Positions 1 to 64,000 of a stretch of 64,000 nucleotides of DNA are shown piece after piece. The translations under genes and the position numbers were made by a program. The stretch covers positions 1-64,000 of the forward strand of contig NZ_JAVYIM010000002.1 in the NCBI RefSeq assembly GCF_035968265.1, in the 5' to 3' direction. A model generated the notes under the pieces. The model did not search any database, was not told the origin of the DNA, and saw only the letters and a program-made list of their open reading frames with translations. The DNA is from Nitrosarchaeum sp. (lineage in GTDB: Archaea; Thermoproteota; Nitrososphaeria; Nitrososphaerales; Nitrosopumilaceae). Within the stretch, counting starts at the first letter, position 1; every line of letters starts with the position of its first letter.

Positions 1-249
1 AAAAATATAGTCTGAACCCATTTTTCTTTTTGCAGCCGCAATTGTACTATCAGGATTTGTTACAGCCTGTCTCCTTGCTGGTTCACCTACCAAAAGTTCA
101 CCCGTTTTGGTAAATGCGACTATGGAAGGAAATGCCTTACCGCCTACAGTGGCACCTTCAGCTGCAGGAATGATAGTAGGTTTTCCATCCATTACCACGG
201 CAGCAGCCGAATTACTTGTTCCTAAATCTATTCCTATTATTTTAGCCAT
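1..249 (-). CDS. dnaK: Hsp70 chaperone DnaK, N-terminal fragment (cut by window edge)
   Basis: Translating the minus strand from the ATG at 249 gives 83 residues running off the window. They begin [19 protein letters not shown], the first phosphate-binding motif of the Hsp70 ATPase domain, and continue with the conserved segments around [16 protein letters not shown] and AAKRKMG. DnaK is the ATP-driven cytosolic chaperone that works with DnaJ and GrpE; those partners would lie outside the window. The start is clear because the canonical Hsp70 N-terminus begins right there. Only about 13% of a usual 610-640 residue protein is visible, so nothing can be said of the substrate domain. Confidence 0.96.
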
Positions 250-467
250 GTTATTTCTTACTGTATTTAGAACAAAATGTCATTAGATGTCTAAATCTTT
301 TATGCCCTTAAGGATGTATGAAAACAAAATAGTAAGTGGATTAGGTTTTGATTCTAGATTTCTAACCTGTATATTATATTCTACAGTTGATATCGTCTAA
401 AACCTCTAAAATAATCCAATTTTTCTTACCTAAAATTGATTAATACCTGATTGAAAATATTTTTTGT

Positions 468-746
468 ATGTCAAAGCAAAGAATCAGAATTTTTGTAACA
501 GGTAAAGTACAAGGTGTATTTTTTCGACAAGCGTTAAAAGTAATGGCTAAAAAAAATGATGTTTTTGGTTGGGTAAAAAATCTCAAAGATGGTCGAGTTG
601 AAGCTGTACTTGAAGGAGATGAGGAAAAAGTAAATAGGCTAATTGAATGGTCTCATGGAGGACCAGCAAATGCACGAGTCGAAGATGTTGAAATTCGAAA
701 CGAGAAATTTACTGGAGAATTTTCAAAATTTGATGTATTGTACTAG
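468..746 (+). CDS. acyP: Acylphosphatase
   Basis: This 92-residue protein has the usual length and fold signature of acylphosphatase, which hydrolyses the carboxyl-phosphate bond of acylphosphates in the cytosol. The signature GKVQGVFFR (residues 12-20) carries the phosphate-binding Arg20, and GWVKNLKDGRVEAVLEG (34-50) carries the catalytic Asn38. Both catalytic residues are present, so the enzyme should be active. Its 3' end overlaps the convergent gene at 743-1075 by four bases. The 218 bases between dnaK and this gene hold no other ORF I would support. Confidence 0.95.
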   Translation: MSKQRIRIFVTGKVQGVFFRQALKVMAKKNDVFGWVKNLKDGRVEAVLEGDEEKVNRLIEWSHGGPANARVEDVEIRNEKFTGEFSKFDVLY

Positions 747-1075
747 TTAATTGTTTCAAAAGCATTTTTTATGATTTCTTTGAGTTCTGTTATTTCTTGT
801 CCTGTTTTGATTTGTAGAATTTGTGGAGTCTCTTTTCTGCTTTTTTGAATTTTAATTATAATGCCTTCTCTTTCTGGCTCTATATCTACAAACCATCTAA
901 ACGTCATGGATTTTCCAAAAACAACTCTATGCATTCTAATATCTTCAACTACATTTTCTCCTAATGAAAGACAGAATTCTCTTACAGAATCAAATAGTGG
1001 TAGTACTGAACTTGGAATTTGTTTTTTAAAATCATTATAATCTCTTTTTGTTCCAAAAGAAATTATTCCATCCAT
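743..1075 (-). CDS. Conserved hypothetical protein, DUF5655-like
   Basis: This 110-residue soluble protein has no signal peptide or membrane segment. A central stretch (LFDSVREFCLSLGENVVEDI, residues 27-46) followed by a short beta-rich part with KSMTFRWFVDIEP resembles the small DUF5655 domain found alone or fused to restriction-type nucleases. That assignment is from memory of the pattern and is tentative; no biochemical role is known to me. The ATG lies 29 bases downstream of the SRP RNA 3' end, and a TATA-like element sits about 25 bases before it, so it probably has its own leaderless transcript. Confidence 0.7.
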   Translation of the reverse strand: MDGIISFGTKRDYNDFKKQIPSSVLPLFDSVREFCLSLGENVVEDIRMHRVVFGKSMTFRWFVDIEPEREGIIIKIQKSRKETPQILQIKTGQEITELKEIIKNAFETIN

Positions 1076-1095
1076 GATGGTTAAAATTTTATTTT

Positions 1096-1104
1096 AATTA
1101 TAAA
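1096..1104 (-). promoter_or_regulatory. Candidate box A promoter for the 743-1075 gene
   Basis: On the minus strand the sequence TTTATAATT centres about 25 bases upstream of the ATG at 1075. This is the archaeal box A distance for a leaderless transcript. It directly abuts the 3' end of the SRP RNA helix, so the same AT-rich stretch may also serve as the SRP RNA termination region. Confidence 0.45.
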
Positions 1105-1420
1105 GGTAGTAGATCTGTTGGTTCCAGTCTAGACGGATAGCCCCATTTCAAGGCATACAAGATCCGCCACGTAGACGAGGAAGCGTGGATGCTCCACCTT
1201 AGGATTGCTCCCTCCCGGACCTCATCCCTTTCGATAGTTCGGGCTTAGACGTTATCCCTTCGGATAATTCTTGCCCTGCAACCACCCGCCTCGGCGTGAT
1301 TTCATTTCCGCACACCAAGCGGGAATTACCTATCTAGAGATTTACCCAACAGTTACTGATCTCTGCGTATAGCCGGTTTCAGAATAGGGCACGGCTGGCA
1401 CCCCAATCCTACCTACTACC
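1105..1420 (-). ncRNA. ffs: Signal recognition particle RNA (archaeal 7S RNA)
   Basis: This GC-rich island in AT-rich DNA contains the SRP RNA hallmarks on the minus strand. Near the 3' half, GTCCGGGAGGGAGCA is helix 8 with a GGGA (GGNA-type) tetraloop and the AGCA symmetric-loop motif bound by SRP54. In the 5' half, CTGAAACCGGCTATACGC matches the conserved archaeal Alu-domain element. The termini GGTAGTAG (1420-1413) and CTACTACC (1112-1105) are perfectly complementary and form helix 1, which fixes both ends and gives about 316 nt, usual for archaea. The RNA scaffolds SRP19 and SRP54 for co-translational membrane targeting. Confidence 0.93.
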
Positions 1421-1438
1421 ATTTTTTTCTATGACGGT

Positions 1439-1450
1439 ATGTTATATTTG
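1439..1450 (-). promoter_or_regulatory. Box A promoter of the SRP RNA gene
   Basis: Read on the minus strand, AAATATAACATA is centred about 25 bases upstream of the predicted SRP RNA 5' end at 1420. This is the expected spacing for an archaeal TATA box. Confidence 0.6.
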
Positions 1451-1452
1451 CA

Positions 1453-2367
1453 TTAGGTTTGATTTTCTTTTAGTTTTAAAACCATATTACACACAGAACA
1501 GATCTTTCCAGTACACTCGTTACCACATTTTATACAGATTGTCTTTTGTTTGCTATTGCTATCCTTTACACTCTGAGATACTTTGATTATTGATTGATAC
1601 AGATTATTTTTAATTCCACTATGTTTTCCTTCTAATGAATTCAAGAATTCTCTGATCTCAGTTCTTATTCCCTCGTTCATGTGTGGACAAGGTTCTGTTT
1701 GAAATGGTATGTTGTTTGTAAATGCATAAAATACAATTTCAGATTCATAAATCTCGCAAAATGGCTTTATCTTTCTCAATGTGTTGCTGGAATTATCCGG
1801 ATCCATCCAACCGATTTTAGTAGTATCTCCAGATAACATGTTTATTACAAATGTCTGCAATGTATCATCTAAATTATGCCCTGTTGCAATTACATCTGCA
1901 CCAATATCTTTTGCTGCATGATCAATTGCACGTCTTCTTAGAGTTCCACAAATTGAACATGAAGATGTTTTTTCGCTTTCTCTCAAGTCTAGTGCTTCTT
2001 CTAATGTTAAATCAAACAATTCTTTATAAGAAAAAACTTTGTGTTCTACATTTAATTTAGCACAATACTCTTGGACAATCTCTAATGCCTCGTTTCTATA
2101 ACCTGGAATTCCCTCATCAATTGTTATTACCTTGATTCTAAAGTTATGTGTTTTAGTCATTTGGTTAATGATGTCAAGTAAAGCAAGCGAATCTTTGCCC
2201 CCAGATACTGCAACAGCTACTAGTTCATTATTTTGAATCATATTGTGTTTTGAAATAGTTTTTGCAGTCTTTCTTACGATAGAACTTGAAAAACATTTGG
2301 AGCATAATTTTTCTCCAGAGTATTTACGAGTGTATGCTGCTTGATTTTCACATCTGTCGCATTTCAT
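1453..2367 (-). CDS. ncsA: tRNA 2-thiolation enzyme, TtuA/NcsA family
   Basis: This 304-residue ATP-pyrophosphatase of the TtuA/NcsA/Ctu1 family activates a tRNA uridine by adenylation and replaces its 2-oxygen with sulfur, using a ubiquitin-like sulfur carrier in archaea. An N-terminal zinc finger uses Cys3, Cys6, Cys22 and Cys25. The PP-loop is SGGKDS (55-60). CSIC (137-140) plus Cys227 (in PCPH) are the three expected Fe-S cluster ligands, and GHNLDD (163-168) is the family active-site motif. A C-terminal zinc finger (CIKC near 278-281, then CSVC near 290-293) completes the full-length layout. Whether the target is U34 or U54 cannot be read from the sequence. Confidence 0.9.
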   Translation of the reverse strand: MKCDRCENQAAYTRKYSGEKLCSKCFSSSIVRKTAKTISKHNMIQNNELVAVAVSGGKDSLALLDIINQMTKTHNFRIKVITIDEGIPGYRNEALEIVQEYCAKLNVEHKVFSYKELFDLTLEEALDLRESEKTSSCSICGTLRRRAIDHAAKDIGADVIATGHNLDDTLQTFVINMLSGDTTKIGWMDPDNSSNTLRKIKPFCEIYESEIVFYAFTNNIPFQTEPCPHMNEGIRTEIREFLNSLEGKHSGIKNNLYQSIIKVSQSVKDSNSKQKTICIKCGNECTGKICSVCNMVLKLKENQT

Positions 2368-2411
2368 TAAATCAACTGATTATTTTTCATTAATGATTCT
2401 TTAGGTATTTT

Positions 2412-3614
2412 TTAGATAGTAAACCAGCCTGATTTCATGTATGATAATGCAATATTCAAACCAAACAATGCAAACGTAAATGCGTAAATTCCCCACATTG
2501 TAATGTTTACTGCCTTATCAGAAATTTTCTTATCTATGATTGTATGAATGAATTTTCCCCCATCTAAAATTGGTAATGGCAACATGTTGATGATTCCAAT
2601 AAAAAATGATATCATCCATAACCATAGCAAAAACATTGAAACATTTGGATCGTTCCATTCAATAAAATTCAAAACTGGTTTGTATGCAAATGAATTATCC
2701 CTCATTATTCCTATCAATCCTCTTTGAGGATCTTCAGGTGATGGAATTATTTCAACAGGAAATTGCAAAATCTGTCCATTTCTAAGTACTGAAACATTTG
2801 CAATTTCACCAGGAATTAATTCTGTCTTTTGAAAATCCAACGGACTCAACATTTGGATTCCATTAATTGAAGTAATGATGTCATTTGCAAGCAGTCCTGC
2901 TTTTTCTGCTCCAGAGTTTTCTATAATTGAAAGTATCAATACCCCATCTGGTAAATCATAAAATGTACTTAGTAATGGTTCAGGTAAAACCATTGCAAAG
3001 AAAGGATTTGTTAAAAGTATCAATCCTAACGCAAATGCAAAAATTACATTTGAAGTAGCTCCTGCACCAATAACTCTTAATTTTGAAATCTTTTTTGCTT
3101 TGTTAAATTCTTCCTCGTCTGGTTCTACAAATCCTGCAAACATTGCAATAAATATTGCAAACCCTCCAGTTTTTATCTTAATTTTTTCTAGTGTTGCAAC
3201 AATACCGTGAGCACCTTCATGAATAACTAAAACAATTGGAATTGATAGTAGAAAATATAGAATTGATGATGAAGATGTCAAAGTTACACCAGGAATTAAG
3301 ACGGTTAACTGTGAAAATTCCGTTGGTGCTACAAAGTAGTTAGAAATATTTGATAGTAAAAACCAAAATGCAAATCCCATCATAAGAAAACCTGCAACTA
3401 CACTAACATTAGCAAAAATTTTGATTCCGCGTCTGGTTCGTCCCAACATTCTTGTTAATGCTGATTGCACTTGCTGATTTTTGTAAACTAGACTGTAAAT
3501 TTTTAGCTCAAAGCCATGTTTTTCTAATTTTAATCCCTTGGCAACCACCAAAATTATTACCCACGCTATTAACACGTAGATTATCGAGTTTTGAGTAATG
3601 AAATCAAGGTCCAA
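2412..3614 (-). CDS. Site-2 protease family intramembrane metalloprotease (M50) with PDZ domain
   Basis: This 400-residue multi-pass membrane protein carries the zinc motif HEGAH (132-136) in a hydrophobic helix. The second M50 motif, LPLPILDGGK near residue 345, supplies the third metal ligand Asp. A PDZ-like domain lies between them (about 225-300, with GAEKAGLLANDIITSING). The gene order resembles archaeal RseP/S2P relatives that cut substrates within the membrane after a first cleavage; the substrate here is unknown. About six to seven hydrophobic segments can be counted. It lies between ncsA and cutA, and a functional link is not evident. Confidence 0.88.
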   Translation of the reverse strand: MDLDFITQNSIIYVLIAWVIILVVAKGLKLEKHGFELKIYSLVYKNQQVQSALTRMLGRTRRGIKIFANVSVVAGFLMMGFAFWFLLSNISNYFVAPTEFSQLTVLIPGVTLTSSSSILYFLLSIPIVLVIHEGAHGIVATLEKIKIKTGGFAIFIAMFAGFVEPDEEEFNKAKKISKLRVIGAGATSNVIFAFALGLILLTNPFFAMVLPEPLLSTFYDLPDGVLILSIIENSGAEKAGLLANDIITSINGIQMLSPLDFQKTELIPGEIANVSVLRNGQILQFPVEIIPSPEDPQRGLIGIMRDNSFAYKPVLNFIEWNDPNVSMFLLWLWMISFFIGIINMLPLPILDGGKFIHTIIDKKISDKAVNITMWGIYAFTFALFGLNIALSYMKSGWFTI

Positions 3615-3656
3615 ACTAATTGTTAATTTTTTAAACTCCTGTCATTTATAGGTATT

Positions 3657-3968
3657 ATGAAGCCAACCATGATTATCTCTACATATCCTAACAAAATTTC
3701 AATTACAAAAATTGCAAATCAATTAATTGAAAATAAAATCATTGCTTGTGTTAACATTACTAAAATTTCATCCATTTACTCTTGGAATGATAAAATTGAA
3801 AATACTACTGAATATCTTGCAATCTTTAAAACAACACAAAAAAACAAAAAAACTCTCAAAGAAAAAATCAAAGAGACTCATCCATATCAAGTTCCTGAAA
3901 TTGCTGAAATTGCTGTCTCATCAATAAATTCGTCTTATCTCAAGTGGTTAGCCGACTCTACCTCTTAG
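3657..3968 (+). CDS. cutA: Divalent-cation tolerance protein CutA
   Basis: This 103-residue protein has the normal length for CutA1, a trimeric ferredoxin-like fold protein linked to copper and other divalent metals. Conserved elements are the N-terminal TYPNKISITKIANQLIENK, then IIACVNI and SIYSWNDKIE, the TTEYLAIFKT strand and HPYQVPEI near residue 80. All core family motifs are present. Its stop overlaps the convergent pelota gene by four bases. The physiological role of CutA in archaea is not settled. Confidence 0.93.
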   Translation: MKPTMIISTYPNKISITKIANQLIENKIIACVNITKISSIYSWNDKIENTTEYLAIFKTTQKNKKTLKEKIKETHPYQVPEIAEIAVSSINSSYLKWLADSTS

Positions 3969-5017
3969 ACTTCTATGGCATAACGCAGCAAAGAAACTAT
4001 TCCTCCCAATCCAGTAACTCTGAGACCTATGTCTGTGGAAGAGTCTACACTGTAAGTTTTCACACCTTTACTTTCAGCATCGTTAAGAAGTGCGATTACT
4101 TTTTTTTCATCATTTGTTTGAATCACTTTATCTGAAAAAACTAGTAATTCAACAGCACCAAATTGGTTTGCCTTGAGGGTTTCCTCAAAACCCATGGTAA
4201 ATTTCCTACTTTTTTTGTTTGCCCTTAGCATTATCTCATCAATTATTGAAGATACTTTGGCCAATTTGCTCTCTGACATTATTTCTTTCATAGTTTGGGA
4301 TTTCGTAAATGTATAGATTCCATCTTCCCCTCCTGAATCAATTCCTTCTGCAATCTGAATTTTATATTTTTGAGCATTTTGGGATTTCAATACAAAATTA
4401 GAAAATCTTTTCTTTGTTTCTCCTGGACCAAATATTACAATAGTATCCGTTTCTTTAGCTATAGAAAACAACGCTTGTTGAATCTGCTCAAAAAATTTTT
4501 CTATATTGAAATTTGTTTTGTATCTCTTTCCTCCAGAACCAGAATAGATGTTTGGAATAAACTCCAAATGTGTTCCTTTTAATCTTGCAATCCCACAGTC
4601 CCCACTATCAATTGCAACTAGTACAAAACCTACTTGCTTGTTATTTGATTCAATTAATTTTTTTTCAACTGGTGACCACTTTTTCTTTGTGATTGTAATG
4701 CCGTCATTTACTTTAAGAATAAATGAATGGTGTGATCCGTGAGGCACTGATTCGTTACTTGATTCTAATATAGTACCGCCAATTCTTAATCTATCCAAAA
4801 CATCATCAAGGGATATTTTTTCTACATTTAATGCAATTCTTACTCTGATTCTTTCACCCTTGTCTGGTCTTGCATAATCTTTTTCTAATTTAATTACTCT
4901 AGTTGTATCTCCAACTATCCTATCACCTTCATTGATTACACGACGTAAATTTAAAAGATCATCAGAATCTTCTGGCATGACAGAAATTGAATTATCGTCA
5001 ATTGTTTTTGTAATCAT
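3965..5017 (-). CDS. pelA: mRNA surveillance protein Pelota (aPelota)
   Basis: This 350-residue protein is full length for archaeal Pelota, the eRF1 paralogue that with aEF1A or ABCE1 rescues ribosomes stalled on broken mRNA. The N-terminal Sm-like domain includes VIKLEKDYARPDKGERIRVRI. The central domain has VAIDSGDCGIARL and the IVIFGPGETKKRF segment, and the C-terminal domain ends with LGGIVSLLRYAIEV. The GGQ motif of eRF1 is absent, as expected for Pelota. The upstream gene at 5050-5481 is 32 bases away on the same strand, so the two may be cotranscribed. Confidence 0.94.
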   Translation of the reverse strand: MITKTIDDNSISVMPEDSDDLLNLRRVINEGDRIVGDTTRVIKLEKDYARPDKGERIRVRIALNVEKISLDDVLDRLRIGGTILESSNESVPHGSHHSFILKVNDGITITKKKWSPVEKKLIESNNKQVGFVLVAIDSGDCGIARLKGTHLEFIPNIYSGSGGKRYKTNFNIEKFFEQIQQALFSIAKETDTIVIFGPGETKKRFSNFVLKSQNAQKYKIQIAEGIDSGGEDGIYTFTKSQTMKEIMSESKLAKVSSIIDEIMLRANKKSRKFTMGFEETLKANQFGAVELLVFSDKVIQTNDEKKVIALLNDAESKGVKTYSVDSSTDIGLRVTGLGGIVSLLRYAIEV

Positions 5018-5049
5018 GATCTTATTCTAACTAACAGAAACAAAAGAGT

Positions 5050-5481
5050 TTAGCTTGTGACTTCGCTAGTTTTTGTCTCTTCGGTTTTTTTCTTTAGGTA
5101 ATTTTCAACCCAATCTAATGTGAGTACTCCTGATTCAGCTAGGTTTGTTAAAGAATTTGCAGAGGCCTCGCCTACTACCTTTCCATTGTTTTTTCTTATT
5201 TGACGCCATTTTAGTGCTGTATTTCCACTCTTTGAGTTATAGATAATCCCAAGAATGTCTCTTGCATTAACAAATGTAATGTCTCTTACTTTTTTTAGAG
5301 TAACTTTGTCTGCGGCTTCAACATAAATTGACCCCAAACTGTCTTCTCTTTCAGCAAATACTTCTGAATCCTCCAAATAACTTCGTGGAGCATAAGAGCG
5401 GCATGTACTGCCAATTACAAATCTTCTAAAACTTTCCAATGATGCCGGAGTGTCAATTGTAACCATTTTGAATAAATCCAC
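5050..5481 (-). CDS. Conserved hypothetical protein upstream of pelota
   Basis: I do not recognise this 143-residue soluble protein. It has no membrane segment; it contains a basic central part (ALKWRQIRKNNGKV) and a charged Lys/Glu/Thr-rich tail. The longest reading starts at a GTG (5481); an in-frame ATG five codons later (5466) gives a shorter N-terminus, MVTIDTPASLESF, and may be the real start. It lies 32 bases before pelota on the same strand, which suggests a shared transcript and perhaps a role in translation or RNA, but that is only inference from position. Confidence 0.72.
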   Translation of the reverse strand: MDLFKMVTIDTPASLESFRRFVIGSTCRSYAPRSYLEDSEVFAEREDSLGSIYVEAADKVTLKKVRDITFVNARDILGIIYNSKSGNTALKWRQIRKNNGKVVGEASANSLTNLAESGVLTLDWVENYLKKKTEETKTSEVTS

Positions 5482-5540
5482 AGTTCGTCATTTATCAATC
5501 TTGTTGAAAGACTCAATAGGCATCTGCCTGAATTATGCCT

Positions 5541-5602
5541 TGCTGGCAGTGATGACCCTATCCCTTTGATTGATGATGAGGATCTTGAGTTCTGAGCCTG
5601 CT
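5541..5602 (+). ncRNA. Candidate C/D box guide sRNA
   Basis: In the 158-base gap between two genes, the plus strand reads box C GTGATGA (5549-5555), a D'-like TTGA (5566-5569), box C' ATGATGA (5573-5579) and box D CTGA (5592-5595). The C'-D spacer is 12 nt and the C-D' spacer 10 nt, both typical of compact archaeal C/D sRNAs. The flanks GCTGGC (5542-5547) and GCCTGC (5596-5601) pair with one internal U-U mismatch, forming the terminal stem. Such RNAs guide fibrillarin to 2'-O-methylate rRNA or tRNA. The D guide would target AACUCAAGAUCC; I could not place it on an rRNA. Confidence 0.6.
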
Positions 5603-5639
5603 CTTAGAATTTTTATGACAGACATGCTAATTTCATATC

Positions 5640-6059
5640 ATGAAATCCTTAACTGAATATCTAATCTATAATGTAAAGGGACGTAGGGGTTTTGTCAATA
5701 TTACTTCTGATGTGAGAAAACTGGTTTTTAAAAGTAAAGTGCAAGAGGGATTATGTCTTGTAAATGCAATGCATATCACTGCAAGTGTTTTCATAAATGA
5801 CAATGAAAGTGGTTTGCATCATGATTATGAAAAATGGTTAGAGTCACTTGCACCACATGAACCAATTGATCAATACGATCACAACAAGACAGGTGAAGAC
5901 AATGCAGATGCTCATTTAAAACGGCAAATAATGGGAAGGGAAGTAGTTGTTGCTATTACAAATGGCAAATTAGATTTTGGTCCATGGGAACAAATTTTCT
6001 ATGGTGAATTTGATGGACAAAGACCAAAAAGAGTGCTAGTTAAAATTATTGGTGAATAA
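5640..6059 (+). CDS. YjbQ family protein (UPF0047)
   Basis: This 139-residue protein has the usual length of the YjbQ/UPF0047 family, a small beta-rich fold with a conserved metal-type pocket and weak thiamine-phosphate synthase activity reported for bacterial members. Family motifs visible are [19 protein letters not shown] (46-64), then [20 protein letters not shown], and the C-terminal [19 protein letters not shown]. The natural function remains unclear. It follows the candidate guide RNA and stands as a single gene. Confidence 0.85.
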
Positions 6060-6060
6060 T

Positions 6061-6225
6061 TTATCCAAAATCTACATCGCGCTTCTGACTTTGTGACTCG
6101 TTCTTTCTTGCAGAAGCTCTGAATTCTTCATCATGATTCTGAGGTCCATGACCGCATTTCACACATGCTACTTTGAACCCATCATCATTTTTTTGCCAGG
6201 TCTCACAGCCACAAAAACATGCCAT
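6061..6225 (-). CDS. Small zinc-binding protein, 54 residues
   Basis: An ATG at 6225 opens a 54-codon frame ending at the TAA at 6061. The product begins MACFCGCETW and carries CxCxC at residues 3-7 and a second pair CVKCGH (21-26), a plausible zinc ribbon or knuckle. The C-terminal half is charged and likely disordered. A TATA-like CGATATATCC on the plus strand (6246-6255) lies 21-30 bases upstream of the ATG, which fits a leaderless promoter. I do not recognise a named family. It sits 55 bases downstream of the DtxR-type regulator gene on the same strand, so metal-related control is a possible but unproven link. Confidence 0.72.
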   Translation of the reverse strand: MACFCGCETWQKNDDGFKVACVKCGHGPQNHDEEFRASARKNESQSQKRDVDFG

Positions 6226-6245
6226 GTATCATATTATTTTTAATA

Positions 6246-6255
6246 CGATATATCC
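6246..6255 (-). promoter_or_regulatory. Candidate box A for the small zinc protein
   Basis: GGATATATCG on the minus strand is centred about 25 bases before the ATG at 6225, the spacing expected for a leaderless archaeal mRNA. Confidence 0.5.
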
Positions 6256-6280
6256 TTTGGGATCATTCGGAGATTTATTT

Positions 6281-6739
6281 CTAAGATGTTTTACAGCACT
6301 CGCCCATTGGAATCTCGTGATCATGAGGACATTTTCTTGGATGCTTTAACATGGTACATAGTGCATCTGTAAATTGTTTGTTCATATGATGTTCAATTCC
6401 ACATACCATCTCTTCATCAATTGCAACTTTTAATGCACTGTCCATCAAAACTTCCAACAGTCTACTGTTTCTCATCATGCTGGAACCGATTCTTTCTCCG
6501 TCTTGGGTTAGTGTTACACCTGCTTTGTTATAGTTTACAAGATTTTTCTCATTTAATTTTTTGAGCATTTGTACAACACTTGGCTGTCTGACGTTGAGCA
6601 TCTTTGCAATTGTAGATATCTTGACATCTTCTCCTCTCTCTTTTATGTGCCAAATTGCCTTGAGATACATTTCGACATGTTCAGCTTCTGCTGTTCCTAC
6701 AAAAAGAATTTCATCATTTTCATCATTTACTGCGTCCAT
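6281..6739 (-). CDS. DtxR/MntR-family metal-dependent transcription regulator
   Basis: This 152-residue regulator has an N-terminal winged helix-turn-helix (about residues 18-85: AEHVEMYLKAIWHIKE, then KISTIAKMLNVRQPSVVQML). The iron-dependent repressor dimerisation domain follows with VCGIEHHMNKQFTDAL and the metal-ligand tail HPRKCPHDHEIP (near 133-144). The SH3-like third domain of DtxR is absent, as in MntR-type proteins. It should sense Mn(II) or Fe(II) and bind DNA when loaded. It lies one base after the TrmB-type gene and is almost surely in its operon. Confidence 0.88.
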   Translation of the reverse strand: MDAVNDENDEILFVGTAEAEHVEMYLKAIWHIKERGEDVKISTIAKMLNVRQPSVVQMLKKLNEKNLVNYNKAGVTLTQDGERIGSSMMRNSRLLEVLMDSALKVAIDEEMVCGIEHHMNKQFTDALCTMLKHPRKCPHDHEIPMGECCKTS

Positions 6740-6740
6740 A

Positions 6741-7508
6741 CTATACCACCTTTGAATCTTTTAATAAATATTCAAAGTATTGCCTTGCAAATCCTGCCAA
6801 TCCTGTATGATCTGCCCAAATTGCAACTAGATCCGGGGTATTCATTGCTCCCATCTCTGGACCCAATAAAATTACGACATATCTGTTATCTGAAATTATT
6901 CCTCCACCAAATAGTCCTTTTTTGATTTTTACAGTTGCAACTCTGCTTATTGCCTTGAGTGACTCTTTGTCCATTTTATCTGAAGTTAATATTTTGATGT
7001 CCACCCCTTTATCGTGTAATGCTCTTAATTTTGGTAATGCTTGTCTGACTAACTCTTGTCCTGCTTCAGGTAATGCAATCATTACTTCATTTCTGCAAGA
7101 TTCAACCATCTCCAAAATTTTTGAAGCGATATTTATTGCGCCAGATAATACCCATATGTCTGGTCTTTCACTGGTTCCACTTTTTTCATATAATGGAACG
7201 AGCTCGTTTAAAATAATATTTTGATTTTGTAAAAAATCATTTTGCATCTTTTGTTTTGTAGTCTCCAATCCAGTAGATGGAGATTTTGCAAAGTATTTTG
7301 TTGGTCTTGAATCATCAGAACCAATCCAGCCTTTCTCTTCTAGTGTCCCTAAAACCTCATAAATTTTTGAATAAGGAACACCTGATTTTTGGCTAAGATC
7401 TGAGGCTGTTAATTCACCCGTTTCAAGTAACGATGCAAATGTCCTCGTTTCATAACTAGTAAGACCAATTTTTTCTAGAGCCTTTCTTGTCTTGTCAGTT
7501 ATGTTCAT
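6741..7508 (-). CDS. TrmB-family transcription regulator
   Basis: This 255-residue protein has an N-terminal TrmB winged helix (KALEKIGLTSYETRTFASLL, TASDLSQKSGVPYSKIYEVL, LEEKGWI) at residues 8-62. A C-terminal phospholipase-D-like effector domain resembling TrmB relatives follows. In haloarchaea and Thermococcales this family senses sugars or other ligands; the ligand here is unknown. The gene is divergent from the tetraether synthase across a 116-base gap and in line with the DtxR gene. A box A at 7532-7540 sits about 27 bases before its ATG. Confidence 0.88.
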   Translation of the reverse strand: MNITDKTRKALEKIGLTSYETRTFASLLETGELTASDLSQKSGVPYSKIYEVLGTLEEKGWIGSDDSRPTKYFAKSPSTGLETTKQKMQNDFLQNQNIILNELVPLYEKSGTSERPDIWVLSGAINIASKILEMVESCRNEVMIALPEAGQELVRQALPKLRALHDKGVDIKILTSDKMDKESLKAISRVATVKIKKGLFGGGIISDNRYVVILLGPEMGAMNTPDLVAIWADHTGLAGFARQYFEYLLKDSKVV

Positions 7509-7531
7509 GCGATCTAATCGTCAAGTTTTGA

Positions 7532-7540
7532 TATTTAAAC
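7532..7540 (-). promoter_or_regulatory. Candidate box A for the TrmB-DtxR operon
   Basis: GTTTAAATA on the minus strand lies about 27 bases upstream of the ATG at 7508, consistent with a leaderless transcript for the two regulators. Confidence 0.5.
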
Positions 7541-7589
7541 CAGTCATGCCCAATTACTAAATTCCATACGGGGCCAAGTAGGCAATGCA

Positions 7590-7597
7590 TTATATAC
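7590..7597 (+). promoter_or_regulatory. Candidate box A for tes, flanked by a short inverted repeat
   Basis: TTATATAC (7590-7597) would place transcription start about five bases before the ATG at 7625. The arms GGCAA (7581-7585) and TTGCC (7611-7615) lie on either side of it. The arms are short and could be chance, but the placement would suit an operator over the TATA box. Confidence 0.5.
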
Positions 7598-7624
7598 CAT
7601 TTTAGAAAAGTTGCCAATGTAAGC

Positions 7625-9289
7625 ATGGCATTAATTCAGATTTCCAATCAGTCAAGTAAAAGTCTAGGCAAAAAATCAACTATTAGATTCACTCAAAGCA
7701 TATGTCCTGATTGTAACATGATATTAGATGCTGAAGTCTTTGAGCGAGACGACAAGGTCTACATGTCAAAGATTTGCCCAACTCACGGCGAATGTGAGGA
7801 ATTATACTTTGGTTCTTATCAAATGTACAAGAAATTCAGTACATACTGGGTAGACGGCAAAGGCGCTCATGCTCCAAACGTAATGATTGACAAATGTTCA
7901 TGTCCAAATAACTGTGGATTGTGCTCAAATCACCTATCACACAGTGGATTGGCAAACATGATTGTAACTAACAGATGTGATTTGACATGCTGGTATTGCT
8001 TCTTTTATGTAAAGAAAGGCCTTGAAGGCGCTTACATGTACGAGCCAGACCATACACAAGTTAGAGGAATGATGAAGACACTAAAGGCTGAAAGACCAAT
8101 TCCAGGCAACTCTATTCAGATTACTGGTGGTGAGCCAATGCTTAGAGAAGACATTGCTGATGTTATTAAAATAATGAAAGAAGAAGGCGTTGATCATGTC
8201 CAGATGAATACAAACGGTATCAGACATGCAATGGATCCAGAAGCTGCAAGAGAAGTCAGACTAGCTGGATGTAACAACTTGTATCTTTCTTTTGATGGTG
8301 TAACTGCAAGAACAAATCCAAAGAATCACTGGGAAATTCCATATGCCCTTGATAGCTGCAGAAAGACCGGAACAACTGTAGTATTTGTCCCAACTGTAAT
8401 TAAATCAATTAACGACCATGAATTAGGTGGAATTATTCGCTATGCACAAAAGAACATGGATGTAGTTCACGCTGTTAACTTTCAACCTGTATCACTAACT
8501 GGTAGAATGGGTAAAGGAGAACGTGAAAAATATAGAATTACAGTTCCAGATTGCATTCAAAGAATTGAAGAGCAAACAAATGGTGAGGTAACTGTTGATG
8601 ACTGGTTCCCAGTACCAAGTTGTATGCCACTCACTAATGTAATTGAGGCATTTTCTAGTAAACCAAAATATGAATTATCTATCCACTTTGCTTGTGGTGC
8701 AGGAACTTACATCTTTGAAGACGCAGAGACAAAGAAATTTGTTCCACTAACTAAGTTCTGTGACATTCAAGGAATGCTTGAACTATTTGAGGATAAAGCA
8801 GAAGAGATTCGTTCTGGTAAAAACAAGTACTTTACAATGCTTGAAGTTGTAAGAAAACTAAAGGGCTTTGTTGATACAAAGAAGCAACCAGCAGGGCTAG
8901 ACTTGGCAAAGATGTTTGGCAATATACTCATGAAGAGATCATTTGAGTCAATTGGCTCATGGCATGTCAAAGGATTGTTCTTGGGTATGATGCACTTTCA
9001 AGACAAATACAATGAAGACTTGGAAAGATTGCAAAGATGTGATATTCATTATCTTACTCCCGACCTTAGAATCGTTCCATTCTGTGCATTTAATGTAATT
9101 CCAGAATGGTACAGAGACAGAATTCAAAAGAAATACTCCATTACGGTAGAAGAATGGGAACAAAGAGAAGGCGTCAAACTAGAAGACGGTCTGTATCGTG
9201 GTCTAATGAGACGTGGAGCAGGAGATGAACTTGCTGCTGGTTGTGCAAAGAGTCAGATGTTCCATGACGCTGCTCAAGCAACAATGTAG
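7625..9289 (+). CDS. tes: Radical SAM tetraether lipid synthase family protein (Tes-like)
   Basis: This 554-residue protein has an N-terminal rubredoxin-like knuckle CPDC...CPTHGE (near residues 27-58). A Cys-rich stretch CSCPNNCGLCSNHLSHSG follows, and then the radical SAM motif CDLTCWYCFF (CxxxCxxC, near 120). SPASM-like C-terminal Cys clusters (CGAGTY, FCDIQG, FCAFNVIPEWYRDRI) complete it. This layout matches the archaeal Tes enzymes that join two phytanyl chains head to head to give membrane-spanning GDGT lipids. Thaumarchaeota make GDGTs and crenarchaeol, so the role fits. Paralogues with other substrates exist in the family, so the exact reaction is inferred. Confidence 0.78.
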   Translation: MALIQISNQSSKSLGKKSTIRFTQSICPDCNMILDAEVFERDDKVYMSKICPTHGECEELYFGSYQMYKKFSTYWVDGKGAHAPNVMIDKCSCPNNCGLCSNHLSHSGLANMIVTNRCDLTCWYCFFYVKKGLEGAYMYEPDHTQVRGMMKTLKAERPIPGNSIQITGGEPMLREDIADVIKIMKEEGVDHVQMNTNGIRHAMDPEAAREVRLAGCNNLYLSFDGVTARTNPKNHWEIPYALDSCRKTGTTVVFVPTVIKSINDHELGGIIRYAQKNMDVVHAVNFQPVSLTGRMGKGEREKYRITVPDCIQRIEEQTNGEVTVDDWFPVPSCMPLTNVIEAFSSKPKYELSIHFACGAGTYIFEDAETKKFVPLTKFCDIQGMLELFEDKAEEIRSGKNKYFTMLEVVRKLKGFVDTKKQPAGLDLAKMFGNILMKRSFESIGSWHVKGLFLGMMHFQDKYNEDLERLQRCDIHYLTPDLRIVPFCAFNVIPEWYRDRIQKKYSITVEEWEQREGVKLEDGLYRGLMRRGAGDELAAGCAKSQMFHDAAQATM

Positions 9290-9327
9290 ATCTTAGACCT
9301 TAAATTATCTAAAACTAATTTTGTTTT

Positions 9328-10272
9328 GTGAAGATACTCTTTATTTCTCCAAGATATGAAGGAGGTATTGGAGGTCACGCATTTAGGGTAGCTGAAAAAC
9401 TGCGTGAATTTGGATTTGATGTAAAGTTAATGCATGTCCCACATGTTCCAATAAAAAATTTGAAAAATCCAAGCTTTGCAATTTTTGGTATGATAAAGGC
9501 AATACTTGACAGAGAAAAATATGATGTTGTACATGCATGGAATGTTCCATCTGCATTTGTGATGAAGTTTGTAAAAGCAAAAAAGAAAGTTCTCTCAGTT
9601 CATGGGATTTATTCAGAACAGGTAAACGCATTACACTCTACTGCCACAAGTAGTATGGTTAGTAATGCAGAGTCTAAAGTTTTGAAATTTGCAGATGTTC
9701 TTACAACTGATTCAAAATCTGTTCAAAAAACATACAAAGAAAAACTGGATCTTAACTTTGTGTATCTTCCAGCACCGTTAGATATTAAAAAATTTAATGA
9801 AATTCCAGACGTAAAAAAAATTGAGAACCAAATTGCCTATGTTGGGCGAGACAGCTTTGAGAAAGGAACCGATATTTTACGAAATATAGAGCCACAAATT
9901 AAAGGCAAAATAGTTTACTGTACAAACATGTCCTGGGTTGAGGCTATGAAAAATCTCAAGGCATCTTTTGTTCTTGTTGTTCCTTCAAGAATGGAGAGCT
10001 TGCCACAATCAATCAAGGAAGCATTTTTTTTAAAAATTCCAGTAATAGCTACAAATGTTGGAGACATTCCTGAAGTGATTAAAAACAATGAAACAGGAAT
10101 AATTGTTCCGCCAAACGATCCGCAGTTATTACTTGATGCAATTAATTCATTATTGGAAGACAAAGACAAGGCATCAAAAATGGCAGAACATGCATATGAC
10201 TTTATAATGGAAAATTTTACTTGGGAGAAATTAATCTCCAAATATGTTGATTTTTATAAAAATTTATCTTAG
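9328..10272 (+). CDS. Glycosyltransferase family 4
   Basis: This 314-residue GT-B fold enzyme starts at a GTG; an AT-rich element (near 9299-9307) about 25 bases before supports that start. The N-terminal Rossmann half opens KILFISPRYEGGIGGHAFRV. The C-terminal nucleotide-sugar half has VYVGR-like IAYVGRDSFEKGTDIL and the E-x7-E region with PSRMESLPQSIKEAFFLKIPV and VGDIPEVIKNNETG. It is shorter than usual for GT4 (350-400). It opens the glycan island, and its stop overlaps the convergent epimerase by four bases. Donor and acceptor are unknown. Confidence 0.88.
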   Translation: MKILFISPRYEGGIGGHAFRVAEKLREFGFDVKLMHVPHVPIKNLKNPSFAIFGMIKAILDREKYDVVHAWNVPSAFVMKFVKAKKKVLSVHGIYSEQVNALHSTATSSMVSNAESKVLKFADVLTTDSKSVQKTYKEKLDLNFVYLPAPLDIKKFNEIPDVKKIENQIAYVGRDSFEKGTDILRNIEPQIKGKIVYCTNMSWVEAMKNLKASFVLVVPSRMESLPQSIKEAFFLKIPVIATNVGDIPEVIKNNETGIIVPPNDPQLLLDAINSLLEDKDKASKMAEHAYDFIMENFTWEKLISKYVDFYKNLS

Positions 10273-11183
10273 ATAAAAAATTTTGATAATCCGTTTTTTA
10301 ATTCCATAGAATACTTCCATTTTAATACCGATTCAGTCAAGTTGGTATCTGCCTGACTAGACTGTACATCACCATCCAGTGCATTTTCATACTGTATCTC
10401 TAGTTTCAAACCTGATAACTCGATCATTATTTTTGCAAGCTGCTCAATTGATGTTGTAATGCCTGTGCCAATATTAAAAAATCCGTTATTTACATTGCTT
10501 TGCATAGCAGCTATGTTTGCACGTGCAACATCTTCAACAAAAATAAAATCTCTTAATTGTGTACCTGTGCCAAAAATTATTGGAGATTTTTTCTCTTTTA
10601 GTCTGTTGAGGAATTTTGTAATTACACCGGCGTATGAGCCAGTTTGACCCTCTCCATAGACATTAAAGTATCTGAGGCCAATAATGGATACATTATCTTT
10701 AGAATATTTTTCAGCAAGAAATTCGTCGTCTAATTTTGTTTTTCCATATGGGTTAATCGGATTACGTTCACTGTTCTCTTTTATTGGGATTTTTTTTGGA
10801 TTTCCATAAACACTTGAACTGCTTGCATAAACTACTTTCAAGTCAAACTCTTTTGCAATTCTAAATACATTTTCAGTTCCTTTTACATTGACATCGTTGT
10901 ATTCTTGTTGTTTTGTAAATGATTCTTGTACATCTGTAAGTGCAGCTTCATGAAATATTCCGTCAGAATTTTTTAGTATGTCTCTGAGTTGTTCAAAATC
11001 TCTTATGTCAATTTTATGAAATTCAACATCAAGTGATGAAATTCTCTCAATCTTTCCTCGATACATATTATCAATTACAACTGGAGTGTGATTTTGCTTG
11101 AGAAGTTGTCTTACTATGTTATTTCCGATAAACCCTGCTCCTCCGATTACTGTAAATTTCATGTCGTCGCTAAAATTTTCCAA
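10269..11183 (-). CDS. NAD-dependent epimerase/dehydratase (UDP-glucose 4-epimerase-like)
   Basis: This 304-residue extended SDR has the Rossmann motif GGAGFIGNNIVRQLL near its N-terminus, the SSSSVYG strand and the catalytic YGKTK (YxxxK) pair. RYFNVYGEGQ and LRDFIFVEDVA follow in the sugar-binding half. It most resembles UDP-hexose 4-epimerases that supply UDP-Gal, UDP-GalNAc or uronic forms. A second in-frame start, MKFTVIGGAG, lies a few codons in (ATG at 11162) and matches the usual N-terminus better. Three relatives occur in the window (23810, 30173, 52457), each with its own divergence. Confidence 0.87.
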   Translation of the reverse strand: MENFSDDMKFTVIGGAGFIGNNIVRQLLKQNHTPVVIDNMYRGKIERISSLDVEFHKIDIRDFEQLRDILKNSDGIFHEAALTDVQESFTKQQEYNDVNVKGTENVFRIAKEFDLKVVYASSSSVYGNPKKIPIKENSERNPINPYGKTKLDDEFLAEKYSKDNVSIIGLRYFNVYGEGQTGSYAGVITKFLNRLKEKKSPIIFGTGTQLRDFIFVEDVARANIAAMQSNVNNGFFNIGTGITTSIEQLAKIMIELSGLKLEIQYENALDGDVQSSQADTNLTESVLKWKYSMELKNGLSKFFI

Positions 11184-11248
11184 TCTTTAAATCTTCATCA
11201 TTAATAAAACTAAAAAACAAGTAAATTATGTGAAGTTGTAAGTCAGAA

Positions 11249-12625
11249 ATGAAAAATGTTCTAGAAATGAGTGAATCTGAGTTCAATAATAGCATCCAAT
11301 CAGGATCACTCAAAATATGTGTAATTGGAATTGGAAGAATAGGTCTCCCTACCGCATTATCATTTGCCAATTCTGGTCTATCTACCATCGGTCTTGATAT
11401 CAACTCTGAACTAGTTGATATGGTTAATCAAGGAGAATTTCCATTAAAGGACGAACCAGGATATACTACAATCTTTGAAAAAGTTTTAAAAGAAAAAAAA
11501 TTCACTGCGACTACTAAAATTCAAGATGCTGTTCCTCAGTCCGATGTAATAGTTTTATCATTGCCTACACCAATGGATAAACAAAATGTACCAAATTATG
11601 ATGCTTTACGTTCAGTAGGAAAACAACTCCACGAATTTTTAACTCTAGGTTCTATAGTCATTGTTGAAAGTACAATTGAGCCAGGTTTTATTGAGAATGA
11701 ATTAAAATCAATAATAGAAGGAGATGATCTCAAACTAACTGCTGGTAAAAATTTTGGTATAGGAGTATGTCCAGAAACTGCAAACCCTGGACAAATTCTT
11801 AATGACTTTGAGAGATTACCTAGATTAGTTGGAGCAATAGATCAAAGAACTCATAATATAATAAAAAAAATCTACAAACATGTTTTTACTGTAGACTTGA
11901 TTTCAATGCCTGACTGTAAAACAGCAAATGCCGTAAAGTTGACAACAAATGTTTTTCGTGATCTAAACATTGCATTTATCAATGAGTTGGCATTAATCTT
12001 TGAAAAATCTGGAATAGATATAATGACCGTTTTAGAAGCTGCAAAAACAAAATATAATTTCCAAGTTCATTATCCTGGAGCTGGAGTTGGCGGACCATGT
12101 CTTCCTGTAAACTCTTATCAAATGATAAATTTCGCAAAAACCTTTGGCTTTGATAACTTTTCAATTGTTGAAACAGGAAGAAGAATTAATGAATCAATGC
12201 CAGATCATGTGATTGAACTTTTAAAAGATGCTTTTAGCGAATCTTATACAGACATAAAACAATCAACAATATTGATTTTAGGCGTAACATACAAACCTGA
12301 TGTAAAAGATGTTCAATTAACTCCTGCCGAACCAATTATTTTAAAATTACACCAATTAGGTTCTAATGTAAAAATATATGATCCGTACTTTAAGAATTCA
12401 ACTTTGTTTGGAATAAACTGTGAATCAAATCTTGTGGAATCTTTGAAACAATCTGATGCATTAATTGTGGTTACAGCTCATAAAGAATTCCATGATCTAG
12501 AGCCAGCATTCTTAAAATCAACTATGAAATCTCCAGTAGTAATTGACTCTAGATGTATAATTAATCAATTTGATGCAAAAAATGCAGGATTGATTTATCG
12601 TGGAGTTGGACGTGGAAAACTCTAA
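11249..12625 (+). CDS. Nucleotide sugar dehydrogenase (UDP-ManNAc/UDP-GlcNAc dehydrogenase type)
   Basis: This 458-residue enzyme of the UDP-glucose/GDP-mannose dehydrogenase family has the NAD Rossmann motif VIGIGRIGLPTALSFANSG at about residues 25-43. The central domain carries the catalytic-Cys loop GAGVGGPCLPVNSY, and the C-terminal domain has ILGVTYKPDVKDVQLTP. Such enzymes oxidise the C6 hydroxyl of a nucleotide sugar twice to a uronic acid. The CPETANPG segment is nearer WecC-type than Ugd-type enzymes. Its 3' end overlaps the AsnB-like gene by about 26 bases, which strongly suggests the uronic acid is the substrate for the amidotransferase. Confidence 0.88.
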   Translation: MKNVLEMSESEFNNSIQSGSLKICVIGIGRIGLPTALSFANSGLSTIGLDINSELVDMVNQGEFPLKDEPGYTTIFEKVLKEKKFTATTKIQDAVPQSDVIVLSLPTPMDKQNVPNYDALRSVGKQLHEFLTLGSIVIVESTIEPGFIENELKSIIEGDDLKLTAGKNFGIGVCPETANPGQILNDFERLPRLVGAIDQRTHNIIKKIYKHVFTVDLISMPDCKTANAVKLTTNVFRDLNIAFINELALIFEKSGIDIMTVLEAAKTKYNFQVHYPGAGVGGPCLPVNSYQMINFAKTFGFDNFSIVETGRRINESMPDHVIELLKDAFSESYTDIKQSTILILGVTYKPDVKDVQLTPAEPIILKLHQLGSNVKIYDPYFKNSTLFGINCESNLVESLKQSDALIVVTAHKEFHDLEPAFLKSTMKSPVVIDSRCIINQFDAKNAGLIYRGVGRGKL

Positions 12626-13829
12626 TTCGAAATTAGCTCCTAATTCAATCAAAAATATTCTCACTCTTAGATACAATCCAACAAAAAAATCAAAATTTAC
12701 TAAAAAAACTTGGAAAGATTTTGTTGAAAAACCACTTGATACATCTTCACAAATAATAGAAAACTTGATCTGTTCAAACATTCATAGAACAATTAGAAAT
12801 TCTACAAATACAAAAACGTCAATAGCTCTTAGCAGCGGCGTTGACTCTACACTTGTTTTAGCACTATTAAAAAAAACATGTCCAGATGTAAAAATTAGTG
12901 CAATCTCAATTAGATTTGAGAATAGTGTTGATGAATCAAGATACGCTGCAAAGATTGCATCAAAATTTGACATAGATCATAATATTGTATATGTTGAAAA
13001 TTATCTCAAAGAGTTACCACATGCAATTAGCATTATTAAACAACCGTTTTGGGATTTACACTGGTATTATGTTGTAAAAAAAGCAAAAACTCTGGGAAAA
13101 TTCCTGGTGTCAGGAGATGGTGGAGATGAATTATTTGGAGGTTATACATTCAGATACAAAAAATTTCTCTCTCTAACTGCAAAAAACTCATCACCAATTG
13201 ATAAAGTCAAAGCATATCTGCAATGCCATGAAAGAGATTGGGTAGAAGACCAAACAGACATATTTGGTAAAAAACTTGGTTTTAATTGGAATCATATCTA
13301 CAAACAATTTTTACCATATTTTGATAATCCACTAAGTCAATTATCGCAGGTATTTCTGGCAGACTTTAATGGTAAGCTACTCTACAACTGGATTCCATTA
13401 AATACAAGTTTTCACAGCTACTTTGGAGTAAAACCTGTTACTCCATTATTATCTAAAGAAACAATTCAACATACTACACATTTACCGATTAATTTAAAAT
13501 ATGACTTAAAAACCGATACTGGAAAGCTTCTCTTAAGGGAAATTCTTCACAAGTATTCCCTTGATAAATTATTGATTAAGAAAAAACAAGGGTTTTCTGT
13601 AGATACAATGAATTTGTGGAAATCTTATGGGTATGATTTATGTGATTGTTATCTGTCTGATGCAAGAATTGTACAGTCCAAATGGATTAACAAAGATTGG
13701 ATTGAAAAGCATTTTGATAAAAATAGCATAGATATCAGATATGTAAACAAGTTTCTTGGATTATTATCTTTGGAGATATGGTACAGAATATTTATCACAA
13801 AAGAAATGAAACCAACTGTTACTCTTTAA
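12600..13829 (+). CDS. Asparagine-synthase-like amidotransferase lacking the glutaminase domain (copy 1)
   Basis: This 409-residue protein matches only the C-terminal synthetase half of AsnB. The PP-loop is SSGVDST (near residue 80), the second ATP/acceptor motif SGDGGDELFGGY (near 177), and KKKQGFSVD near the end is the conserved lid. The N-terminal glutaminase domain with Cys2 is absent, so ammonia must come free or from a partner. A GTG at 12600 or at 12612 could be the start. In O-antigen loci similar proteins convert uronic acids to uronamides. Overlap with the upstream sugar dehydrogenase supports that role here; it is inference. It is a clear paralogue of the gene at 21429. Confidence 0.85.
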   Translation: MELDVENSNSKLAPNSIKNILTLRYNPTKKSKFTKKTWKDFVEKPLDTSSQIIENLICSNIHRTIRNSTNTKTSIALSSGVDSTLVLALLKKTCPDVKISAISIRFENSVDESRYAAKIASKFDIDHNIVYVENYLKELPHAISIIKQPFWDLHWYYVVKKAKTLGKFLVSGDGGDELFGGYTFRYKKFLSLTAKNSSPIDKVKAYLQCHERDWVEDQTDIFGKKLGFNWNHIYKQFLPYFDNPLSQLSQVFLADFNGKLLYNWIPLNTSFHSYFGVKPVTPLLSKETIQHTTHLPINLKYDLKTDTGKLLLREILHKYSLDKLLIKKKQGFSVDTMNLWKSYGYDLCDCYLSDARIVQSKWINKDWIEKHFDKNSIDIRYVNKFLGLLSLEIWYRIFITKEMKPTVTL

Positions 13830-13838
13830 ATTCTTAAT

Positions 13839-14897
13839 TTATTTAATTCCGTGTTTTTCCAAAATATCTAAAAACTCTTTTGCAATTTTACTCCAATTGA
13901 AGTTCTCTTCAACGAATTTTCTTCCATTTTCTCCCATGCTTTTTCTTTTTTGTTCATTATTAATTAAAAGTGATAATTTTTCAATCCATCCGTTTGCATC
14001 ACACTTCTCTATCAAAAATCCAGTTTCGTTATTTTTCATAAGCTCTGGAATTCCTCCTACGTTTGTTGCAACTACTGGTTTTTTCATTAATTGTGCTTCT
14101 TGCAATGTTAAAGGTGACATATCAATTCCACTAACTAGCGCATAGACATCAATCTCAGTTAGATATTCTCTAACTTTATCTGGATATTGCAAATTTCCAA
14201 GCCATTTGAAATTATCATGTTTTCCTAATACCGATAGAATTTTGTCACGGTACGGCCCATCTCCTGCCCAGTAAAAAGTCACATCAGGCATAAATTTTAG
14301 AACATTTTCTAAAACAAGCATTTCTTGGGCTTTTCCCCAAATTACTGCCCCTTGTAATAATCCAACACAAGGATGTTTGAGAGTCATTCCTTTTGATGGA
14401 TACCATCTAGATGAGGATATTCCTTGATACATTACTCCTGTTTTCTTGTTTGGATAATTCCTCTTGACAATTTTTTCTAAATGTTCGCAAATTGGTACAA
14501 TTAATGATGATTTTTGAAAAGTTTGTCTAGCAATAGAGATCCAGATTTGCAATGCAATTCTTTTTGGAAGTGATTTGTACAGTGTATTTTTTGCCCACTC
14601 CATTTCCTTCCAAATGTTTCCTCTCAGATGTATTACTAGAGGAATATTCTGTTTAGATGCAGCAAGTGCAAAATGCCTTTGTCTATCTACTAGAATGACA
14701 TCTGGCTTAAATTCAAAAATTAATTGATCAAACTTCTTTCTAGTTTGAAACCAATCGGAAACCTTACGGCTTGGAAAACCATTGCAGATATCTGTATCTA
14801 CAACTAGCTTACAATCAACTCCTAAATCTATTAGGGCACTTGCAAATTCCTTTAGATGAAATATCTTGGAGGTAGAACCTCCTATAAGCAATCTCAT
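13839..14897 (-). CDS. Glycosyltransferase family 4
   Basis: This 352-residue GT-B enzyme has the N-terminal MRLLIGGSTSKIFHLKEFA, a middle part with VPICEHLEKIVKRNYP, and a C-terminal half with YWAGDGPYRDKILSVL. The donor-site region has GIDMSPLTLQEAQLMKKPVVATNVGGIPELMKNNETGFLI. These are standard GT4 features. It is convergent with the AsnB-like gene (9-base gap) and divergent from the methyltransferase. It sits between the first AsnB/methyltransferase pair. Donor and linkage are unknown. Confidence 0.88.
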   Translation of the reverse strand: MRLLIGGSTSKIFHLKEFASALIDLGVDCKLVVDTDICNGFPSRKVSDWFQTRKKFDQLIFEFKPDVILVDRQRHFALAASKQNIPLVIHLRGNIWKEMEWAKNTLYKSLPKRIALQIWISIARQTFQKSSLIVPICEHLEKIVKRNYPNKKTGVMYQGISSSRWYPSKGMTLKHPCVGLLQGAVIWGKAQEMLVLENVLKFMPDVTFYWAGDGPYRDKILSVLGKHDNFKWLGNLQYPDKVREYLTEIDVYALVSGIDMSPLTLQEAQLMKKPVVATNVGGIPELMKNNETGFLIEKCDANGWIEKLSLLINNEQKRKSMGENGRKFVEENFNWSKIAKEFLDILEKHGIK

Positions 14898-15006
14898 TTT
14901 TGTTCACAATTATAAAAATAATGTATGTATTAAGACATTTTGTAAAATAAATGGTATTGTACTCAATCCTAATATTTTTAAAGCCATAAAAAATCGATTA
15001 AACAAC

Positions 15007-16047
15007 TTGAAACCTTCTCTTGTTGAATATCTTGTTTGTCCTATCTGCAGAAAAAATTTCAACATCAAAATAACAAAAAAGTCTAAAGGAGAAATTATGG
15101 AGGGATATTTGATTTGTATAAATAAACACAAATTTAAGATTACAAATGGAATTCCTAGATTTGTCACAGATGCTACAAAGGATTTTGTAAAAACTGAGGA
15201 TGCATTTTCATCAAAATGGAAAATATATCATAAATCATATCATGAGAAAAAATGGTTTGAGTTTCAAAGAAATTGGTTTTTAGAAAGGTTTCAATGGGAA
15301 ACCCTTGAAAGTTTTAATAAATTTCTATTGACAAAACATAATGTTCTTGATGCAGGGACTGGTCTTGGAAATAGTGCAAACTTTCTATCTACCAACAAGC
15401 AATCACTTGTATTTGCAATAGATGCAAGTGAATCTGTAAATTTTGCTTATAAAAAATATGGTGGTGCTACAAACATTCATTTTTTGCAAGCAGACTTGCG
15501 TCAACTTCCATTTAAAAAGAATTTTTTTGACTATGTGTACTCTGATCAGGTATTACATCACACAAAGAATACTGAAACATCATTCAAATACCTGACAAAA
15601 TTTCTCAAAAAGGCAGGCCATATTTCCATATATGTTTACAACAAAAAAGCTCCGATAAGAGAATTTGCAGATGATTACATTCGTTCAAAGACTACAAAAA
15701 TGTCTGTAAATGACTGTGTAGAGTTTTCAAAAGATATGACAATTCTGGGAAAATCACTATCCAATCTAAAAAGGAAGATTACCATACCACATGACATTAA
15801 GCTACTTAACATCAAGGCAGGTACATACGATGTACAACGATTCATCTATTGGCATTTTTTGAAATGTTTTTGGGCTGAAGATGGAGATTTTGAGAGAAGC
15901 GTAGGTGTTAACTTTGATTGGTATTATCCAAAGTTTGCTTATAGACACACTCCTGATGAAGTACGTAAGTGGTATCGTGATACCAAAATAAAAATTACAA
16001 GTTTTAAAGAAATTGAAAGCGGAATTAGTGTTACTGGGAAAAAATAA
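15007..16047 (+). CDS. SAM-dependent methyltransferase with Trm112-like zinc N-terminus (copy 1)
   Basis: A TTG at 15007 gives about 346 residues starting LKPSLVEYLVCPICRK (read as Met), a natural Trm112-like zinc beginning. A longer open frame from 14866 would overlap the divergent glycosyltransferase start, so I reject it. The class I methyltransferase domain follows, with VLDAGTGLGNSANFL (motif I) and LPFKKNFFDYVYSDQVLHH (motif IV). The C-terminal part (PIREFADDYIRSK, YDVQRFIYWHFLKCFW) is shared with the paralogue at 20375. The target is likely a sugar or lipid-linked glycan, judging from context. Confidence 0.8.
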   Translation: MKPSLVEYLVCPICRKNFNIKITKKSKGEIMEGYLICINKHKFKITNGIPRFVTDATKDFVKTEDAFSSKWKIYHKSYHEKKWFEFQRNWFLERFQWETLESFNKFLLTKHNVLDAGTGLGNSANFLSTNKQSLVFAIDASESVNFAYKKYGGATNIHFLQADLRQLPFKKNFFDYVYSDQVLHHTKNTETSFKYLTKFLKKAGHISIYVYNKKAPIREFADDYIRSKTTKMSVNDCVEFSKDMTILGKSLSNLKRKITIPHDIKLLNIKAGTYDVQRFIYWHFLKCFWAEDGDFERSVGVNFDWYYPKFAYRHTPDEVRKWYRDTKIKITSFKEIESGISVTGKK

Positions 16048-16052
16048 ATTTT

Positions 16053-16811
16053 TTATAAACTTTGTTTGTTCTGTTTTTTTATTATGAAAATATATGAACT
16101 TGGAAAAAAATGTGCAAAATATTTTCTAATTTGATAACCATGACTCTTGAATACGCTATATCCAGAATAAACTAATGGACCGTTTGATTCATTGTGAACT
16201 ACATACCCATAAGAAGCAAACATTTTTGCCCAAGAGTTTTTTGAAAACTTGAAAATTTCAATAATAAAAGATCTTTCTGTTCCTAACGGATGTAAAAATA
16301 ACAAGTTTTTTAATCTAATTTTTTTATGATTTAATCCACCTTTACCATCATTTTTTAAATTCTCTTTTGAATTTGATTTACTTGTAATTTTTTTGTACAG
16401 TATTTTTGGTAATAATACATAATGCCAAAAATTAGTAATTATTGACCACCAATTTGATGGAACAATGTGTATAGCTAAACCATCTGATTTTAGAACTCTA
16501 TTAATTTCCTTGAATAGTGAATTTTTATCTTTTATATGAGCAATTACATGTGAAGAAAAAACTAAATCAAATGTTTCTGGTTTGAATTCTAACTTTGTTG
16601 CATTCATTTCTTTTACATCAAAATATGTTGAAGATGGATTGATATCAATTGAAATTACATCAAAACCCCAATCTGCTAAACTTCTTGCGAGATATCCGTC
16701 TTTTCCCCCAATCTCTAAAATTTTTTTTATTCTAGTGTCTGATAGGTTTTTTCTAATAGATGACAATTCCTGATTTCGAATAAATTCAATCCACGCATTT
16801 TCATTAATCAT
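16053..16811 (-). CDS. Class I SAM-dependent methyltransferase
   Basis: This 252-residue methyltransferase has motif I ILEIGGKDGYLARSL, an acidic strand-2 end VISIDINP and motif IV FDLVFSSHVIAHI with IKDKNSLFKEINRVLKSDG after it. The C-terminal 100 residues are basic and hydrophobic, and the GTERSFIIEIFKF region suggests a membrane-near substrate. It is convergent with the preceding methyltransferase, five bases apart. Its position in the glycan island suggests an O-methyltransferase on sugars or a lipid carrier; no direct evidence. Confidence 0.82.
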   Translation of the reverse strand: MINENAWIEFIRNQELSSIRKNLSDTRIKKILEIGGKDGYLARSLADWGFDVISIDINPSSTYFDVKEMNATKLEFKPETFDLVFSSHVIAHIKDKNSLFKEINRVLKSDGLAIHIVPSNWWSIITNFWHYVLLPKILYKKITSKSNSKENLKNDGKGGLNHKKIRLKNLLFLHPLGTERSFIIEIFKFSKNSWAKMFASYGYVVHNESNGPLVYSGYSVFKSHGYQIRKYFAHFFPSSYIFIIKKQNKQSL

Positions 16812-16940
16812 TTCTCATCTTATGTGATTTTTTCTATATGTGCCTAAATCATTAAATATATTATTTTGAGACATATTTTTTGTCATACTTTAATTAGTAT
16901 AACTAAAATCTAGAATTAATTTATAGTTGTTTACAGTGAT

Positions 16941-17813
16941 ATGAAATTGTTTAAAAAAATCAAATCAAAAATCTCACATTTTCCATATTTTTATCAGTGG
17001 ATCATTCTTGTAAATATGAATAATGATATTTCTACATCATTTTTAAAATTTAAGGAGATAATGCCCACAAAAGATAGATTTTGGGCGGATCCGTTTGTAG
17101 TTTACAAAGATCAGAAACATCATATATTTTTTGAAGAATTTCTGAATTATCAAAATAAAGGACATTTGTCAGTAATGACTGTTGATAATAATGGAAATTA
17201 TACTAAACCTGTAAAAATCTTAGAACGTGATTACCACTTATCATATCCGTCGATATTTGAATTTCAAAATGAATGGTATCTGATTCATGGAACAATACAT
17301 AATTCAAAATCTTATGTGGAATTATTCAAGTGTGATAATTTTCCATTTCAATGGAAGTATGATCGTAAATTAATCATTGATATCCCACTTGTAGATACTA
17401 CCATGTTTTTTTATAATAAAAAATGGTGGATGTTTGCATGTAAAGCCGAAAATAATGGAACATCTCGATCTGAGGAATTGATGCTTTTTTATTCTGATGA
17501 TCCGCTTAGTGCAAATTGGATTCCACACCCTCTGAATCCTATAGTTTCTGATATTAGAAATGCTAGACCTGCAGGAAAAATCTTTGAAATGAATAATAAA
17601 ATTATTCGACCTGCACAAAACTGTTTTCAAGTATATGGAAACGGACTTTCCTTTAATGAAATAATTAAATTAAATGAAAATGAATATGAAGAAAAATGCC
17701 TGGAATTCTTCAAGCCAGATTGGAAAAGTGGTCTAATTGGATTTCATACTTTTAATTATGAAAAAGGTTGTACTGTAATTGATGCCAGAATAAAACGAAG
17801 TAGACTAAACTAA
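16941..17813 (+). CDS. Five-bladed beta-propeller protein (GH43-like / glucosamine inositolphosphorylceramide transferase N-domain-like)
   Basis: This 290-residue protein has repeated beta-blade features. DRFWADPFVVYKDQKHHIFFEE comes first, then YHLSYPSIFEFQNEWYLIHG, then DTTMFFYNKKWWMFACKA. ARPAGKIFEMNNKIIRPAQ near the C-terminus completes a five-bladed propeller as in the GH32/43/68 fold. The WADPF opening is typical of the domain found with plant GINT1 and bacterial sugar enzymes. It may bind or transfer a sugar in glycan assembly. It lacks a signal peptide, so it should act in the cytosol. Confidence 0.7.
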   Translation: MKLFKKIKSKISHFPYFYQWIILVNMNNDISTSFLKFKEIMPTKDRFWADPFVVYKDQKHHIFFEEFLNYQNKGHLSVMTVDNNGNYTKPVKILERDYHLSYPSIFEFQNEWYLIHGTIHNSKSYVELFKCDNFPFQWKYDRKLIIDIPLVDTTMFFYNKKWWMFACKAENNGTSRSEELMLFYSDDPLSANWIPHPLNPIVSDIRNARPAGKIFEMNNKIIRPAQNCFQVYGNGLSFNEIIKLNENEYEEKCLEFFKPDWKSGLIGFHTFNYEKGCTVIDARIKRSRLN

Positions 17814-17882
17814 TTAAAGAAAATCCAATTTCAAATCAAATATGATAGTTCAATTGATATACAACATAATAAGAAAAAAATC

Positions 17883-18380
17883 ATGAAACAAAATATTGGC
17901 TTTCGAGGATGGTTCTATTTTAGACAAGGATGGACAACTTATTTTGCTTTCATTTTTGCGGCCATTAACACAATGGTTGTTACATATTACCTAGCAATTG
18001 AAAATATTCCTTCTTTAAAAACAATTTTTCCAACATTTTATGTTTATCTAGCTATTACAGCTTCTATTGGTGTTCCGTTGCTGATTTTAGTTGGTTATGC
18101 ACATCAGAAAAAAACTTCATCATATAAAGCCGAAGCTGATATCTATTATGAATCAAATCCTCATGCACTAAGACAATATAACGATATAGAATTGCTTTTG
18201 CAATTAAATCTAAAATTAGTTGATCTCTTACTTTTGGATTATGAAAAAAACAATGTTTCCAATGAAAAATTAGATGAGCTAATAAAATTGAAAAATGAAA
18301 TAGAAACTTACTTTAATCAAAGAAAAGACAATAAACAAATAGATATTGCATTGTTCAAGAAATTTTCACACTTGAAATAA
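17883..18380 (+). CDS. Small membrane protein of unknown function
   Basis: I do not recognise this 165-residue protein. It has two hydrophobic segments (about residues 19-38 and 52-70), then a soluble charged C-terminal tail likely to form a helical hairpin (IELLLQLNLKLVDLLLL, then NEKLDELIKLKNEIETYF). The two-TM plus coil layout suggests a scaffold or anchor. It ends one base before the convergent glycosyltransferase and follows the propeller gene by 69 bases. No function can be read. Confidence 0.65.
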   Translation: MKQNIGFRGWFYFRQGWTTYFAFIFAAINTMVVTYYLAIENIPSLKTIFPTFYVYLAITASIGVPLLILVGYAHQKKTSSYKAEADIYYESNPHALRQYNDIELLLQLNLKLVDLLLLDYEKNNVSNEKLDELIKLKNEIETYFNQRKDNKQIDIALFKKFSHLK

Positions 18381-19610
18381 TCAATCTCTAATCAATCTAT
18401 CATATTCTTCCTTTCCCCATGTACTAATGTTTTTTTCTCTGAATTTTTTTATGTATATTTTTTCAATCTTAAGAATAATAAAACTCATAAGTCTATCCAA
18501 GATGGATATCTTTCTATCTAGCGTTTTACTTTTCTCAAATACTTTTACAAAAATATTTTCCCAGTCTTTTGATACCAATTCCGGATAAGATATTTTCTTT
18601 ACATATTCGTATTCCTTTTGTGCTAAATCATCTCTGAATTGTTTTGATTCTACAATCTTATCTATGATATCTGCTATCTCTTGCGGTTCATTTGATTTTG
18701 GTAGAAATGGTGGGATTATTTCCTCACCATCTATAATATTGGGTTTTTTTGGATCCGTATAACAAATTACTGGTTTTTTACAAAATGCAGCTTCTCTTTC
18801 TATCCCGCCTTGAACACCTGCTCTCATTTGCCCCATCACTGCGTCCGCTCCTACAAAATATCTACCTAATTCATCTCTTTTAATTAATGGAATAAATCTG
18901 ACTCTGTCTGATTTTTCATCGATTAATTTTTTATTTATTGAACTTAACTCATCAAATTCTTCAGTGGTTGTATCTTCTATAAACCACTTTACTTGTAATA
19001 ACTCAAAATCTGATTTACATAGCTCTATTGCCTTCCAAATCTTATCCATTCCTTTTTCCAATCCAAATCTCTGTGCTGACAAGAAAGTAAATTTTTCTTT
19101 TTTAAATTCAATCGGCTGTATATTTTCATTGAAAAGTTCTGTATCTACAAATATTCTATCCAATCTGATTGCATCTTTTCTATATTTTTTTAATGGGATA
19201 TAATATTCGTCCATAGGTGCTATACATGCAATGGCATTATCTAGTATTTTTTTATAAAAGTTTTTTTCAAAAAAATTATAATTTTTATTTTCTTTTGCAA
19301 AAGGTGGATTTGTAATATCTCCTCCGACAAAATACATTATGTAATTTATTCCTGCTAAATATGCAATTCTTGCTCCTGCCCAAGGAACAGCTATGCATAA
19401 ATCATAACTATCTTTGATTTTTTTGATTTTTTCTACTTGTTTTGAAATTAATAACGAGTCAAAGTATTCTATTCCATCTTTTCCAGTTGTTGTTTTATCT
19501 ACACCTTTTTTTGGAAAATCTATTAAATGAACTTCCATATTTCTTGCAAATTTTTTCATTAGATAGATATTGCTTGTTGAATCTCCTATTGCCAGAATTT
19601 TTAATTTCAT
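18381..19610 (-). CDS. GT-B fold glycosyltransferase
   Basis: This 409-residue protein starts MKLKILAIGDSTSNIYLMKK and has the two-domain GT-B plan. A central FTFLSAQRFGLEKGMDKIWKAIEL segment begins the second Rossmann fold. VGADAVMGQMRAGVQGGIEREAAFCKKPVICY is the donor-side region, and a C-terminal helix follows. The IPLIKRDELGRYFVGADAVMG segment matches GT4-like glycosyl transferases. It is convergent with the 17883 gene and divergent from the acyltransferase. Substrate unknown. Confidence 0.8.
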   Translation of the reverse strand: MKLKILAIGDSTSNIYLMKKFARNMEVHLIDFPKKGVDKTTTGKDGIEYFDSLLISKQVEKIKKIKDSYDLCIAVPWAGARIAYLAGINYIMYFVGGDITNPPFAKENKNYNFFEKNFYKKILDNAIACIAPMDEYYIPLKKYRKDAIRLDRIFVDTELFNENIQPIEFKKEKFTFLSAQRFGLEKGMDKIWKAIELCKSDFELLQVKWFIEDTTTEEFDELSSINKKLIDEKSDRVRFIPLIKRDELGRYFVGADAVMGQMRAGVQGGIEREAAFCKKPVICYTDPKKPNIIDGEEIIPPFLPKSNEPQEIADIIDKIVESKQFRDDLAQKEYEYVKKISYPELVSKDWENIFVKVFEKSKTLDRKISILDRLMSFIILKIEKIYIKKFREKNISTWGKEEYDRLIRD

Positions 19611-19737
19611 CTAAAAGACCTCTTTGTTCATTGTTTACACTACTTTAATTTTTAGTTGTATTATCTTAAGATTTTGAATTATGTATTGTTCAAGTCTTTA
19701 TGAAATGCTTTATTTAGCTAAATTCTTTCTATTTTGT

Positions 19738-20319
19738 ATGAGAACAAAAAAATTTGAAATTTCAGAACAGTTTTACTCCGACTTGATATCAGTACATAAA
19801 AAACGACGAAATGAAGTTAAAAAAAAATGGAACCGAGTTTTGCCTTTTAATGAATTAATATCTGACAGATGGGAAAAAGCCAAATTTTTGAATGGATTGC
19901 ATGGTAGTAGCATATATGATAACAGTTATGTATTTGGCAAGGTTTCTATTGGAAAAAATACTTGGATAGGTCCTTACACTATACTTGATGGCAGTGGTGG
20001 AAAACTCTCCATAGGTGATTTTTGTAGTATTAGTAGCGGAGTTCAAATCTATACTCATAACACAGTAAAATGGGCTGTAAGTGGTGGAAAAGCTGAATAT
20101 GAAAAAAAATCTGTCAGGATAGGTGATAATTGTTACATTGGTCCTTACTCGGTAATTAGTATGGGATCTAGTATTGGAAAAGGAAGTGTTATTGGAACAT
20201 CAAGTTTTGTTAATACTGTAATCCCTCCTTATTCAATTGCGTTTGGTTCTCCAGCAAAGATTGTAGGTAAAGTTAAAGTCAAAGGAAAAAATGTAGAGTT
20301 TGAGTATTTTAAAAAATAA
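19738..20319 (+). CDS. Hexapeptide-repeat acyltransferase (left-handed beta-helix)
   Basis: This protein of about 193 residues has the isoleucine-patch hexapeptide repeats of LbH acyltransferases. These run from VFGKVSIGKNTWIGPYTIL to IGDNCYIGPYSVISMGSSIGKGSVIG, followed by the trimer-cap AFGSPAKIVGK. It resembles WbbJ/NodL-type O-acetyltransferases that use acetyl-CoA on sugars. An in-frame ATG 19 codons upstream (19681) gives an odd hydrophobic Met/Cys/Leu-rich N-terminus. The ATG at 19738 has an AT-rich element about 26 bases ahead and is my preferred start. Confidence 0.82.
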   Translation: MRTKKFEISEQFYSDLISVHKKRRNEVKKKWNRVLPFNELISDRWEKAKFLNGLHGSSIYDNSYVFGKVSIGKNTWIGPYTILDGSGGKLSIGDFCSISSGVQIYTHNTVKWAVSGGKAEYEKKSVRIGDNCYIGPYSVISMGSSIGKGSVIGTSSFVNTVIPPYSIAFGSPAKIVGKVKVKGKNVEFEYFKK

Positions 20320-20374
20320 TTTTATAATTTCATTCTACCAATAACTAATAATATCCTAAAACATTAGATTAGAA

Positions 20375-21394
20375 ATGGGAGTATTTGCTCAAAAAATACA
20401 ATGGGTTGATCCAATTACCAATGAAACTTTAAACTCTGATGGGCATTACCTTGTTTCAAATCATTCATCATATTCTATATTCAATGGCATACCAAATTTT
20501 GTTGATAATGTAAATGATCAAACCCAAAAACAAGTTCAAGAATCATTTGGAGAAAAGTGGTCACAAAGTGATTTTGGACAAAATGATGCTGAATTTGAAG
20601 AAAAAATTAAACCTGTTTACCTAGAAATGATGGGTCTTGAAGAATCTGATCTAGCTGTTTTTAATAATAAAATTATTCTTGAAGTAGGAATTGGAAGTGG
20701 TTCATCATCAAGATTATGGGGACCACAAGCCAAAGAATTTCATGGAGTAGATATTTCAAAAGCAGTTTATCGTGTTCAAACAAATTTAAAAAAATTAATT
20801 TCAAATCCTATTCTTTCTCAGGCTGACATCAACAAACTCCCTTATCTTGACGAAAGTTTTGATGTTGTTGTTAGTAATGGTGTATTTCACCATACACCTG
20901 ATACAAAATTGGCATTAAAAAATTCCCTAAAAAAATTAAAAATTGGCGGGTTTTGTATTTTTTATATATATAAAAAAAAATCACCCGTTAGAGAATTTTC
21001 AGACGACTATATTCGTTCAAAAATTTCTGATTTATCTTATAATGATGCATGGGAAAAAATTAAACCTCTTACCGATTTTGGAAAGTTACTACATGAAAAA
21101 AATACTCAAATTACTATACCATTTGATATAGAATTGTTGGGAATAAAAAAAGGAACATATGATCTACAGAGATTTTTTTATGATTATTTTTTCAAATGTT
21201 TTTGGAAAGATTCATGGGGATATGATTATTCTAATCTTGTTAATGTTGATTGGTATCATCCAAAATATTGTTGGAGACATTCAAAAGATGAAATACAGTC
21301 ATGGTGTACTGAGTTTAATCTAAATATTAAATATATCAAAGAACTAGAAAGTGGTTATGCATGTTATGTTGTAAAAACTTCTAGTATAACCTGA
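20375..21394 (+). CDS. SAM-dependent methyltransferase (copy 2)
   Basis: This 339-residue protein is a clear paralogue of the one at 15007. It shares ILEVGIGSGSSSRLWG (motif I), LPYLDESFDVVVSNGVFHHTPD (motif IV region), SPVREFSDDYIRSK and YDLQRFFYDYFFKCFW. The N-terminus replaces the CPIC knuckle with DPITNETLNSDG, so the zinc site is lost in this copy. It is followed after 34 bases by the second AsnB-like gene on the same strand. The paired repeat of methyltransferase plus amidotransferase suggests that both modify the same class of sugar. Confidence 0.83.
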   Translation: MGVFAQKIQWVDPITNETLNSDGHYLVSNHSSYSIFNGIPNFVDNVNDQTQKQVQESFGEKWSQSDFGQNDAEFEEKIKPVYLEMMGLEESDLAVFNNKIILEVGIGSGSSSRLWGPQAKEFHGVDISKAVYRVQTNLKKLISNPILSQADINKLPYLDESFDVVVSNGVFHHTPDTKLALKNSLKKLKIGGFCIFYIYKKKSPVREFSDDYIRSKISDLSYNDAWEKIKPLTDFGKLLHEKNTQITIPFDIELLGIKKGTYDLQRFFYDYFFKCFWKDSWGYDYSNLVNVDWYHPKYCWRHSKDEIQSWCTEFNLNIKYIKELESGYACYVVKTSSIT

Positions 21395-21428
21395 AACAAT
21401 AATTACTTCATTGAAATAAGAAAAATAG

Positions 21429-22634
21429 TTGCAAATTAACAAAAACCAAATTCGTAATTATCTTACAATTAGATATGATCCACTGATAAATTCCTCACAT
21501 TTAGCAACTTGGAACGATTTTGAAACTCAAACTTCTGATCCACATGGACTTGTGACTGAAAATCTTCTTACTCTCTCTTTAAAAAATTCTATCCCTGATG
21601 ACAATAAATCAATAGCAATCTCGCTAAGTAGTGGAATTGATTCTTCAATATGTTTAGCAATACTACGAAAAACGTTTCCCAAAAGAAAAATAATTGCTAT
21701 ATGTGGAGTTTTTGAAAATGGCTTTGATGAATCAATTGAAGCAAAAAAAATTGCAGACAAATTCTCTGCCGAATTCAAAATACTTCATATGGGTTCGATG
21801 TTTACAAACATGCCCGAGATCATCTCTATTTCCAAGAGACCTAGATGGAATACTTACACTCATCTTATTGCCAAAGAAGCTAAAAAGAAAGCAAATTTTT
21901 TGGTGACTGGTGATGGCGCTGATGAACTATTTGGCGGATATGTTTTTCGATATCATAAATTCAATCAACTTTTAAAGTCAAAGGATCAATGGCTAGAAAA
22001 AACTAAAAAATATCTAGAGTGTCATAATCGAGATTGGGTTCCGGATCAAAATAATTTGTTTGGTAAATGTATCAAGTTTAATTGGAATGAAATTTACAAT
22101 TATTTCAAACCTTATTTTCATAATGCTCTAGATCCTATTTCTCAGGTAATGCTAGCTGATTTTAATGGAAAATTGTTATTTGATTTTATACCTACTGGGA
22201 AAGCAATATCTGATTATTACAAAATCAAAAGCATTCCAATATTTTTGGATGCATCTTTGATAACTTTTGCACAAAAACTACCATTACATCAAAAATATGA
22301 CAACAAAACTAACAGAGGAAAATTAGTGTTAAGAGCAATATCAAAAAGGTTAGGAATAAATCATATTGAAGAAAAAAAAGGTTTTTCACCTAGTTTACTT
22401 TTTGATTGGCAGAAAAATGGTAAAGAAATATGTCAGTCATTCTTATTAAATAAAAATTCTCAGATATATAAAAAAAATCTAATCAATTATGACTGGACTG
22501 TAAAAGCATTTGATAAAATTGAATTTGATGGAGACATAAGATATTTGAATAGATTAATTTCTATACTTGCTTTAGAAATATGGATTAAAATTTTTGTAAC
22601 AAACGAATTAAAAAGTACTAAAAAATTAATCTAA
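21429..22634 (+). CDS. Asparagine-synthase-like amidotransferase lacking the glutaminase domain (copy 2)
   Basis: This 401-residue protein starts at a TTG and is closely related to the gene at 12600. It keeps the PP-loop LSSGIDSSICLAIL, the GDGADELFGGY motif and the EEKKGFSPSLL lid. It shares the long stretch ending QVMLADFNGKLLFDFIPTG with copy 1. The glutaminase domain is absent. An active synthetase site with no known amide donor suggests it amidates a sugar acid with free ammonia, a plausible economy in an ammonia oxidiser. True asparagine synthesis is less likely because of the context. Confidence 0.84.
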   Translation: MQINKNQIRNYLTIRYDPLINSSHLATWNDFETQTSDPHGLVTENLLTLSLKNSIPDDNKSIAISLSSGIDSSICLAILRKTFPKRKIIAICGVFENGFDESIEAKKIADKFSAEFKILHMGSMFTNMPEIISISKRPRWNTYTHLIAKEAKKKANFLVTGDGADELFGGYVFRYHKFNQLLKSKDQWLEKTKKYLECHNRDWVPDQNNLFGKCIKFNWNEIYNYFKPYFHNALDPISQVMLADFNGKLLFDFIPTGKAISDYYKIKSIPIFLDASLITFAQKLPLHQKYDNKTNRGKLVLRAISKRLGINHIEEKKGFSPSLLFDWQKNGKEICQSFLLNKNSQIYKKNLINYDWTVKAFDKIEFDGDIRYLNRLISILALEIWIKIFVTNELKSTKKLI

Positions 22635-22636
22635 CA

Positions 22637-23776
22637 TTAATCATTTAGTGTCTTATTGATTATCCTGCAAATATTTTCTTGATCTTCCTGTGTCAAATTT
22701 TTGTGAAGCGGAAGTGTCAATGCGTTATTAAATAATTTTGCCGAGTTTTCTAAATTGCCCACTTTTTTCATATTCTTGTATGCTGGTTCCAAATGCAATG
22801 CATATGTACCGATTTGACTTTGAATATTTTCATCAGCCAATGCCTTTCTTATCCTGTCTCTGTAACCATCTTTTTGAACATAACAAGTATATGATTGAAA
22901 TGTTTGTCTTGTATTCTTGCCTACATATGCTGGTTTGATGTTTCCAATTTTTGATAGTAATTCTTGATAAATTTTTGCCTTTTGAATTCTGTCTTCAATT
23001 ATTTTTTCAATTTTCTTCATCTGAACTAACCCGATGGCACTTAACACATTTGATAATTTGTAATTGGTTCCTATAGTTTCAAAAGAAGATCCCTTTGCTC
23101 CAAAATGCTTAAAGGAGTAACACTTTTCTGCAATTTCATCATTATCTGTAGTTATCATGCCGCCCTCTCCAGTTGTAATTACCTTTCTTGGATGAAAACT
23201 AAAACAAGAATAATCTGCAATCTTTCCAACGTAATCCTCGCCAATTTTTGCACCTAAACTACATGCAGAATCTTCCAGACATTTCAAATCTAGTTTTTTT
23301 GCCTTTTGATAGATTTCTTTTTCTAATGGAACCCCTGCCCATGAAACTGGACTGAAAACGCTCATTTTTTCATCATATGCTTCCTCTAGAATATCTGTAG
23401 TCATATTCATGCTGTCCAAATCCACATCTGCAAGTACTGGAATTCCACCAGCCAAAACTACTGCTTCGGCAGTAGCAGGATACGTGTAATCTGGAACAAT
23501 GACTTCTTGTCCTTTAATATTCAAACATTCCAATACAGCATGCAGTCCTGTAGTGCATGAAGTAACTGCTATTGCGTGTTTTACTCCCACATAGTTTGCA
23601 ACCATATCTTCAAATTCTTTTGTAGTGCTTCCCTCTGTTAGAAAACCTGTAGCCATTACTTTTCTAATCTCGTTTATCTCATCCTCTCCTACATCGGGAA
23701 CAGCTAGTGGTATGAGTTTCTTTTCAGTCACTAATTTGGGATTTTTGCTCTCTCGTATTAAGGTATTTTTTAGCAA
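22637..23776 (-). CDS. DegT/DnrJ/EryC1-family PLP aminotransferase
   Basis: This 379-residue sugar aminotransferase carries the PLP-binding Lys198 in SFHPRKVITTGEGG. The phosphate-contact motif is SCTTGLHA (73-80), and EVIVPDYTYPATA is the conserved family segment. It should transaminate a keto-deoxy nucleotide sugar, with glutamate as the usual donor, to make an amino sugar. A second family member lies at 54112. It is convergent with the AsnB copy (two bases apart) and divergent from the epimerase at 23810. Amino sugars made here could later be N-acylated. Confidence 0.88.
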   Translation of the reverse strand: MLKNTLIRESKNPKLVTEKKLIPLAVPDVGEDEINEIRKVMATGFLTEGSTTKEFEDMVANYVGVKHAIAVTSCTTGLHAVLECLNIKGQEVIVPDYTYPATAEAVVLAGGIPVLADVDLDSMNMTTDILEEAYDEKMSVFSPVSWAGVPLEKEIYQKAKKLDLKCLEDSACSLGAKIGEDYVGKIADYSCFSFHPRKVITTGEGGMITTDNDEIAEKCYSFKHFGAKGSSFETIGTNYKLSNVLSAIGLVQMKKIEKIIEDRIQKAKIYQELLSKIGNIKPAYVGKNTRQTFQSYTCYVQKDGYRDRIRKALADENIQSQIGTYALHLEPAYKNMKKVGNLENSAKLFNNALTLPLHKNLTQEDQENICRIINKTLND

Positions 23777-23809
23777 GCTTTTTTAGAATATGAGGCAGGA
23801 TTTTTGTTG

Positions 23810-24691
23810 ATGAAAATACTGATAATGGGCTCAGAAGGATTTGTAGGAAAAAACTTGGTCAAGGGACTATCTGAAAAACATGATATCTATACATCTGATC
23901 AACTTGACTCTACTGATCAAAATTATTCTAAATGTGATATTACAAATTACGATTCAGTGGAAAAAATAGTTAGAGATGTAGATGCTGTAATTCATCTGAC
24001 TGCTCATTCTTTAGTTTCTTCTCTTGATGGTTCTATTACCAATGCTAGAGTTAACATCATGGGATTACTCAATTTACTTGAAAGCTGCAGAAAAAATTCA
24101 GTTCCAAAAGTGATTTTTACTTCTGCTTCCTCTCTTGTAGGTGAGCCAAAATCTTTTCATGTAAATGAAGATCATACTCCAAAACCCAAAACAGCGTATG
24201 GAATAACAAAATTAACATCTGAACACTATCTGCGCCTATATCATGAGCTGTATGGTATAGATTATACTGTGTTTAGATTTTTTAATATTTATGGACCATT
24301 TCAAAAAAATGGATTAATCCCATCCATTTTTAATAAAATTCAAAACAATGACTCTATTACAATTTTTGGGAAAGGAGATCAAGTCCGTGATTATGTTTAC
24401 ATTGAAGACATTCTTCCATTTTTTGAACAAGCAGCTTCCTCAGAAATTGGAAAAAATAAGGTTTTCAATATGGGAACTGGAAAAGGTAGCACCATACTAG
24501 AAATTGTAAAAAACATGTCTGAAATTCTTAAAATTGAGCCAAAAATTGAATACCAACCTGTCAGACCCGGTGAGATAGGTAATTTTGTGGCCGATACAAC
24601 TCTATTGCATGAAACATTTGGTAAAGTCCCTTCAACAGATGTTAAAATTGGTCTTAGTAAAACAATTGATTGGCTAAAAAATAACTCATGA
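23810..24691 (+). CDS. NAD-dependent epimerase/dehydratase
   Basis: This 293-residue extended SDR has GSEGFVGKNLVKGL as its dinucleotide motif, TSASSLVG, and the YGITK catalytic pair. FFNIYGPFQ and VRDYVYIEDILPF follow in the substrate domain. A TTG two codons upstream (23804) is possible, but the ATG at 23810 gives the standard MKILIMG start. It is likely a UDP-sugar 4-epimerase or 4,6-dehydratase relative, and the exact activity cannot be told. The next gene, a sugar dehydrogenase, follows on the same strand after 68 bases. Confidence 0.85.
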   Translation: MKILIMGSEGFVGKNLVKGLSEKHDIYTSDQLDSTDQNYSKCDITNYDSVEKIVRDVDAVIHLTAHSLVSSLDGSITNARVNIMGLLNLLESCRKNSVPKVIFTSASSLVGEPKSFHVNEDHTPKPKTAYGITKLTSEHYLRLYHELYGIDYTVFRFFNIYGPFQKNGLIPSIFNKIQNNDSITIFGKGDQVRDYVYIEDILPFFEQAASSEIGKNKVFNMGTGKGSTILEIVKNMSEILKIEPKIEYQPVRPGEIGNFVADTTLLHETFGKVPSTDVKIGLSKTIDWLKNNS

Positions 24692-24759
24692 TTACTTTTT
24701 TGATTAAAATTCTTGAAATGACATAATTAAATTAGTACTTTATTTACTCGTGATTGTAA

Positions 24760-26088
24760 TTGACTAAAATTTTATCCAAAAAAGTTTTTGCAATATATGG
24801 ACTTGGTAACGTTGGTGGTTCCATAGCTGCTGTCTGGCTTAGAGCAGGTGCCAAAGTTATTGGTGTTGATATTTCTAAAACTCTTCTGACTGAAATCCAA
24901 GATGGTGTTTCTCATAAGAAAGAACCTTTCTTATCTGAAACTTTTTCAAAATCCATTAAAAACAAGTCGTTTTTTCTAACTTCTGATGGAATTGATGCAT
25001 CAAAAAGATCCTCGATCAAAATTATCGTAGTTCCAGTAGGATTGAAAAACAAAAAGGTGGATCTTAGTTCTGTAATCCAAGTAACCAAAAATATATCCAA
25101 AGGTCTCAAAAAAGGCGATACCGTAATTTTATCTCCGTCTGTTCCGCCTGGAACTACAGAAAAAATAGTCTTGCCAATTCTTGAGAAAGAAAGCAAACTA
25201 AAAGGCGAAAAAGACTTTTACCTCATTTACAATCCTGAAAGAATTTTTGAAGGAAGAGCCGTTAAAGATATTGAAGAAAATTATCCTGCCGTAATCTCTG
25301 GACTTGGACCCAAGAGTTTGAAGATTGCTGAAAATCTATTTGGGATTATTTCCAAAAAAGGAGTTTTAAAAATGCCTACTTTGGCAGAAGCTGAAGCTGA
25401 AAAATTATTTGAAGGAGCATATAGAGATGTAAACATTGCACTTGCAAATGAATTAGCAGAATATTGTGAAAAAATTGGAATTAATTTCTGGGAAACTCGT
25501 AAAGGTGCAAATTCTCAACCTTTTTGCCATTTGCATTATCCTGGAACAGGAGTAGGTGGTCTATGCATTCCAGTTTATCCACGTATAATTATAGAAAACG
25601 CATCAAAATTCGGCAAGACCATGAGTCTTTTAGAATACTCTAGAAGAATCAACGACAACATGCCCAAAAAATGTGTTGATGTTGCTATTGAAATGCTCTT
25701 AAAAAATAAAATTAAACCTAAAAATGCAAAGGTAGCTGTCCTTGGATTAGGTTTTAGAGGAGAAGTTACAGATACACGATTGTCTCCTACATATGATGTT
25801 GTAAATGAATTTCTCAAAAAAGAATGTACAGTAACTGTTCATGATCCGTATATCTTTGAAGACACAACCCTACCAAAATCAGTTCCTCTTACAAAAGATC
25901 TTGTAACTGCTACCCAGAATGCAGATCTAATCTTTATTTCATCAGATCATAAAATTTACTCTAAACTTGATTCAAAATCATTTTCAAAAGGAAAAAAATT
26001 GATTTTGTTTTTTGACGGACGAAATGTCCTCAATCCAAAGTTGTTTTCATCTGTAATGCTTAATACAATTGGAATCGGCAAAAACTGA
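24760..26088 (+). CDS. Nucleotide sugar dehydrogenase (UDP-ManNAc dehydrogenase-like)
   Basis: This 442-residue enzyme starts at TTG. It has the N-terminal Rossmann AIYGLGNVGGSIAAVWLRAG, the CPE-like segment NPERIFEGRAVKDIEENYPAV, and the catalytic-Cys loop GTGVGGLCIPVYPR. The C-terminal domain has AVLGLGFRGEVTDTRLSP. NPER and GRAVKDIE resemble WecC/WbpA-type dehydrogenases for N-acetyl-hexosamine nucleotides. The second domain is intact and the active-site Cys is present. It is one of three such enzymes in the island (11249, 42228), which suggests at least two different uronic acids. Confidence 0.86.
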   Translation: MTKILSKKVFAIYGLGNVGGSIAAVWLRAGAKVIGVDISKTLLTEIQDGVSHKKEPFLSETFSKSIKNKSFFLTSDGIDASKRSSIKIIVVPVGLKNKKVDLSSVIQVTKNISKGLKKGDTVILSPSVPPGTTEKIVLPILEKESKLKGEKDFYLIYNPERIFEGRAVKDIEENYPAVISGLGPKSLKIAENLFGIISKKGVLKMPTLAEAEAEKLFEGAYRDVNIALANELAEYCEKIGINFWETRKGANSQPFCHLHYPGTGVGGLCIPVYPRIIIENASKFGKTMSLLEYSRRINDNMPKKCVDVAIEMLLKNKIKPKNAKVAVLGLGFRGEVTDTRLSPTYDVVNEFLKKECTVTVHDPYIFEDTTLPKSVPLTKDLVTATQNADLIFISSDHKIYSKLDSKSFSKGKKLILFFDGRNVLNPKLFSSVMLNTIGIGKN

Positions 26089-26091
26089 TTT

Positions 26092-27663
26092 TTATTGTTG
26101 TTTTTGATCAGGGATTTTTTCATAATTTATTCTGAAAAGTTTAAAGTAAATGTCGTGTCCTTTCTCTTTTGAATCATATTCTTTAGTCAAATAATCATAT
26201 TTTTCTTCATTTTCAAATACATCGTTTAGAAATGCTGGATTGTTATCTTCTTTTACTACTATGTGAGTTATTTTTTCAACTAAAAAGGATCTTCCGAACC
26301 TATCTTCATGATATCCACTTGATGTTAATAATTCCTCCATGGAATTTGTCCCTCTTATCTGTACTATTGCTGTATTTGTTGATATTTCTGCCCAAGTCCT
26401 TGGAAAATTATTCATTTGACTAATTCCAGCAGAGAAAACATACCCTGATTCTGGTTCAAAATTATTTATTACTGCATTTGAAGGGATCATTTCTCTCATA
26501 ATCTCATATACTGCATTCTCATGATCTCTGTCAATATCTTTCCAAATCAGAAATAATGGAGAAGAAATTGCAATCAACACAACTAAGCTAATTAGCGAAA
26601 TTTTAAAAAATCTATTCTTATTCTCATATATCCATCTAAAAAGAAATAACGCTAGTAATGCAAAAATTGGATACAAAGGAAACAGATATCTCGTATCTGA
26701 CGCAAATGAAAATGCATAGATTGCTGGCAAAATAATAAAAAAGCCAATACTGAGCACAAATTTGATAATTTTTCTATCCTTTATCATTAATACAAACCCA
26801 ATTGGGACAACAAAGATCAACATTGGAATTTGAGACCATCCAAGAAACTTGAACATGTTAAGCAATCCTGTAGAAATAAGATTGATCGTACTACCGTACA
26901 TCTTGATTTCCGGACTATCTGTTAGATCTTTAGTGCTGTCATTTACACGAGACAAAAAGCTATCAGAACCCGACTCATTCATTCTCAAAATTCCTACTGC
27001 TGAAATAATTAAAATAAAAATTAACACTGAAACCGAAACATGAAAAATTTTTTCTTTGTTAATTGAATTTTTTAGAAAAAACACTAAAACAAATGCAGGT
27101 AATAAAAATAGTCCTTCAATTCTCACTGTAGACGCTAATGCAATTGCTATAAAAGCCAAATAATTTTTCTTATAACTTGAACTTAATATGAGAACCATGC
27201 CGATAACTATCAACAAAATGTATAACGGATCCGTAATTCCAAAAGTTGAATTCTGAATTATTCTTGGTTCAAAGACAAAGATTAAACTTCCCAATAATGC
27301 AAATTTTTCATCAAAAAATTTTCTGCAAAGAAAATAAATAGGAATTGCAGTTAGTGAAGAAATCACAACTGATAAAATTCTTTGCAATGCCATATAATCC
27401 AAAAAATTATTTGAATTATACAATGAGAAGAAAAAACTTACAAAAAGTGGCCAACCGTTATTGGAAACTTGCATAGTTGAGTTTTGTCCTAAGCTATGAT
27501 CTATGGCATACATAAAATATGCAAAATTATCTGAATTCAATGGAATTTCAAATGGAACAAAAAGAAATCTAATTGTTATTCCAATTGCAATAATTGTAGG
27601 TAAAACTATGATTGGATTTTTGATATTGGGATTTTTTGCATATTTTAAATTCAATACACTCAA
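26092..27663 (-). CDS. GT-C membrane glycosyltransferase (GT39/ArnT/PMT-like)
   Basis: This 523-residue protein has about ten or more hydrophobic helices and a soluble C-terminal tail. The first extracellular loop carries acidic residues (LNSDNFAYFMYAIDHS) as expected for the catalytic loop of GT-C enzymes that use dolichyl- or polyprenyl-phosphate sugars. LVVLIAISSPLFLIWKD precedes a C-terminal segment of about 140 residues with SSGYHEDRFGRSFLVEKITHIV. It should move a lipid-linked sugar on the outer face of the membrane. It may act on S-layer protein or a glycan carrier; the acceptor is unknown. Confidence 0.78.
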   Translation of the reverse strand: MSVLNLKYAKNPNIKNPIIVLPTIIAIGITIRFLFVPFEIPLNSDNFAYFMYAIDHSLGQNSTMQVSNNGWPLFVSFFFSLYNSNNFLDYMALQRILSVVISSLTAIPIYFLCRKFFDEKFALLGSLIFVFEPRIIQNSTFGITDPLYILLIVIGMVLILSSSYKKNYLAFIAIALASTVRIEGLFLLPAFVLVFFLKNSINKEKIFHVSVSVLIFILIISAVGILRMNESGSDSFLSRVNDSTKDLTDSPEIKMYGSTINLISTGLLNMFKFLGWSQIPMLIFVVPIGFVLMIKDRKIIKFVLSIGFFIILPAIYAFSFASDTRYLFPLYPIFALLALFLFRWIYENKNRFFKISLISLVVLIAISSPLFLIWKDIDRDHENAVYEIMREMIPSNAVINNFEPESGYVFSAGISQMNNFPRTWAEISTNTAIVQIRGTNSMEELLTSSGYHEDRFGRSFLVEKITHIVVKEDNNPAFLNDVFENEEKYDYLTKEYDSKEKGHDIYFKLFRINYEKIPDQKQQ

Positions 27664-27801
27664 TTTAGTTGATAGGCTTAAAACAATATGGATAATTTGA
27701 ACCCATAAAATTAAATTAATTATGCTATTTATTCAAGAAAAAACTATGGAATTCATTTTTTTAATTAATTTAATGATTTATTCAAAATAATCTCGAATGA
27801 T

Positions 27802-27810
27802 GTTTAAATA
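27802..27810 (+). promoter_or_regulatory. Candidate box A for the radical SAM/GT2/epimerase operon
   Basis: GTTTAAATA lies about 26 bases before the ATG at 27833, the usual distance for a leaderless archaeal mRNA. The rest of the 169-base divergent gap (27664-27832) is AT-rich and holds no other feature I can name. Confidence 0.55.
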
Positions 27811-27832
27811 ATGATTAGATTCTGTTTTAATT

Positions 27833-29275
27833 ATGAAATATAAGCAGATTCTACTTACTAGACCCCCCACAGGGTCAAATGCTTTACAAGGTGGCTCTGA
27901 TGCAGATCCTCATCCACAACCTCCATTGGGCTTGGCTTATCTTGCGGGAGTTCTTGAAAGACTACCCGATGTAAATGTACTAGATATTCTTGATGGTAAT
28001 TTCTCAAAAAATTATGTTTATGATGTAAAAATGGCAGTAAAAAAACACAATCCTGATCTAGTTGGATTTAGTGCATTTACTCCTTTTGCAAATCCTGCTT
28101 TGGAAGCTGCAACTGCTGTAAAAGAAGTCAATCCATCAATTCTTACTGTTTTAGGAGGACCACATGCTGTTTTAGCTGATGTTACTATGAGAAAATGCCC
28201 TGCATTAGATGTAATCGTATATGATGAAGGTGAAGGACAAATCGAAGAGATTGTTAGTGGAAAATCTCTTTCTGATGTAGCTGGCTTGTTTATCCGAAAA
28301 GAAGGAAAAGTAGTACCAACAGCACCGCGATCATATATAGATAATATGGATTCATTGCCATATCCTGCTTATCATAAATTGCCACATTTTCCTGACGGTT
28401 ATCACCCACATCCTCCAAAGAGTACTGGAAAAAAATGGTCTAGTATTATGTGGTCTCGTGGTTGTCCCTTTTTCTGCAATTACTGTAATAGAGAAAATAG
28501 TTTTGGATTAAAATTTAGAAACCAGTCTCCTGAATATGTAGTTGATCATATCAAATATCTTCATTCAGAATATGGAATTGAAGAATTAACTTTCTATGAT
28601 GATGTGATGTCTCTTAATAGAAAAGCAACTATGACATTAATGAAGGCGATGAATCCTGAAAAACTAGGTTTCAAGCTAGATTGGGATGCTGAAACTCGTG
28701 TAGATCTAGTTGACAAAGAATTGCTATTGGAAATGAAAAAAGCAGGATGCAGGATGATCTCTTATGGAATAGAACATGGCGTATTCATTCATGAAATTAA
28801 AGGTGGCAGAGCGACTCTCAAGCAAGCCGAAGATGCTGTAAGATGGACACATGAGGCTGGAATTCAGACTGTTGGATATTATATGATTGGGTTGCCACAA
28901 GAAACAGAAGAGACAATCAAGAAAACAATTGAATTTGCAAAAAAATTAGATTGTACATATGCACAGTTTGCAATAACCATGCCGTTTCCTGGTAACAAGC
29001 TGTATGATGAAGCCATAAAGTCTGGCTTGATTCAACTAGATGATACTTGGGACAAGTTTGTCTATGCCGGTGTTGGTTCTGGTGGAATACAAGCTCCAGT
29101 TTTAACTACAAATGCATTATCTGCCAAAGATTTAGCATATTGGGCAAAAAGGGCATACCGTGAATATTATTTCAGACCTTCTTACATACTCAAAAAACTA
29201 CTTAGTGTTAAAAGTTTCAAAGATTTTGCAATGTATTACAATGGTTACAAGATGTTGAAAAAAGATACCAAGTGA
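27833..29275 (+). CDS. B12-binding radical SAM protein
   Basis: This 480-residue protein has an N-terminal cobalamin-binding-like domain. It starts with KQILLTRPPTGSN, and PPLGLAYLAGVL and TVLGGPHAV are family segments; the DxHxxG histidine motif of methionine synthase is absent, as usual in this class. The radical SAM motif is CPFFCNYC (CxxxCxxC, near 213-220). This plan is shared by C-methylases and ring-forming enzymes in natural-product and lipid pathways. It overlaps the next gene, a GT2, by four bases (GTGA). It may methylate an unactivated carbon of a sugar or lipid carrier. Confidence 0.86.
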   Translation: MKYKQILLTRPPTGSNALQGGSDADPHPQPPLGLAYLAGVLERLPDVNVLDILDGNFSKNYVYDVKMAVKKHNPDLVGFSAFTPFANPALEAATAVKEVNPSILTVLGGPHAVLADVTMRKCPALDVIVYDEGEGQIEEIVSGKSLSDVAGLFIRKEGKVVPTAPRSYIDNMDSLPYPAYHKLPHFPDGYHPHPPKSTGKKWSSIMWSRGCPFFCNYCNRENSFGLKFRNQSPEYVVDHIKYLHSEYGIEELTFYDDVMSLNRKATMTLMKAMNPEKLGFKLDWDAETRVDLVDKELLLEMKKAGCRMISYGIEHGVFIHEIKGGRATLKQAEDAVRWTHEAGIQTVGYYMIGLPQETEETIKKTIEFAKKLDCTYAQFAITMPFPGNKLYDEAIKSGLIQLDDTWDKFVYAGVGSGGIQAPVLTTNALSAKDLAYWAKRAYREYYFRPSYILKKLLSVKSFKDFAMYYNGYKMLKKDTK

Positions 29276-30168
29276 TTAATTTGAAAATTACTGTAGGGAT
29301 TCCGGCGTATAATGAAGAAAAAAATATTGCTTCAATAATTGAAAATTTAAGCAAAATTGCAGATACAGTAATTGTTTGCAATGACGGTTCTAGTGATAAT
29401 ACTGGAAGAATAGCTGAAAAAATGGGGGCAATTGTAATTAATCATGAAAGGAACTTGGGATATGGTGGCGCCATACGATCACTCTTTCTTAAAGCTAGAG
29501 AACTAGAAAGTGATGTTCTAGTTACAATGGACTCTGATGGTCAACATAGAATCTCTGATGTATTACCTGTTGCAGAACCAATCACTAAAAACCAAGCAGA
29601 TCTAGTTATTGGTTCAAGATTCCTTGAGGGAAATCAGGAAAACATTCCAAAATACAGGAAAATTGGAATAAAAATGATTACTAAACTTGCTAATGCTTCC
29701 TTAGAAGAATCCGTCACTGACTCTCAAAGTGGCTTTAGAGCATACAGCAAAAACGTTCTTTTGACAATTACTCCATCAGAGCAAGGTATGGGAGTATCCA
29801 ATGAAATTCTTATGAAAGCAAGTAAAAGCGGGTTTAAAATTGCAGAGGTGCCAATAGTTGTATCATATGAAGGCAAAACCTCTACACAACATCCCGTTTC
29901 GCATGGTGTATCTGTAACACTTAGTACGCTAAAATTTATCTCAATTGAGCATCCTTTGAAATTCTATGGAATTCCAGGGCTGATTTTTTTTGGAATAGGA
30001 CTGATATTTACAATTATGACGATTCAGGGATTCACAGAAACAAGACAAATTCTATTGAGTGCTGCTGTAATTGGTGTTGGCACAATAATTTTTGGCACCG
30101 TTTTACTTATGACTTCTATCATTTTATATTCAATAGTAAATCTCGTACGAGAAAACTCTTCCAAGTGA
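29272..30168 (+). CDS. Glycosyltransferase family 2, dolichol-phosphate-sugar synthase-like
   Basis: This 298-residue GT-A enzyme starts at a GTG that overlaps the previous stop by four bases. VGIPAYNEEKNIASIIENL is the nucleotide-binding start, NDGSSDNTG the second motif and TMDSDGQH the DxD metal site. The C-terminus holds two membrane helices (about 235-255 and 265-290). It resembles DPM1/ArnC-type synthases that load a sugar onto a polyprenyl phosphate. The lipid-linked product would suit the GT-C enzyme at 26092. Confidence 0.88.
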   Translation: MINLKITVGIPAYNEEKNIASIIENLSKIADTVIVCNDGSSDNTGRIAEKMGAIVINHERNLGYGGAIRSLFLKARELESDVLVTMDSDGQHRISDVLPVAEPITKNQADLVIGSRFLEGNQENIPKYRKIGIKMITKLANASLEESVTDSQSGFRAYSKNVLLTITPSEQGMGVSNEILMKASKSGFKIAEVPIVVSYEGKTSTQHPVSHGVSVTLSTLKFISIEHPLKFYGIPGLIFFGIGLIFTIMTIQGFTETRQILLSAAVIGVGTIIFGTVLLMTSIILYSIVNLVRENSSK

Positions 30169-30172
30169 TTTT

Positions 30173-31114
30173 ATGAAAATTCTTGTTACTGGCGGAGCTG
30201 GCTTTGTAGGTTCACATTTGACTGAATTATTGGTTTCAAAGAATCATTTTCCAATAATCGTTGACAATCTAAACAGTGGTCTTTACTCTAATATCAAAAA
30301 ATTCGTAGATTCAAAAAAAGCTCAATTCATCAAATGTGATATTCGAGATTTCAAAAAAGTCATGGAGCTTCCTAAAGTTGATGCTGTAATTCATTTAGCG
30401 GCAATAGCTAGTGTAGTGGAATCAATAAGTAATCCAATTTTTGTAAATGATGTAAATGTTAATGGTACTTTGAATGTTCTTGAATTTTGTAGAAAAAAGA
30501 AAATCAAAAAACTTGTTTTTACATCATCTGCTGCAATCTATGGAGATTATGAGAAAAAAATAACCGAAACATCACCTACAATTCCTACTTCTGTTTATGG
30601 TTCTACCAAGCTGACCGGTGAGCAATACTGTAAAATTTATTCGAATCTATTTGGAATCAATATTACGGCATTAAGACCATTTAACATTTACGGACCTCGT
30701 CAAAACGATGCATATGCTGGAGTGATCTCCAAATTCATAGATAGATTAAACGAAAACAAATCTCCCATAATATTTGGAAACGGAAAACAGACAAGGGACT
30801 TTATTCACGTTGATGATGTTGCACAAGCGTTTTACTTGGCTTTAAAATACAAAAAGAAATCTTTTGATGTCTTTAACTTGGCAACTGGAAAATCTACTTC
30901 AATTAATGAACTGTCTGAAATTTTCCTCTTAGCAGCAAACAAGCCAAGACTAAAAACAATACACAAAAAATCAATTCCTGGTGTAGTTGTTCATAGCTCC
31001 ACAAATCCAAATAAAATCAAACAAAACTTGCACTTTACCCCAACTATTGGCCTTAAAGATGGAATCACAAAGTTCGTAAAATCTCAAACTTGTAATTCAA
31101 AAATGATGAATTAG
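30173..31114 (+). CDS. NAD-dependent epimerase/dehydratase (UDP-glucose 4-epimerase-like)
   Basis: This 313-residue extended SDR has GGAGFVGSHLTELLV as its dinucleotide motif, FTSSAAIYGDYE, and YGSTKLTGEQY as the catalytic YxxxK. RPFNIYGPRQ and QTRDFIHVDDVAQAF continue the family pattern. It most resembles UDP-hexose 4-epimerases. It begins four bases after the GT2 gene and is almost surely cotranscribed with the radical SAM and GT2 genes. Together they form a three-gene unit (27833-31114). Confidence 0.88.
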   Translation: MKILVTGGAGFVGSHLTELLVSKNHFPIIVDNLNSGLYSNIKKFVDSKKAQFIKCDIRDFKKVMELPKVDAVIHLAAIASVVESISNPIFVNDVNVNGTLNVLEFCRKKKIKKLVFTSSAAIYGDYEKKITETSPTIPTSVYGSTKLTGEQYCKIYSNLFGINITALRPFNIYGPRQNDAYAGVISKFIDRLNENKSPIIFGNGKQTRDFIHVDDVAQAFYLALKYKKKSFDVFNLATGKSTSINELSEIFLLAANKPRLKTIHKKSIPGVVVHSSTNPNKIKQNLHFTPTIGLKDGITKFVKSQTCNSKMMN

Positions 31115-31219
31115 TAGCTTCATAAAATATTTGTAAATATGGAATCTAACTAAATAGTTGTAACTATTGTTGCATCAAAACACAAAATACTATAAAACAA
31201 CATATTTCTTTACTAAAAC

Positions 31220-32395
31220 ATGAATATTTTAATAATTCATGAAGTTGATTGGATAAAGAAAGTTACGTACGAAATCCATCATTTATCAGAGCTCTTTTCT
31301 TTAAAGGGTCACAATGTTTATGCAATAGACATTCCAGATCCAGGAAAATCATCAAATAAAGAAACTAAAGATGTAGACAACTATCATAGAATATATGAAA
31401 AATCGTCTGTTAAACTTTTGAGAACTCCTGTAATACCTCTTAAAGGTTTGAATCGTATCTCTGCTTATTTTACATCATATCGTTTTATTAAAAAAACTTT
31501 GCAAGATTACAATGTTGATATTGTATTATTGTATTCCATTGTAACAAACGCAAAAGCTACAATAAAAGCATGTAAAGAATCTAACATTCCTATTGTCCAT
31601 AGAACATTTGATGTTGTTCATGATTTGATTGATGAAAAATACTTGAAGAATATAGTTTTAAAATTTGAAAAATCTGCATATCCAGAATTTGATGAAGTGA
31701 TAGCAAATACGCCATTTATGAAAAAATGGTCTGAAGATATGAAATCAAAACATGTCATCGTAATTCCACAAGGAGTTGATCCAAATATCATGAAACCTTT
31801 ACCTAAAGATTTAGAATTGCAAAAAAATCTCCAGATTTCTGACCAAAATAGAGTTGTAATGTATCTAGGCAGTATACATTCAATTTCTGGATTACCTATA
31901 ATTCTAAATTCCATTCCTAACATTGTCCAAAAAATTCCTCATTTCAAATTACTTGTTGTAGGTGGAGGCGCTCACCTTGAAAATCTCAAAGAAATATCAA
32001 AAAAATTAGGAATACAGGACAAAGTTGTATTTACAGACTATGTGCCTTACTTGCATATTCCTCGATATTGCAGTCTTGCAGAATTGTGCATTAACCCATT
32101 TGAAATTACTGACATGACAAAAAAATTATCTCCAGTTAAAATTTTTGATCTTTTGGCATGTGGCAAACCCATCTTGGCAACTCCTTTAGAAGGATTATTG
32201 TATGATTTTCCAGAGGAATCAAAAATATTGATTTATGCTAACTTGGAGCAATTTGAGTCTCAAATAATTTCATTATTGAATAACGAATCTTTAGAAAGTT
32301 TTGGAAATAAAGGCAGAGAATATGTTGAGGCTAATTATACTTGGGAAAACGTTGCAAATAGATTTTTAAAAGAATTTGAAACTTTTCTGAATTGA
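31220..32395 (+). CDS. Glycosyltransferase family 4
   Basis: This 391-residue GT-B enzyme has the N-terminal NILIIHEVDWIKKVTYEI and ends its first domain with VIVIPQGVDPNIMKPL. The second domain has VVMYLGSIHSISGLPIILNS, LLVVGGGAHLENLKEISK and VPYLHIPRYCSLAELCINPFE. SPVKIFDLLACGKPILATPL is the donor-side region. An AT-rich TATA-like element lies about 30 bases before the ATG. Donor and linkage are unknown. Confidence 0.88.
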   Translation: MNILIIHEVDWIKKVTYEIHHLSELFSLKGHNVYAIDIPDPGKSSNKETKDVDNYHRIYEKSSVKLLRTPVIPLKGLNRISAYFTSYRFIKKTLQDYNVDIVLLYSIVTNAKATIKACKESNIPIVHRTFDVVHDLIDEKYLKNIVLKFEKSAYPEFDEVIANTPFMKKWSEDMKSKHVIVIPQGVDPNIMKPLPKDLELQKNLQISDQNRVVMYLGSIHSISGLPIILNSIPNIVQKIPHFKLLVVGGGAHLENLKEISKKLGIQDKVVFTDYVPYLHIPRYCSLAELCINPFEITDMTKKLSPVKIFDLLACGKPILATPLEGLLYDFPEESKILIYANLEQFESQIISLLNNESLESFGNKGREYVEANYTWENVANRFLKEFETFLN

Positions 32396-32447
32396 TAGTG
32401 TTTCATCAATAACTTTTTAATTCACATATGAAGAGAGCCGATATCTA

Positions 32448-33521
32448 ATGAAAATAATGTCTATTTTTGGAACGAGACCAGAAATAATCCGTTTAAGTAG
32501 AATCTTTGCATTGTTAGATAAAAATTTTGAACATGTAATGGTTAACACAAGTCAGAATTACACTAGAGAATTAAATTCAGTTTTTTTTGATGATCTCGAT
32601 ATTAGAAAACCTGATTATGATTTAAAAGTAAACACTGAAGCATATGGGATAGAAGTAGCTGACGTTATTGTTAAAACAGAAAAACTTCTTAAAAAAGAAA
32701 ATCCAGACATATTGTTAATTCTAGGTGATACTAACAGTGGTCTTTCTGCAATTCCAGCTGCACACCAAGGAATAAAAATCGCTCATCTTGAAGCAGGCAT
32801 GCGAAGCTATGATCTTAGAATGCCTGAAGAAAAAAACCGTGTCATGATTGATCATCTCTCTACTGTATTGTTGCCATACACTCCTTATTCCCGAGAAAAT
32901 CTAATTAGAGAAAATATTCATCCAAGTAAAATCTTTGTTGTAGGAAATCCAATAATTGAGGTAATAGATCACTATATGCCTAAAATTGAGAAAAGTAAAA
33001 TATTTCAAAAACTAAAAATCAAAAAAAATGAATACTTTTTGGTCACAGCACATCGAAGTGAAAACGTTGATAACTTAAAATCATTAAAGAATATTTTTTC
33101 TGGTCTTGAAAGAATTCACAAAAAATTTGGCAAAAAAATCATTTATCCTATCCATCCTAGAACAACTAGCAAAATGAAAAATATTGAGATCCCAAAAGGA
33201 GTTGAATTAATTGATCCTTTGGGATTTTTTGATTTTACTTATTTGGAAAAAAATGCTTTTTGCTTGCTTACTGATTCTGGAACAGTTCCTGAAGAGACAC
33301 TTTATTTCAAGAAACCATGTGTAACAATAAGGGAAAGCACAGAAAGGCCAGAAATCATTGAAGCGGGTTCTAACATATTGTCTGGTTTAGAGCCTGAAAA
33401 CATACTTCGAGCTACAGCATCTATTACTTCGGGAAAACCAGATTGGCAATGGAATGAGGCACTTGGTGACGGAAAGACTGCAAGAAAAGTCATCAATATT
33501 TTACACGGAAAACTTTACTGA
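32448..33521 (+). CDS. wecB: UDP-N-acetylglucosamine 2-epimerase (non-hydrolysing, WecB-like)
   Basis: This 357-residue enzyme of the WecB family converts UDP-GlcNAc to UDP-ManNAc. It opens MKIMSIFGTRPEIIRLSR and continues with ILILGDTNSGLSAIPAAHQGI, HLEAGMRSYDLRMPEEKNR and the catalytic SENVD/HPR segments (VTAHRSENVDN, YPIHPRT). LTDSGTVPEETLYFKKPCVTIRESTERPE is the family substrate loop. Length and motifs are complete. The product UDP-ManNAc would feed the UDP-ManNAc dehydrogenase-like enzymes at 11249 or 24760. Confidence 0.92.
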   Translation: MKIMSIFGTRPEIIRLSRIFALLDKNFEHVMVNTSQNYTRELNSVFFDDLDIRKPDYDLKVNTEAYGIEVADVIVKTEKLLKKENPDILLILGDTNSGLSAIPAAHQGIKIAHLEAGMRSYDLRMPEEKNRVMIDHLSTVLLPYTPYSRENLIRENIHPSKIFVVGNPIIEVIDHYMPKIEKSKIFQKLKIKKNEYFLVTAHRSENVDNLKSLKNIFSGLERIHKKFGKKIIYPIHPRTTSKMKNIEIPKGVELIDPLGFFDFTYLEKNAFCLLTDSGTVPEETLYFKKPCVTIRESTERPEIIEAGSNILSGLEPENILRATASITSGKPDWQWNEALGDGKTARKVINILHGKLY

Positions 33522-33556
33522 ACATTTTTTATACCTACAATCTGGTATTATTCTAA

Positions 33557-34273
33557 ATGACCGTACTGATTACTGGAGTTACCGGCGTATTAGGTTCTGA
33601 ATTAAAAAAATTATTTCCAAATTCTATTTCACCTGAACATAAAGATTTTGATATCTGTGATAAGAATCAAGTTGATTCTCTTTTCAATAAAGAAAAGTTT
33701 GATCTTGTAATTCACACTGCTGCATACACAACAGTAAGGGGTTGTGAAGAAAATAAAGAATTAGCAATGAAAATAAATGTAGAGGGAACAAAAAACTTGG
33801 TTAATGCCATATTAAAATTTTCACTAAATACAAAATTTGTTTACATCAGTACAGCATGTGTTTTTGATGGACACTCAGAAATGTATGCAGAAAGTTCTAT
33901 TCCACATCCTGAAAATTTTTATGCGTTAACTAAGTTATTAGGCGAATCCGAAGCACAAAGAATACCGAATCACATTATAGTTCGAACAAATTTTGTTGGG
34001 AAGAAAAAATGGCCATATCCAGGTGCTTTTACAGATCGATTTGGAACGTATATCTTTGCAGATAAAGTTGCATATGGAATTAAAGAAATCTGTGAAAATA
34101 ATTTAGAGGGTATAATCCATATTGTTGGCGATAAGAAAATTTCAATGTTTGATTTAGCAAAAATAACAACTCCTGATGTAAAACCCATGACATTAGATGA
34201 TTATACAGGTCCTCCACTTACAATTGATATGAGCCTTGATACTGAAAGATGGAAGAAATACAAGCTTGAGTAG
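33557..34273 (+). CDS. RmlD-like sugar reductase/epimerase (short SDR)
   Basis: This 238-residue protein has the dinucleotide start TVLITGVTGVLGSELKKLF, FVYISTACVFDG, and the YALTKLLGE catalytic pair. This is the dTDP-4-dehydrorhamnose reductase/CapF-type pattern. It is about 50 residues shorter than RmlD (near 290) because the substrate domain is reduced. A TTTTATA element at about 33526-33532 sits 27 bases before the ATG. It is followed by a GT4 gene after 13 bases. It may reduce a 4-keto sugar. Confidence 0.82.
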   Translation: MTVLITGVTGVLGSELKKLFPNSISPEHKDFDICDKNQVDSLFNKEKFDLVIHTAAYTTVRGCEENKELAMKINVEGTKNLVNAILKFSLNTKFVYISTACVFDGHSEMYAESSIPHPENFYALTKLLGESEAQRIPNHIIVRTNFVGKKKWPYPGAFTDRFGTYIFADKVAYGIKEICENNLEGIIHIVGDKKISMFDLAKITTPDVKPMTLDDYTGPPLTIDMSLDTERWKKYKLE

Positions 34274-34286
34274 TTAATCTGGTATT

Positions 34287-35444
34287 ATGAAAAAATTAAG
34301 AATAATGTGGTTGCATTCTCATTTGAGTCTACCTGGTGGAGGTGTAAAATACGTTTTAGAGGTCATTCGTGAATTATCTAAAAATCATGATGTGGATCTA
34401 TATGTCCAAAAAGCACTACCCCAATTTGAAAAACAATTCAAAGATGCTGGAATAAATCTTCTAACAATGAGCAAATATTCTACAGGTGATATTTTATTCT
34501 GGTTCAATTTTTCAAGACAGATTAAAAATGAAATAAAATTTTTAAAAAATCAAGCTAAAAATTATGATGTGGTGATTTCATCAATGTTTCCTATGAACAT
34601 TATATCAAATTCTTTGAATTTACCTCATCTACAAAGCTGTTTTCAACCATTTGCTTTTTTCTGGGATCCGCTTATGATAAAAAAACTACCTATTTTAAAG
34701 AGATTATTCCTATACTTCCTTAGATCTAAATTTGGAAAATTAGATATTGATTCAACGAACCAATCTCATAAAATTTTAACAATCAATAACGGTTCAAAAA
34801 ACTCTATCTTACAAATTTATCATAAAGATTCCATTCCTACATTTATGGGAGTAGATGTACATGAAGTTAATCTGGAAATAGAAAAAAAATATGTTGGAAA
34901 GAAAATTATATTGCATAGTACAGATTGGACACCGTTAAAGAAAACATCTTGGTTAATACAACAATTCCATTTGATTCAGAAAAAATATCCAGATGTAGTA
35001 TTATTAATTACTGAGCCAAAAATTGATCCTACACTAAAAAGACTGGAATTAGAAAAAATCAAAAAAGACGCTATTAAAAACATTGAATTTTTAGGTACTG
35101 TTCCATCTGATATGTTACATCAATATTATGCCCTAGCTGATATGGTTGTTTATCCTGGATTTGGAAGCGGTATCACAACTAGTCTATTTGTTTTGGAGTG
35201 TATGGCATATGAGACTCCTGCAATCGTTTCTAATGATGCTTCTGAAGATGTAGAAAATGGTAAAACAGGATTAGTTTTTAACACAGATGATGAATTTCAA
35301 AAATGCATACTTACTTTATTGTCAAATGATGATATGCGTCTGACCCTTGGAAAGCAAGCAAGAACATACGTATTGCAAAAACATTCATGGCCAAATGTTG
35401 CCAAAATTTTTGAAACTCAATGTTTAGAAATAATCCAAAAATAA
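34287..35444 (+). CDS. Glycosyltransferase family 4
   Basis: This 385-residue GT-B enzyme starts KLRIMWLHSHLSLPGGGVKY. The second domain opens IILHSTDWTPLKKTSWLIQ and continues with IEFLGTVPSDMLHQYYALADM. VYPGFGSGITTSLFVLECMAYETPAIVSND is the donor-side region. It is probably cotranscribed with the RmlD-like gene, 13 bases before. It converges on the C-methyltransferase gene at 35462. Donor and acceptor are unknown. Confidence 0.87.
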   Translation: MKKLRIMWLHSHLSLPGGGVKYVLEVIRELSKNHDVDLYVQKALPQFEKQFKDAGINLLTMSKYSTGDILFWFNFSRQIKNEIKFLKNQAKNYDVVISSMFPMNIISNSLNLPHLQSCFQPFAFFWDPLMIKKLPILKRLFLYFLRSKFGKLDIDSTNQSHKILTINNGSKNSILQIYHKDSIPTFMGVDVHEVNLEIEKKYVGKKIILHSTDWTPLKKTSWLIQQFHLIQKKYPDVVLLITEPKIDPTLKRLELEKIKKDAIKNIEFLGTVPSDMLHQYYALADMVVYPGFGSGITTSLFVLECMAYETPAIVSNDASEDVENGKTGLVFNTDDEFQKCILTLLSNDDMRLTLGKQARTYVLQKHSWPNVAKIFETQCLEIIQK

Positions 35445-35461
35445 TGAAAAAAGCTAAGACC

Positions 35462-36730
35462 CTATTTTGAAACTATACGAAATTCTGGTAATGGAACAAT
35501 AAACTTTCCTCCATTATTCAAAAAATCCTTTTCTCTATCTATAAATTCTTCTAGGAAATGCCACGGAAGAATAAAAAAATAATCTGGTTTCATTTCTCTA
35601 GCTTTTTCTTCAGAAATTATCTCAATATCAGTTCCGATCGTTTTTCTCCCCCATTTATCTGGATTTCTATCTGCAACAAAATTGAAATGTTTGTTGTTTA
35701 AACCATAAAATTGTAAAAGTGTGTTTCCTTTAGTAGATGCACCATATGCAATAATTTTCTTCCCTTCTGAAAGTTCTTTTTCTATAAATGAAACTGTTTT
35801 TTCCTTTAATTCTCTACATCTCTGATAAAATTTCTTGTATGGTTCTTCTGTATCTAGATTCATCTCTTTTTCTAACATTCTAATTTTTTCTATTCTCTTC
35901 AAAGAATCAGTGTCTATGGGATTATCTTTATGTTTTACAAATAGTCTTATGCTTCCTCCATTTACTTTGTTTAGAGAAGCATCAATTACTTTTAAATTAA
36001 ATTTTTCAAATAAATGCTCCAGGACCTGTAAATGATAGTATTCTAAATGCTCATGAACTATTGTATCGAACGTATTTTGGTTCATTATTAATGGTAAATA
36101 TGCAAATTCTAAAGCCCAAATTCCATCTTTATCTAATACTTTTGATATATCATGTACAAAGGAATTAGGATCTGGCAGATCATAAAACATAGCAATACTA
36201 GTAATTGATTTTACTTTTTTTTCACCAAATCTTTTGAAAAATGAATCATAATTGAAATAATCAGTAACTATCTCTGCTCCACTCTCTTTTGAAAACTGAT
36301 ACATATTTTCAGCTGGATCAAATCCAATTGCATGAACACCAATTCCCTGATAATTTTTTAATAATGTTCCGTCATTACATCCTATGTCTAAAACAATATC
36401 TCCTTTCTTGAGTGAAATCTTTGAAATAGATTGATTTACTATTTCTTTTAAATTTTCTGTCATTGTTTTGTTTATTCCAGATCGATAAAAATATCTCTTG
36501 TATAGATAATCTGATGGTATGGAATGTCTAAGCTGAACCAGACCGCAAGATTTTGAATCTTTAGTTTTATCACATCTTACCAATTCTAATGGAAATTTTT
36601 CTAAAAGCAAAGGCGGTTCATCATTTTTTGGTGTAAAAGTTGCGATAAATTGTTCATTCAAAGACATGACTGTTGTTAATTTGTCAGACCCGCAAATCCT
36701 ACATGTTCTGATCGGTTCTAAAATCATCAT
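35462..36730 (-). CDS. Nucleotide-sugar C-methyltransferase (TylC3/NovU type)
   Basis: This 422-residue protein has the three-part plan of sugar C-methyltransferases. An N-terminal zinc site begins CRICGSDKLTTVMSL (10-24), with further Cys in VRCDKTKDSKSCGL. A SAM domain has VLDIGCNDGTLLKNY and YDLPDPNSFVHDISKVL. The C-terminal domain has IIAYGASTKGNTLLQFYGL and FFILPWHFLEEFIDRE. Such enzymes methylate C3 or C5 of 4-keto nucleotide sugars to give branched sugars. It is a paralogue of the gene at 44652. It stands alone on this strand between convergent and divergent neighbours. Confidence 0.87.
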   Translation of the reverse strand: MMILEPIRTCRICGSDKLTTVMSLNEQFIATFTPKNDEPPLLLEKFPLELVRCDKTKDSKSCGLVQLRHSIPSDYLYKRYFYRSGINKTMTENLKEIVNQSISKISLKKGDIVLDIGCNDGTLLKNYQGIGVHAIGFDPAENMYQFSKESGAEIVTDYFNYDSFFKRFGEKKVKSITSIAMFYDLPDPNSFVHDISKVLDKDGIWALEFAYLPLIMNQNTFDTIVHEHLEYYHLQVLEHLFEKFNLKVIDASLNKVNGGSIRLFVKHKDNPIDTDSLKRIEKIRMLEKEMNLDTEEPYKKFYQRCRELKEKTVSFIEKELSEGKKIIAYGASTKGNTLLQFYGLNNKHFNFVADRNPDKWGRKTIGTDIEIISEEKAREMKPDYFFILPWHFLEEFIDREKDFLNNGGKFIVPLPEFRIVSK

Positions 36731-36842
36731 CTTTTCTTTTGTACGTTGTTTTGTGAATTTTATATACTAATGTATGGATCTAGATTGTCAATTTTAGAAG
36801 AAAATAAGAAATAATTATGTTGAAGCAGATCCGATGTTCTTT

Positions 36843-37814
36843 ATGCCGCGAGCATTAATCTTTGGAGTTACAGGCCAAGATGGTTCTTATTTAGCAAGTT
36901 TTCTGCTAAAAAAAAATTATACTGTTTTTGGTACCTCTAGAAAATTTCTTCCTAACAAGCTATTAGGCCTAAAAAGTATGGGCATTGAATCAAAAATACA
37001 TAAAATAAATGCTGACTTGACATGTTCTAATTCAATAAGAAAAGCCATTAGCGAATCCAATCCAGATGAAATTTATAATTTGGCAGGAGATTCATCTGTT
37101 GCAGATCCTTACAAAAATCCTGTACTTACGACAAAAGTTAACGCGTTGGGCGTTATTCAAATATTGGAGCAGATACGAAAAAATAATTTCAGCGCTAAGT
37201 TTTTTCAATCATCTTCAAGTGAAATGTATTACCCACAGAAAGAAAAAATAACTGAAAATACCATCTTTAACACCACCACTCCTTATGGTGTGTCCAAAAT
37301 ATTTGCCCATAATATGACTGTACAATATAGAAAAAATTTTGATATGTTTGCATGTTGTGGAATATTGTTTAATCATGAATCTCCATTACGCACTACTGAT
37401 TTTGTCACTCGTAAGATAACTAATTCATTTGCCAAAATAAAACTACAAAAAATAGAAAAATTTAGACTTGGAAATATTGATGCACGTAGAGATTGGGGAT
37501 TTGCCGGCGATTATGTAAAAGCAATGTGGCTTATGTTACAAAATAAGAAACCAGATGATTTTGTCATTGCTACTGGCGAATCGCATTCAATTAGGGAGCT
37601 ACTTGATATTGCATCAAGATCTTGTGGTCTAGATGATTGGGAGAAATATGTGGAAATTGATAATTCATTGAGGCGACAAAATGATTATCTAAATAAAATT
37701 GGTGATTCCAGTAAGGCTAAAAGACTTTTAAAATGGAAACCTGTCATGACTTTTCCAAAACTGATACAAATGATGATCAAACACGATATTGTACAACTTG
37801 ACAAAAATGCCTAA
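36843..37814 (+). CDS. GDP-mannose 4,6-dehydratase-like SDR (copy 1)
   Basis: This protein of about 323 residues has the GDP-mannose dehydratase start MPRALIFGVTGQDGSYLASFL. The ATG at 36843 fits this N-terminus better than the ATG three codons upstream (36834). NPDEIYNLAGDSSVADPYKNP, FFQSSSSEMYY, YGVSKIFAHNM and LRTTDFVTRKITNSFAKI with GNIDARRDWGFAGDYVKAMW are the family segments. The enzyme makes GDP-4-keto-6-deoxymannose from GDP-mannose if it has kept GMD specificity. Its convergent neighbour at 37870 is a paralogue. Confidence 0.83.
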   Translation: MPRALIFGVTGQDGSYLASFLLKKNYTVFGTSRKFLPNKLLGLKSMGIESKIHKINADLTCSNSIRKAISESNPDEIYNLAGDSSVADPYKNPVLTTKVNALGVIQILEQIRKNNFSAKFFQSSSSEMYYPQKEKITENTIFNTTTPYGVSKIFAHNMTVQYRKNFDMFACCGILFNHESPLRTTDFVTRKITNSFAKIKLQKIEKFRLGNIDARRDWGFAGDYVKAMWLMLQNKKPDDFVIATGESHSIRELLDIASRSCGLDDWEKYVEIDNSLRRQNDYLNKIGDSSKAKRLLKWKPVMTFPKLIQMMIKHDIVQLDKNA

Positions 37815-37869
37815 AAATATGAAAAATTTCTAAATCCGATGATGTTAAAACAATTATTTCAAATTATGT

Positions 37870-39000
37870 CTATTTCATGTTTCTTGTGATTATCTTTGAT
37901 TCACTTGGATACAGTGGTGCATCCCATGGAAATGATTTTCCATCTAAAAACATCTTCCATCTACGAATATCTTCATCTAACATTATCTTGACAAGCTTTT
38001 CAAATGTTACTTTGGGAGTCCAACCAAGTGCCTTCTTTGCTTTTTTATAATCTCCACACAAATAATCTACTTCAAGAGGTCTATAGAATCGTTTATCTGT
38101 CTTAACATATTTCTTCCAATTTAATCCTGCAATCTCAAATGTTAACTTGACAAATTCAAGAACACTGTGCGCTTCTCCTGTACTAATTACAAAATCATTT
38201 GGCTTATCTTGTCTAAGCATAAGATAAACTGCCTCCATATACTCTGGAGCATATCCCCAATCTCTTTTTGCATGCAAATTACCTAATACCAATTCTTTTT
38301 TTAGGCCCAAAGAAATTTCTGCAACTGCGTTGGTAATCTTTCTTGAAACAAATTCTAATCCACGTAATGGTGATTCATGATTAAATAAAATACCGGTTGC
38401 TGCAAAAATTCCATAGGCTTCTCGATAAATGTCTGTTATCCAATGTGCATACAGTTTTGATATTGCATAAGGACTTGCTGGCCTGAATGGGGTTTTTTCA
38501 TTTTGTATTCGTACCTTGCTATTTCCAAACATTTCACTGCTTGATGCTTGATAGAATTTCAAATTTGGATTTAAATGTCGTATTGATTCTAAAAATTTAG
38601 TTACTGCCAAACCCGTAATCTCGGCATTGCCAACAGGTTGTTCAAATGCACTACTTACAAAACTAGCTGCAGCTAGATTATACACTTCATCAGGATCAGA
38701 TACTGTTAGGGCTTCCAACAGCGAACCCATGTCTAAAAGATCTGCGGGAATAAGATTGATCTTATCATATACCCCCAGAGTCTGTAATCTCCAAAAATTT
38801 GGTGTTGATACTCTTCTAAAAGTTCCATATACCTTGTAACCCTTGCTTAGGAGAAGTCTAGAAAGATAAGCCCCATCTTGACCAGTCACTCCAGTTATGA
38901 GAGCTTTTTTTATTTTCTTCTCACCGTTTCTTAGAGTTTTATGGGTATTATTATGGTTTAAGAATCTAATTTTGTTTTCAGATTTTGTTAAATCTATCAA
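37870..39000 (-). CDS. gmd: GDP-mannose 4,6-dehydratase (copy 2)
   Basis: This 376-residue enzyme has the GMD start KKALITGVTGQDGAYLSRLLL after a 30-residue extension with no domain features. It then has DPDEVYNLAAASFVSSAFEQP, FYQASSSEMFGNSKV, YAISKLYAHWI and GLEFVSRKITNAVAEISLG, then GNLHAKRDWGYAPEYMEAVYL. It is nearer canonical GMD than its neighbour at 36843. The N-terminal extension overlaps the flippase gene by 23 bases, so a later non-ATG start is possible. The product would be GDP-4-keto-6-deoxymannose, used for rhamnose, fucose or amino sugars. Confidence 0.88.
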   Translation of the reverse strand: MIDLTKSENKIRFLNHNNTHKTLRNGEKKIKKALITGVTGQDGAYLSRLLLSKGYKVYGTFRRVSTPNFWRLQTLGVYDKINLIPADLLDMGSLLEALTVSDPDEVYNLAAASFVSSAFEQPVGNAEITGLAVTKFLESIRHLNPNLKFYQASSSEMFGNSKVRIQNEKTPFRPASPYAISKLYAHWITDIYREAYGIFAATGILFNHESPLRGLEFVSRKITNAVAEISLGLKKELVLGNLHAKRDWGYAPEYMEAVYLMLRQDKPNDFVISTGEAHSVLEFVKLTFEIAGLNWKKYVKTDKRFYRPLEVDYLCGDYKKAKKALGWTPKVTFEKLVKIMLDEDIRRWKMFLDGKSFPWDAPLYPSESKIITRNMK

Positions 39001-40135
39001 CTAACACAAAATAAATTGCATGTATTGTAGTTGCAATTACTACTGATACTGCAGCTCCATTTACTCCCCAAATTGTCCCTAGTATGAGAATTGCAGGAAT
39101 TTGAACCCCAAGATACAAGCCTGATCCAATAATTACAATTTTACTTTTAGCCATTCCAAGGAATTTTGAAATATAATTAGTGACAACTGTGGCTGGAATA
39201 ACTGCTATGCTCATAATTTGAATAACCTCTATGGCCTCAATAAATTTAGGAAATAAAACAGGCAGTACAATAGGAGCTAAAATTATACTAAGAAATGCAA
39301 GCAAAACTGAAAATAAAATTACAATTTTTTTAAGTGATCTATTTTGATTTCCTGTAGCATCATGAGCTAACGTGTAATGAAAAATAATTCCAGGTACTAA
39401 ATGCAACATTGCCATGAATTGTATTCCTAGTTGATAATTTCCAAGTAATGCAAAACCTAACAGCGGTGCAATAATTAATTTATCAAGCGATCCATTAAAT
39501 GCCTTTGTTAGATCTAACAAGTAATTATTAAAAATAAAGCCAACACGTGAGCTTACCAATGAAAAATCCAATTTTGTATTCTTAAATTCCTTGTATATCA
39601 AAAATCCAAAAGGAAAAAATGAGATTGCAATCCCTAAAATTATTCCTTGAATATCTAGTATATAGAAAAATCCTATGGCTAATGTTACCATTAAGATTTT
39701 TTGTATGATAATAATTTTCGAATAATTTCTGTAAAACTTCTTTCCTAAAAGATCCGATGTAATTAGCATAAAAACTGCATAGCCAATAACATACAGACTA
39801 ACACTGAAATCATTTACAAAAATAAAAAATAACACTGTAGAAGTAATTAGAGAAGATAAGATTACTATTAAAAATATTGGAGGTTGTATCTTTACTCCTT
39901 TAGCGGCATAAACTATGATTGTATTTCCTGACCCAATAAGAGAAATCATGGAAGCAATAATTCCAATTGAAATTAAATAACTGACTTCACCGTATTTCTC
40001 CGTACCTAATAATGAAGCCATGTAAAACCAAAATATGCCTCCTATTGCATTAGCAATTCCAACTCCTAATCCTAGTGAACTTAGACCCTTGAATTTTGCA
40101 GAAAACTCTTTGAATTTATTCCATCTGTCTATCAT
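38978..40135 (-). CDS. Oligosaccharide flippase family protein (Wzx-like)
   Basis: This 385-residue membrane protein has ten or more hydrophobic helices and the polysaccharide-transport start SLGLGVGIANAIGGIFWFYM. It then has LGTEKYGEVSYLISIGI, a family signature near residue 45, and DLTKAFNGSLDKLIIAPLLG in the middle. It is somewhat shorter than typical Wzx (420-480), as if one or two helices are missing. It would flip lipid-linked glycan across the membrane. The 174-base gap upstream (40136-40309) is AT-rich with no feature I can name. Confidence 0.82.
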   Translation of the reverse strand: MIDRWNKFKEFSAKFKGLSSLGLGVGIANAIGGIFWFYMASLLGTEKYGEVSYLISIGIIASMISLIGSGNTIIVYAAKGVKIQPPIFLIVILSSLITSTVLFFIFVNDFSVSLYVIGYAVFMLITSDLLGKKFYRNYSKIIIIQKILMVTLAIGFFYILDIQGIILGIAISFFPFGFLIYKEFKNTKLDFSLVSSRVGFIFNNYLLDLTKAFNGSLDKLIIAPLLGFALLGNYQLGIQFMAMLHLVPGIIFHYTLAHDATGNQNRSLKKIVILFSVLLAFLSIILAPIVLPVLFPKFIEAIEVIQIMSIAVIPATVVTNYISKFLGMAKSKIVIIGSGLYLGVQIPAILILGTIWGVNGAAVSVVIATTIHAIYFVLVDRFNKI

Positions 40136-40309
40136 TTTGAACTCAAATTTTTGATTTTTTGTATTAAATTATATGCAATAATTATTTGATATATCATTCT
40201 AAATACACTTTCATACAATCCTCTTATAATATACAGATAAGTTTTGTTAGTCAAATAGTTCTAGAAAATATAGTTAATTGTTCTGGAATAAAATATTCAA
40301 TATGTGTAA

Positions 40310-41212
40310 TTATTTAATTTTACGTATAAGTGTGCGTACTACATCAACCCCAAGATAAAATACACTATCCCAACCTATCTTTATGAAACAATCCAAATTT
40401 CTTAAGAAAAGTTTAGCACCTAGATTTTTTGCACACCATATGGTAAAAGATCCATATGGAAAAATGGTTGCAAGTAAACTAAGATTAAAGGATCGAGCAT
40501 AACTAAATAAACCACTACTAGAATCACCCCCGTCATATCTTAGCATTAAAATTTCTTCAATAACATGAAAATCTCCATATTTCACAGCATTCAAAATTGT
40601 AAGCCAATCAAAACCCGTAATATGATCGCTTATCATACTCTTGCGTAATACATCTGTTCTATAGACTCCATAAAACATTTGAAAGCCTTCTCGTCTTTTT
40701 AGATAATATCTAAATTTTTTTTCATAAGAACCAGATGCAGGATATACTGCAATGTAATTATAATGTCGCTTTATTTTTTTCACAAATCTAGTTAGTAGAG
40801 AATCATCCAATCTAGGCTTTAATGACTCTGTTCTTTCTCCATAGTGGTCTACTTGGCTTATGCTACAAACTATATTCTTTCTTGAATCTAGAATTTTAAT
40901 ATTTTTTTCCAAAAATTCTGGCAAAATTATATCGTCAGCTGCAGTCCATGCAAAATAATCCGCTTTAGCTTTTTCAAGAACAAATCTAAAATTTTGTATT
41001 GCTCCAATATTTTTTCCTTGTCTGAAATAACAAATTCTTTTATCTTTTAATACATATTCCTGACAAATTGTTGGTGTAGAATCTGTAGAAGCATTATCTG
41101 ATATTATTAATTCAAAGTCTTTATTGGTCTGTTTTAACAACGACTCTATTTTTTTTTGCAAAAACTTTTCTCCATTATAGACTGGTAGCCCTATGCTAAT
41201 TTTTGGGATCAA
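40310..41212 (-). CDS. Glycosyltransferase family 2
   Basis: This 300-residue GT-A enzyme has ISIGLPVYNGEKFLQKKIES, then IISDNASTDSTPTICQ and FAWTAADDIILPEF, with ADD as the DxD-equivalent metal site. TGFDWLTILNAVKYGDFHVIEEILM is the acceptor-side segment. The C-terminal 60 residues are hydrophobic and basic and may touch the membrane. It lies between the flippase and an RmlD-like gene on the same strand. Donor sugar unknown. Confidence 0.87.
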   Translation of the reverse strand: MIPKISIGLPVYNGEKFLQKKIESLLKQTNKDFELIISDNASTDSTPTICQEYVLKDKRICYFRQGKNIGAIQNFRFVLEKAKADYFAWTAADDIILPEFLEKNIKILDSRKNIVCSISQVDHYGERTESLKPRLDDSLLTRFVKKIKRHYNYIAVYPASGSYEKKFRYYLKRREGFQMFYGVYRTDVLRKSMISDHITGFDWLTILNAVKYGDFHVIEEILMLRYDGGDSSSGLFSYARSFNLSLLATIFPYGSFTIWCAKNLGAKLFLRNLDCFIKIGWDSVFYLGVDVVRTLIRKIK

Positions 41213-41294
41213 TGTTTGTTTTCTCCCATCATGATGAATTCATGACATTATTCTGAAAATGACATTATATGTATTTAGAATATATGTCTCAGAA

Positions 41295-42170
41295 TCACTT
41301 ATCTCTGCTTTTGTACATTTCTAGAAGGCCATTTTTGATATTTCTTATTTGTATCCCTGTTCTCTTAATTATTTTATTATTATTCAAATTGACGTTGACC
41401 CTTTTAGCAGGTAAGTCTAATCTATCTGAAGTTATTGGTTTTATCAAATCTTTATTCAATCCAAAAACATCTGCAATGCTTAATGACCAATCATATCTAT
41501 TAATGAATTCGGGACCTGTCAGATGATAAATCCCTACTTCATCATCTTGAAGTAATTTCCAAGCGGCTTGAACAAAATCAGGTACATAAGTAGGCGTATT
41601 GTACCAATCTATTACTTCATTATGTGTTCTACCAGATCGTAAGTTGTCAAGAACTCGTATTACTGAATTCGTATGTTGCCATTTTTCTATCCAGCAATAA
41701 GGTTGATCCGTACGTAAAATGATATATGATAAACCCGATTGTTTGACTAATTCTTCCCCTTGAAATTTAGTAAAACCATAATACGTGGATGGGTGCGGTG
41801 TAGCATCTTCATGATATTGTGATTTTTTTCCATCAAATACAAAAGATGTTGATACGTATACTATCTTACTGTTAATTTTTTTACATCCTTCTATAATATT
41901 TGAAGTACCTTGAACATTTATTGAATTTGCTAAATTATTGTTAGTTTCACATAGATCTATGTTGGTTATTGCTGCAGTGTGAACAACAATGTCTGGATTT
42001 ATCTGAGTGATCAATTCTATAGTGTGATCTTTTTGTGTAATATCAAGACAAATTCCTTTATCGTCTATAGCGTTCTTGAGATAAGTAAATTCTATATTTG
42101 CTTTGTCTTTCAAATATTGGATAAGATTCCAACCTATTACCCCACTACCTCCAATTACTAGAATTTTCAT
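41295..42170 (-). CDS. dTDP-4-dehydrorhamnose reductase-like SDR (RmlD family)
   Basis: This 291-residue protein has the RmlD plan. KILVIGGSGVIGWNLIQYL is the cofactor site. VHTAAITNIDLCETNNNLANSINV, then FVFDGKKSQYHEDATPHPS and YYGFTKFQGEELV follow with the YxxxK pair, and LRTDQPYCWIEK is in the substrate half. Its length fits RmlD. It may finish a 6-deoxy sugar from the keto product of GMD or a similar dehydratase. Five genes on the same strand lie upstream with short gaps. Confidence 0.84.
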   Translation of the reverse strand: MKILVIGGSGVIGWNLIQYLKDKANIEFTYLKNAIDDKGICLDITQKDHTIELITQINPDIVVHTAAITNIDLCETNNNLANSINVQGTSNIIEGCKKINSKIVYVSTSFVFDGKKSQYHEDATPHPSTYYGFTKFQGEELVKQSGLSYIILRTDQPYCWIEKWQHTNSVIRVLDNLRSGRTHNEVIDWYNTPTYVPDFVQAAWKLLQDDEVGIYHLTGPEFINRYDWSLSIADVFGLNKDLIKPITSDRLDLPAKRVNVNLNNNKIIKRTGIQIRNIKNGLLEMYKSRDK

Positions 42171-42227
42171 GATTGTCTTTTTTTATTTGCCATGATAAAT
42201 AATATCAAGTATCTTATTACTAGTGAA

Positions 42228-43577
42228 TCATTCAGCATATCCAATTTTATAATATGTTTTCTTTTGGAATTGGTTTCTATCGAGATATCCCCTTCCATCG
42301 ATGATTATAGGATTGATCATGTGTTTAGATAAGAATTCTCCATTTATGGTTCTGAATTCCGGCCATTTGGTAAATAAAATAGCAAGTACTGAATTCTTAA
42401 GACATTCTTCAAGATTTTCATGAAATACCACATCATTAATGCCTATTTGGATAATAGATTCTGGATTCACTTTGGGGTCGTATGCTGATATGTTGGCTCC
42501 TTTCTCCTGCAGTAATCGTATTCCTTCTATTGCTGGAGATGATCTAATGTCATCTGTATCAGGCTTAAACGCTAATCCTAAAATGGAAATTTGGTTTCCT
42601 TTTAAATTTCCTAATAAAAATTCGGCTAATGATATAATTTTCATTACTCGTTCTTCGTTTATTTCTAAAACTGCATTTAAGAGAGGTGTTTTTGTACCTA
42701 ATGAAATTGCATGCTGTGTGAGTGCCTTAACATCTTTAGGAAAACAACTACCACCAAATCCACAGCCCGGTAGTAAATAGGTACTAAGATAAGGTACAAT
42801 TTTTTGATTATCTGTTTTGATTGTTATACGTTTATCTGAAATTAATGCATCCATGACTTGAAAGGCATCAACACCATGTATTCTCTCAGATATGTTTGCA
42901 ATTTCATTTGAAAAAGATATGAGCGTAGAAAAGAAAGCATTATTTGTATATTTGATCATTTCTGCCGTTTCTGGATTTGTAATAATGAAATTTACGTTAT
43001 CCTTAAAATGATCAAATATTTTTTTTACAAATATTTCTCCACTTTTATCCGTACTACCTATTACAATTTTATCTGGATTCATAAAATCATCTAGTGCTTG
43101 TCCCTCTCTTAGAAATTCAGGAACAATACATAATGTAATTTGGATTCCATTTAGATTCTTAAGTAGCGGTAATAACTTATTTCTTGTTGTAAGTGGAACT
43201 ACTGTACTTCTAATTATTATTGTATAATTATTTTTCTTAACATTCTTTATTGCCTCAACTAGCGAATTCATAGATCCAATTACTTGAGATAAATCAATTG
43301 ATTCATTATCACCTGTTGGTGTTCCAACACAAATAAAACAACCTTCTGTGTTTCTAACCATGTAATCTAGAGATTCACTTATTTCTAAATTTCCTATGGA
43401 GGTAACTTTTTCAAATAACTCTTTAATACCTTCTTCATAAAATGGAATATTTTTATTTTCTAATTGTTTTGCTTTTAATCTATTTATTTCAAAGATTGAT
43501 ATTTTGTGACCTATTGATGCTAGACACACAGCAGTAGTAAGTCCTACATATCCAGCTCCAATAACCCCTAAATTCAT
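42228..43577 (-). CDS. ugd: UDP-glucose 6-dehydrogenase
   Basis: This 449-residue dehydrogenase is a typical Ugd. LGVIGAGYVGLTTAVCLASIGH is the NAD site, FICVGTPTGDN the strand-4 motif, and VPEFLREGQALDDFMNPDKIVIG the substrate segment. The catalytic loop is GCGFGGSCFPKDVKAL with the nucleophilic Cys, followed by ILGLAFKPDTDDIRSSP. It makes UDP-glucuronate from UDP-glucose. Its start overlaps the stop of the UXS-like gene (ATGA), and the two should be cotranscribed, giving UDP-GlcA then UDP-xylose. Confidence 0.93.
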   Translation of the reverse strand: MNLGVIGAGYVGLTTAVCLASIGHKISIFEINRLKAKQLENKNIPFYEEGIKELFEKVTSIGNLEISESLDYMVRNTEGCFICVGTPTGDNESIDLSQVIGSMNSLVEAIKNVKKNNYTIIIRSTVVPLTTRNKLLPLLKNLNGIQITLCIVPEFLREGQALDDFMNPDKIVIGSTDKSGEIFVKKIFDHFKDNVNFIITNPETAEMIKYTNNAFFSTLISFSNEIANISERIHGVDAFQVMDALISDKRITIKTDNQKIVPYLSTYLLPGCGFGGSCFPKDVKALTQHAISLGTKTPLLNAVLEINEERVMKIISLAEFLLGNLKGNQISILGLAFKPDTDDIRSSPAIEGIRLLQEKGANISAYDPKVNPESIIQIGINDVVFHENLEECLKNSVLAILFTKWPEFRTINGEFLSKHMINPIIIDGRGYLDRNQFQKKTYYKIGYAE

Positions 43578-44620
43578 TTTTCAGTCTCCGTATACCAACT
43601 GTATAATCTCTTTAATCCCTCTTCTAGAGATATTTTAGGCATATATCCTATCAATTCCTTTGCTTTTGTGAGATCGGGACATCTACGTTGGGGATTATCT
43701 TTTGTATAATTAGGATCATCACTTTCTTCAAATCTTAGAGATGTTTTTTTATTCATTGATTTCATAACGCTCTCTGCAAGAGTTTTCATTGATACTTCTT
43801 GGTCATTTCCAACATTAAAAATACTGCCAGGTTGTCCGATCAAAAGAATCCTGAAAAATGCTCGCATTGCATCAGTAACATAACAAAAACTTCTAGTTGG
43901 TGTACCATCACTATGAATAACTATGTGTGATTTTTCCATTGCGTTTCTCATAAAATCTGGAATAACACGTCCATCGTTCAAATTCAAATATGGCCCATAG
44001 ACATTAAACGGTCGAGCTATTTTGACTGGTACTCCAAATTGTTGATAATATAATATGGATACTGTCTCTGCTAATCTTTTTGATTCATCATAACATGCTC
44101 TTGGTCCTACACTGGAAACATATCCCCAATATGATTCGGGTGTTGGAATTATGGTAGGATCTCCATAGATTTCACTACTGCTCAAATATAGCATACTCTG
44201 AATTTTCTTTTCTTTGGCAAGTTCGAGAAGATTTCGTGTACCCAAGTAATTCACATCAACAGTTTTCAAAGGATACTTTCTGTACATGGGAGGCGATGCA
44301 ATACTGGCAGAATGTATAATGAAATCTATCTGTCCATCAATTTCGGGTTTTTCTGATATATCAGCTTGAATAAACTCTACGTTAGAATCTTCGATTTTGA
44401 TGTTATCTTTTGCCGTAATCAGATTATCTATTACAATAATTTTTGTTGGTTGTTTTAATAATTTATTTATCTCAAGCACTGACTTTAGAAAATAATTCCC
44501 TAGAAATCCCTTTCCACCTACAATCAACACGCGTTTATTTTCTAATGAATCTGTGAATATTTTGATATCATCAATGATTATTTTTATATCTTCACTAACA
44601 ATTTTGGAATTATCTCTCAA
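43574..44620 (-). CDS. UDP-glucuronate decarboxylase-like SDR (UXS type)
   Basis: This 348-residue protein has VLIVGGKGFLGNYFLKSVL, then IHSASIASPPMYRKYPLKT and LYLSSSEIYGDP. SVGPRACYDESKRLAET is the UXS catalytic segment with YxxxK. RPFNVYGPYLNLNDGRVIPDF and GTPTRSFCYVTDAMRAFF complete it. UXS decarboxylates UDP-glucuronate to UDP-xylose. Its start-stop overlap with ugd supports that. It could instead be another dehydratase acting on the CDP-sugar branch, since a CDP-glucose synthase lies nearby. Confidence 0.83.
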   Translation of the reverse strand: MRDNSKIVSEDIKIIIDDIKIFTDSLENKRVLIVGGKGFLGNYFLKSVLEINKLLKQPTKIIVIDNLITAKDNIKIEDSNVEFIQADISEKPEIDGQIDFIIHSASIASPPMYRKYPLKTVDVNYLGTRNLLELAKEKKIQSMLYLSSSEIYGDPTIIPTPESYWGYVSSVGPRACYDESKRLAETVSILYYQQFGVPVKIARPFNVYGPYLNLNDGRVIPDFMRNAMEKSHIVIHSDGTPTRSFCYVTDAMRAFFRILLIGQPGSIFNVGNDQEVSMKTLAESVMKSMNKKTSLRFEESDDPNYTKDNPQRRCPDLTKAKELIGYMPKISLEEGLKRLYSWYTETEK

Positions 44621-44651
44621 TTATTTCACCGATCCAATTAAAGAATATAAT

Positions 44652-45890
44652 CTAATCATATATTTTTACTTCAGGAATTAGAACTACAAATTTGCCTCCC
44701 CATTCACTAATGTATTTAGTCTGAATCATGATCTCATTTTTTAAATTCCATGGAAAAATCACCAAATAATCAGGTTTACTCATTTTTATTTCAGCAGGAT
44801 CTTTTATTGGAATATGTGTACCCGGTAGATACATACCTTGTTTATGTGGACTAAGATCTACAGTATAATCTATAAAATCAATGCCGATGTTACAATAATT
44901 TAGTAAAGTGTTAGCTTTTGCAGGGGCTCCATATCCAACAATTTTTTTGCCTTTCTCCTTTGTTTCTGTAAAAAATTTTTGAATGTTTTTTTTAGATTCA
45001 TTAACTTCATGTTGAAAATTTGTATATGTTGAAATATTATCTAAACCAAAATGTTTCTCTTTTTGCAGTAACTCTTCTACTTTTTTATCGATTGTAAGTT
45101 TATTATTTTCAGAATGTTTTGCATAAATTCGTAAAGATCCTCCATGAGTAGTTAATTCATCAACATCAAAAATAATTAAATCATGAAAAGAGAAAATTTT
45201 TTGAACTGCAAGTAAAGAAAAATATGAAAAGTGTTCATGATAAATTGTGTCAAATTGTTTTTCTTGTATTAGTTTTAATAAGTGAGGAAATTCTACTGTG
45301 ATGATTCCTTCTGGTTTAAGTATAACTTTCATTCCTGATAGAAAGTCGTTCAAGTTGGGTACATGAGCCAAAACATTATTAGCTATTATCAAATCCGATA
45401 ACTTACCATTTTCTTTTAATTCATTAGCTGTTGATAGACCAAAAAATTTTGTTATGGTTGGAATTCCTTTCTCTTTTGCTACAACTGCTATATTTTCTGC
45501 TGGTTCTATACCTAAAATTGGAATATCTTTATTTTTAAAATATTGTAGAAGATATCCATCATTACTAGCTATTTCTATAATCAAACTATTTCTATCAAAT
45601 TTGAATCGTTTCATCATGATATCTACATAATTCTCTGCGTGCTTTAGCCAAGTATCTGAATATGATGAAAAATATACATAATTAGTGAATATGTTTTCAG
45701 GACTTTCAAATTCTTCTAATTGAACAAGCAAACAATTATTGCATACAAATGCATGAAGTGGATAGAATGTTTCTTTAACTGTATCATAATCAAGAAATGA
45801 ATTAGCTAGAGGTGATAGGCCAAGATCTACAAAGCTCTTAGAAAGTTTTTCACCGCAAAACCTACATGTTGAATCATTCTTTTTACTCAT
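44652..45890 (-). CDS. Nucleotide-sugar C-methyltransferase (TylC3/NovU type)
   Basis: This 412-residue protein shares the three-domain plan with the gene at 35462. A zinc site starts CRFCGEKLSKSFVDLGLSP, with CNNCLLVQLEEF. The SAM domain has LIIEIASNDGYLLQYF, and VEFPHLLKLIQEKQFDTIYHEHFSYFS has the active-site HEHFSY motif. The C-terminal domain has IVGYGAPAKANTLLNYCNI. It lies 10 bases after the CDP-glucose synthase gene, a common pairing in branched CDP-sugar pathways. It should add a methyl to a 4-keto sugar. Confidence 0.88.
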   Translation of the reverse strand: MSKKNDSTCRFCGEKLSKSFVDLGLSPLANSFLDYDTVKETFYPLHAFVCNNCLLVQLEEFESPENIFTNYVYFSSYSDTWLKHAENYVDIMMKRFKFDRNSLIIEIASNDGYLLQYFKNKDIPILGIEPAENIAVVAKEKGIPTITKFFGLSTANELKENGKLSDLIIANNVLAHVPNLNDFLSGMKVILKPEGIITVEFPHLLKLIQEKQFDTIYHEHFSYFSLLAVQKIFSFHDLIIFDVDELTTHGGSLRIYAKHSENNKLTIDKKVEELLQKEKHFGLDNISTYTNFQHEVNESKKNIQKFFTETKEKGKKIVGYGAPAKANTLLNYCNIGIDFIDYTVDLSPHKQGMYLPGTHIPIKDPAEIKMSKPDYLVIFPWNLKNEIMIQTKYISEWGGKFVVLIPEVKIYD

Positions 45891-45900
45891 GGATATTTAC

Positions 45901-46668
45901 TTACCATCTTTTCCAATCAGCTTTTCCAGAAGTCCATAATTCTTCTAGATAATTTTTATCCCTGAGCGTATCTACAGCATGCCAGAATCCTCTATGCTTG
46001 TATGCTGATAGTGATCTTTGATGAGATAATTTCTCTAATGGCTCTCTTTCCCAAATCGTTGAATCTCCTTTAATGTAGTCAAAGACATTTGGTTCTAATA
46101 CAAAAAACCCACCATTGATCCAATTTCCATCACCTTCTGGCTTTTCTTTAAATTTTAACACGTTATCGTTTTCTATCTCTAACATTCCAAATCTTCCTGG
46201 CGGTTGAACAGCTGTTATGGTTGCAGTTTTTTTCTTGCTCTTGTGAAATTTTATCAAATCTAAAATATTGATGTCTGCTACTCCGTCTCCATATGTAAAA
46301 CAAAAAGTATCATCATCAACATATTTTTTTACTCTTCCTAGTCTGCCTCCAGTAAATGTCTCTAGTCCGGTATCTACAAGTGTTACTTTCCAAGGCTCAA
46401 CTGATTTGTGATGAACTTCCATGGAATTATTTTTCATATCAAATGTGACATCAGACATGTGTAAAGAATAATTTGCAAAGTATTCTTTTATCATATAACC
46501 CTTGTATCCGCAACAAATAACAAAATCATTGATTCCATACGATGAATAAATTTTCATAATATGCCACAAAATTGGCATTCCGCCTATATCGATTAATGGC
46601 TTGGGTTTTGAAGATGTTTCTTCAGAAATTCTTGTACCTAACCCTCCTGCTAAAATTACTGCTTTCAA
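45901..46668 (-). CDS. rfbF: Glucose-1-phosphate cytidylyltransferase
   Basis: This 255-residue nucleotidyltransferase starts MKAVILAGGLGTRISEET and continues with KPKPLIDIGGMPILWHIMKIY. FVICCGYKGYMIKEYF is typical of RfbF, as are FCFTYGDGVADINILDLI and INGGFFVLEPNVFDYI. It makes CDP-glucose from CTP and glucose-1-phosphate. The next step would need CDP-glucose 4,6-dehydratase; no gene with clear RfbG features is nearby, so either the UXS-like SDR serves, or the enzyme is elsewhere. Confidence 0.92.
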   Translation of the reverse strand: MKAVILAGGLGTRISEETSSKPKPLIDIGGMPILWHIMKIYSSYGINDFVICCGYKGYMIKEYFANYSLHMSDVTFDMKNNSMEVHHKSVEPWKVTLVDTGLETFTGGRLGRVKKYVDDDTFCFTYGDGVADINILDLIKFHKSKKKTATITAVQPPGRFGMLEIENDNVLKFKEKPEGDGNWINGGFFVLEPNVFDYIKGDSTIWEREPLEKLSHQRSLSAYKHRGFWHAVDTLRDKNYLEELWTSGKADWKRW

Positions 46669-46778
46669 TTAATCACACTCCATTCCTAGATTTTACACTT
46701 ATAATTGGTTAAAATACATTAATACTAAAAAATAGTAATCCTATTGATCTTATTATATAAAGAGATGAGTCTTGATTT

Positions 46779-48638
46779 ATGAGTGATTTTTCTACACAAA
46801 TATTTCTAATAGACTCTACAGTCAATACAGATCAATTTCTAAAATCCAATAATTCCACAATAATTACTTTTGATAATGCAATTCACCAACTGTTATTACA
46901 AAATAAGATCAAGCATGAAGTATCTGATCAGTATGTTTCCCGGAGTGATTTAGATGATATTTTGAGGTATTCTATGATCTATGCTCGTTGGTATTTGTTA
47001 CCTGAAATAAAAGAAATTATTTCTTTTAAAGACATTAATCTTGGCGAATTATTCTACATAGAATTCCAAGAATTTCTTATTTCTTTTTTAAAACGATTTT
47101 TAGAAATTAAACGAATATCTGCTAAGTTTCCAAATTCAAAATTTCTTGCGTCACACTTCCTTTTTCCAATAATTTCGTCTTTGTCTGCTAACGTAGAACT
47201 TGTTGGTAATGCTAAGGAACAACTATCAATTTATGATAAAATAGATGTTCCTGTAAAAATCGGCAGAAAACAATTAACACTAACTCTTAGTACATCAAAT
47301 GTACAAAAAATCCAAAAAATACTGGAAAAACTAAGTCAGGGTTTCATCAAAAAAAATCAATTCAAACCAAATTGTAATAATGTATTGTTGATAGATTTTA
47401 CAACAATTAAATACAAATCATTACTGCAATCAATTCCAAATTTCCAATTAAATGTAATAAAATACGATCGGCGAACATCTGCAGTCTGGAATGTTGAATC
47501 TTATTTAATCATCAAACAATCACATTGTATGTTGGAAAATTATTCGACGTTAAATGATAAATCAATGGACTTGAGGATAACTCAAAACCAAGATTTTTGC
47601 AATAAAATAACAGATCAGATTCTAATAAAAGAACAAATACTATCGTCTTTTTTTTCATTTGATAATCAGTCATTTTGGCCTGCAATTAAAACGGAGTTTG
47701 TAAACATGTGTGAAAAAAGATTTCTTGACGCATCCAAAGAATTTGAACTTGCAGAAAAGCTATTAAAAAAATACCAATTTTCTGCAGTTTTGATTTGGGG
47801 CGAGACCGGTTTATTGGAACAAATTATGATTTCATTGGCAAAGAAGTTCAAAACTCCTATAATTCTTCTTCAACATGGATTGTATTCTGATTCTCCAGAA
47901 TTAATAACTAAAAACAAATTCCATGGAGTCATCCCAAAAACATCTGATATGATATTAGTTTGGGGTCCAAAATTTAAAGAATATCTAATAGAAAATGGAT
48001 TAGATAAGAATAAAATATTTGAAATTGGTAGTACGTTTTTTGATCCTGTTTTTAATAACATGATTGAATCTGCCGCCCTTCAAGATTGTATTCTTCTTGC
48101 AACTGATCCATACGCATTCATGTATCCACATGAATTGACTACTGAATTTATGGAAACATATGAGTCAATGATAAAAAAAGTCTATGAAATAGCATCCAAA
48201 CAAAATAAGCGATTAGTGATAAAAACACATCCTCAAAAAAATACCAACGAGGAAGAAATAGCAAAACAAATTGATCCAACAATAATGGTTATCAAAAGCG
48301 GAGACATACGTCCACTAATAAAATCTAGTTCCTTAGTAATTGTGACAGATATGAGTACTGTGATTTTAGAGGCCCAAGCAATGAAAAAACCCGTCATATC
48401 TGTTTTCTTGAGAGATTATTATGGAACTCCAGAGCCTTTCAAATCAAATTTCTGTCAGAGAATAAATATCAATGATTTGAGTGAATGGGTTACAAATGTC
48501 ACAAATTCTAATGATTTCAAAAATCAAGTTATATTGAAAGGAACTGAATTTGTTGATTCATACTTGGTTAATCAAGGAACTGCATCTGAATCACTTCTAA
48601 AATTTCTTGAGAGTATAAATGACAAAGCCAGAATTTGA
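46779..48638 (+). CDS. Large putative GT-B transferase with unrecognised N-terminal half
   Basis: This 619-residue protein has a C-terminal GT-B-like half. PIILLQHGLYSDSPE, then SDMILVWGPKFKEYLIENG, KRLVIKTHPQKNTNEEEI and SSLVIVTDMSTVILEAQAMKKPV form a run seen in capsule and CDP-glycerol-type transferases (KpsC/KpsS/TagB relatives). The N-terminal 330 residues are soluble with no motif I know. No membrane segment is apparent. A TATA-like element (46753-46761) sits about 22-25 bases before the ATG. It is divergent from rfbF. It may link the glycan to a phosphate-containing unit. Confidence 0.68.
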   Translation: MSDFSTQIFLIDSTVNTDQFLKSNNSTIITFDNAIHQLLLQNKIKHEVSDQYVSRSDLDDILRYSMIYARWYLLPEIKEIISFKDINLGELFYIEFQEFLISFLKRFLEIKRISAKFPNSKFLASHFLFPIISSLSANVELVGNAKEQLSIYDKIDVPVKIGRKQLTLTLSTSNVQKIQKILEKLSQGFIKKNQFKPNCNNVLLIDFTTIKYKSLLQSIPNFQLNVIKYDRRTSAVWNVESYLIIKQSHCMLENYSTLNDKSMDLRITQNQDFCNKITDQILIKEQILSSFFSFDNQSFWPAIKTEFVNMCEKRFLDASKEFELAEKLLKKYQFSAVLIWGETGLLEQIMISLAKKFKTPIILLQHGLYSDSPELITKNKFHGVIPKTSDMILVWGPKFKEYLIENGLDKNKIFEIGSTFFDPVFNNMIESAALQDCILLATDPYAFMYPHELTTEFMETYESMIKKVYEIASKQNKRLVIKTHPQKNTNEEEIAKQIDPTIMVIKSGDIRPLIKSSSLVIVTDMSTVILEAQAMKKPVISVFLRDYYGTPEPFKSNFCQRININDLSEWVTNVTNSNDFKNQVILKGTEFVDSYLVNQGTASESLLKFLESINDKARI

Positions 48639-48692
48639 TATTTTTGTTGTTTGAATAATAATCTAAATACTAGAATAATTGGATGATCCTCA

Positions 48693-50006
48693 TTGAAGAA
48701 CAAAATAATCATACCTCTTATCATAATATCAATTTTGATTTTTGGTGTAATTGCATACAAGGCACCATATTTGCTACCTCATGAAGTATTAGAACCAGTA
48801 AGATTATTGAGGGATTTTACCCAAGAATTAACACGTACAACAGAACGAAATATTGGAGTTCCATTAAAAGCCCAAGTCAGTGACAACAATTTCAAAGTTG
48901 AAGAATTTGTAACTGGATTAAATCAGCCAACACAAATGGCATTTATTGGAAATGATCTACTGGTTCTTGAAAAAAATCAAGGAAAGGTCAGACTTGTAAG
49001 AGAAGGAATTCTTCAACCTGAACCAGTTCTTGATGTTGAAGTTGGTACCAATAACGAGTCTGGTTTGTTGGGAATCGCTGTATTGGATTCAACAGTTTAT
49101 CTTTATTTTACTGAATCTGAAAAAGATGGAGGACAAACATTTGCCAATAATGTTTATGCATACACATGGGATGGTAATACACTGAATAATCCTATTTTGA
49201 TAAATACACTTTCAAGTGAATCATCTTGGCACAACGGTGGCGGAATGACAGTAAACAAGGAAGGAATTGTCTATGTGGTAATAGGTGATCAAATGGGAGG
49301 AGGAAGACCTGACACCAAAAATGAATTTACAATTCTACAAAACCATGAAAAAGGAGAGATAGATGATAGTGGTGTAATAGTGCATGTTGGATTGGATAAC
49401 AATGTGATACAGCCAAAATTGGCACAAGATCCTTTATTACATTATTATGCTATGGGAATTAGAAACAGTTTCGGTTTGGCAATAGATCCAATTACTGGAA
49501 ATATGTGGGATACTGAAAACGGTCCTGATAATTTTGATGAGATTAATCTGGTGTTACCAAAATTCAATAGTGGCTGGGCAATTGTAATGGGTCCTGCCAC
49601 AGAAGAACAAATATCAAAAATTCCACACTTGGGTGATTTTCAGTACAATGATCCTCAATTTAGTTGGGAAAGAACAGTTACTCCAACAGGTCTAACGTTT
49701 ATCAATTCTGAACTGTTTTCTAAGTACAAAAATGAGATGCTTGTAGGTACATGTAACTTTGGACAACTATTCAAATTCAAATTAAATGAAGAGCGTAATC
49801 AACTCGTGTTTGATACAGATCATTTACAAGATCGTATAGCCAATTTCACTACTTTAGAAAGTGGACAAAAAGATTTTGAATCACTTGATGAAATAATATT
49901 TGGAACAGGATTTGGTTGTATTACTGATGTCGAGATGGGACCTGACGGGTTGTTGTATGTTGTTTCTATCACAGATAATACTATTTACAAAATCCTACCA
50001 AAATAA
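48693..50006 (+). CDS. Membrane-anchored PQQ-dependent sugar dehydrogenase-like beta-propeller
   Basis: This 437-residue protein starts at TTG. Residues 1-22 form one hydrophobic helix (IIIPLIIISILIFGVIAYK), an anchor or signal with the bulk outside. The propeller then has GLNQPTQMAFIGNDLLVLEK, ESGLLGIAVLDSTVYLYF and WHNGGGMTVNKEGIVYVVIGD with the catalytic-type His, then YAMGIRNSFGLAIDPITGN. This is the soluble glucose/aldose dehydrogenase (GSDH) family. PQQ or another cofactor may be bound; I cannot say whether the archaeon makes PQQ. It may act on sugars outside the cell, or be non-catalytic. Confidence 0.84.
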   Translation: MKNKIIIPLIIISILIFGVIAYKAPYLLPHEVLEPVRLLRDFTQELTRTTERNIGVPLKAQVSDNNFKVEEFVTGLNQPTQMAFIGNDLLVLEKNQGKVRLVREGILQPEPVLDVEVGTNNESGLLGIAVLDSTVYLYFTESEKDGGQTFANNVYAYTWDGNTLNNPILINTLSSESSWHNGGGMTVNKEGIVYVVIGDQMGGGRPDTKNEFTILQNHEKGEIDDSGVIVHVGLDNNVIQPKLAQDPLLHYYAMGIRNSFGLAIDPITGNMWDTENGPDNFDEINLVLPKFNSGWAIVMGPATEEQISKIPHLGDFQYNDPQFSWERTVTPTGLTFINSELFSKYKNEMLVGTCNFGQLFKFKLNEERNQLVFDTDHLQDRIANFTTLESGQKDFESLDEIIFGTGFGCITDVEMGPDGLLYVVSITDNTIYKILPK

Positions 50007-50054
50007 TATGATTGATAGGTGTGTTCAAGATAATTTTTCAATAGAGGAAACAAG

Positions 50055-50621
50055 TTGAATCAATATAAAATTTTAAAAAAACAGAATTATGTCTTTAAAA
50101 ATTATAAACTAATTCCATTACGTGAAGAAGATATCCAATCAATTAAGAATTGGAGAAATGAACAAATAGATATTTTACGACAAGAAAAAGCAATTACAAG
50201 AGAGCAGCAAATTGATTATTATAATCAAGTGATCAAAAAATCTTTTAGTGACAAGAAACCAATCTTGATACTATTCAGCTTTCTACATAATGATTTATGT
50301 ATTGGTTATGGAGGTTTGACTAATATTGATTGGAAAACTAAGAATGCAGAATTATCTTTTCTTGTAGATACTAACCGAACATCTACTAACATATATGAAA
50401 ACGATTTTGCATCTTTTTTACATCTAATCTTTGAATTGGCATTTGACGAGCTTAATTTTGTTAGGATTTTCACTGAAACATATGATATTAGACCCGTACA
50501 TATCTCCATTTTAGAAAAGAATGGATTTCGACTTGAAAAACGACTAAAACAACGTAAACGTATCCATGAAACCTTAGTTGATGTACTAATTCATTCTTGT
50601 GTAAAAAATGTTAAAAGTTGA
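50055..50621 (+). CDS. GNAT N-acetyltransferase (PseH/RimJ-like)
   Basis: This 188-residue protein starts at TTG. It has the GNAT plan: YKLIPLREEDIQSIKNWRNE at the start, CIGYGGLTNIDWKTKNAELSFLVD in the core, and the C-terminal ILEKNGFRLEKRLKQRKRI. The WRNE beginning is like PseH and RimJ/L proteins. In pseudaminic and legionaminic pathways such an enzyme N-acylates the UDP-4-amino sugar made by PseC-type aminotransferases. It heads the nonulosonic acid block (50055-54108) with short gaps. Confidence 0.82.
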   Translation: MNQYKILKKQNYVFKNYKLIPLREEDIQSIKNWRNEQIDILRQEKAITREQQIDYYNQVIKKSFSDKKPILILFSFLHNDLCIGYGGLTNIDWKTKNAELSFLVDTNRTSTNIYENDFASFLHLIFELAFDELNFVRIFTETYDIRPVHISILEKNGFRLEKRLKQRKRIHETLVDVLIHSCVKNVKS

Positions 50622-50700
50622 TTTATTTATTGTTCCATCATTGATCAGAATTGAACTTTGATCAAAAGATTGACATGTAGTAAGAGGATATGATATAATT

Positions 50701-51768
50701 ATGAACAATTCTGATGTTTGTGTTCTTGTGACAGGAGTAGGTGGAGGCAGTCTTGGGCGTGAAATAATCAAAGCATTCAAAATGGCACCACATAATTACA
50801 AAATTGTTGCAACTGACGCTTCAGCAAAAAGCGTAGGTTTGTTTGAAACTACGCATAGATACATTGTTCCTGAAGCAAATTCTGAGAAATATCTTGATAG
50901 TATCCAAAACATATGTTCAAAGGAGAAGGTACAGGTGATAGTACCTGGTTCAGAACCAGAAACTGAGATTATGTCTAAAAACAAAAAATTGTTCTCTGAA
51001 AAAAATATTACAGTACTTACCAATCCATGGAAAACAATACAAACATGCAAAGATAAATTAAATCTGACAAATTTTCTTACCTCAAAAGGAATCACTTGCC
51101 CTAAATCAATACTTTTTGAGAATGATTCAACAATTAAACAAATAGAGCAATACCCTGTTGTTATAAAACCGCGAAGTGGAGCAGGATCAAGAAACGTATT
51201 TCTTGCTCATGATGAGATTGAGGCCAAATTTTTTGGAAATTATTTGTTAAAACATGGAAGTGAGGCAATAATTCAGGAATATGTTGGTGATTATGAGGCT
51301 GAATACACCATTGGAATTCTTTATGCAGATAATGGTAAATTGATCACATCAATTGCGATGAAAAGACTTTTGGAAGGTGGATTATCTACCCGACAAATTA
51401 CTAAGGGACAAAACAATGATAAAAAATATGTGATCTCTTCTGGAATTTCCCAAGGTGAATTCAACGAATTCACTGAAGTGAGAAAAGCTGGGGAATCTAT
51501 TGCAAAAGTTCTAGATGCAGATGGCCCAATTAACATACAATGCAGAAAAACCAAAGATGGAATACTTCCTTTTGAAATAAATCCAAGATTTTCTGGTACC
51601 ACTGGTTCTAGAAGTTTAGTAGGCTGTAATGAACCAGACATTTTATGTAGATACAGATTATTTGGGGAAATACCTCAACAACCAAACTATGAAGTAGGTT
51701 TTGTTCTAAGAGATCTTCAAGAAAAATTTATCACACAAGACGATATAGAGAAGATTCCAAAGATATGA
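50701..51768 (+). CDS. ATP-grasp enzyme (CarB/PylC-like)
   Basis: This 355-residue ATP-grasp protein opens VCVLVTGVGGGSLGREIIKAF. YPVVIKPRSGAGSRNVFLA is the ATP-binding strand, AIIQEYVGDYEAEYTIGIL the second part, and LPFEINPRFSGTTGSRSLVGCNEPDIL the Mg-binding end. It resembles CarB-half or PylC-type ligases seen in glycan clusters. It may join an amino acid or carboxylate to an amine of the sugar, using ATP. Its stop overlaps the HAD gene by four bases (ATGA). Confidence 0.8.
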   Translation: MNNSDVCVLVTGVGGGSLGREIIKAFKMAPHNYKIVATDASAKSVGLFETTHRYIVPEANSEKYLDSIQNICSKEKVQVIVPGSEPETEIMSKNKKLFSEKNITVLTNPWKTIQTCKDKLNLTNFLTSKGITCPKSILFENDSTIKQIEQYPVVIKPRSGAGSRNVFLAHDEIEAKFFGNYLLKHGSEAIIQEYVGDYEAEYTIGILYADNGKLITSIAMKRLLEGGLSTRQITKGQNNDKKYVISSGISQGEFNEFTEVRKAGESIAKVLDADGPINIQCRKTKDGILPFEINPRFSGTTGSRSLVGCNEPDILCRYRLFGEIPQQPNYEVGFVLRDLQEKFITQDDIEKIPKI

Positions 51769-52460
51769 TCAACCTAATCATCTTGGATTTTGATGATACA
51801 ATAACTGATAACAGATTATTGGATTTTAAGGCATTTGAAACTCCGTGTAAAAGTCTGGGTATACCTCCACCTTCACTTAAAATGATATCTTCTTCACGAA
51901 AAAAGGGATTATTGGCAAAAGAAATTATGCAAAAACATCTTAAAAAAATCGGAAAATCCAACCTACTGAATGATTTTCTATCAAAAAGAGACATATTTTT
52001 GAGCGATTCAAAATCAATGTATCGCCTACAACTCAAAAAACATGTAATACAAGTTTTATCTCTTTTAAAGAGAAAAAAAATAAAATGCATTTTATGCTCT
52101 GCACGCAAAAATAAACAAATGGTAAAATCGTTTTTGAAATATAATAAAATTGACAGCTATTTTTTTGCAACATATTTTATGCATGATCTGGGGTTTGTCA
52201 TTGATAATATAGTTAGATCAAATCGTGTCTTGATAAAGACAAGTTTACTAAAACAGATAATAAAAGATGAACACATTGATCCGCAAAGAGTACTGTATGT
52301 TGGAAACTCTTCTGAAGACTTGGAATCTGCAACTTTGCTAAAAATACCATTTGTTTATATAGAAAATGATTATTTGAACAAAGAATCCGATCTTGATATG
52401 ACTAGGATTAGTAACATGCTTGATCTAAAACAACAAATACAATCACTGGTGGTAAAATGA
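51765..52460 (+). CDS. HAD-superfamily phosphatase
   Basis: This 231-residue HAD-fold protein has motif I LDFDDTITDN (DxDxT), motif II-like CILCSARKNKQMVKSF and motif IV VLYVGNSSEDLESATLL. It should be a small-molecule phosphatase. In nonulosonic acid biosynthesis a phosphatase removes 9-phosphate from a sialic-acid-type product; PseG, the usual UDP-sugar hydrolase, is not seen here, so this gene might fill part of the pathway. It overlaps both neighbours by ATGA junctions, so a shared transcript is certain in practice. Confidence 0.82.
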   Translation: MINLIILDFDDTITDNRLLDFKAFETPCKSLGIPPPSLKMISSSRKKGLLAKEIMQKHLKKIGKSNLLNDFLSKRDIFLSDSKSMYRLQLKKHVIQVLSLLKRKKIKCILCSARKNKQMVKSFLKYNKIDSYFFATYFMHDLGFVIDNIVRSNRVLIKTSLLKQIIKDEHIDPQRVLYVGNSSEDLESATLLKIPFVYIENDYLNKESDLDMTRISNMLDLKQQIQSLVVK

Positions 52461-53335
52461 AAATTCTTGTTACTGGTGCAACAGGTTTTATTGGTTCACA
52501 CCTGATGAAGTCTTTGTCAAGAAACAACAAGGTTCACGGTCTGTCCCGTTCTAAAAAATCACAAAATATTTTTCAAATTTCATTATCTGACAAACAAAAA
52601 CTTGCTAGACATATGAAGAAAAACAAATATGATATGGTAATTCATTTAGCAGCCTCTCTTGAAGAAAGCACACCATTTGACATGTTCGTCAAAAACTGTG
52701 TTAGCACTGCAAATATTTTGGAATGTTGTGCAGAAACTAATGTTTCAAAAGTAATTTTTTCATCCTCACAGCTAGTATATGGCAAATCAACATATCTGCC
52801 AATTGATGAAGATCATCCCAAAAATCCAATAAATAATTACGCTTTATCCAAATTGATCGGCGAAGAAATATGCAAAATGTATCACAATACATATGATCTC
52901 TCAATCCAAATTTTACGTTTATCATCAGTATATGGTCCAGGTCAATCTTCCAAATACATCATACCTACTATGATGATAAAGAGTGTAAACAACAAAGACA
53001 TTGAAATCCATCGTTACAAAAATGGGTTTCAACTAATGGATTTTGTTCATGTTAAGGATGTATGCAAAGCTATCTCCCTAGCTTGCAAGTCTAAATCAAA
53101 ATTTGGTATCTATAATATTGCATCTGGCAAGCCCATAACTGCAAATGACATAGCCGATAAACTTTCCCAAGTTACTAGAATACGTACAATTAACATAGAC
53201 AGAGAAGCTAATCATCTTTTTTATGATATTTCTAAAGCAAAAAGAGAACTTGACTTTACACCATCTATTCCACTGGATAAAAAAACACTAAAAGAAATGC
53301 ATAAAAACATCGTTTCAAAGTATGACTTTCTTTAA
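52457..53335 (+). CDS. NAD-dependent epimerase/dehydratase
   Basis: This 292-residue extended SDR has KILVTGATGFIGSHLMKSL, then FSSSQLVYGK and YALSKLIGEEICKMYH with the catalytic YxxxK. LSSVYGPGQSSKYI and FQLMDFVHVKDVCKAI follow in the substrate domain. It lies in an ATGA-coupled operon with the ATP-grasp and HAD genes. Its substrate could be a nucleotide sugar in the nonulosonic acid block; the exact reaction cannot be read. Confidence 0.84.
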   Translation: MKILVTGATGFIGSHLMKSLSRNNKVHGLSRSKKSQNIFQISLSDKQKLARHMKKNKYDMVIHLAASLEESTPFDMFVKNCVSTANILECCAETNVSKVIFSSSQLVYGKSTYLPIDEDHPKNPINNYALSKLIGEEICKMYHNTYDLSIQILRLSSVYGPGQSSKYIIPTMMIKSVNNKDIEIHRYKNGFQLMDFVHVKDVCKAISLACKSKSKFGIYNIASGKPITANDIADKLSQVTRIRTINIDREANHLFYDISKAKRELDFTPSIPLDKKTLKEMHKNIVSKYDFL

Positions 53336-53373
53336 TTACAACAAATAAATCCTGAATGTTGGTATAATCCATA

Positions 53374-54108
53374 TTGAAAACGACAGTAATAGCAGAGATT
53401 GGTTCTAACTGGGAAGGCAGTGTGCCAAAAGGAATCAAAATTATAAAAGAATGCAAAAAGGCAGGAGCAGACGTCGTAAAGTTTCAGATGTGGCGTGCAA
53501 GTGATTTGTATTCTCCAACTCATCCTCAATGGAAAGTCATTAAAAAATCAGAACTAACATTTGATAAAGTAAAAAAACTAAAAAAGGCAGCTGATTCAAT
53601 TGGCATTGAATTTCTATGCAGTGCATTTTATCCTGAAGCAATAAATTTTCTTGAAAAACTCGGTGTCAAACGATATAAAGTTGCATCAAGAACATGCTTG
53701 TTCAAAGATCCACACTCAAAGGAAACACTGGATCTCGAAGCATCAACCAAAAAACCAATAATAATCAGTATGGGAATGGGTGGAGATAAAAATCTAATAA
53801 AAAAAATATTTGGCAAAAACAAGATCACTTTCTGTTATTGCATCTCTGAATATCCTCTAGAGTTTAAGAAAATTAATTGGACAGATGCAATCCAATATGA
53901 CGGATTTTCAGATCATACCATAGGGATTACGGCACCAATAATGTATGCCATTTTAAAGAAACAACAAGGCTCTAAGAACATACTTATTGAAAAACATGTC
54001 AAATCAAAAAATTCCAAAGGACCTGATGCAGAAACATCCATTGATACAGAAAAACTGGCAGATCTGATTTCTCACATTAGGCTTGTTGAAAAAGCAAATC
54101 TTAACTAA
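53374..54108 (+). CDS. NeuB-family sialic acid/pseudaminic acid synthase, short form lacking the SAF domain
   Basis: This 244-residue protein starts at TTG and has the NeuB TIM-barrel. TTVIAEIGSNWEGSVPKGIK begins it, then ADVVKFQMWRASDLYS, FLCSAFYPEAINFLEKLG, KPIIISMGMGG, and YDGFSDHTIGITAP. ILIEKHVKSK is the last barrel motif, with the PDAETSID end. NeuB enzymes condense phosphoenolpyruvate with a six-carbon amino sugar. Usual length is about 340-350 residues with a C-terminal SAF (antifreeze-like) domain; that domain is absent here. The next gene on the other strand is the aminotransferase. Confidence 0.83.
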   Translation: MKTTVIAEIGSNWEGSVPKGIKIIKECKKAGADVVKFQMWRASDLYSPTHPQWKVIKKSELTFDKVKKLKKAADSIGIEFLCSAFYPEAINFLEKLGVKRYKVASRTCLFKDPHSKETLDLEASTKKPIIISMGMGGDKNLIKKIFGKNKITFCYCISEYPLEFKKINWTDAIQYDGFSDHTIGITAPIMYAILKKQQGSKNILIEKHVKSKNSKGPDAETSIDTEKLADLISHIRLVEKANLN

Positions 54109-54111
54109 ATT

Positions 54112-55218
54112 TCACACGTTTTGATTTACTATTCTGATAATTCTGTCAACTTCTGCATCTGATAGATTTTGATGAATAGGTATTGAAACTATCTCCTTGC
54201 CTGCAGTTTCTGTAATGGGTAATGAAATATTTTTTTTATACAAAGACATTGTATGAACAGGTCTATAATGAATACCTGTCTCTATTCCTGCGTTAAACAT
54301 TTTTTCCATAAATTTTTTTCTGTTTTTCACCATTACCCAATAAAGATGATAGCTACAATTTTCATCAAAAGGCATTTTTCTTTCCAAGTTGATTTCTTTT
54401 GAATATCGTTTGGATATTTGTCGTCTAGTTCTGTTCATGGCATCCAGTTTTTTCAGCTGAATCAAACCTATGGCTGCAGAAATCTCATTCATGTAATAAT
54501 TCCATCCAATCTCTTTTACATCATATTCAAAATTATTTCTGTTTGTTATGCCACACCATCTACGTGCCAGCAAAACATCTCTCATCTTTTGATGTTCTGA
54601 ATTTATTGCGATTAATCCGCCAGTTGGCATTGCCAAATTCTTTACTGGATGGAAACTAAAACATACTATATCTCCATGACTTCCAATCCTTTTGCCCTTA
54701 AATTTGGCTCCAGATGCATGTGCAGCATCCTCAATCAGTATAAGATCATTTTTTTTGCATATTTGCTGAATCTTGTCTAAATCACATGGCATTCCTGCAT
54801 AATGAACAGGTAGGATTACCTTGGTTTTTTTGGTAATTAGCTTTTCAATGTGATGAGGATCAATACACATGGTATCATGTTTTACATCAGCAAATACTGG
54901 TTTTCCACCATTCAGAAGAATTGCGTTTACAGTAGCAACAAACGTAAGTGATGGGACTATTACCTCTTTTCCTTTTAGATCCATTAATGATAAAGCAAGA
55001 TTTAGTGCGGCTGTCCCACTATTGACTGCAACACAATCATCTGAGTCAATGAATTTTCTAAATGAATCTTCAAATTTTTTAACATGACCTATACCTGCTC
55101 CAGATGCCCAGAAATGACTTTTTAGAACCTGTTGAGTAACACGTTGCTCTTCAGTTCCAACTGATGGATCAAACAGTTTAATTTTTTTAGCCATGTTTGC
55201 TTTTCTCTTTTTTGACAA
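54112..55218 (-). CDS. DegT/DnrJ/EryC1 aminotransferase (PseC/LegC-like)
   Basis: This 368-residue aminotransferase has the PLP Lys193 in SFHPVKNLAMPTGG. AVNSGTAALNLALSLM and EVIVPSLTFVATVNAILL are family motifs, and LIEDAAHASGAKF holds the PLP ring Asp. It should transaminate UDP-4-keto-6-deoxy-GlcNAc or its C5 epimer made by the PseB gene at 56008. The first eight codons are optional: a second ATG (55194) gives MAKKIKLFDPSVG. Its 5' end overlaps the cytidylyltransferase gene on the same strand. Confidence 0.88.
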   Translation of the reverse strand: MSKKRKANMAKKIKLFDPSVGTEEQRVTQQVLKSHFWASGAGIGHVKKFEDSFRKFIDSDDCVAVNSGTAALNLALSLMDLKGKEVIVPSLTFVATVNAILLNGGKPVFADVKHDTMCIDPHHIEKLITKKTKVILPVHYAGMPCDLDKIQQICKKNDLILIEDAAHASGAKFKGKRIGSHGDIVCFSFHPVKNLAMPTGGLIAINSEHQKMRDVLLARRWCGITNRNNFEYDVKEIGWNYYMNEISAAIGLIQLKKLDAMNRTRRQISKRYSKEINLERKMPFDENCSYHLYWVMVKNRKKFMEKMFNAGIETGIHYRPVHTMSLYKKNISLPITETAGKEIVSIPIHQNLSDAEVDRIIRIVNQNV

Positions 55219-55966
55219 ATTCTTTATCTTCTTTTAATGATTTCAAGTAGCCTTCATTTGGATTATCGTTTTTGTTCATATTAAACAAGGTTGGTTCCTC
55301 CAAGTACAAGTTCATTATATCCTTAAGGAGTATAGGTCTATTTTTGATGCGTTCCACAATTATTTTTACTAATTCTAAATCCTTTTCTCTGTCTACTTCC
55401 CATCTTAAATGTGAAAGATCCTTTGAGCTGGTTACATTGAATATCTTAAACTCATCTTTATGATTGTAAATGTAAGGCGTAACATGTTCCCGTTCTGATG
55501 GCAATTTTGCCATCTTCCAAGTTTTCTCTAACGCTTCAAAAGAAAACACCTCCACTTCTGTTCCATATGGAAAAGTATATGGAAGAAAATTTGAGACATA
55601 ATCGTATTTAGACTTTAAAAAAACTTTAATTACACTGTCTACTATCTGAGGATCTATCAATGGTTTATCTGACGGAATCCTAACAATTGTGGAAAATGCA
55701 AATTTTTTTGCACACTGATAATGCCTATCTAAAACATCTTTTTCAGAGCCTCTAAAAAATTTGAATTTATTTTCTTGCGCAAATTTTGCAATTACATTGT
55801 CTTCTTCAAGATCTGTTGTTGCAATTACAATGTCATCTAGTAACTCAGAGTGTTGAAGCTGACTTACAACATAGTGAAGAATAGTATTTTTTTTGTCTAG
55901 TAATTTCATTGCTTTACCAGGTAATCGTGAAGAACCAGTTCTTGCTTGAATTATACATCCAATCAT
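55187..55966 (-). CDS. Acylneuraminate cytidylyltransferase-like (SpsF type)
   Basis: This 259-residue nucleotidyltransferase starts MIGCIIQARTGSSRLPGKAM, the signature of SpsF-type CMP-sugar synthases. DDIVIATTDLEEDNVIAKFA, FRGSEKDVLDRHYQCAK and IVRIPSDKPLIDPQIVD continue it. It would activate the nonulosonic acid with CTP to a CMP-sugar for transfer. The spore-coat SpsF family is shorter than NeuA, in line with the length here. Its gene lies between PseB and the aminotransferase and is cotranscribed with them. Confidence 0.85.
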   Translation of the reverse strand: MIGCIIQARTGSSRLPGKAMKLLDKKNTILHYVVSQLQHSELLDDIVIATTDLEEDNVIAKFAQENKFKFFRGSEKDVLDRHYQCAKKFAFSTIVRIPSDKPLIDPQIVDSVIKVFLKSKYDYVSNFLPYTFPYGTEVEVFSFEALEKTWKMAKLPSEREHVTPYIYNHKDEFKIFNVTSSKDLSHLRWEVDREKDLELVKIIVERIKNRPILLKDIMNLYLEEPTLFNMNKNDNPNEGYLKSLKEDKEFVKKEKSKHG

Positions 55967-56007
55967 GTTGTAATCAGCATTTTTTTGTAAACTGGGAGAT
56001 GTTTCAT

Positions 56008-57009
56008 TTAAAGTAAATCGGATTTTCCAATAAGTTCTTTTAACATGTCTTTTTTAATCAGTTCCACTTTATCTGATGAATATGACTCAGTCAACGCAGT
56101 TCTTTTCATATCTGGATATTTTTGCCTAATTTCATCATCAGAAAGTGAACGCTGAAGTATCATGTATCTTGTATTGCCTTCTAAAGTATTTCGAAGTTCA
56201 TCTGCGTTTATCAATGTCTCATGGTATTTTTCTCCCTGTCTTACAGGTATTTTTTCTTCGCCTGTATTTCCAAGTAGTTCCTGTAATGATTCTTTGACTG
56301 TTTCAATTGTATATGCTTTTAATTTTGGCACAAAAATTTCTGAGCCTTTTCCTGCAAACGTAGAAGATAAAATAAAATCCAGCGCCTCCTCCATAGTGAT
56401 ACTGAATCGTGTCATCTCTGGACTTGTAATGGTAAGTTTTTGTTTTGATTTTATCTGTTGAATAAACTTGGGAATAACCGAACCACTACTTCCTAAAACA
56501 TTGCCATATCTCAGAGCTATGAATTTTGTCTTGTGACGTTTTTTATCCAAGTAATTACTTGCTGTAACAAATAATTTCTCCATTAGTAGCTTTGTTGCCC
56601 CGTATGTGTTTAGAGGCGATACAGCCTTGTCAGTACCGACCCCTACGGCAATCTCTACATCTTCATGAAGACATGCCTCAATGACATTGCGAGATCCTAT
56701 AACATTTGTATTGATTGCTTCAAATGGATTGTATTCAACCACTGGTACATGTTTTAGCGCAGCTGCATGAAATACAATATCTATATCTTCTAATGCCCTC
56801 TGTAATCTCGGAGCATCTCTAATATCTCCAATCAAATATCTTAGCCTATCATCATTTAACTCTGATTGCATCATAACCTGTTTGTTTTCATTTCTACTAA
56901 AAATGCGGATAACATCAACTTCTGATTTTAACAGTCTTTTTGTTAATGCCTGTCCTAAAGAACCAGTTCCACCTGTGATGAGAATTTTCTTGCCCTTTAG
57001 CTCATTCAT
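56008..57009 (-). CDS. pseB: UDP-N-acetylglucosamine 4,6-dehydratase (PseB-like)
   Basis: This 333-residue SDR has ILITGGTGSLGQALTKRLLK as its cofactor site. HAAALKHVPVVEYNPFEAI (81-99) and GVGTDKAVSPLNTYGATK (123-140) carry the PseB catalytic Asp127, Lys128, Tyr136 and Lys140. RYGNVLGSSGSVIPKFIQQI and MTRFSITMEEALDFIL follow. It turns UDP-GlcNAc into a UDP-4-keto-6-deoxy sugar with possible C5 inversion. It is the first committed step of pseudaminic-like acid synthesis. The gene leads the minus-strand unit 57009-54112. Confidence 0.92.
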   Translation of the reverse strand: MNELKGKKILITGGTGSLGQALTKRLLKSEVDVIRIFSRNENKQVMMQSELNDDRLRYLIGDIRDAPRLQRALEDIDIVFHAAALKHVPVVEYNPFEAINTNVIGSRNVIEACLHEDVEIAVGVGTDKAVSPLNTYGATKLLMEKLFVTASNYLDKKRHKTKFIALRYGNVLGSSGSVIPKFIQQIKSKQKLTITSPEMTRFSITMEEALDFILSSTFAGKGSEIFVPKLKAYTIETVKESLQELLGNTGEEKIPVRQGEKYHETLINADELRNTLEGNTRYMILQRSLSDDEIRQKYPDMKRTALTESYSSDKVELIKKDMLKELIGKSDLL

Positions 57010-57196
57010 AATGAATTTGTGGAAAACTTGTGTTAAATAATCTTACCTTCCACACAATAGTCTTGTGAACATGTCTCATATCCTATCACAGAAAGTATTT
57101 ACGAATTTACCTAGTCTACATACTACAACAAAAGTAATGTGATTTACGTTGTTTAAAAAATGAAAAAGTTAAAAGATTCAAATAAATTTATTCTGT

Positions 57197-57346
57197 ATGT
57201 TAAAAGAAGAGCATAACAAAATGGCTATGATTGAGAATTTGGTATGGGAAGCAGCTAAGATAATGTTTCCAAACTCATACATTGATCCAAAAAGAATTAC
57301 AAAAGCAAAGGAAAATCTACTAGAGTCTCTTATGAAAAGTAATTGA
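57197..57346 (+). CDS. 49-residue protein at the head of the ebo-like operon
   Basis: An ATG at 57197 opens a 49-codon frame ending at the TGA at 57344-57346. The product is helical and basic, with LVWEAAKIMFPNSYIDPKRI in the middle and no motif I know. Its stop overlaps the TTG start of the next gene (TTGA), a classic coupling. An AT-rich GTTTAAAAAA element (57150-57159) lies upstream and may be the promoter for the whole operon. It might be an unrelated small partner; I see no reason to call it EboA. The 187-base gap before it holds no other feature. Confidence 0.66.
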   Translation: MLKEEHNKMAMIENLVWEAAKIMFPNSYIDPKRITKAKENLLESLMKSN

Positions 57347-58182
57347 AGACTGGCTTTAGCACAAACGCATTTACTGAAAAATCGATGTTACATGGTATAG
57401 ATACCGTATCTGATATTGGATATGACGGAGTAGAACTTGTTCTTGATGTGCCTCACGCTTTCTTGCCATTAAATAAAAAATACTTGTCTGAAATAAAAAA
57501 TTGCATTAAAAAAAATAAAATTGAGATAGCAAATCTAAATGCCAATACCGTGGTAGGCTGGTATGACAACAATACTATAATAGAAAAATTTGAACCGTCA
57601 CTTTCAAACAAAAACGAAAAACTTAGACAATGGAGATTAAATTACACTAAAAAAGCAATCGAACTAGCTGACGAACTAGAATCTCCTAGCATATGCCTCA
57701 CTTCAGGAATTTCAACTAAATCCGAAAAACAAACTTGTCTGCATACTTTTAAAAAATCTTTAATCGAACTTGCATCATTTGCAGAGACAAAAAATATTTC
57801 AATAGCAATAGAATACGAACCAGGATTGTTAATTGAGAACTCCGATGATGTATATCATATTGTTTCTCAGTTCAATAACGTTGGATTAAATCTTGATGTG
57901 TGTCATGCAGCTGTTTTAGGCGAGGACATATCTAAAATTATCAAAAAATTTCGGAAAAAAATCATTCATACTCACATAAGTGACTGCAAGAACAATATTC
58001 ACTTTCATCTAATTCCTGGTTTGGGCAGCATCAACTTTTCTGCTATGTACAGATCACTAAAAGAAATCAATTATGAAGGATTTCTTACAGCAGAGCTTTA
58101 CACATATTCAAAAAATCCAGAGTATGCAGCAAAGATTACTTTTACATACCTAAAGAATTTGATGTTAAATCATGTTTATTGA
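57343..58182 (+). CDS. Xylose-isomerase-like TIM-barrel protein, EboE-like (copy 1)
   Basis: This 279-residue TIM-barrel protein starts at TTG overlapping the previous stop. KTGFSTNAFTEKSMLHGIDT is the start, with GYDGVELVLDVPHAF. SIAIEYEPGLLIENSDDVYHI carries the catalytic-type Glu, and LNLDVCHAAVLGEDI the metal His/Asp. IIHTHISDCKNNIHFHLIPGLGSINF and GFLTAELYTYS complete the metal site. This is the AP-endonuclease-2 family, like EboE of bacterial ebo clusters. It should isomerise or epimerise a sugar-like metabolite. It is a paralogue of the gene at 58976 and overlaps the TatD gene by 11 bases. Confidence 0.83.
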   Translation: MKTGFSTNAFTEKSMLHGIDTVSDIGYDGVELVLDVPHAFLPLNKKYLSEIKNCIKKNKIEIANLNANTVVGWYDNNTIIEKFEPSLSNKNEKLRQWRLNYTKKAIELADELESPSICLTSGISTKSEKQTCLHTFKKSLIELASFAETKNISIAIEYEPGLLIENSDDVYHIVSQFNNVGLNLDVCHAAVLGEDISKIIKKFRKKIIHTHISDCKNNIHFHLIPGLGSINFSAMYRSLKEINYEGFLTAELYTYSKNPEYAAKITFTYLKNLMLNHVY

Positions 58183-58966
58183 TCCACACATTCACATGTA
58201 TTCTAGAACGACAGATGATTATGAAAAGATGATTTTATCTGGGATTAAGACTGTTATAGAACCTTCATTTTGGCTTGGGCAAGCACGTACTTCATCAAAG
58301 ACCCTGATTGATTATTGGGAGTATCTGATAAATTTTGAACGAGCAAGAGCTAAGGGATTTGGTATAAATCATTATTGTGCCATTTCTGTAAATCCAAAAG
58401 AAGCCAATAACTCACAACTTGCAAATGAATCATTAGATGTTATGGCTAACTATCTTAGTAAAGAAGGGGTTGTAGCAGTTGGCGAGATAGGATTTGATAT
58501 GATTACCAAAGAAGAAGAAAAAGTGTTTACACGACAATTGATAATGGCTGAAGAACTTAAAATGCCAGTTATTATTCACACCCCACATATCAACAAATTG
58601 GAAGGAATAAAAAAAACATTTGATATTATAAAAAATTGCAATGCCACAAAATCAAGAATTATAATAGATCATAATACCGAAGAAACAATCGAACTTTCTT
58701 TGTCTTTTGATGTGATGGTAGGAATTACTGTTTATCCGTATACCAAAGTGAGCTCCATAAGAGCAGTTAATATGTTAAAAAAATATGGCACAGATAGGAT
58801 TTTGATCAACAGTTCTGCAGATTGGGGAATATCTGATCCTCTAAGTGTGCCTAAAACTGCAATCCAAATGGAAAAAGACGGTTTTAGTAAAAACGAGATT
58901 GAGCAATTACTTTTTCATAACCCAAATAATTTTTTTAAACAATCAAAAAATTACATTTCATTATAG
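58172..58966 (+). CDS. TatD-like metal-dependent hydrolase (EboB-like)
   Basis: This 264-residue amidohydrolase has FIDPHIHMYSRT as the first metal motif, VVAVGEIGFDM with the bridging Glu, PVIIHTPHINKL, RIIIDHNTEETIEL, and INSSADWGISDPLSVPKTA with the final Asp. SSADWG and the following SDPL are the pattern I know from EboB members. The reaction may be hydrolysis of a cyclic or amide metabolite; it is not typical DNA-processing TatD, given its neighbours. It is nested between the two TIM barrels. Confidence 0.84.
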   Translation: MFIDPHIHMYSRTTDDYEKMILSGIKTVIEPSFWLGQARTSSKTLIDYWEYLINFERARAKGFGINHYCAISVNPKEANNSQLANESLDVMANYLSKEGVVAVGEIGFDMITKEEEKVFTRQLIMAEELKMPVIIHTPHINKLEGIKKTFDIIKNCNATKSRIIIDHNTEETIELSLSFDVMVGITVYPYTKVSSIRAVNMLKKYGTDRILINSSADWGISDPLSVPKTAIQMEKDGFSKNEIEQLLFHNPNNFFKQSKNYISL

Positions 58967-58975
58967 ATTAATTTC

Positions 58976-59800
58976 ATGAAATTATCCTTTAGCACAAATG
59001 CATATCGAAATTATTCTGTTGAAGATAGCATTCGTTCAATTTCTTCTGTAGGATATACTGCAATTGAATTGATGTGTGATACACCACATGCATTTCCTCC
59101 GTTGTCTGCTGAAAAAATAGATTCAATTAAAAAAACACTACAAGAAAATCAAATGGAGATTTCCAACTTAAATGGATTTATGATGTGTGCTGTAAATGAT
59201 TTTCATCATCCATCATGGATTGAAGAAAACCAAAAAGATCGCAATATTCGAATACAACATACCAAATATTGCATTGAATTAGCCTCAAAACTTGGCGCAA
59301 AAACGGTTTCTACAGAACCTGGGGGGCCGCTTTTGGGATTATCTGAAAAAAAAGGACTGGAATTATTTTATGATGGCTTAAATGAAGTAATTCCTGTAGC
59401 AGAAAAAAACAATGTAAAACTTTTGATCGAACCTGAACCTGGACTGCTGATAGAAAACTCCTCACAATTTCTAAATTTTATGTCTCGCTTTAACACTAAA
59501 TATCTTGGTCTAAATTTTGACGTGGGTCATTTTTTTTGTGTAGGTGAAAAACCAGATGAGTTAATTAAAACACTTGCAGATTTCATATCGCACATTCATC
59601 TAGAAGACATTGCAGAATCACGAGAACACAAACATTTGATCCCTGGTCACGGTGCAATTGATCTCAAAAAAGTTTTTGATACAATTAGTGATATTGATTA
59701 TAAAAATTACATCACAATCGAATTATATCCTTATCTAGACAATCCAGAAAACGCAGCTAAAGAGGCAATGCAGTTTATGAATTCTCTTAATCTGAAATGA
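58976..59800 (+). CDS. Xylose-isomerase-like TIM-barrel protein, EboE-like (copy 2)
   Basis: This 274-residue paralogue of the gene at 57343 keeps KLSFSTNAYRNYSVEDSIRS and the EPG loops: TVSTEPGGPLLGLSE and LLIEPEPGLLIENSS. The metal site is in LNFDVGHFFCVGE, HIHLEDIAESREHKHLIPGHG and YITIELYPY. It starts nine bases after the TatD gene. All His/Asp/Glu ligands of the family are present, so it should be active. Two copies in one operon suggest different substrates or a heteromeric enzyme. Confidence 0.84.
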   Translation: MKLSFSTNAYRNYSVEDSIRSISSVGYTAIELMCDTPHAFPPLSAEKIDSIKKTLQENQMEISNLNGFMMCAVNDFHHPSWIEENQKDRNIRIQHTKYCIELASKLGAKTVSTEPGGPLLGLSEKKGLELFYDGLNEVIPVAEKNNVKLLIEPEPGLLIENSSQFLNFMSRFNTKYLGLNFDVGHFFCVGEKPDELIKTLADFISHIHLEDIAESREHKHLIPGHGAIDLKKVFDTISDIDYKNYITIELYPYLDNPENAAKEAMQFMNSLNLK

Positions 59801-60651
59801 TAAAATCATATTTTCAGCTAGTACGATTTCCAGGTATCTTTACTGCATTCTCAAATATTCTTTTAGGGTTTTTTTTATCTTCAGAATTTATTATAGATTG
59901 GCTTAATCTATTTCCACTTCTTGCAGCCTCAGGTTTTTTATTTTTAGCTGGAATGACGCTAAATGATTATTTTGATTACAATATAGATAAAAATGAACGA
60001 CCAGACAGACCACTTCCCTCAGGAAAAATATCCAGAAAAGCAACACTGTATCTTGGCATTGCATTGTTTGTTGCCGCAAACATTTCTGCATCTTTTGTTG
60101 GATTTCAAGCAGTAATGATATCTGTCATTATGACAATTCTCATCTTAGCATATGACATAAAACTAAAAAATATCAAAACCATTGGAATCTTAAATCTTTC
60201 ATCCATACGATTTTTGAATGTTATTTTAGGTTCCAGTATGGTTCTTTTTAATTTTGAAATTATCTGGATGTCAATCCCAATTGCAATTTTTGTAGCAGGA
60301 ATTAGCACTCTTGCAAAAACCGAAAGTTCCATTTATCCAAGAAAAGCAAAAATCACTAATCTGGTCCTTGTTTTATTCACCATATCTTATGTTATGGTTT
60401 TAACATATGATAGTGGGTTTACTCATTGGCTAGTTCTTGGAGTGTTTGTTATAGTTAATTATTTACCTTGGATGGTTATCAAAGAAAAATCCTCCAAGAC
60501 CACGCAAAAAATAGTAACGATTCAACTACTTTCAATTCCTCTTTTAGATGCAATTTTGGTCATGGCTTTTTCTAATATTGTTTTTGCAATAGTGACAATG
60601 TCTATGATATTTCCAGCATATGTTGCTTTACGAAAATTATACTTGACATAA
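59797..60651 (+). CDS. UbiA-family prenyltransferase (EboC-like)
   Basis: This 284-residue membrane protein has about nine hydrophobic helices. The first Asp-rich motif NDYFDYNID (56-64), followed by KNERPDRPLPSG, binds the prenyl-diphosphate magnesium. The second part has LAYDIKLKNIKTIGILNLSSIRFLNVI. It should attach an isoprenoid to a small acceptor at the membrane. Its start overlaps the TIM-barrel stop by four bases (ATGA). It could also serve in archaeal lipid or quinone synthesis, but the neighbours favour the ebo role. Confidence 0.87.
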   Translation: MIKSYFQLVRFPGIFTAFSNILLGFFLSSEFIIDWLNLFPLLAASGFLFLAGMTLNDYFDYNIDKNERPDRPLPSGKISRKATLYLGIALFVAANISASFVGFQAVMISVIMTILILAYDIKLKNIKTIGILNLSSIRFLNVILGSSMVLFNFEIIWMSIPIAIFVAGISTLAKTESSIYPRKAKITNLVLVLFTISYVMVLTYDSGFTHWLVLGVFVIVNYLPWMVIKEKSSKTTQKIVTIQLLSIPLLDAILVMAFSNIVFAIVTMSMIFPAYVALRKLYLT

Positions 60652-60700
60652 ATTAGTATGAATGGTTTATTTTTAAGTTAGAAATATTCTGAATAACTAA

Positions 60701-62050
60701 ATGAAAAAATTAATTGTGATTAATGTTGTAGGATTGACAAAAAATTCAATTAACAGTATCTCGCTTCCTAACATGTCAAAAATTTTTACTGATGGGTTTT
60801 GCTCTTCGATGATTCCTTCTTTTCCTGCAGTAACGTGCAGTATCCAGTCTTCAATTACTTCAGGACATTATCCTGCAGATCATGGCATCATTTCAAATGG
60901 TTTCTATGATCGAGATACAAAACAGGTTTCGTTCTGGGAACAGTATGACAGTTTAGTTCAAAAGCCAAGAATCTGGGATATTTTAAAGAAGACAAACCCC
61001 AAATTAAAAACAGCTGTACTTTTCTGGCAAAATTCTCTTTACACAAATTCTGACTTTATCATTACTCCAAAGCCGATTCATCTTGAAGACCAAACTATAA
61101 TGTGGTGTTATTCAAAACCTCTCAATTACTATGAGGAAGTTGCCCAGCATCTAGGCGAATTTGATCTCAAATGGTATTGGGGACCATTTGCATCCATCAA
61201 GTCTAGCCAGTGGATAATTAATGCATCAATGTATACAATAAAAAAACATAGACCTGATCTAGTCCTTGTATATCTACCTCATTTGGATTATTCTGCACAA
61301 AAGCATGGCCCTCAAAGTAATGAATTCAAACAGAGTTTAATTGAGATTGATAATATGATTGGGAATTTGATAGATTTTCTTGATGCCAATGAGTTTGGCA
61401 ATGAATATGAGATAATGATTCACTCTGAATATGGATTTAATGAAGTGAATTACTCTTTGTCCCCAAACATACTTTTACGTCAAAATGGATTACTTTCCAC
61501 TCGAAATATACTGGGAAAAGAATACATTGATTTTGAAAACAGTAATGCATTTGCAATGGTTGATCATCAGATAGCACATATTTTTATAAAACCTGGTCAT
61601 GATGATGCCGTTACTTCAATTTTTAAAAAAGAAAAAAGCATTGCAAAAATTCTTGATAAAGAATCTCAAATAAAATTAAACATAAATCATACAAGAAGCG
61701 GTGAGTTGATTTTATACGCAAAGAATGACTGCTGGTTCAATTATTACTGGTGGGAAAATGAAAATCTTGCACCCTCATTTACTTTTAATGTTGATATCCA
61801 TCGAAAACCTGGATATGATCCACTTGAATTGTTTTTTGATCCAACAACTAAAAGAATTTCTCATGATACTTCATTGATCAAAGGTTCTCATGGTGTGTTT
61901 GATAGTAAAAATACTGACGCTTTACCTATATTTGGAATGTCTATTAAACCAAAGAAAGAAACTAATATTATAGATATTTCTCAAATAGCGCCCACCATAT
62001 TGAAATTCTTCAACTGTAGTTATGATCTTCCAAATGATTCAATCTTGTAA
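60701..62050 (+). CDS. Alkaline-phosphatase-superfamily protein (EboF-like nucleotide pyrophosphatase/phosphodiesterase)
   Basis: This 449-residue protein begins KKLIVINVVGLTKNSINSI, and FPAVTCSIQSSITSGHYPADH gives the catalytic-type Thr45 and the DHGI segment. ISNGFYDRDTKQVSFWEQYDSLVQ and YLPHLDYSAQKHGP follow, the last with metal ligands. HSEYGFNEVNYSLSPNILLRQNGLL replaces the usual DHGM. NVVGLT, PAVTCS-Q and the SNGFYDRD run are the pattern I know for EboF. It should cleave a phosphodiester or pyrophosphate. It ends the operon and is convergent with the dehydrogenase. Confidence 0.83.
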   Translation: MKKLIVINVVGLTKNSINSISLPNMSKIFTDGFCSSMIPSFPAVTCSIQSSITSGHYPADHGIISNGFYDRDTKQVSFWEQYDSLVQKPRIWDILKKTNPKLKTAVLFWQNSLYTNSDFIITPKPIHLEDQTIMWCYSKPLNYYEEVAQHLGEFDLKWYWGPFASIKSSQWIINASMYTIKKHRPDLVLVYLPHLDYSAQKHGPQSNEFKQSLIEIDNMIGNLIDFLDANEFGNEYEIMIHSEYGFNEVNYSLSPNILLRQNGLLSTRNILGKEYIDFENSNAFAMVDHQIAHIFIKPGHDDAVTSIFKKEKSIAKILDKESQIKLNINHTRSGELILYAKNDCWFNYYWWENENLAPSFTFNVDIHRKPGYDPLELFFDPTTKRISHDTSLIKGSHGVFDSKNTDALPIFGMSIKPKKETNIIDISQIAPTILKFFNCSYDLPNDSIL

Positions 62051-62131
62051 TGATCTTTTTTAAAAAGCCTGATCATATTATCCAGTTCCAAAAATATTCA
62101 GAATTTCATATGGAATAAATTCTATAAATTA

Positions 62132-63154
62132 TTACTCATTTGTAATTATCACTTTCATCACACCATCTCCTGATCTAGCATAATTCAGAGCTTTTGTGAT
62201 GTCCTGAATGGGAACTTTGTGTGTTACTAACTGTCTGACGTTGATTGATTTATTATTTATAATTTCAAATGATTCTCTTATCTCGTTTGTTGAAGCAGCA
62301 TAACTTGGTATAATTGAAATCTCTTTAGAGTATATCTCACTTAAATTAGTCTTTAAATTACATTCTTTGCTAGGTTCACCAAATAAAAGAATGGTGCCTC
62401 CCTTTCTTACTAAATTAATTGTACTATGAAAAACCTCTGTCTGTGAAGTGGCAATTATAATCAAATCCAAATCACTTGTATGTGTACTGATTTTTTCACT
62501 AATGTTTGATTCATCTCCTTTTAATGGAATTCCAATATTTGCCTCTTTGCAGAAATTTAATCGAAATTCATTAACGTCTACACAAAAAATCTTCCCAAAA
62601 CCATAGTGTTTTGCCAACATTGCGTGCATGACGCCAATCGGTCCCACCCCAAATATCAATACTGAATCATTTTTTGAGAAAGAAAGTTTCTTCCAAGCCC
62701 TAATACAACATGCCAGCGGTTCAATTAGTGACGCTTCCTCAAAACTCATGGTATCTGGAATTTTAATTAAACTTTCATGTCTGATATTCCATTCAGGAAC
62801 CAAAAATTTTTCAGACATCCCGCAAGGCTCTAAACATTCAATATATTTTTCACACATAGTTTGATTACCATGTTTGCAATAATGACAGTTATTGCAAGGA
62901 GCATGGTGGTGTACAAACACTCTATCGTTTAATTCAAATTCTTTCACGTTACTGCCTTTTTTTACAATGATTCCTGCAACTTCATGACCAAGCTTAGATG
63001 ATGATCTGCATGAATCACCAAATATGTTTCCCAAGTCTGATCCGCAGATTCCACATGATCTCATTTTTATTAATACGTCATTATCTCCACACACTGGCTC
63101 TGTGACATCTACAAGATTAACTCCCGACGCTTGATCTTTTCTAACGCATTTCAT
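62132..63154 (-). CDS. Zinc-dependent medium-chain alcohol dehydrogenase
   Basis: This 340-residue MDR protein has the catalytic zinc site CGICGSDLGNIFGD with GHEVAGIIVKKGSNV. The structural-zinc lobe is CNNCHYCKHGNQTMCEKYIEC. The NAD site is VLIFGVGPIGVMHAMLAKHYG. ADH relatives with this plan oxidise sugars or polyols (threonine or sorbitol dehydrogenase type). It is convergent with the ebo-like operon at an 81-base gap, and its promoter lies in the 146-base divergent gap before 63301. A metabolic link with the operon is a guess. Confidence 0.87.
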   Translation of the reverse strand: MKCVRKDQASGVNLVDVTEPVCGDNDVLIKMRSCGICGSDLGNIFGDSCRSSSKLGHEVAGIIVKKGSNVKEFELNDRVFVHHHAPCNNCHYCKHGNQTMCEKYIECLEPCGMSEKFLVPEWNIRHESLIKIPDTMSFEEASLIEPLACCIRAWKKLSFSKNDSVLIFGVGPIGVMHAMLAKHYGFGKIFCVDVNEFRLNFCKEANIGIPLKGDESNISEKISTHTSDLDLIIIATSQTEVFHSTINLVRKGGTILLFGEPSKECNLKTNLSEIYSKEISIIPSYAASTNEIRESFEIINNKSINVRQLVTHKVPIQDITKALNYARSGDGVMKVIITNE

Positions 63155-63300
63155 AATTTTATCATTAATTTTGTAAGTGTTTCATTACTTAGACATTCTG
63201 TTTAATCAATACCTGATAGAATCATAGTTATAAACATCTATGAATTTTTAAAAAAATAATCACAATATATTGTTAAATATGGATCAACTGTCAATATAAC

Positions 63301-64000
63301 ATGAAAAGCTTCTACGAGCATTTACATTCAAGACACGAGTTTGGCGAAAAGATTGATTATAATAAAAAGCCGATTTTACGAAGTTCTGGAATCTTTCCCG
63401 TAGTTAAAAATAATTCATACAGTTCAAGAATATTATTTTTGGGATACTGGGTGATAAAGCGAAAAATTCCTGAAGTAAGCTTCCTTGTAACACTAAGAAG
63501 TAATGACGGAATAATTCTCATGCGAGATTTTTTTACAATAGATAATCCAAAATCATACACAATCAACTTGGATTCTTTGTTGGAAAAAATTTCCATATCT
63601 GACAAATCAAACTTTCTAGGCTCGATAGAAGTAGAGATATTTTCCACTCAAGACATGATTTTTCCTTATCCTGCGTTAGTATTGGATTATTTCAATAATG
63701 AATTCAATACATGTGTTCACACATTGGGACGGGTCTACAACGACATCGAAGATCTAAATGAAAATGAAGCATTCATAGTGCCAGAAACTGGATTTGATAT
63801 ATACGCCAAAGATGATCTACAAGCATTCTTGTCTTTTGTTAACGGGCCACTTCCTAATCCTAATGCTATAATTAATTATACTATCACAAATAGTGAATCA
63901 AAGAAACTTACTGGAAGTTTTACACTTGATCACATAAAACCGTACCAAACTGTGTTTTTCAAATTTCAAGACCACATCTCAAATCTAAGTCAATTTCTAA
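63301..64000 (+). CDS. Hypothetical protein, 3' end beyond the window
   Basis: An ATG at 63301 opens a frame without a stop to base 64000, giving at least 233 residues. The product is soluble and mixed alpha/beta, starting MKSFYEHLHSRHEFGEKID, with no signal peptide or membrane segment and no motif I recognise. A TATA-like ATATATTG lies about 30 bases upstream. The reverse-strand frame 63357-63647 lies inside it and is a shadow. It may belong to the same unit as the upstream genes, but that cannot be told. Confidence 0.68.
   Translation, partial: MKSFYEHLHSRHEFGEKIDYNKKPILRSSGIFPVVKNNSYSSRILFLGYWVIKRKIPEVSFLVTLRSNDGIILMRDFFTIDNPKSYTINLDSLLEKISISDKSNFLGSIEVEIFSTQDMIFPYPALVLDYFNNEFNTCVHTLGRVYNDIEDLNENEAFIVPETGFDIYAKDDLQAFLSFVNGPLPNPNAIINYTITNSESKKLTGSFTLDHIKPYQTVFFKFQDHISNLSQFL

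What the first reader, a model, noticed from the sequence alone, without database searches (positions are those of the whole stretch)
57197..62050. An ebo (EDB)-like operon in a thaumarchaeon
Five consecutive genes match the bacterial ebo set by domain and order of kinds: two EboE-like TIM barrels, an EboB-like TatD protein with SSADWG-SDPL, a UbiA prenyltransferase (EboC) and an EboF-like phosphatase with NVVGLT and PAVTCS. Overlaps of 4 and 11 bases and a 9-base gap show one transcript for the first four, with EboF 49 bases on. Known: bacterial ebo/EDB clusters aid export of scytonemin precursors in cyanobacteria and repel nematodes in Pseudomonas. Inference: this archaeon makes a prenylated small molecule, perhaps at the membrane.
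Basis: partly seen in the sequence, partly recalled or inferred. Interest (0 to 1): 0.85.

Follow-up and report, generated by a model that had tools for sequence, protein, structure and literature searches.

The report
Archaeal version of the ebo operon
This ammonia-oxidising archaeon carries a rewired version of the bacterial "ebo" gene cluster, thought to make a membrane-anchored sugar-alcohol-like molecule that helps export compounds, and related versions turn up in many soil and marine archaea, which the ebo papers we could read do not mention.

Summary
Five genes at 57343-62050 (+), after a conserved 49-residue ORF at 57197, encode two TIM barrels, an EboB, a UbiA-type EboC and an EboF. 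EboB is 44-50% identical to bacterial EboB, EboF 33-40%, and EboC's best family model is EboC. The block is conserved in related genomes: strong EboF hits in 16 of 200 family members, EboB in 58 of 400 of the order, mostly soil Nitrososphaeraceae-type.

It is not the canonical set: EboA, EboD and true EboE are absent, and the two TIM barrels pair with the two TIM barrels of haloarchaeal ebo clusters found here. A zinc dehydrogenase downstream (62132-63154, minus) belongs to the cluster; two unrelated dehydrogenase lineages were recruited in two archaeal groups. Haloarchaeal and actinobacterial ebo clusters carry inositol-3-phosphate synthase instead of EboD (26 versus 24 of 92 loci, never both), which supports a cyclitol product. 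EboF keeps the phosphodiesterase fold, but most metal ligands are replaced across 79 copies, so "phosphatase" is doubtful.

Most likely the operon makes an isoprenoid-anchored oxidised polyol or cyclitol used at the membrane. Product and export role are inferred. New variant of a known kind.

The parts
57197..57346 (+). Small conserved protein (49 aa), first gene of the operon; not EboA, no known family
   Evidence: 44-94% identical copies directly upstream of E1 in 7 other loci; no match between its profile and EboA; dN/dS 0.09; no Pfam match
57343..58182 (+). E1: short TIM-barrel (keto-sugar epimerase/isomerase type), groups with haloarchaeal ebo TIM barrel T2
   Evidence: PF01261; IolO 101 bits, EboE only 37 bits; tree: with haloarchaeal T2, SH-aLRT 87; model pLDDT 89, nearest folds D-tagatose-3-epimerase-like MJ1311 and Art22
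58172..58966 (+). EboB homologue, TatD-like metal-dependent hydrolase, with H/E/H/H/D metal-ligand candidates conserved
   Evidence: 44-50% identity to bacterial EboB over 97%; nearest solved structure AF_1765 3guw
58976..59800 (+). E2: second short TIM barrel, nearest of the two to canonical EboE but outside its clade; groups with haloarchaeal T1
   Evidence: PF01261; tree support 88 with haloarchaeal T1, 85 as sister of EboE
59797..60651 (+). EboC homologue, UbiA-superfamily intramembrane prenyltransferase, motif N56-D57..D60...D64 and Y119..K124, R138 intact
   Evidence: best NCBIfam model EboC NF035940 150.7 bits (cut-off 250; next best 98.2); motif residues invariant in 76 EboC; separate from the genome's three other UbiA proteins
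60701..62050 (+). EboF homologue, phosphodiesterase/nucleotide-pyrophosphatase fold with family-wide replaced metal ligands (V10, Q200, E243, Y244; T45, D196 and H397 kept)
   Evidence: 33-40% identity to bacterial EboF; AlphaFold pLDDT 92.9, nearest folds ENPP6/XAC NPP; residue counts in 79 EboF
61427..61432 (+). EboF codons E243-Y244, which replace the canonical metal-binding Asp-His of the 'SDHG' motif
   Evidence: alignment to XAC NPP 2gsn; E in 77/79 and Y in 79/79 EboF
62132..63154 (-). Zinc-dependent medium-chain dehydrogenase (polyol/ketose dehydrogenase type), ebo-specific paralogue, convergent with F
   Evidence: adjacent to ebo in every type-I locus with enough flank; ebo copies form a clade (96*) sister to a core MDR present in ebo-minus genomes too; nearest solved: ketose reductase 1e3j, sorbitol dehydrogenase

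Best explanation
This is a real, archaeal-type ebo cluster (small protein - E1 - EboB - E2 - EboC - EboF, plus a convergent dehydrogenase), an old lineage of its own rather than a copy of the bacterial six-gene set. Proposed mechanism: a polyol, sugar or cyclitol is oxidised by the zinc dehydrogenase to a keto intermediate; the two metal-dependent TIM barrels epimerise or isomerise it; EboB hydrolyses or trims it; EboC joins it in the membrane to an isoprenoid diphosphate; EboF binds or processes the phosphorylated or lipid-linked form with a rebuilt active site. The product would be an isoprenoid-anchored polyol that serves as carrier or anchor for export or surface modification. Shown here: homology, conserved co-localisation, purifying selection, lack of EboA/EboD/true EboE, intact EboC motifs, altered EboF site. 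Inferred: the order of steps, substrate, product and export role. Confidence about 0.95 that it is a homologous ebo cluster and about 0.4 for the mechanism.
For: EboB 44-50% and EboF 33-40% identical to bacterial ebo proteins that lie in annotated ebo clusters. EboC model is the best NCBIfam hit, motif residues invariant. Co-localisation kept in several genera of the family and in Nitrososphaeraceae-type genomes. Thaumarchaeal EboF, EboC and EboB each form one group (93, 91, 68), which argues for an old lineage rather than recent transfer. The dehydrogenase neighbour is found in both archaeal types from two unrelated MDR lineages. EboD and inositol-3-phosphate synthase never occur together but occupy 24 and 26 of 92 ebo loci. 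TIM barrels fold like ketose 3-epimerases. [quoted passage not shown] an isoprenoid-cyclitol product was proposed for bacterial ebo (PMC5133447). The locus lies in a variable glycan-biosynthesis island, and in other thaumarchaea ebo borders PelF/PelG-like genes.
Against: No cyclase (EboD or inositol-phosphate synthase) was found in this genome, so a cyclitol would have to come from outside or be replaced by an open-chain polyol. EboA, deleted to the same effect as the other ebo genes in Nostoc, is missing. The in vivo substrate of no EboC is known; a bacterial EboC (Ubi-297) farnesylates quinoline carboxylic acids in vitro (PMC9235831). The grouping of thaumarchaeal EboB is weakly supported (68), haloarchaeal EboF sits on a long branch.
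Confidence: 0.5

Rival explanations
1. Lipid-linked surface glycan pathway: the operon is an accessory module of the neighbouring glycan-biosynthesis island and makes an unusual lipid-linked sugar that primes or anchors S-layer or capsule glycans, with no role in exporting a separate metabolite.
For: In the window the operon lies next to a nonulosonic-acid-type gene set with a PseB-like dehydratase; in an ebo-less sister species the same anchor genes are preceded by a different glycan set; PelF/PelG-like genes border ebo in the g8 group.
Against: No glycosyltransferase is part of the conserved block; neighbours differ between genera while the ebo block is constant; bacterial ebo acts with a non-glycan, scytonemin (PMC6282210).
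Confidence: 0.3
2. The Ebo proteins form a membrane transport or trafficking assembly that needs no small-molecule product; EboF and possibly others are non-catalytic parts.
For: Every ebo deletion tested in Nostoc blocks export of the monomer (PMC6282210); NCBI names EboE a metabolite traffic protein; the EboF metal site is replaced family-wide.
Against: EboC keeps all prenyltransferase motif residues; EboB and both TIM barrels keep their metal-ligand candidates; recruitment of a dehydrogenase and of inositol-phosphate synthase points to small-molecule chemistry.
Confidence: 0.15
3. Ordinary sugar or polyol catabolism operon with a lipid-synthesis UbiA gene caught beside it; resemblance to ebo is superficial.
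For: The TIM barrels score best to IolO and fructoselysine 3-epimerase models; the dehydrogenase resembles sorbitol and threonine dehydrogenases.
Against: EboB and EboF identity to bacterial ebo proteins across the full length; the UbiA gene best matches EboC and is separate from the genome's other UbiA proteins; order B-E2-C conserved to haloarchaea; no sugar kinase or aldolase in the block.
Confidence: 0.04

Closest known systems
Bacterial/plastid ebo (EDB) operon eboABCDEF (PMC5133447, PMC6282210)
   Different: No EboA, no EboD, no canonical EboE; two short TIM barrels instead; a 49-aa protein and a zinc dehydrogenase added; archaeal host
Haloarchaeal plasmid ebo-like clusters (Haladaptatus, Natronococcus, Halocatena, Halobaculum)
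   Same: EboB, EboC, EboF and two short TIM barrels that pair with E2 and E1 of the window
   Different: Inositol-3-phosphate synthase in three of the four, E1-type gene after EboC rather than before EboB, no adjacent dehydrogenase of this kind, long-branch EboF
Actinobacterial ebo clusters (inositol-3-P synthase - SCO3242-type EboC - TIM - EboA - EboB - EboE - EboF)
   Same: EboB, EboC, EboF and an extra short TIM barrel; no EboD
   Different: Contain EboA, EboE and inositol-phosphate synthase; their short TIM barrel is a different clade
Thermotoga inositol catabolism (IolM/IolO models of NCBIfam)
   Same: The dehydrogenases and TIM barrels score among their best to IolM and IolO
   Different: Scores far below the equivalog cut-offs; no other inositol-catabolic genes in the block

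Membership tests
ebo cluster | EboB homologue | tested here: met
   44-50% identity over 97% to EboB in annotated ebo clusters
ebo cluster | EboC-type UbiA prenyltransferase | tested here: met
   EboC is the best model, 150.7 bits, although under that model's curated 250-bit cut-off; motif residues and R138 invariant; apart from the other UbiA genes of the genome
ebo cluster | EboF homologue | tested here: met
   33-40% identity over most of the length, one tree with bacterial EboF, family-specific V/Q/E/Y substitutions shared
ebo cluster | canonical EboE (about 380 aa) | tested here: not met
   Only E1 and E2 match, 35-37 bits against cut-off 250; EboE is a separate starred clade; E2 is its moderately supported sister
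ebo cluster | EboA (or EboG) | tested here: not met
   EboA profile finds nothing in archaeal loci; small ORF unrelated to EboA. EboG was sought only with one reference sequence
ebo cluster | EboD sugar phosphate cyclase | tested here: not met
   No PF01761 match in the whole genome; also no inositol-3-phosphate synthase
ebo cluster | genes conserved together across genomes | tested here: met
ebo cluster | role in metabolite export to the cell exterior | not testable with these tools
   needs mutants and metabolite work
NPP-type metallo-phosphodiesterase (EboF) | two-metal site (Asp; Asp/His; Asp/His; His) and Thr nucleophile | tested here: not met
   Thr45, Asp196, His397 kept; Val10, Gln200, Glu243, Tyr244 replace the other ligands
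UbiA superfamily prenyltransferase | NDxxDxxxD and YxxxxK motifs | tested here: met
   N56 D57 D60 D64, Y119, R138 invariant, K124 in 72 of 76 EboC

The most novel reading that the evidence does not exclude
Ammonia-oxidising archaea make a so far undescribed isoprenoid-anchored keto-polyol or cyclitol through an archaeal ebo pathway in which a dehydrogenase and two epimerase-type TIM barrels replace the sugar-phosphate cyclase, and EboF is a phosphodiesterase-fold enzyme with a rebuilt, non-canonical active site; the molecule acts as a general membrane carrier for export.
Probability: 0.3. Interest if true: 0.85.

Novelty: new variant of a known kind. Interest (0 to 1): 0.66.

Why it matters
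The ebo cluster has been described from bacteria and algal plastids, and its product has stayed unknown. An archaeal form in abundant nitrifiers widens it to a second domain and gives natural gene-swap experiments: EboD exchanged for inositol-3-phosphate synthase, canonical EboE for short TIM barrels, and a dehydrogenase recruited twice. These swaps narrow the chemistry to polyol or cyclitol prenylation and name genes to test. The family-wide loss of the standard metal ligands in EboF suggests that the usual 'phosphatase' annotation should not be used as a guide.

Tried and rejected
1) Small ORF as a shortened EboA: profile comparison negative. 2) EboA hidden in archaeal loci: none, best E 0.45. 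3) Inositol-3-phosphate synthase elsewhere in the genome as the missing cyclase: absent in this and in 30 other thaumarchaeal genomes, only three weak sub-cut-off hits. 4) EboD elsewhere in the genome: none. 5) EboB hits at 27-37% in other Thermoproteota as further ebo clusters: the four neighbourhoods fetched hold no other ebo gene, and the one put in the EboB tree sits on a very long branch outside EboB, so they were not counted. 6) Conserved neighbours as part of the system in Nitrososphaeraceae-type genomes: no neighbour beyond ebo and the dehydrogenase recurs widely. 7) Recent transfer from bacteria: not favoured, since thaumarchaeal copies form one group in F, C and B trees; the B grouping is weak (68). 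9) Literature search for archaeal ebo found none in the held library; subscription papers and preprints are not in it.
Full report
What was checked. Pfam gives TIM barrel PF01261 (twice), TatD PF01026, UbiA PF01040 and PF01663. The genome has AmoA, so it is an ammonia-oxidising archaeon; the window lies in contig 2 of a 1.53-Mb assembly.

Is it ebo? EboB: the window protein is 44-50% identical over 97% of its length to most EboB proteins in annotated clusters of cyanobacteria, Burkholderiales, Bacteroidota, Actinomycetota and others (38% to the divergent Deinococcus copy); a scan of GTDB contigs with the EboB alignment found at least 590 loci, of which 80 were kept. EboF: 33-40% identity to bacterial EboF. 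EboC: the best NCBIfam model is EboC with 150.7 bits; next is the SCO3242 family with 98.2, and it is separate from the three other UbiA proteins of the genome. So B, C and F are members. E1 and E2 are not EboE: they reach 37 bits against a cut-off of 250, and in a tree EboE is a starred clade apart from both. EboA and EboD were looked for and not found.

Conservation. In 200 genomes of the family, 16 (the window's own included) have a strong EboF (50% identity or more). In 400 genomes of the order, 58 have EboB: 15 in the window's family and 43 in a second family. That second family is taken to be Nitrososphaeraceae because record L086, titled Nitrososphaerales, falls among its members in the trees. 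Two archaeal arrangements exist. Type I (window and four other genera of the family): small ORF - E1 - B - E2 - C - F with dehydrogenase 1. Type II (second family and genus g8): dehydrogenase 2 - B - E2 - C - F - E3. Some type II genomes keep only dehydrogenase 2 and B together, with E2 and C several kb away or not seen (L068, L185, L186, L189, L191, L198). All seven window genes evolve under purifying selection against the sister species, dN/dS 0.08-0.33, including the 49-aa gene.

The dehydrogenase belongs to it. A zinc MDR gene borders the cluster in every type I locus with enough flank and in many type II loci. Dehydrogenase 1 is an ebo-specific clade (96*), sister to a core MDR that ebo-minus genomes also have (99* together); dehydrogenase 2 is another clade (99*). 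Two independent recruitments to the same cluster suggest that an oxidation step matters (inference). Nearest solved structures are ketose reductase and sorbitol dehydrogenase.

Haloarchaea and the cyclase swap. Four haloarchaeal plasmids carry B - T1 - C - T2 plus F; three also carry inositol-3-phosphate synthase beside F. T1 groups with E2 (88) and T2 with E1 (87), so the two-TIM-barrel arrangement is shared across archaea, with two bacterial T2-like sequences in the same group. Actinobacterial clusters read inositol-3-P synthase - C - TIM - A - B - E - F. Over 92 loci, EboD occurs in 24 and inositol-3-P synthase in 26, never together. The loci are related and not independent, so no p-value is claimed. 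EboD is held to be a sugar phosphate cyclase and an isoprenoid-cyclitol product was proposed (PMC5133447); the swap for another cyclitol-forming enzyme supports this from a new side. 'Inositol' does not occur in the main text of that paper nor in PMC6282210. The window genome and 30 relatives lack a proper inositol-3-P synthase, so in thaumarchaea the polyol has another source; this is unexplained.

EboF. The AlphaFold model is confident (pLDDT 92.9) and the nearest folds are ENPP6 and XAC NPP. Aligned with XAC NPP 2gsn, the first metal Asp is Val10, one His is Gln200 and the Asp-His of SDHG is Glu243-Tyr244 (the roles of these residues in NPP are from my own knowledge). In 79 EboF from all groups: Val 75, Gln 76, Glu 77, Tyr 79; the nucleophile Thr45, Asp196 and (78 of 79) His397 are kept, and D288, H289, H293, H367, D373 and E376 are invariant. 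The fold is a phosphodiesterase's; the canonical two-metal chemistry is unlikely. This holds for bacterial EboF too.

Mechanism. EboC keeps its motif (N56, D57, D60, D64, Y119, R138 invariant in 76 sequences). EboB keeps the metal-ligand candidates of TatD-like hydrolases (H8, E105, H136, H167, D217 invariant among 17). E1 and E2 keep the E/D/H/E set, and the E1 model resembles ketose 3-epimerases. Hence the proposal: oxidise, epimerise, hydrolyse, prenylate in the membrane, with EboF acting on the phosphate or lipid-linked form; the product serves as a carrier or anchor. [quoted passage not shown] None of these steps has been shown in archaea.

Location. The window operon lies beside a nonulosonic-acid-type gene set. 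In an ebo-less sister species (G068) the same anchor genes (66775-69166 in the coordinates of contig 2, just beyond the window) follow a different glycan set without ebo, and in three other ebo-less genomes the anchor lacks most of these genes. The operon is thus an accessory part of a variable surface-glycan island in this genus.

Limits.

Noticed in passing
window 51765-57009: Next to the operon lies a nonulosonic-acid-type set by eye (NeuB-like 53374-54108, DegT aminotransferase-like 54112-55218, CMP-sugar synthetase-like 55187-55966, PseB-like dehydratase 56008-57009); only the PseB-like one was tested (322.9 bits).
   Followed up: partly
L065:1-3878, L064:10553-15375: In genus g8 the ebo cluster borders a PelF-like glycosyltransferase (DUF3492 + GT1), an epimerase and a weak PelG-like exporter, i.e. 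a possible Pel-type polysaccharide system in thaumarchaea.
   Followed up: partly
L065:10630-16145, L062:978-2972, L074:18642-20777: Large proteins with glucose/sorbosone dehydrogenase, fibronectin III or pentapeptide repeats lie near several archaeal ebo clusters; a Streptomyces ebo plasmid (L080) has an annotated ScyD/ScyE-family gene. Possible extracytoplasmic oxidoreductase partner.
   Followed up: no
L127, L134, L139, L141, L142: Planctomycetota-type and uncultured bacterial genomes with an EboA-EboB pair but no other recognised ebo gene within about 10 kb; EboB may act alone in some settings.
   Followed up: no
L069, L070 (G083, G030): An EboB-like (35-37%) archaeal protein sits in a well conserved but unrelated neighbourhood of more than ten genes in another Thermoproteota family.
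   Followed up: no
L186, L191, L198: EboB with its dehydrogenase but without EboC/EboF within reach in Nitrososphaeraceae-type genomes.
   Followed up: no
L044 (G186): The search output flags one in-frame TAA within the EboF match of G186; the gene may be shortened there.
   Followed up: no
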